Positions 1 to 19,053 of a DNA stretch of 19,053 nt are shown in pieces. This stretch comes from an uncultured Gemmatimonadota bacterium (GTDB taxonomy: Bacteria > Gemmatimonadota > Gemmatimonadetes > Gemmatimonadales > Gemmatimonadaceae). The stretch is taken from contig CAMLHT010000042.1 in the NCBI GenBank assembly GCA_946479895.1, positions 1-19,053 on the forward strand. Reading direction: 5' to 3'. Position 1 is the stretch's first letter. Every line of letters starts with the position of its first letter. The position numbers and the translations under genes were made by a program. Below the pieces are notes generated by a model. The model saw nothing but the letters and a program-made list of their open reading frames with translations, was not told the DNA's origin and ran no database searches.

Positions 1-360
1 CATTCAAGAACAACTCGACCCCGGTCCGTTCAGTCATTTCCGTCTTCTTCTGCGCTATAGAGGGGCGGAGGGTGCCGCCGAAGCTTCCCTTCGCCGTGGG
101 AGGCGCTCTCGTGCAGATGGTCCGCCCCCGTTCGCACGGAAGTAAGTGAAACGGACCGAAACTCCATTCAACAACAACTCGACCTCGGTCCGTTCAGTCT
201 TTTCCGTCTTCTTCTGCGCCAAAAGGGGCGGAAGGTGCCGCCGAAGATTTCCTTTCGCCGTGGGAGGCGCTCTCGTGCGGATGGTCCGCCCCGTATCGCA
301 CGGAAAAAGGTGAAACGGACCGAACCTCCATTCGACAACGACGCGACCCCGGTCCGGCGA
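1..360. repeat. Tandem 164-bp palindromic repeat (two full copies plus a partial third)
   Basis: Copy 1 is 1-164, copy 2 is 165-328, and a third copy starts at 329 and is lost after about 357. The full copies are the same length and nearly identical, with compensating 1-bp indels. Each copy is a nested inverted repeat: CGGTCCGTT at 22-30 matches AACGGACCG at 150-158 (186-194 and 314-322 in copy 2); TTCCGT at 38-43 matches ACGGAA at 136-141; GGGGCGGA at 62-69 matches TCCGCCCC at 121-128 (225-232 and 285-292). A small CGAAG/CTTCG hairpin sits in the loop of copy 1. No convincing gene lies in 1-372; short ORFs here are incidental. It could be a MITE-like element, a structured RNA or a dispersed intergenic repeat. 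The array may continue left of the window. Confidence 0.85.
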
Positions 361-372
361 GTGGGCGGGATC

Positions 373-1512
373 TCACCGTTGTGGCCTAAGGCGGATGATT
401 CGATCGTCGCCGTCCGCCGGCGAGCCCCGGCCGTCGCGATTGGACGTGCAGATGTAGACGTCACCGTTCGGCGCCACGAGCACGTCGCGCAGGCGCCCGT
501 AGGTTCCCGTCAGCACGGCCTCCCGCTCCGTGATCCGTGCCCCGTCCGGCGAGAGCTTCATGCGCCAGAGCGTTCGTCCGCCGAGTGAGGTGGCGAGGAG
601 GGAGTTGGCGAGTGAGGGAGTGCGATCGGACAGGTAGAGATCGGCCCCGGTGATCGCGACCGTCGGCGTCCACGTGGTCAACGGCTCGCGAACCTGGTGG
701 GCGCGGCAGAAGTCACGCTCGCCGGCGTCGTCGCAGGTGCCGCGGACGTTGGGCCATCCGTAATTGCGTCCCCGCTCGACGATGTTCACTTCGTCGTTGT
801 CCCCCGGTCCGTGCTCCGTCTCGTAGATCACGCCGCTGACCGGATGGACCACGAGCCCCTGGCCGTTGCGATGTCCCCACGACCAGATCGCGCTTCGGAA
901 TGGATTGTCGGAGGGAATCCGGCCATCGAGCCCCAGCCGCAGGATCTTCCCTCCCAGCGACGTCGAGTCCTGCGCGTCACTGGCGTCGCCGGCGTCGCCG
1001 GTGCTGACGTAGAGCATGCGGTCGCGCCCGACGGCGATCCGCGCGCCGTTGTGGATGCCTCCGCCGGGAATGCCGTCGAGCAGCACCTGCTGCTCTCCCA
1101 GCTTCGTGCCGTCCCAGCGGAGGCGCACGAGGCGATTCCGCGTGCCGGTGGTGGAGCTGTAGGTGTGCATCGCGTACAGCCAGGGCTCGCGCGGAAAGTC
1201 GGGGTGGAGCGCGATGCCCATCAGCCCGCCCTCGCCACTCTCGAGCACGCCCCCGACGTCGCCGGCCGTCGAGCGGCGTCCCCCGGCCGGATCGACGCGC
1301 GAGATCCGCCCGCCGCGCTCCGAGACCCAGATCATCCCGTCCGGGCCCCAGACGAGATCCCATGGCGTGTCGAGCCCCGTCACCACCACCGTCGCCGTGA
1401 AGCCCTCGGGAGATTTCGCCGGCAGGCCGCCGCGATCGGCGGCGCCGATGATGAGGATCCCGGCCACGAGCGTCGCCCCGGCGAGGATGACGTAACGCGG
1501 ATTCATGATCAT
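373..1512 (-). CDS. PQQ-dependent aldose sugar dehydrogenase (YliI/Asd, soluble GDH-like family)
   Basis: Predicted 379-aa six-bladed beta-propeller quinoprotein that would oxidise aldose sugars outside the cytoplasm. Residues about 7-24 form a hydrophobic signal or N-terminal anchor. Family motifs are seen in order: TPWDLVWGPDG (49-59), the catalytic-His block HNGARIAVG (His154) followed by LYVSTGD (167-173), GHRNGQG (213-219), EHGPGDNDEVN (233-243), GRNYGWP (248-254), and GRLRDVLVAPNGDVYICTSNRDGRG near the C-terminus. The length fits the 350-380 aa family. The start is taken at 1512 (MIMN...) because GGAG lies just upstream; ATG at 1506 is equally possible. A longer in-frame reading to 1788 lacks a signal sequence and overlaps the divergent deaminase. 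Substrate and electron acceptor cannot be told from sequence. Confidence 0.9.
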   Translation of the reverse strand: MIMNPRYVILAGATLVAGILIIGAADRGGLPAKSPEGFTATVVVTGLDTPWDLVWGPDGMIWVSERGGRISRVDPAGGRRSTAGDVGGVLESGEGGLMGIALHPDFPREPWLYAMHTYSSTTGTRNRLVRLRWDGTKLGEQQVLLDGIPGGGIHNGARIAVGRDRMLYVSTGDAGDASDAQDSTSLGGKILRLGLDGRIPSDNPFRSAIWSWGHRNGQGLVVHPVSGVIYETEHGPGDNDEVNIVERGRNYGWPNVRGTCDDAGERDFCRAHQVREPLTTWTPTVAITGADLYLSDRTPSLANSLLATSLGGRTLWRMKLSPDGARITEREAVLTGTYGRLRDVLVAPNGDVYICTSNRDGRGSPADGDDRIIRLRPQR

Positions 1513-1536
1513 GGATCTCCGCTGCATATCGTGGAT

Positions 1537-1558
1537 CCCTGGTTGGGAAATGCCAGGG
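1537..1558. promoter_or_regulatory. Inverted repeat in the divergent promoter region
   Basis: CCCTGG at 1537-1542 and its complement CCAGGG at 1553-1558 are separated by 10 bp, inside the 67-bp gap between the divergent sugar dehydrogenase and deaminase starts. The size and position fit a dimeric regulator site, but a 6-bp arm is weak evidence and no regulator gene is adjacent. Confidence 0.25.
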
Positions 1559-1579
1559 TCAAGATGTACTCTTTCCCGC

Positions 1580-2158
1580 ATGGCCAACAGCACCACACCC
1601 GTCATACACATCGAATACCCCGAGTGGGTGGATTCCGTGGTCGACTGGACCCGCCGGTACGACTCCGACGAGGACCGGATGCGGGTCGCCATCGACGTGT
1701 CGCGCGCCAACGTCGATCGCGGAACCGGCGGGCCGTTCGGCGCCGCCATCTTCGAGCAGGAATCGGGAAAGCTCGTGTCGGTCGGCATGAACAGCGTGGT
1801 GCGCTACGACAACTGCACGCTGCACGGCGAGATGGTCGCGTTCATGATGGCGCAGCGACGCGTGGGCTCATTCACGCTGCACGCGCCCAACCTGCCCGTT
1901 CACGAGCTCTTCACCAGCTGTGAGCCCTGCGCGATGTGCCTGGGCGCGACACTGTGGAGCGGCGTCCGGCGCGTGGTCCATGGCGCGGGCCGGGAGGATG
2001 CGTCGCGTCTCAGCTTCGAGGAGGGGCCCGTATTCCCGGAGTCGTACCGGTATCTCGAGGATCGCGGCATCACGATCGTGCGCAACGTCCTGCGCGAGGA
2101 GGCCAGGGCGGTGCTGGAGCTGTATCGCGCGAAGGCGGGGAAGATCTACAACGGCTGA
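1580..2158 (+). CDS. Cytidine/guanine-type nucleobase deaminase (GuaD/TadA superfamily)
   Basis: A 192-aa zinc-dependent deaminase of the CDA fold. The zinc and proton-shuttle site is visible: H82-G-E84 (usually HAE) and P116-C117-A-M-C120 (PCxxC). GGPFGA (50-55) and TSCEPCAMCLGA (112-123) closely resemble Bacillus-type guanine deaminase, so purine base deamination is the best guess. Cytosine or other base deamination cannot be excluded, and TadA is less likely given the 192-aa length and the divergent C-terminus. The start at 1580 (MANSTTP) is preferred over the 1505 reading, which overlaps the start of the divergent gene. No clear Shine-Dalgarno is visible. The next gene starts 23 bp downstream on the same strand. 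Confidence 0.82.
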   Translation: MANSTTPVIHIEYPEWVDSVVDWTRRYDSDEDRMRVAIDVSRANVDRGTGGPFGAAIFEQESGKLVSVGMNSVVRYDNCTLHGEMVAFMMAQRRVGSFTLHAPNLPVHELFTSCEPCAMCLGATLWSGVRRVVHGAGREDASRLSFEEGPVFPESYRYLEDRGITIVRNVLREEARAVLELYRAKAGKIYNG

Positions 2159-2181
2159 CGACACCTCGAGGACAACGACCG

Positions 2182-3093
2182 ATGCTCAGACCACTCGCCC
2201 TCCTCTTCCTCGCGTCGGCCGCCGGCGCGCAGCAGGTCGCCGACAGCGGCTTCGCGCCGCCGATCGCGAGGCCGGCGTACCGCGCCGGCGCCGGTCCCGT
2301 CGTCCTCCTCGACGAGGCGCATCACAACTTCCATACGTCCGACGGACGATACCTCGCCTTCGCCCGCCTCGCGCAACGAGATGGATACGTGGTGCGCGGC
2401 AATCGCGAGCGGATCGGCCCGACGACGCTCGCCGGCGTGAAGGTGCTCGTCATCGCGAACGCGCTGGCCGAGCGCAATGCCGGCGGCAACTGGAGCCTGC
2501 CGACGCCGCCCGCCTTCGACTCCGGCGAAGTGGCCGCGATCAGGTCGTGGGTCGAGTCGGGGGGATCGCTCTGGCTCATCTCCGACCACATGCCCTTCCC
2601 CGGAGCCGTCGAGCCGATCGCCGAATCGTTCGGCATCGTCATGTCGAACGGATTCGCGATGGACCAGGGCGGACGCGGCAACGGCATCATGTCCTACAGC
2701 CGGCGGGCGGGAAACCTCGCCGACCATGCGATCACACGGGGACGCGACGCCTCCGAGCGCGTCGATTCCGTGAAGGTCTTCACGGGTCAGGCCTTTCGCA
2801 TCGTCGCCCCCGCCGAGCCGCTGCTGACGATCACGCAGGACGTCGTCGTCCTCATGCCGCCGGTCGCCTGGCAATTCAGCGACAGCACCCCGCGGTTTTC
2901 CGGGCGCGGGATGCTCCAGGGCGCGGCGATGAACGTGGGCCGGGGCCGCGTCGCGGTCTTCGGGGAGGCGGCGATGTTCTCCGCCCAGCGCGCCGGACCC
3001 AACCGGAACCCGATGGGGATGAACGATCCCGCCGCCGCGCAGAATCCGCAATTCATGCTGAACGTGCTTCACTGGCTGAGCGGCATCCTCTGA
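2182..3093 (+). CDS. Secreted protein with a DUF4350/GATase1-like fold
   Basis: A 303-aa protein with a signal peptide (MLRPLALLFLASAAGAQQ, probable cleavage after AGA). The mature part opens with VVLLDEAHHNFHTSDGRY, then alternating hydrophobic strands (VKVLVIANAL, SGGSLWLISDH, RVAVFGEAAMFS) typical of a Rossmann-like glutamine-amidotransferase/DUF4350 fold. It ends in NPQFMLNVLHWLSG, a pattern seen at the end of DUF4350-type domains. No amidotransferase nucleophile Cys is present, so a binding or structural role is more likely than catalysis. It lies between the deaminase and the small Fe-S gene, all on the plus strand with gaps of 23 and 13 bp, so co-transcription is plausible. The fold call is by pattern only. 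Confidence 0.72.
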   Translation: MLRPLALLFLASAAGAQQVADSGFAPPIARPAYRAGAGPVVLLDEAHHNFHTSDGRYLAFARLAQRDGYVVRGNRERIGPTTLAGVKVLVIANALAERNAGGNWSLPTPPAFDSGEVAAIRSWVESGGSLWLISDHMPFPGAVEPIAESFGIVMSNGFAMDQGGRGNGIMSYSRRAGNLADHAITRGRDASERVDSVKVFTGQAFRIVAPAEPLLTITQDVVVLMPPVAWQFSDSTPRFSGRGMLQGAAMNVGRGRVAVFGEAAMFSAQRAGPNRNPMGMNDPAAAQNPQFMLNVLHWLSGIL

Positions 3094-3106
3094 CGCATCA
3101 TTCGGC

Positions 3107-3352
3107 ATGCCGCGCGCCCTCCAGGTCTACGAGACTCCCGAGATCACGGTGACCTTCGCCCCGGCGGTCTGCACGCATTCCGCGAAGTGTGTGCGTGGCC
3201 TGCCGCTGGTGTTCGACACGCGCCGCCGCCGATGGATCGCGCCGGAGGCCGCCAGCGCCGAAGAGGTGCATGCCCAGGTCGCGCGCTGTCCGTCGGGCGC
3301 GCTCAGGAGCTACCGACCCGGGGAATTCGTCCCGCCGGAGAGCAGCGACTGA
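3107..3352 (+). CDS. Small 4Fe-4S mono-cluster protein (Fer4_19 / YjdI family)
   Basis: An 81-aa protein matching the divergent mono-cluster ferredoxin family. The pattern is ITVTF-PAVCTHSAKCVRGLPLVFD (13-37), then RWIAPEAAS and the terminal RCPSGAL (60-66). Probable cluster ligands are C22, C28 and C61, with H24 nearby; the family uses this reduced Cys set instead of the classical four-Cys ferredoxin motif. It is predicted cytoplasmic and its redox partner is unknown. The length matches the family. It begins 13 bp after the secreted-protein gene and converges on the UvrA-like gene, whose stop lies 48 bp away. Confidence 0.88.
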   Translation: MPRALQVYETPEITVTFAPAVCTHSAKCVRGLPLVFDTRRRRWIAPEAASAEEVHAQVARCPSGALRSYRPGEFVPPESSD

Positions 3353-3400
3353 AGAGGATTGCCACGGGCGAACCGGACGCCGATACACGCGTGATCCACG

Positions 3401-6004
3401 TTATCCGCCTGTCTCCCTTCCCTCCATTGCGAGTGGTTCCGTGAACGGCATGACACTCCCTGCCATGGCCCGATCGGCCGCGAGGAACTCCCGGAGATAT
3501 GGCGCGGTCCGACTCCGCTTCGAGGCGGCGATCCGGGCCGGAGGCCCTTCACAGACGATCCGCCCCCCTTCCTCCCCCGCGCCCGGCCCCATGTCGATCA
3601 CCCAGTCGCTGTGCGCGACCACGTGCATGTCGTGCTCGACGACGATCACCGTGTTCCCCGCCTCGACCAGCCCGTCGAGCTGCTTCATCAGTCGGTCCAC
3701 ATCGGACGGATGCAGGCCTGTCGTCGGCTCGTCGAGGATGTAGAGCGTCGTCCCCCGCTGTGAGCGCTGGAGCTCCGTCGCGAGCTTGATGCGCTGCGCC
3801 TCGCCGCCCGACAGCTCGGTCGCCGGCTGGCCGAGCCGGAGGTAGCCGAGTCCGACCTGCTGGAGCACGTGGAGCGCGCGGGCCACCGCATCCTCCGACG
3901 CGAAGAACTCCGCCGCCTCGTCCACCGTCATCCGCAGCACCTCGGCGATGTTCTTTCCCTCGTACTTCACCTCGAGCGTCTTCTCGTTGTATCGGGTGCC
4001 CTGGCAGACCGGGCATGCCGTGTAGACGCTGGCGAGGAAGAGCAGCTCCACGCAGACCCAGCCTTCGCCCTCGCAGTTCTCGCAGCGCCCCTTCGCGACG
4101 TTGAACGAGAAGCGCCCCGCGTCATACTTTCGCGCCTTCGCCATCTTCGTCGACGCGAAGAGCTTCCTGACGTGATCGAACAGGCCAGTGTAGGTCGCGA
4201 GGTTCGAGCGTGGGGTTCGCCCGATCGGCTTCTGGTCCACCTGGACGAGGCGGGTGACGTGCTCGAGGCCACCGGCGATCTCACCCGACTCGGTGAGGCT
4301 CGTGTCGCGCTCCAGCGGCGACTCGTCGTCATCGGATTCCGCGCGATGGCCCAGCGCCTCGCCCACCAGCTCGACGAGGACCTGGCTCACGAGGCTGGAC
4401 TTCCCGGAGCCGGAAACGCCGGTCACCGTGGTGAAGGCGCCGATCGGGAAGCGAACGTCGAGGCCGTGCAGGTTGTTGCGGGTGACGCCGGCCAGCTCGA
4501 GCCACTCGCGTGCCTCGCGAGGCGGGCGCGGATTCACGGTCGCCGCGCCGAAGAGGTGCTTCGCCGTCTGGGAGCTCCGGACCTTCGCGAGGCCTTCCAG
4601 CGGGCCGCTGTAGAGGATGCGACCGCCGTGCTGTCCGGCCGCCGGCCCCACGTCCACGATCCAGTCGGCGGCCCGGATGACGTCCACCTCGTGCTCGACG
4701 ACGAACAGCGAGTTGCCGGCCTGCTTGAGCTGCTGCAATGCCGCGAGCAGCGCGAGGGTATCGGCCGGATGGAGACCCGCCGAAGGCTCGTCCAGCACGT
4801 AGACGACCCCGAAGAGGTTCGAGCGCACCTGCGTCGCGAGGCGAAGACGCTGGAGCTCTCCCGGGGAGAGCGTCGGCGTGCTGCGCTCGAGCGAGAGGTA
4901 GCCGAGGCCCAGGTTCAGCAGCACCTCGAGTCGGGACAGGAAATCCACGGTGATTCGCTGCGCCGCCACCGCCTTCTCGGGATGATCGATCCCGAGTTTC
5001 GCGATCGCCGCCGGAGTCTCGCTGGCGTACGGCTCGAGGATCCGTCCGAGCTTCGACATCGGCAGTCGCGCCATGTCGGCGATGTCGAGCCCCGCGAACT
5101 TCACCGCCAGCGATTCGGGCTTGAGCCGCTTGCCGTGACAGGTCGGACATTCGCTCGCGACCATGTATTGCGAGACGCGCTTTCGCATCATCGCGCTCTG
5201 GGAAGTGGCGAAAGTCTCGAGCACGTACTTCCGGGCGCCGATGAACGTGCCCATGTAGTCCGGCTCGGCCTTGCGCTTCTTCTTTCGCTGCACGACGTCG
5301 AGCGGCTCGTGCGCCCAGACGGGAAGCTGCGGCTGCTCCTCGGTGAAGAGCAGGTAGTCGCGCGTCTTCTTCGGCAGCTCGCGCCACGGGACGTCGATGT
5401 CGATGCCCATGGTGGTGACGATGTCCCGGAGGTTCTGGCCCTGCCACGCGCCGGGCCAGCCGGCGATCGCCTTCTCGCGGATGGTGAGCGAGTCGTCGGG
5501 AACGAGCGACTTCTCGCTCACCTCGTAGACGCGCCCGAGGCCGTGACAGGTGGGGCATGCGCCTTCCGGCGAGTTCGTCGAGAACTCCTCGGCGTGCGCG
5601 ATCTCGCGGCCCGGCGGGTAGGTGCCGGCGCGCGAGTACAGCATGCGCAGGAGATTCGAGAGCGTGGTGACGGTGCCGACCGTCGAGCGCGACGTGGGCG
5701 CGCCGCGCTGCTGCTGGAGCGCGACGGCGGGCGGCAGCCCTTCGATCTCGTCGACGTCGGGAACGCCCATCTGGTCGAAGAGGCGGCGGGCGTACGGCGC
5801 CACCGACTCGAGATACCGCCGCTGCGCCTCGGCGTAGAGCGTCCCGAACGCCAGGGAGGACTTTCCCGATCCGGAGACCCCGGTGAACACCACCAGCGAA
5901 TCGCGCGGGATGGCGACGTCGATGTCCTTGAGGTTGTTCTGGCGCGCGCCGCGAACGCGGACGAAGCCCCGCTCGCTGGCGGTCTCTACATTTCTCTCGG
6001 TCAT
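3401..6004 (-). CDS. UvrA2-type (class II) excinuclease ABC subunit A-like ATPase
   Basis: An 867-aa tandem ABC ATPase of the UvrA family. Walker A GVSGSGKSS occurs at 42-50 and 529-537. ABC signatures are LSPGELQRLRLA (379-390) and LSGGEAQRIKLA (731-742). Walker B/D-loops are VLDEPSAGLH (403-412) and ILDEPTTGLH (756-765). Zinc modules are C150-x2-C153 with C286-x2-C289, and C641-x2-C644-x19-C664-x2-C667. Canonical UvrA (about 940 aa) has a UvrB-binding domain of about 110 residues between STVGTVT and the first zinc Cys; here only about 40 residues separate them, so that domain is absent. This is typical of UvrA2/DrrC-type paralogues linked to damage tolerance or drug resistance. The start at 6004 (MTERNVE) leaves 42 bp to the divergent DinB gene. 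A longer reading to 6112 would overlap it. Confidence 0.93.
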   Translation of the reverse strand: MTERNVETASERGFVRVRGARQNNLKDIDVAIPRDSLVVFTGVSGSGKSSLAFGTLYAEAQRRYLESVAPYARRLFDQMGVPDVDEIEGLPPAVALQQQRGAPTSRSTVGTVTTLSNLLRMLYSRAGTYPPGREIAHAEEFSTNSPEGACPTCHGLGRVYEVSEKSLVPDDSLTIREKAIAGWPGAWQGQNLRDIVTTMGIDIDVPWRELPKKTRDYLLFTEEQPQLPVWAHEPLDVVQRKKKRKAEPDYMGTFIGARKYVLETFATSQSAMMRKRVSQYMVASECPTCHGKRLKPESLAVKFAGLDIADMARLPMSKLGRILEPYASETPAAIAKLGIDHPEKAVAAQRITVDFLSRLEVLLNLGLGYLSLERSTPTLSPGELQRLRLATQVRSNLFGVVYVLDEPSAGLHPADTLALLAALQQLKQAGNSLFVVEHEVDVIRAADWIVDVGPAAGQHGGRILYSGPLEGLAKVRSSQTAKHLFGAATVNPRPPREAREWLELAGVTRNNLHGLDVRFPIGAFTTVTGVSGSGKSSLVSQVLVELVGEALGHRAESDDDESPLERDTSLTESGEIAGGLEHVTRLVQVDQKPIGRTPRSNLATYTGLFDHVRKLFASTKMAKARKYDAGRFSFNVAKGRCENCEGEGWVCVELLFLASVYTACPVCQGTRYNEKTLEVKYEGKNIAEVLRMTVDEAAEFFASEDAVARALHVLQQVGLGYLRLGQPATELSGGEAQRIKLATELQRSQRGTTLYILDEPTTGLHPSDVDRLMKQLDGLVEAGNTVIVVEHDMHVVAHSDWVIDMGPGAGEEGGRIVCEGPPARIAASKRSRTAPYLREFLAADRAMAGSVMPFTEPLAMEGRETGG

Positions 6005-6046
6005 AGCGATACCCGACTCTGGCGATTCTCGCGCCACCCCACGTCC

Positions 6047-6520
6047 ATGCTTGCCGATCCGAAACAGCTTGCCGCGGAAATCCGACGCGCGGTCGCGGGC
6101 CCGATGTGGCACGGGCCCTCGATCGCCGAGGCGCTCGAGGGAATCACCTACGTCGCCGCGAACTCACGCCCCGTTCCCGGGGCGCATTCGATCTGGGAGA
6201 TTGCGCTCCACATCGCGGCATGGGCGGACATCGCCCGGACGCGCCTCGGCCCCACCGCGATGCGCGACCCCGTCCCCTCGCGCAACTGGCCGCCGGTCCC
6301 CTCGCCCTCTCCCTCGGCCTGGCGCATGACCATCGAGCAGATCGGCTCCGCCTACGACGCCCTGGCCACGCAGGTCGCGGCGCTCGACCCCGAGGATTTC
6401 GGCCGGCTCGTGCCGGGCCGGGATTACACGGTGGAGACGATGCTGCGCGGCGTGATCGAACACGGGACGTACCACGGCGGGCAGATCGCGATCCTGCGAA
6501 AGGCGCTGGCCAGGCGGTAA
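6047..6520 (+). CDS. DinB/YfiT-like four-helix metalloprotein
   Basis: A 157-aa DinB-fold protein. The family's metal triad is visible as H55 (IWEIALHIAAWAD), H139 and H143 (EHGTYHGGQIAIL, the HxxxH near the C-terminus). IEQIGSAYDALATQV forms the central helix. Members include thiol transferases (bacillithiol or mycothiol type), maleylpyruvate isomerase-like enzymes and uncharacterised stress proteins; the substrate cannot be assigned here. The start at 6047 is divergent from the UvrA2 gene with 42 bp between, too short for two separate promoters without overlap, so joint regulation of the pair is likely. The length matches the 150-170 aa family. A REP-like hairpin follows the stop by 12 bp. 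Confidence 0.88.
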   Translation: MLADPKQLAAEIRRAVAGPMWHGPSIAEALEGITYVAANSRPVPGAHSIWEIALHIAAWADIARTRLGPTAMRDPVPSRNWPPVPSPSPSAWRMTIEQIGSAYDALATQVAALDPEDFGRLVPGRDYTVETMLRGVIEHGTYHGGQIAILRKALARR

Positions 6521-6532
6521 GGGCGGTCATCC

Positions 6533-6571
6533 CGAGCCTGGCGAGGGACCTGCTTCCCTCGCGAAGGCTCG
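6533..6571. repeat. REP-like nested palindrome
   Basis: The outer arms are CGAGCC (6533-6538) and GGCTCG (6566-6571); the inner arms are CGAGGGA (6542-6548) and TCCCTCG (6555-6561), with a 6-nt loop. It starts with TCATCCCGAGCCTGGCGAGG, which resembles the dispersed TCATCCTGAGC...GAAGGATC intergenic repeats of many bacterial genomes. It lies between the DinB stop and the kinase start and could also end DinB transcription, but only AAAAGGG follows, with no U-tract. Confidence 0.6.
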
Positions 6572-6619
6572 ACCAAAAGGGCTCTGGCCGTCCATCGCGC
6601 CGCAGCGCATACTCGGGCC

Positions 6620-8476
6620 ATGGACCATCTCTTCCTCGCCCTCCAGGAGAGTCTCTCCGGCCGGTATTCGCTCGACCGCGAGATCGGCCGTGGCGGAATG
6701 GGGATCGTGTATCTCGCCCGCGAGGTTCACCTCGACCGGCTCGTGGCGATCAAGCTGCTGCCTCCGGAGCGCGCGGCCGACCCGTCCCTGCGCGAGCGTT
6801 TCCTGCGCGAGGTGCGCCTCGCTGCCAAGCTCTCGCATCCGAACATCATCCCCATTCACGCCGTCGAGGAGCGCGACGACTTCGTCTTCTACGTCATGGC
6901 CTTCGTCGACGGGGAGACGCTCACCGAGCGGGTGCGCAGCCGCGGCCCGGTCACCGGGTCCGACGGAGCGCGAATCTTCCGCGAGGTCGCGTGGGCGCTG
7001 GCTTACGCCCACGACCAGGGATTCGTCCATCGCGACGTGAAGCCCGACAACATCCTGCTCGAGCGCGCCACCGGCCGCGTGCTCGTGGCGGACTTCGGAA
7101 TCGCCGCAGCTCTCGGCAACGCGAGCATCGACGGCGTGAGCGGAACCCCCGAGTTCATGAGTCCCGAGCAGGTCCTCGGCACGGCCCTCGACGCGCGCAC
7201 CGACGTGTACGGCCTGGGCGCGTCGGCGTTCTTCGCCTTCTCGGGCAGGTTTCCCTTCGAGGGAGCGACGGCCACGGAGATCCTCGCGAAGCACGTGGCC
7301 ACTCCCGCTCCGCCGCTCTCGTCGCTCGGGCTGCCGGTTCCCCGCAAGGTCGCCGCGCTCGTGGACCGATGCCTGGCGAAGGACATGGACCGGCGGCCGG
7401 CGAGCGCGCACGTCGTCGCCGAGAAGCTCACGGTGGCGATCGAGCAGCGGCGCGAAGTCCCCGCGGCGCTGCGCGCGTTCATCAAGCGCGGCGCGCGCAT
7501 GAACAGCGGAGGCACGCTGCTCGCCGCGATCGCCGCTCTCCCGGTCTCCATCGGCACGTCGGCCTGGCTCGGCGCGCTGCCGGGGTTCGGGATGCTGTTC
7601 GCCCTCAGCGTGGCAGGCCCGTTCGCTTACATGACGAGCGTCGCGCGGCGCATGCGCCTCCAGGGGTTCGGCCATCGCGACCTCGCCCCGGCATTCAGGG
7701 CGGAAATCGAGCAGACCGAGGAGGAGCTGTCCGCCGAGAAGCTCCAGGGCCGGCCCGCCGTCGAGCGCGCGACGGGCATCGCGTGGAAGACCTTCGCCCT
7801 GACCGGAGCGACCAGCCTCGCCGGCGCGATGATCGCGAACGAGCCGGCGCGTGGACTGTTCATGGTAACGCTCGGAGTGTCCTGGGCGGGTGCCCTGATG
7901 TTCGGGCTCACCAACCTCGGCCTCGCCCAGCGCACGCAGGACGTCGAAACAAGGTTCTGGTCGAGGCTCTGGCTCGGTCCCATGGGCCGGAGCGCATTCC
8001 GGCTCGCCTCGCGCATCGTCGGCAACCGCGCCTCGTCGGCGGCCATGACGCATCGCGCGACCGAGCTCTCGCTGGGAATGGCGGCCGAGCAGCTGTTCGA
8101 CAGCCTGCCGAAGGAAGCGAGAAGGACGCTCGCCGCGGTGCCCGAGCTCCTCACGCGCCTCCAGTCAGACGCGCAGGCTTTGCGGCGTCACCACGACGAG
8201 CTCCAGGACGCCATCGGTGCCGGTGCGAGCGATGCGCAGCTGATCGCGCTCCGCGACTCCGTGCACGCGAAGCTCGGCGAAGCCGTCGGCGCGCTCGAGA
8301 CGATCCGTCTCGACCTCCTCCGCCTGCACGCCGGCTCGACGACGGTCCAGTCGGTCACGACGCACCTCGGCATCGCGAAGGACGTGTCGGCCGAGATCGG
8401 CCGCCTCATCGCCGCCAACCGTGACGTCGATCGACTGCTACATTTCCCGCGTCTCGCCGCATCCACCCCGGTCTAG
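6620..8476 (+). CDS. Membrane-associated Ser/Thr protein kinase (PknB/Hanks type)
   Basis: A 618-aa protein with an N-terminal Hanks-type kinase domain (about 16-280) that has all core residues: glycine loop GRGGMG (23-28), ATP-binding Lys45 (VAIKLL), alphaC Glu64, catalytic HRDVKPDN (137-144), DFG (158-160), SPEQ in place of APE (181-184) and DVYGLG (195-200). The C-terminal half is unusual: two hydrophobic hairpins (about 296-340 and 390-435) instead of the single TM plus PASTA or WD40 sensor, then a soluble helical tail (about 465-618) with coiled-coil-like segments. Both termini are therefore probably cytoplasmic. The family phosphorylates Ser/Thr on regulators; targets are unknown. No Shine-Dalgarno is evident before 6620. 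The stop is 2 bp before the next start, implying coupled translation. Confidence 0.92.
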   Translation: MDHLFLALQESLSGRYSLDREIGRGGMGIVYLAREVHLDRLVAIKLLPPERAADPSLRERFLREVRLAAKLSHPNIIPIHAVEERDDFVFYVMAFVDGETLTERVRSRGPVTGSDGARIFREVAWALAYAHDQGFVHRDVKPDNILLERATGRVLVADFGIAAALGNASIDGVSGTPEFMSPEQVLGTALDARTDVYGLGASAFFAFSGRFPFEGATATEILAKHVATPAPPLSSLGLPVPRKVAALVDRCLAKDMDRRPASAHVVAEKLTVAIEQRREVPAALRAFIKRGARMNSGGTLLAAIAALPVSIGTSAWLGALPGFGMLFALSVAGPFAYMTSVARRMRLQGFGHRDLAPAFRAEIEQTEEELSAEKLQGRPAVERATGIAWKTFALTGATSLAGAMIANEPARGLFMVTLGVSWAGALMFGLTNLGLAQRTQDVETRFWSRLWLGPMGRSAFRLASRIVGNRASSAAMTHRATELSLGMAAEQLFDSLPKEARRTLAAVPELLTRLQSDAQALRRHHDELQDAIGAGASDAQLIALRDSVHAKLGEAVGALETIRLDLLRLHAGSTTVQSVTTHLGIAKDVSAEIGRLIAANRDVDRLLHFPRLAASTPV

Positions 8477-8478
8477 CA

Positions 8479-8667
8479 ATGCCGCAGCCAGAGAAGCCGT
8501 CCAGGAAGCCGCCGATCCCGAACGCCGACGAAGTGGACGAGGCTTCGGACGAGAGCTTCCCCGCCTCCGATCCCCCCGCGAACCAGCCGATTCATCCGGG
8601 CGCGCCGGGCACGCATCCCGACCATCCCTCGAAGCCGCCGAAGCGGCCGGACGGGCGCGCGAGCTGA
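8479..8667 (+). CDS. Small acidic/Pro-rich hypothetical protein (DEASDESFPASDPP motif)
   Basis: A 62-aa protein, low complexity and probably disordered. Residues 20-33 read DEASDESFPASDPP, a motif I recognise from small uncharacterised proteins of several phyla (often DEALDESFPASDPP). The C-terminal half is rich in Pro, His and Lys. No membrane segment, Cys or catalytic motif is present. It starts 2 bp after the kinase stop, so it is almost certainly co-transcribed, and it contains Ser residues in an acidic context. That makes a kinase substrate or partner a reasonable guess but no more. The start ATG is fixed by the spacing to the kinase. Confidence 0.7.
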   Translation: MPQPEKPSRKPPIPNADEVDEASDESFPASDPPANQPIHPGAPGTHPDHPSKPPKRPDGRAS

Positions 8668-8725
8668 GGCCGATCTGGTTCCGATTCATCGCTGATCTTC
8701 CTTCTGTTGCCGGGCGGCGAGGGGT

Positions 8726-8743
8726 CGGATCAGATCTGATCCG
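8726..8743. promoter_or_regulatory. Perfect 18-bp palindrome (possible operator)
   Basis: CGGATCAGATCTGATCCG is exactly self-complementary with no spacer, in the 225-bp gap between the 62-aa gene and the next gene, 149 bp before its start codon. A spacerless palindrome fits a dimeric repressor site better than a terminator, since a hairpin would need to lose central pairs for its loop. The stretch GACTTTTCC follows at some distance, so a weak terminator role is not excluded. Nothing else in 8668-8892 stands out. Confidence 0.4.
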
Positions 8744-8892
8744 TGGCATCGGACTTTTCCGTGTCGAGCCTTCTGCATTGGCGTTCAAACGCGGTATTTC
8801 CGGTCCTGATCGAACGAGGATCTGGCCAGAAATTGCCCTCGCGCCGGGAAGATCGACGCCACAGATTAGCGGCCCAATCTCCCCTCGCTCCC

Positions 8893-9192
8893 ATGGCGAA
8901 CGCGAAAGAACTCAAGGCGACGGCGCTGGCGGTCATCACGTTTCTGGTCCGCCCCTCCCTCTTTCTCCTCTTCGGGCTCATCGGCGGATACGCGCTCGGC
9001 TACACCGACGCGTTCCGTGAGTCCGACACCATCGGCAACAAGGTCGCGCGCGCCGTCTACCGGGTGCATCCGGAAGCCCTGAGCCAGGGCATCCAGCAGC
9101 GCGCGTCGATCATCCGCGACACGCTCCACCAGCGCACGGGCGTGATCGAGACGCCCGCGGCGGAGGTGCCTCCCGAAATCCCGCCGATCTAG
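8893..9192 (+). CDS. Single-TM hypothetical protein
   Basis: A 99-aa protein with one clear membrane helix (about 11-35: ALAVITFLVRPSLFLLFGLIGGYALGY), then a short soluble region with GIQQRASIIRDTLHQRTG and a Pro/Glu-rich end (VIETPAAEVPPEIPPI). I do not recognise a family. The start at 8893 (MANAKEL) is the only ATG placed sensibly before the TM; a GTG at 8743 in frame would add a 50-residue polar extension and is unlikely. No Shine-Dalgarno is visible. Its stop overlaps the stop of the convergent allantoicase gene by 3 bp. Confidence 0.7.
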   Translation: MANAKELKATALAVITFLVRPSLFLLFGLIGGYALGYTDAFRESDTIGNKVARAVYRVHPEALSQGIQQRASIIRDTLHQRTGVIETPAAEVPPEIPPI

Positions 9193-10184
9193 TCCCCGGC
9201 GTTCCCGAACAGCCGCAGTCGCGCGACGCCGCCGTCGGGGTAGATATTGAGCCGGACGTGCGTGGCGGGATGCGAGTCGAACTCGTACCACTTGTGCCGC
9301 GTGTGCGGCTCGAGCGGCGTTTCGGGCAACAGCTCCTTCCAGGGCGCGGCCGCGAAGGCGCCCGGGTCCAGGAAGTCACCGTCGGGAACGTCCGCGTATT
9401 CCAGCATGCACCTTCCCGGGGCGTTGCCCTTGAAGTGATCGGTGTCGAGCTCGATCCGGCTGATGCGCCCGCGCCGCGCGAGCCGAACGATCGTCCAGTC
9501 GTGGCCCGGCCCCCGCCGCCGTTTCGTCTGCCAGCCATCGCCCATGTTCACCGCGCGGCCGGGCAGGATCAGGTTCTGCCGGTCGCCGTAGTGCATGTCG
9601 CTGCACGCCACGACGTATCCGCCGTTCTCCATCGCCGCCAGGTCCGCCTCGCGCGAGAACACGTCGGCATCCGGCACGACTTCACCGTGCACGCGCAGCC
9701 GGGCGACGCCGCCGTCGGGAAAGATGTTCAGCCGCACGTGCGTGACGCGCCGGCGCTGCCCCGCGATGTCGAAGTGATTGGGCCGGTCGCCCTCCAGCAG
9801 CGACGGCGCGAGCAGCGAATCCCAGTGCACCGCGCCGCTCAGGATGCCCTCGATCGACGCGTTGTCGCCGAGCGCGCACGCATCGACGCTCGCCCGCTCG
9901 GGGTAGTTGCCGGTGAAGTGGCTCGTGTCGATCACGATTCCGCGGACGATGCCCGGCGCGCCAAGGCGCACGATCGCCCAGTCGTGCCCCGGCGTCCGCC
10001 GCCGCCGCGTTTCCCAGCCATCCATCCACATGCCGCGCTCGGTGAAGACGCCTTCGCGGAGCTCGGGCGCTCCAGGCTTGATGAGCGCCTCCTTCGGCGC
10101 GAAGAACTCGTCGTTGGCGGCGAGCACCGCGCCGCCGAGGCGCTCCGAGGCGAGGTCGATGAGATCGGTGAAGGGCAGAGTCAT
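9189..10184 (-). CDS. alc: Allantoicase
   Basis: A 331-aa enzyme that hydrolyses allantoate to ureidoglycolate and urea in purine-nitrogen catabolism. It consists of two homologous jelly-roll repeats. The first has DGWETRRRRTPGHDWAIVRLG, DTSHFTGNYPERASVDAC and HVRLNIFPDGGVARLRVHGEV. The second has DGWQTKRRRGPGHDWTIVRLA, DTDHFKGNAPGRCMLEYA and HVRLNIYPDGGVARLRLFG. The motifs DTDHFKGN and RLNIYPDGGVARLR are diagnostic for the family and length is normal. The start ATG at 10184 is followed by the expected N-terminus (TDLIDLASERLGGAVLAANDEFFAPKEALI). It is transcribed away from the methionine operon, with about 30 bp to the -35 of the opposing promoter. No uricase or ureidoglycolate lyase is present in the window. 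Confidence 0.97.
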   Translation of the reverse strand: MTLPFTDLIDLASERLGGAVLAANDEFFAPKEALIKPGAPELREGVFTERGMWMDGWETRRRRTPGHDWAIVRLGAPGIVRGIVIDTSHFTGNYPERASVDACALGDNASIEGILSGAVHWDSLLAPSLLEGDRPNHFDIAGQRRRVTHVRLNIFPDGGVARLRVHGEVVPDADVFSREADLAAMENGGYVVACSDMHYGDRQNLILPGRAVNMGDGWQTKRRRGPGHDWTIVRLARRGRISRIELDTDHFKGNAPGRCMLEYADVPDGDFLDPGAFAAAPWKELLPETPLEPHTRHKWYEFDSHPATHVRLNIYPDGGVARLRLFGNAGD

Positions 10185-10212
10185 GCGGGGATGTTAGGCG
10201 CTCGACCCCGGC

Positions 10213-10241
10213 TTGACGAGAACCGCGGCCCGGGATATCCT
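10213..10241 (+). promoter_or_regulatory. Predicted sigma-70 promoter of the metX leader
   Basis: TTGACG (10213-10218) and TATCCT (10236-10241) match 5/6 and 4/6 consensus bases with an exact 17-bp spacer. Transcription would start near 10248, about 13 nt before the riboswitch P1 stem, which is a sensible placement. Confidence 0.65.
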
Positions 10242-10257
10242 GTTGGCACAATCGAAG

Positions 10258-10314
10258 GTTCGTGGTGATTTGCCGCCTATTGCCGCCACGTAAAACAAGG
10301 AGCTAAAACGCGAC
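10258..10314 (+). ncRNA. SAM-II riboswitch (S-adenosylmethionine aptamer)
   Basis: The sequence matches the SAM-II consensus: GGTGATTTG, then TTGC..GCCACGT, an A-rich linker and GCTAAA. P1 is CGTGGTG (10261-10267) paired with CGCCACG (10284-10290), with one G-U pair. The conserved GATTTG (10267-10272) and GCTAAAA (10302-10308) are in place, and CGC (10274-10276) can form the pseudoknot with GCG (10310-10312). It precedes metX and metB-type genes, the class's usual targets. SAM binding should lower expression of the operon. Here an intrinsic terminator follows directly, suggesting control of transcription instead of the translational control usual for this class. Confidence 0.95.
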
Positions 10315-10315
10315 G

Positions 10316-10348
10316 TGCCCGGCGGCAGTTATTCGCCCGGGCATTTTT
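10316..10348 (+). terminator. Intrinsic terminator (attenuator) of the metX leader
   Basis: TGCCCGG (10316-10322) pairs with CCGGGCA (10337-10343), followed by TTTTT (10344-10348). It is 2 nt after the riboswitch and 85 nt before the metX start codon, so it must be read through for expression. Its 5' arm overlaps GGCGGCA (10321-10327), the exact complement of TGCCGCC in the aptamer. Confidence 0.88.
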
Positions 10349-10433
10349 CGTTTCCAGCGGTTCGCGCTCGCGCGGGCCTCCGGATCGAACGTCACGAGAA
10401 GTCAGCGGCTGGACGTTGGATCGGAGGAATTGA

Positions 10434-11378
10434 ATGACCGCGCTGGAACTGCGCTCGCCACCGGCGGGCGCCACTCGTGGCAGCCTGCTGCCCCGCTACA
10501 CGCTCGTCGGCCGCACCGACGCGCCGGTCGTCGTGATCCTCGGCGGCATCTCGGCGACGCGCCACGTCGTCTTCGGCGAAGCGCCGGGCGAGACAGGCTG
10601 GTGGTCGAAGGTCGCCGGCGAAGGCCGAGCCATCGACATCGGGCGATACCGCGTGCTCGGCCTCGACTTCATGGACGGCGGCCGCGACGCGTCGGGGCGT
10701 CCTCGTCGCACCATCACGACGCACGACCAGGCGCTCTGGCTCGCCCGCGTCCTCCGCACGCTCGGCGTATCGCGCGCCAGGGCCGTGATCGGCGCGTCGT
10801 ACGGCGGCATGGTGGCGCTCGCCTTCGCCGACCGCTTTCCGGCGCTGCTGGAGCAGCTCGTGGTGATCAGCGCCCCGCACGAGTCCCATCCGATGAGCAC
10901 CGCGCTGCGCACGCTGCAGCGGCGAACCGTGGAGCTCGGCCTCGAGACGGGCCGCATCGACGACGCGATGTCCATCGCCCGGGGCATCGCCATGACGACG
11001 TATCGCACCGCCGGGGAGTTCGCCGGGCGCTTCGCCAGCACCCCGCTCTCCCGCGGGCGCAACGACGCCCGCTTTCCCGTCGACGCATACCTGCGCGACC
11101 GAGGCGATCGCTTCGCCGCCGCGATGCGCCCGGAGCGGTTCCTCGCCCTGTCGCTGTCGAGCGATCTCCACCGGGTGGATCCGGCGCGCATCACCACACC
11201 GACCACGGTGGTCGCCGCCGAAGGCGACACCATCGTCCCGGCCGAGCAGCTCGCGGCGCTGTCCGCGCAGCTCGGCGGCACCAGCTCCCTCGTCGAATTG
11301 CCGACCCGCGTCGGCCATGACGCCTTCCTCGTCGAGACCGCACGGGTCTCCTCCATCCTCACCGCTGCCCTGAGCTGA
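10434..11378 (+). CDS. metX: Homoserine O-acyltransferase, MetX family (alpha/beta hydrolase)
   Basis: A 314-aa cytoplasmic enzyme that acylates homoserine (acetyl or succinyl donor) in the first committed step to methionine. The alpha/beta-hydrolase core is clear: VVVILGGIS (oxyanion strand, 32-40), nucleophile elbow GASYGGM (Ser122), Asp265 (EGDTIVP) and His295 (VGHDAF). At 314 aa it is shorter than classical MetX (about 370-380 aa) and resembles the short Xanthomonas-type MetX, several of which use succinyl-CoA, so the acyl donor is left open. The start is fixed by GGAGG at 10423-10427, 6 nt before ATG. It sits behind a SAM-II riboswitch and terminator, and its stop is 3 bp before the next gene. 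Confidence 0.93.
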   Translation: MTALELRSPPAGATRGSLLPRYTLVGRTDAPVVVILGGISATRHVVFGEAPGETGWWSKVAGEGRAIDIGRYRVLGLDFMDGGRDASGRPRRTITTHDQALWLARVLRTLGVSRARAVIGASYGGMVALAFADRFPALLEQLVVISAPHESHPMSTALRTLQRRTVELGLETGRIDDAMSIARGIAMTTYRTAGEFAGRFASTPLSRGRNDARFPVDAYLRDRGDRFAAAMRPERFLALSLSSDLHRVDPARITTPTTVVAAEGDTIVPAEQLAALSAQLGGTSSLVELPTRVGHDAFLVETARVSSILTAALS

Positions 11379-11381
11379 CCG

Positions 11382-13697
11382 ATGACCATCGCCTCCTCGA
11401 CCGCCACCGCCACCGCCGCCGTCCGCGCCGGCATCGCCTCCGACCGCCATCACGGCGCCGTCGTCCCACCGCTCCATCTCTCGGCCAACTTCGCCTTCGC
11501 CGGATTCAACAAGCCGCGCGAGTTCGACTATACGCGCAGCGGGAATCCGACGCGGTCACACCTCGCCGAGGCGATCACCGACCTCGAGGGAGGCGCGAGC
11601 GCCGTGGTCACGAGCACCGGGATGTCGGCCGTGACGCTCGTGCTCCAGCTCGTGAAGCCGGGCGACACCGTGCTCGCCGCGCATGACTGTTACGGCGGGA
11701 CGCAGCGCCTGCTCCGCGGCCTCGCCGCGCGCGGTCATTTCAACGTCGTCTTCGCCGACCTCACGACGTCCACGGGGCTCGACGAGATCGCGCGATGTCG
11801 GGCGCGCCTGGTCTGGGTGGAGACGCCCAGCAATCCCCTTCTCCGGATCACCGACATCGCCGCGGTGACGTCGGTGGCCCACGCCGTCGGGTCCGTCGTC
11901 GTCGTCGACAACACCTTCCTCTCTCCGGTGCTCCAGCGGCCGCTCGCGCTCGGCGCGGACCTCGTGGTGCATTCGACGACGAAGTACCTCAACGGCCACA
12001 GCGACGTGGTCGGCGGATGCGTGGTCGCCGCCGACGCGGGCCTCGGCGACGAGCTGCGCTGGTGGGGCAACGCGCTGGGCGTCACCGGCGCGCCGTTCGA
12101 CAGCTACCTGACCCTCCGTGGCCTGCGCACCCTGCACGTCCGCATCCGCCAGCACGTCGAGAACGCCGAGGCCGTGGTGGCCGCGCTGCGCGAGCACCCC
12201 GCCGTCGCGCGGCTGTACTACCCCGGGCTCGCGACGCACATCGGCCACGACGTCGCGCGACGCCAGCAGTCGGGCTTCGGGGCGATGGCCAGCTTCGAGA
12301 TCGAGGGCGGAACCGCCGCCGTCGAGCGATTCACCGAACGCCTGCGCCACTTCACGCTCGCCGAATCACTCGGCGGCGTCGAAAGCCTCATCGCGCACCC
12401 GGCGACGATGACCCACGCGTCCATGACCGGCGAGGCGCGCGCTGCCGCGGGCATCAGCGAATCGCTCGTGCGCCTGTCCATCGGCATCGAGTCGGCCGAT
12501 GACCTGATCGCCGACCTCCATCAGGCACTCGGAGCCGCCACGCGTACGCGACCGGTCGTCGCGGTCCCGGCGGCCGTCGCGGCGGCGGCGCCGGCGTCGG
12601 ACCGCGCCGATGTCATCCTGCTCGGCGCGGGCGCCATCGCCCGTGAGCTGATGGACCAGGTCTCCGACTGCGCGTCGGGCAGGACGCTGAGGATCTGCGG
12701 CGTCGTCGACCGCTCGGGTCACGTCTTCGACGGCGACGGCATCGCCGCCGGCACGCTGGCGGAGCTGGCCGCGCACAAGAAGAACGGCCGCTCGCTGGCC
12801 GAGCATGCGTTCGGAGTGGAGTCGACGCCCGAGCGATCGGTCGAGTCGGTGACGTCGCGGCAGGGCCTGGTGAATCCGATCCTCGTGGATCTCACCGCGT
12901 CGGAGACTTCGCCGCTGCTCGAGACGGCGCTCAACCGTGGCTTCGACCTCGTGCTCGCGAACAAGGTCCCCCTGGCCGGTGACCAGCAATCGATCGACAA
13001 CCTCTTCGTCGCCGCGGCACTCGGTGGTCGCCGGGTGCTGAGTGAAGCGACGGTGGGCGCGGGACTCCCGGTGCTCGACACGATCAGGAAGCTGACCGAA
13101 TCCGGCGACGAGATCCTCTCGATCGAGGGCTGCCCGTCGGGCACTCTCGGTTTCCTGCTCGGCGAGGTCGGGCGCGGCGCGAGCTTCTCGGAGGCGCTGG
13201 GCGCGGCCATCGAGAGCGGGTATACGGAACCCGATCCCCGGGTCGACCTCTCCGGGCTGGACGTCGCGCGAAAGGCGCTGATCCTCGCCCGGCTCATCGG
13301 GTATCGCGGGAGCCTGTCCGACGTCAGCGTCGATTCGCTCGTTCCTCCGGCGCTCGCGAACGTCTCGCTCCCCGAGTTCCTCGATCGCGTCGGCGAGCTC
13401 GACGCCGAGTGGTCGGGGCGCGTCGCCGCGGCGACGGCGCGCGGCGAGATCCTGCGCTATCGCGCGCGGGTGACGCCCACGTCGATCACCGTGGGGCTGG
13501 TCGGTGTCAGCGCCACCGATCCGCTCGCGTCACTCACCGGCACCGACAACCAGTTCGCGATCACCACGCGACGCTATCGTCAGCCGCTGGTGATCACGGG
13601 GCCGGGCGCCGGCGCGCCTGTCACGGCGGCTGGTGTCTTTGCCGATATCCTGCGTCTCGTTTCGGAGCGCCGACAACCGGCGAACGTCACCGCCTGA
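11382..13697 (+). CDS. Fusion of cystathionine gamma-synthase-type enzyme (MetB) and homoserine dehydrogenase
   Basis: One 771-aa ORF with two complete enzymes. Residues about 12-385 are a PLP Cys/Met-metabolism enzyme: YTRSGNPT (50-57), Tyr104, VVDNTF with Asp176, PLP Lys201 in STTKYLNGHSDVVGG, and SLVRLSIGIE near its end. An Ala/Pro linker (about 388-407) follows. Residues about 408-771 are homoserine dehydrogenase: Rossmann VILLGAGAIA (411-420), LANKVPLAG (Lys528), EATVGAGLPVL (555-565), CPSGTLG (584-590), and GYTEPDPR..DLSGLDVARK with Lys631. No ACT domain is attached. The product would make homoserine and consume O-acylhomoserine, with MetX acting between. Whether the first half uses cysteine (MetB) or sulfide (MetZ) is not certain. 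The reading frame is continuous without slippery features, so the fusion looks genuine. Confidence 0.93.
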   Translation: MTIASSTATATAAVRAGIASDRHHGAVVPPLHLSANFAFAGFNKPREFDYTRSGNPTRSHLAEAITDLEGGASAVVTSTGMSAVTLVLQLVKPGDTVLAAHDCYGGTQRLLRGLAARGHFNVVFADLTTSTGLDEIARCRARLVWVETPSNPLLRITDIAAVTSVAHAVGSVVVVDNTFLSPVLQRPLALGADLVVHSTTKYLNGHSDVVGGCVVAADAGLGDELRWWGNALGVTGAPFDSYLTLRGLRTLHVRIRQHVENAEAVVAALREHPAVARLYYPGLATHIGHDVARRQQSGFGAMASFEIEGGTAAVERFTERLRHFTLAESLGGVESLIAHPATMTHASMTGEARAAAGISESLVRLSIGIESADDLIADLHQALGAATRTRPVVAVPAAVAAAAPASDRADVILLGAGAIARELMDQVSDCASGRTLRICGVVDRSGHVFDGDGIAAGTLAELAAHKKNGRSLAEHAFGVESTPERSVESVTSRQGLVNPILVDLTASETSPLLETALNRGFDLVLANKVPLAGDQQSIDNLFVAAALGGRRVLSEATVGAGLPVLDTIRKLTESGDEILSIEGCPSGTLGFLLGEVGRGASFSEALGAAIESGYTEPDPRVDLSGLDVARKALILARLIGYRGSLSDVSVDSLVPPALANVSLPEFLDRVGELDAEWSGRVAAATARGEILRYRARVTPTSITVGLVGVSATDPLASLTGTDNQFAITTRRYRQPLVITGPGAGAPVTAAGVFADILRLVSERRQPANVTA

Positions 13698-13714
13698 CCA
13701 TCCATCGGACCAGC

Positions 13715-14206
13715 TCAGCGTCCCCGGACGAATGGTTTCCAGGTGTCGGTCTTGATGAAGTGTCCCACCGACGCACCGACCAGCGCCCCGGCGAAGGAGC
13801 CGATGCCGAGCAATGGCAGGGCACCGGACTGGTCCTTCGTGCACTGCCAGCCGGCGGTCGGTGACCCTTCGCAAAGGTCGCCCAGCGCGTGGGAGCCGAC
13901 GTAAAACCCCGTCAACCCCAAGGCGGTACCGCCGACCAGCGCCCCCACTGCCCGATGCCGGCGAGTTCCCACACGGACCTCGAGCCTCGACAGTTCGACA
14001 TTGAGGATGTGGGGACGAGGCTCGAGCATGGATCGTGGCTCGAACTGCACGAGCGCGCTGTCGCCGGAGACCGACAGGAGTGTGCCGTCGCGTCGCGACT
14101 CGAAAACCCCACCGGGAATCGTCCGGACGCGAGTGCCGAGGGCCGCCGGCGCCTGGGCGTCCGCCAGCGATGCAACGAGGGCGAGCAGCAGAGTGACGGA
14201 CCGCAT
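13715..14206 (-). CDS. Exported glycine-zipper protein, hypothetical
   Basis: A 163-aa protein with a signal peptide (MRSVTLLLALVASLADAQA). The mature N-terminal part (about 20-80) is beta-rich and reads like a short SH3-like or OB-like module (RVRTIPGG...GTLLSVSGDSALVQF). Two Gly/Ala-rich hydrophobic segments follow (VGALVGGTALGLTGFYVG and LPLLGIGSFAGALVGASVGHFI), a glycine-zipper pattern suggesting membrane insertion. Two Cys flank a short loop between them (LCEGSPTAGWQC), possibly a disulfide. This layout is common in exported proteins of Gemmatimonadota-like genomes but has no assigned function. It is 39 bp downstream of the YVTN gene on the same strand and converges on the metB fusion gene with a 17-bp gap. 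Confidence 0.72.
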   Translation of the reverse strand: MRSVTLLLALVASLADAQAPAALGTRVRTIPGGVFESRRDGTLLSVSGDSALVQFEPRSMLEPRPHILNVELSRLEVRVGTRRHRAVGALVGGTALGLTGFYVGSHALGDLCEGSPTAGWQCTKDQSGALPLLGIGSFAGALVGASVGHFIKTDTWKPFVRGR

Positions 14207-14245
14207 TGCCTTCTAATGTGACGGGGCCCGTTCCTGTCAACCAGA

Positions 14246-15217
14246 CTATTTATCCGAATAGGCGACGCCGTCGGGGGCCGTTCCCACCGGGAACCTTCCG
14301 ACGGCGACGCGCCGGGCGAGATCGACGATCACGACCTCGTTCTGCGGCTGGAGCGTCACGAACGCCCACTTGGAGTCCGGACTGATCGCGACTCCGCGCG
14401 GCCCGCCGCCGACGTCCGCCCCTCCGAGCACCGCGCGCCGCGAGAGGTCGATCACGCGGACCTGCGTGCCTTCCGCCTCGACGATGACGGCCAGGCGGCG
14501 ATCCGGAGAAATGCCCATCCGGTACGGCATCCTGAAGCCGCCCAGCACCGTGTCCACGCGCATCGCGGCGACGTTCACCACGCTGACCGTTCCGTCAGTG
14601 TTGCTGCCGACCCAGACCTCGTTGCCGTCGGGCGTCGTCGCGAGCCCTTCGGATCGCGGTCCGATCGTCACGCTGCCCGTCGCCTTGCCCGAGGCGAGGT
14701 CGATCGCCGTCATCGTTCCCGACCCGACGTTCGCGGTGTAGGCGCGCCTGCCGTCCCCCTGCACCGCGACCATGTGCGAGCCCTGCGCCGCGGTCGGCAC
14801 CGCGCTCAGCACCACGCCCTTGTCGGCGTCCACGGTGACGACATTCTGCGTCGTCTCCGACGTGACGATCAGCTTCAGCGGCGAGCCGGCGACGGGGACC
14901 ATGCCATGGGGACGCGTGTACGTCCCGAGGTCGATCATCCGCGCGACCTTTTTCTCGGCCATGTCGATCACGGCGATCTGGTTGCCCGGCTGGCCGGCGA
15001 TGCCGTAGACGCTGATGAAGCCCCATTTCCCATCGGGCGAGATCGCCGCTTCATGTGGACCCGGGCCGACCGGGATGTGCGTGACCGTGCCGGTCGCGAG
15101 GTCGACGACGGAGGCGCTCGCGGCCTGCTGGTTGGCGACGAGGATCCGCCCCGTGGTGGGAGCCTGGGCGGCGACGCTGGTGGCGGCGAGCACTGCGAGG
15201 AGAGTGGCGAGGCGCAT
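14246..15217 (-). CDS. Secreted YVTN-type beta-propeller protein
   Basis: A 323-aa protein: signal peptide (MRLATLLAVLAATSVAAQA), then seven or so YVTN/NHL-like blades. Recurring elements are VDLATGTVTHIPVGPGPHEAAISPDGKWGFIS, IDLASGKATGSVTIGPRSEGLATTPDGNEVWVGS, IDLSRRAVLGGADVGGGPRGVAISPDSKWAFVT and VDLARRVAVGRFPVGTAPDGVAYSD. No catalytic or heme/PQQ residues are evident, so it is probably a binding or scaffold protein of the periplasm or surface. It starts 53 bp after the amidohydrolase stop and may be in the same transcript. Confidence 0.88.
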   Translation of the reverse strand: MRLATLLAVLAATSVAAQAPTTGRILVANQQAASASVVDLATGTVTHIPVGPGPHEAAISPDGKWGFISVYGIAGQPGNQIAVIDMAEKKVARMIDLGTYTRPHGMVPVAGSPLKLIVTSETTQNVVTVDADKGVVLSAVPTAAQGSHMVAVQGDGRRAYTANVGSGTMTAIDLASGKATGSVTIGPRSEGLATTPDGNEVWVGSNTDGTVSVVNVAAMRVDTVLGGFRMPYRMGISPDRRLAVIVEAEGTQVRVIDLSRRAVLGGADVGGGPRGVAISPDSKWAFVTLQPQNEVVIVDLARRVAVGRFPVGTAPDGVAYSDK

Positions 15218-15270
15218 GATGGGAAGGATGCCGTGGGTGGGTGCGCGGGTTGGACAGCGGCGCGCGCCGG

Positions 15271-16632
15271 TCAGTTGCTTTCGTCCGTCGCGGAAGAATC
15301 GAAGGCCAGGCGTCCGCAGACGTAGGTCTGGTGCACGACGCCGTACAGCTCACGGCCCTCGTATGGCGTGAGCTTGTGCCGGTGATACAGCTGCTCTCCC
15401 TCGACCGTGAAGCTCGCCTCCGGCTCCCAGATCACGAGATCGGCGTCGTGGCCGGCGGCGATCCGACCCTTGTGCGAGTCGTAGCCCGACAGCACGGCCG
15501 GCGCCTCGCACATCCAGCGCGCGATCCATTCGAGGGGGAGCTCGCGCTGCGCCATCGCCGTCCAGGTCGCCGACAATGAGAGCTGCAGCGAGGACAGTCC
15601 CGGCAACGCCGCGAAGAAATCGCCGCCGGTCGCCTTCAGCTCCGGCGGACACGGTGAGTGATCCGACGCGATCACGTCGATGTCACCGTCCACGAGCGCC
15701 TGCCACAACGCTTCGCGCTCCGTCGACCAGCGGATCGGCGGCGCCGTCTTGAACTCCGTGGCGCCGTCCGGAATCTCCTCCGCGCAGAAATAGAGATTGT
15801 GCGGGCAGGTGCCGAGGGTGATGGGCAGGCCGCGCGCGCGCGCGTTGCGCACGATGGCGAGGGATGACGCCGACGCGAGGTTGACGATGTGAACCGGCAC
15901 CGGATAGTCACCCATCAGCTTCGTCAGCCACTCGATCGCCGCCGACTCCGCCTCGGGTGGACGGGTCACGAGGTAGTCGTAATACCGCGACGAACCGCCC
16001 TCCGGCGGCTCGTACAGGAGCCTCGGATGCTCGGCGTGCACCATGAGCGGGAGGCCGAGGTCCGCGAGGATCGGGAATGCCTTCCGGATGTCGCGCTCGG
16101 ACATCGTGGCAACGTCCGGCGTCTCCTGGGACGACAGGAAGCACTTGAAGGCCCGGACGCCGCCGTCGGCCATGCGGGCGAGCTCGTCGACGTTTCCGGG
16201 CACGACGCCGCCGACGAAGCCGACGTGGACGTGGCACCTGCCCTCGGAAGCGCGCCGCTTCTCCTCGAGTCCGTAGCGCGAGGTGGTCGGTGGCAGTGAC
16301 GAGAACGGCAGGTCGAGGATCGTGGTGACTCCGCCCGCCGCCGCCGCGGCCGTCGCCGCTTCGAAGCCCTCCCAGTCATCCCGACCCGGGTCCGCGCAAC
16401 GGACGTGAGTGTCGATCACGCCGGGCATGACGACCAGGTCGTTCGCCTCGATGACCGGCAGGTCACTGCCCGTCTCTTCCCAGTCCGCCACCGCGACTAT
16501 CCGCGTTCCGGAGACGTGCACCGAGGCTGGGCGCATCCCGTCCGGCAGGAGCACGCGGGATGAGCGCACGACCCATTCAGACGATTCTGAATCCGCCGGC
16601 CATGAGTCGGGGAAGAGGTCGTGCTCGCTCAT
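15271..16632 (-). CDS. Allantoinase/dihydropyrimidinase-family amidohydrolase with altered metal site
   Basis: A 453-aa TIM-barrel cyclic amidohydrolase closest by motif to allantoinase (ring opening of allantoin to allantoate): DPGRDDWEGF (81-90), FKCF (Lys163, the carbamylated bridging Lys), VHAEHP (His199), TCPHNLYFCAEEIPDGATEFKTAPPIR, SDHSPCPPE (Asp324), KGRIAAGHDADLVIWEP and the YHRHKLTPYEGR tail. Against E. coli AllB, two metal ligands are replaced: the second His of the HxH motif is Arg78 (DTHVR) and the ligand equivalent to His242 is Asn251 (VHIVNLAS). It may be mononuclear, altered in substrate or inactive. The start at 16632 is chosen as the first ATG after the upstream terminator; readings from 16668 or 16707 run into that terminator. 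Allantoicase lies 5 kb away. Confidence 0.85.
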   Translation of the reverse strand: MSEHDLFPDSWPADSESSEWVVRSSRVLLPDGMRPASVHVSGTRIVAVADWEETGSDLPVIEANDLVVMPGVIDTHVRCADPGRDDWEGFEAATAAAAAGGVTTILDLPFSSLPPTTSRYGLEEKRRASEGRCHVHVGFVGGVVPGNVDELARMADGGVRAFKCFLSSQETPDVATMSERDIRKAFPILADLGLPLMVHAEHPRLLYEPPEGGSSRYYDYLVTRPPEAESAAIEWLTKLMGDYPVPVHIVNLASASSLAIVRNARARGLPITLGTCPHNLYFCAEEIPDGATEFKTAPPIRWSTEREALWQALVDGDIDVIASDHSPCPPELKATGGDFFAALPGLSSLQLSLSATWTAMAQRELPLEWIARWMCEAPAVLSGYDSHKGRIAAGHDADLVIWEPEASFTVEGEQLYHRHKLTPYEGRELYGVVHQTYVCGRLAFDSSATDESN

Positions 16633-16682
16633 GCCGGCAAAGGTAGGTGTCGCGTCCGGTCCTGTCATCGGACTGGAAACGA

Positions 16683-16718
16683 ACGCGGGCCCGGCGGCAG
16701 ATGCCACCGGGCCCGCGT
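16683..16718 (-). terminator. Terminator hairpin downstream of the 167-aa secreted protein gene
   Basis: ACGCGGGCCCGG (16683-16694) and CCGGGCCCGCGT (16707-16718) form a perfect 12-bp stem, with a further GGCA/TGCC pair in the loop. On the minus strand it lies 16 bp after the stop of the upstream gene and is followed by TTCGTTTCC, a weak U-tract. It separates that gene from the amidohydrolase. Confidence 0.7.
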
Positions 16719-16733
16719 GCCGATCCGGAGGGA

Positions 16734-17237
16734 TCAGCCCTTCTTGTACTGGACCTTGGTGCTCACCGGGTTGCCATCCGGGCCGGGCCGCGAGGTCTCG
16801 ATCGTCAGCACGCCGTCGGCGCCGATGGAGAACGTCTGCTTGATCTCGACCGAGTTCTCACCCATCTGCTGCGTGCGGGTCACGACGAGGTTGGCGCCGT
16901 CCCACTTCGCATGCGAGATCTGCTCCTGCTGGCCGCCGCGACCCATGACCATGTTCTTGCTGTCCGAGCCGTCGAGGTTGTACGTCGTCGTCATCGTGTT
17001 CTCACCCATCGTGCGGGTGATCGTCAGGGTCTTGTCGTCCTGAGTGACCGAGAACGTCGGGCCAAGGCCGCCCATGCCACCGCGACCACGACCACCGCCC
17101 GGGGCAGCAGCCTGCTGCGCGGCCGGATCCACAACCATGTTCCACGTACCGGCGAAGCTGGTCTTCGCCTGAGCGAACGCGTTCGAGGCCATCACGGCCA
17201 CGGCGGCGAGGCTCATCAGAGCAGTTGAACGACGCAT
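16734..17237 (-). CDS. Secreted hypothetical protein
   Basis: A 167-aa protein with a clear signal peptide (MRRSTALMSLAAVAVMASNAFAQA). The mature part begins with SFAGTWNMVVD, a lipocalin-like opening, then a Gly/Arg-rich stretch (PGGGRGRGGMGGLG), and beta-strand repeats (TFSVTQDDKTLTITRTMGENTMTTTYNLDG, NLVVTRTQQMGENSVEIKQTFSIGADGVLTIET). The strand pattern suggests a small lipocalin/META-like barrel, a common type of exported protein in Gemmatimonadota and Acidobacteria, but no ligand is predictable. The start is supported by GGAG 8 nt upstream of the ATG. A hairpin terminator follows the stop. The 285 bp upstream (17238-17522) hold no gene and no promoter I can defend. Confidence 0.82.
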   Translation of the reverse strand: MRRSTALMSLAAVAVMASNAFAQAKTSFAGTWNMVVDPAAQQAAAPGGGRGRGGMGGLGPTFSVTQDDKTLTITRTMGENTMTTTYNLDGSDSKNMVMGRGGQQEQISHAKWDGANLVVTRTQQMGENSVEIKQTFSIGADGVLTIETSRPGPDGNPVSTKVQYKKG

Positions 17238-17522
17238 CGAGCTGACTCCATGTCGAAAGGGGAACGGCTACCCGCCGTCGGGGACATCGTCTTCGAAGAC
17301 GAAAAGGAAGGGACACACCTGGATCGCGAGACGCGTTGTGGGACGGTCAGGGACCCAGTGTGTTAACGAGTACCCATCATGCACCGTTGAAGTCACAGTT
17401 CCCCGGATACCCGGATGCCTGACGACGCTGACGGACCCGGCTGATGTCCGCGGCGTCGGAATTTCCGCGACAGGCAAATCCATTGGGCACCCAAGCGTCG
17501 CTCGGCGAGGTTGCCACACCAC

Positions 17523-17873
17523 ATGGGGCCCTTTCCCTATGTTGGGACGACCCCGGAAAGCCGACGCCGCACCCCCGAAGACGTGAAGTTCTCGAGAGAC
17601 CTGCCCGATGCGTTCGACGACGACGCTCCCGATCCCATCGAACAGGAGGAGCTCGATCGCGACTTCCCGCTGGGTGACGGCACCGCCGACACCGAAGCCC
17701 TCGTGCACTGTCCATACTGCGGCGAGGCCGTGGAGATCGCGCTCGATCCCGGCAGCGGAGCGACGCAGGAATACGTCGAGGACTGCGAGGTCTGCTGCCA
17801 GCCTTGGCGCGTGTCGGTGAGCTACGGCGCGGACGGCGAAGCCAGCGTGATCCTCGCCGCCCTTGACCAGTAG
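17523..17873 (+). CDS. CPXCG-motif Cys-rich protein
   Basis: A 116-aa protein whose C-terminal half (about 61-108) matches the Cys_rich_CPXCG family: HCPYCGEAVEIALDPGSGATQEYVEDCEVCCQPW, with C63, C66, C88, C91 and C92 arranged as a probable zinc site. Function is unknown for the family. The N-terminal half is unusually long and acidic (DLPDAFDDDAPDPIEQEELDRDFPLGDG), while typical members are about 60-80 aa. The start is uncertain: ATG 17523 is used, but GTG at 17583 would give a 96-aa product, and a TTG at 17511 is possible. It converges with the DUF488 gene 4 bp away. Confidence 0.82.
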   Translation: MGPFPYVGTTPESRRRTPEDVKFSRDLPDAFDDDAPDPIEQEELDRDFPLGDGTADTEALVHCPYCGEAVEIALDPGSGATQEYVEDCEVCCQPWRVSVSYGADGEASVILAALDQ

Positions 17874-17877
17874 CGTC

Positions 17878-18267
17878 TCAGATGATCTTCGCGCCCCTGG
17901 CCAGCAGCAGCTCGCGCAGCAGCGAGCGATGGCAGCGCGACTCGTCCTCGCAGTAGCACCCGACCGCGAAGTTCGCCTGATGCGACAGCGCGGCGAGCGT
18001 CTCGAGCAGGTGGCTCGGTCCCGGAGCGTTCATCTCGCGCGTGTACCGGGCGACGAACTTCTTCCACTTCGCTTCGGTCCACTCGCCGGCCATCGCCGCG
18101 CTCACCACCTCGGCGCTGGGCGAGAGCTCGGGCAGCCGCGCGTCGTAGTAATCGCGTTTCGCGAATTCACTCTTCGGGACGCCGCGCGGCGGCCGGCGAA
18201 CGGTGCCCAGGCGCGGGCCTTCGTCCTTCGCTCGAGGGGAGCCGAGGCGCACGATGCGAATGGCCAT
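17878..18267 (-). CDS. DUF488 family protein
   Basis: A 129-aa protein of the DUF488 family. The C-terminal signature GCYCEDESRCHRSLLRELL (103-121) with the conserved Cys-Asp/Glu-Arg-Cys-His arrangement is diagnostic, and FVARYTREM (71-79) and KRDYYDARLPELSPS (38-51) also fit. Some members are linked to DNA or stress functions, but no enzymatic activity is established to my knowledge. Length is normal for the short subgroup. The start at 18267 (MAIRIVRLG) has the family's usual N-terminus. It lies 30 bp downstream of the partial membrane protein on the same strand. Confidence 0.88.
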   Translation of the reverse strand: MAIRIVRLGSPRAKDEGPRLGTVRRPPRGVPKSEFAKRDYYDARLPELSPSAEVVSAAMAGEWTEAKWKKFVARYTREMNAPGPSHLLETLAALSHQANFAVGCYCEDESRCHRSLLRELLLARGAKII

Positions 18268-18297
18268 GTCGCACTACAATAGCCTGGTGCGGAGCGC

Positions 18298-19053
18298 TCA
18301 GGCGAATTCGCGGCGGCGCCCGATCATGAGGATCATGGCGAGGCACAGCGTCACCAGCAGGATCGTCTCGAGGAGCACCACGGGAGGGATGGTCGGCCCC
18401 CGCTCGAGCGGCTCGATCTGCTCGTTCGCCCAGATCGAGACCCAGGCCCCGAGAGACTGTCCGCTGGCCTTCTCGAAGGCGAGCGGGACGGGGTCGGCTG
18501 ACGTCCAGAAGGCGGCGAACTTCTCGCGGCCCAGTGAGCGGACCATGCCGGCGAGGATTCCGGTCTCTCGATCGCCGAAGTCCGCTCCCCGGCGCCGCCA
18601 GCTCTGCGTCAGCGAGTAGTTCGGCAACACCGAGCTCCCGACGATGATCGGCCGCGGTCTCGCCCAGGGCGATGGGTCCTCGTCGACGGTCATGAGCGAC
18701 CGCTCGCATTCGGCGGTTTCGCCAAGGGCGCAGCGAAGGCCGGAGTAGCTGAACAGCTCGAGCGCGACACTCCGGCGGTGGAAGGCGTTGTCCGAACGCG
18801 AGGGAGGATGCATCCGCTCAGGCGGTCTCACCCACGATCCACCAAATGCGAGCGTGGTGGCCCGCGCGCGCAGCCAGCGCTGAACCGCGGGACCGGGAAC
18901 CCCGAATGCCGCATGGAAGGCGCAGGGACCGAGAATGCGCTCGACAACGGCGTCGGTCGTGAGCTCGCGGACTCGCGATTCGCTCCAGCGCCGACCGACG
19001 GGAAGCACCGCCACGCATCGCTGCGCGGGTGTCTCGGGCAGCATGTAGAAGGG
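18298..19053 (-). CDS. C-terminal part of a membrane-anchored protein, truncated by the window edge
   Basis: The reading frame is open to the last base, so the gene's start lies beyond 19053; an internal ATG at 19044 is probably not the start. The visible 251 residues are mostly soluble, with two Cys in LRCALGETAECER, and end in one TM helix (VVLLETILLVTLCLAMILMIG) followed by RRREFA. The segment LGREKFAAFWTSADPVPLAFEKASGQSLGAWVSIW, just before the TM, resembles the end of gluzincin (M1/MA-clan) peptidase-like proteins (FW..D...AFE...G.SL..W). That similarity is faint, and no HExxH is visible in this part. The topology suggests an extracytoplasmic domain held by a C-terminal anchor. Confidence 0.7.
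   Translation of the reverse strand, partial: PFYMLPETPAQRCVAVLPVGRRWSESRVRELTTDAVVERILGPCAFHAAFGVPGPAVQRWLRARATTLAFGGSWVRPPERMHPPSRSDNAFHRRSVALELFSYSGLRCALGETAECERSLMTVDEDPSPWARPRPIIVGSSVLPNYSLTQSWRRRGADFGDRETGILAGMVRSLGREKFAAFWTSADPVPLAFEKASGQSLGAWVSIWANEQIEPLERGPTIPPVVLLETILLVTLCLAMILMIGRRREFA

Follow-up and report, generated by a model that had tools for sequence, protein, structure and literature searches.

A SAM-II riboswitch probably shuts down a methionine operon by terminating its transcription in an uncultured soil member of the Gemmatimonadota, a reading to which we give a probability of roughly 0.7. The window, that is, the whole stretch of DNA analysed here, comprises 19,053 nucleotides (positions 1 to 19,053 of contig CAMLHT010000042.1, assembly GCA_946479895.1, Gemmatimonadaceae). 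Modelling of its leader makes SAM-dependent termination likely, and SAM binding itself, the dependence of termination on SAM, the kinetics of the switch and the choice between two candidate antiterminator strands are what we infer. SAM-II aptamers joined to terminators are a known kind of element and most of the arrangement is ordinary; what sets it apart is the host phylum and perhaps the switching strand. In the literature searched, which includes few subscription journals, there is no report of SAM-II from Gemmatimonadota, and PMC9331176, a paper in which both riboswitches and this group occur, does not mention it. If the switch works as read, terminator-type SAM-II control would extend to the Gemmatimonadota, and a compact leader of ~100 nt would become available for the study of a pseudoknot strand shared by aptamer and terminator. 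The accepted role of SAM-II riboswitches is unchanged.

The aptamer and its gene context

The preliminary description of this DNA had assigned the leader to SAM-II by reading the letters, and a covariance-model search upholds the assignment. The Rfam SAM-II model (SAM_alpha, RF00521) matches positions 10252-10326 of the forward strand with 37.0 bits, about 1 bit above the gathering score of 36. This margin is narrow; the corresponding leader of Gemmatirosa kalamazoonensis reaches 38.1 bits, and eight SAM-II matches from alphaproteobacterial plasmid records score 73 to 86.7 bits. Apart from SAM_alpha, no Rfam family matches 10200-10460 at E<=1, which led us to reject a different ligand class or an additional riboswitch for this leader.

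The helices expected of the class are present on the forward strand. P1 is formed by CGTGG (10261-10265) and CCACG (10286-10290). The P2 pseudoknot consists of P2a (CGC 10274-10276 with GCG 10310-10312), P2b (UUGC 10280-10283 with GCUA 10302-10305) and C10284 with G10300 (pair 24-40), its 3′ strands falling within 10300-10312, in the same register as in the metZ-type leaders described below; position numbers follow crystal structure 2QWY. For the alignment of leaders the pseudoknot register was assigned by ourselves. Twelve loci were given, one of which (L013) went unmatched by the regular expression, and nine distinct leaders are of alphaproteobacterial type. The terms metZ-type (L009, L011, L015 and L035) and metA-type (L010, L012, L014 and L016) are labels of this analysis: metA is annotated at L010 and L012, and the other types were assigned from how the downstream frame begins.

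Pairs U20-A45, U21.U44, G22-C43 and C23-G42 occur in the window as they do in all 11 leaders compared. Pair 24-40 is C-G in the window and A-U in the nine alphaproteobacterial-type leaders, pair 15-51 is G-C as against C-G, U-G or U-A in metZ-type leaders, and pair 14-52 is C-G as against G-C. At all three positions both sides differ from the metZ-type leaders while pairing is retained, and because these pseudoknot pairs are compensated a folded SAM-II aptamer is supported. Judged by its pairing, then, the low RF00521 score of the window aptamer is not a sign of decay, and, if the switch works as read, a well-formed aptamer can hide behind a 1-bit Rfam margin. Pair 24-40 may be the Watson-Crick pair inferred by Barrick & Breaker (PMC2258182) between the last base of the loop enclosed by P1 and a downstream position. 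In the metA-type leaders and in L031, a leader from a viral contig, some P2a pairs are broken in the register used here, which would be consistent with a shifted P2a register.

As is expected of SAM-II, genes of methionine biosynthesis lie downstream. The first is metX (10434-11378, forward strand), encoding a homoserine O-acyltransferase that matches NF006449, 'homoserine O-succinyltransferase MetX', with 321 bits (cut-off 296). It is followed on the same strand by a gene which, according to its protein matches, encodes a fusion of cystathionine gamma-synthase (MetB) with homoserine dehydrogenase (metB-hom, 11382-13697). Among the 120 protein matches listed for the fusion, two bear an organism name, in both cases Gemmatimonadaceae bacterium, and the best match among plasmid records is to Gemmatirosa kalamazoonensis. 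A sigma-70-like promoter, TTGACG - 17 nt - TATCCT, spans 10213-10241 of the forward strand and agrees with the consensus at 9 of 12 positions (mean 0.0 in 50 shuffles); it ends ~20 nt 5′ of P1, and a promoter-like site directly upstream is typical of the SAM-II class (Corbino, 2005, PMC1273637). An allantoicase gene on the reverse strand (9189-10184) diverges from the leader.

A single relative, Gemmatirosa kalamazoonensis (plasmid 1, locus L002), was compared. There a matching leader likewise precedes metX. A BLAST search with a 230-nt query gave 86.8% identity over 106 nt (10247-10352), where the alignment ends, and the two MetX proteins are 60% identical. The promoter is arranged alike (TTGACG - 17 - TAGCAT). 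In Gemmatirosa the MetB and homoserine dehydrogenase parts are separate frames, the second of which, by eye, includes an aspartate kinase-like part.

The terminator and its complementarity to the aptamer

Between aptamer and gene the sequence predicts an intrinsic terminator, as is required of a riboswitch that terminates transcription (10315-10348, forward strand). Its stem is formed by 10315-10325 and 10333-10344 with C10336 bulged, and a tract of five T follows at 10344-10348. The 10315-10344 hairpin has a folding energy of -16.4 to -16.5 kcal/mol, equalled by 4 of 200 shuffles, and the letters given for the terminator in the preliminary description are right. A consensus terminator scan of 10100-10500 listed none, perhaps because a loop of 9 nt (7 with the closing wobble) together with the bulge makes it blind to this hairpin. 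The description had also placed the terminator 2 nt after the aptamer: this distance is right when counted from the end of P2a at G10312 to G10315, but the match to the Rfam model extends into the terminator.

The aptamer contains TGCCGCC twice. Copy 1 (10271-10277) lies in loop L1 and holds the P2a 5′ strand, and copy 2 (10281-10287) covers part of P2b, C10284 and the first bases of the P1 3′ strand. Both are exact complements of GGCGGCA (10321-10327), which covers part of the terminator 5′ arm and the start of its loop, and copy 2 extends to nine pairs through T10280-G10328 (a wobble) and A10279-T10329; these coordinates, given in the preliminary description, are correct to the base. Seven Watson-Crick pairs are, however, reached in 400 of 5000 shuffles of the aptamer, in 215 of 5000 of the terminator arm and in 711 of 5428 genuine 56-nt segments taken from the window; for nine pairs with wobble the counts are 484 of 5000 for the shuffled aptamer and 518 of 5428 for the segments. 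The complementarity between arm and aptamer is by itself within chance (4-13%). Two copies of TGCCGCC appear in none of 5000 shuffles, a pattern that was picked post hoc; copy 2, to judge from its letters, is also accounted for by what the aptamer needs there (UUGC, C24 and P1).

In Gemmatirosa both sides of the terminator pair U10316-A10343 have changed, to C-G, and the hairpin reaches -20.5 kcal/mol. The loop is mostly different in sequence, with its first bases GC kept, completing GGCGGC, and the T tract is weaker (TTTGTCGTT). Both copies there retain the six pairs of GCCGCC with GGCGGC, so that the leader and the core of the proposed antiterminator are kept in the relative, but the seventh pair and the extension to nine are lost. 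From P1 to P2a the two aptamers differ at one base, and conservation of the L1 element therefore tells little. The covariation that the preliminary description looked to for confirmation of the antiterminator is not demonstrable between two nearly identical aptamers.

Predicted folding and the choice of strand

Folding was calculated with a nested-only model for the free leader and for a leader in which P1 was enforced and the pseudoknot bases were kept unpaired. The probability of the window terminator rises from 0.16 in the free state to 0.87 under the constraint (0.18 to 0.85 in a second run, for which the terminator was defined slightly differently), and that of the Gemmatirosa terminator from 0.001 to 0.89 in both runs. 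When terminators were rebuilt from the same base pairs as a control, 69 of 2000 redesigns of the window were as blocked as the real sequence and 60 of 2000 showed as large a switch; the second run gave 20 and 15 of 500, and for Gemmatirosa 1 of 500 was as blocked, the two species not being independent of each other. Folding with and without the aptamer constraint, a check proposed in the preliminary description, thus favours a switch, but forcing P1 alone also gives 0.87, because the nested model forbids L1 to pair outwards once P1 is closed. Since P1 alone suffices, the contrast between the two states reflects P1 plus aptamer and not SAM as such.

In SAM-II RNA, P1 is reported to be protected with or without SAM, and P2 and L1 to be exposed without it (PMC10907184). 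It is therefore probable that the free RNA in reality combines P1 with a helix of L1 and the terminator arm, a pseudoknot like P2 itself and of a kind outside what the nested model computes. The helix of L1 with GGCGGC has -14.3 to -15.9 kcal/mol before any pseudoknot penalty, and L1 with GCG 10310-10312 has -1.7. Like the 5′ strand of P2, copy 1 could in principle find a partner outside P1 while P1 stays closed. The nested free fold also has the P1 5′ strand paired with the terminator 3′ arm; if that strand (10258-10268) is kept unpaired, the terminator rises from 0.16 to 0.54, and with P1 closed this help in blocking the terminator would be missing. The pairing of arm and aptamer that would exclude the bound fold is favoured in the free fold, though by a model that cannot hold P1 and the L1:arm helix together and from a complementarity that lies within chance.

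When the nested fold is followed along the lengthening RNA, the arm is paired with copy 2 for RNA exposed to 10327-10336 (0.83-0.99) and with copy 1 from 10338 on (0.63-0.88). With the three P2a bases in copy 1 (10274-10276) barred from pairing, the terminator rises from 0.16 to 0.70; blocking all of copy 1 gives 0.56, both copies 0.87 and copy 2 alone 0.11. Because blocking copy 1 raises the terminator and blocking copy 2 does not, copy 1 is in this model the likelier final antiterminator strand and the likelier of the two to be controlled by SAM. The preliminary description had favoured the 9-bp helix of copy 2, which is reduced to 6 bp in Gemmatirosa and in the model gives way to copy 1 as the 3′ arm emerges. 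What survives of its switching proposal is the SAM-II aptamer, the terminator and a pairing of arm and aptamer that would compete with the bound fold; copy 2 is the less likely main strand.

The proposed sequence of events is as follows. In the SAM-bound state the pseudoknot would engage the L1 strand (10274-10276 and 10280-10284) with 10300-10312, leaving the arm 10315-10325 available to pair with 10333-10344, and transcription would end at the T tract. Without SAM, GCCGCC of L1 would capture GGCGGC(A) (10321-10327) ahead of synthesis of the terminator 3′ arm; copy 2 would perhaps be a transient partner and copy 1 the one in place when the outcome is decided, and the antiterminated RNA polymerase would read into metX and metB-hom. 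The antiterminator arm is complete by 10327 and the terminator alone is weak until ~10340 (-7.8 kcal/mol when the exposed RNA ends at 10340, -16.7 at 10344), which would therefore give the antiterminator a head start of ~13 nt; through the free toehold 10315-10320 the terminator could later displace it. The same logic is found in SAM-I (S-box) riboswitches, the aptamer fold of which is unrelated to SAM-II, where the bound aptamer releases a terminator and the free aptamer supports an antiterminator. Release of a terminator by the bound aptamer, as proposed for the window, is also described for a SAM-I variant in PMC10853860, a paper rejected as a candidate source of SAM-II variants, its subject being variants of SAM-I.

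Terminators are not foreign to this class. Many SAM-II elements have putative terminators (Corbino, 2005, PMC1273637), most often in alpha- and beta-Proteobacteria (Barrick & Breaker, PMC2258182), and among the 120 examples first described SAM-II preceding SAM-V was always 5′ of a terminator (PMC9481103). SAM-II is listed among riboswitches that occlude the ribosome-binding site in PMC10907184, and the earlier view that it acts on translation, with a terminator unusual, thus fits the best-studied example but not the class as these sources describe it. The closest counterpart is the Sinorhizobium meliloti metZ leader, which like the window has SAM-II, a terminator a few nucleotides 3′ of P2 and a methionine gene. 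SAM-induced termination is predicted there, the RZ sRNA is commoner in rich (high-SAM) medium, and the terminator of the metA leader is predicted to be independent of SAM (Scheuer et al., 2022, PMC9373788).

Eleven leaders served as a check of the folding method. Among metZ-type leaders the terminator rises from 0.31 (L009 and L015) or 0.002 (L011) to 0.98 in each, with 33 of 500 L009 redesigns as blocked; L035 does not switch (0.964 versus 0.965). The metA-type leaders L010, L016, L012 and L014 go from 0.91-0.99 to 0.98-0.99, which is no switch, and for L010, S. meliloti metA, the values are 0.99 and 0.99 with 368 of 500 redesigns as blocked. No terminator was found in L031. The results for L009 and L010, both from S. 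meliloti, agree with the predictions of Scheuer et al. (PMC9373788).

That metA leader is also the precedent for the strongest competing explanation, namely a functional aptamer followed by an attenuator that ignores SAM, the complementarity to L1 being a by-product of GC-richness and aptamer constraints. We regard this as unlikely. In its favour, the complementarity is at the 4-13% chance level, P1 forced alone raises the terminator to 0.87, and the S. meliloti metA leader resembles the window in having SAM-II, a terminator and then a homoserine acyltransferase gene (PMC9373788), with no predicted dependence on SAM. Against it, blocking in the free fold exceeds that of most redesigns (69 of 2000 in the window and 1 of 500 in Gemmatirosa being as blocked). 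The terminator also starts 2 nt after the pseudoknot in the window, compared with 6 nt in L009, L011 and L015 and 21 nt in L010, L014 and L016, S. meliloti metA among the last; this is weak evidence, because the metA-type leader L012 has 6 nt and yet no switch.

If SAM does control the terminator, the strand used may set this family apart. The terminator 5′ arm is matched to L1 over 7 nt in the window and 6 nt in Gemmatirosa, and to the P2a 3′ side over 3 nt in both. Among metZ-type leaders, by contrast, the arm matches the P2a 3′ strand by 7 (Shinella, L011), 6 (L035) and 4 (L009) and L1 by 6, 5 and 5, and in the metA-type L010, L012 and L014 neither match exceeds 4. The predicted partner of the arm is L1 in the window (0.62) and Gemmatirosa (0.65) and the P2 3′ side in L011 (0.75), but not in L009 or L035. 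Somewhat short of even odds, Gemmatimonadaceae may have rewired the SAM-II platform such that the arm competes for the L1 (5′) strand, whereas some rhizobial metZ-type leaders have it compete for the 3′ strand; a handover from copy 2 to copy 1 may be part of this platform, and a hairpin that buries the Shine-Dalgarno sequence follows downstream. Such a platform is suggested and not established, because the partners in L009 and L035 disagree and three metZ-type sequences were compared. If true, competition for L1 would be a strand-swapped answer to the same switching problem.

Translation and the downstream leader

The Shine-Dalgarno sequence of metX, GGAGG (10423-10427), is buried in a hairpin with CCTCCG (10377-10382; 10377-10427 overall, forward strand, CCTCCG/CGGAGG by eye). 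It is likewise buried in Gemmatirosa by a differing sequence (L002 3945-3998, CCCTCCA/TGGAGGG), unpaired probabilities being 0.04 and 0.00 in the two species. Control might therefore be mainly translational, SAM hiding the ribosome-binding site by closing P2 or through the downstream hairpin and the terminator being secondary. An AAGGAG at 10297-10302, inside the aptamer 3′ side, is in keeping with this, as is the use of an aptamer Shine-Dalgarno at a distance by S. meliloti metA (PMC9373788). Yet metX has its own Shine-Dalgarno ~110 nt past the pseudoknot, AAGGAG has become AAGGTG in Gemmatirosa, and no conserved pairing between the aptamer and the Shine-Dalgarno hairpin is seen by eye. Moreover, burial to this degree is matched by 15 of 300 shuffles for the window and 2 of 300 for Gemmatirosa, and 2 of 11 other gene starts are equally closed. 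We consider mainly translational control improbable, clearly more so than a SAM-independent attenuator. Pairing of GGAG (10299-10302) with the anti-Shine-Dalgarno CTCC (10378-10381), a candidate link from SAM to the hairpin, was rejected by eye as the motif is GGTG in Gemmatirosa.

An ON switch, in which GGCGGC would replace or extend the P2a 3′ strand when the aptamer is bound and the ligand would favour read-through, is very hard to credit despite the stronger pairing of GGCGGC with L1 (-14.3 to -15.9 versus -1.7 kcal/mol for GCG 10310-10312), since GCG sits in the P2a register of the metZ-type leaders (positions 50-52), the long linker would presumably break up the compact pseudoknot, and activation of methionine synthesis genes by SAM would make poor metabolic sense.

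Tandem SAM-II/SAM-V leaders (PMC9481103; Pelagibacter, PMC11508383) differ from the window, which is without SAM-V or another second aptamer and has in its place the hairpin that buries the Shine-Dalgarno sequence, with no known ligand. A frame at 10315-10437 (40 aa) in the window and one at 3833-4009 of L002 (58 aa) each overlap the metX ATG, which would possibly allow translational coupling. The idea that the 40-aa frame encodes a conserved leader peptide was rejected: Gemmatirosa has GCG where this frame has GTG, and the 58-aa frame is a different one, with no evident likeness by eye. L002 also has a second strong terminator-like hairpin at 3957-3985, directly 5′ of the metX Shine-Dalgarno, and a long inverted repeat at 8851-8949, just 3′ of the homoserine dehydrogenase frame, that matches Rfam microRNA families below their cut-offs.

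Beyond Gemmatirosa, a MetX scan of the genome contigs gave a 36% partial match in Nocardiopsis and nothing closer, and the viral contigs scanned for the leader pattern and for a MetB-hom relative held neither. A looser leader pattern picked out 30 stretches in the viral contigs, all of which were scanned with Rfam, and two hold SAM-II, both in IMG/VR contigs: L031 (1334-1411, 74.6 bits) and L035 (12041-12119, 80.7 bits). By eye these have an alphaproteobacterial look and are perhaps host flanks of proviruses. A further IMG/VR contig, L032, has a Glutamine-II riboswitch on the reverse strand at 1141-1203 (66.4 bits).
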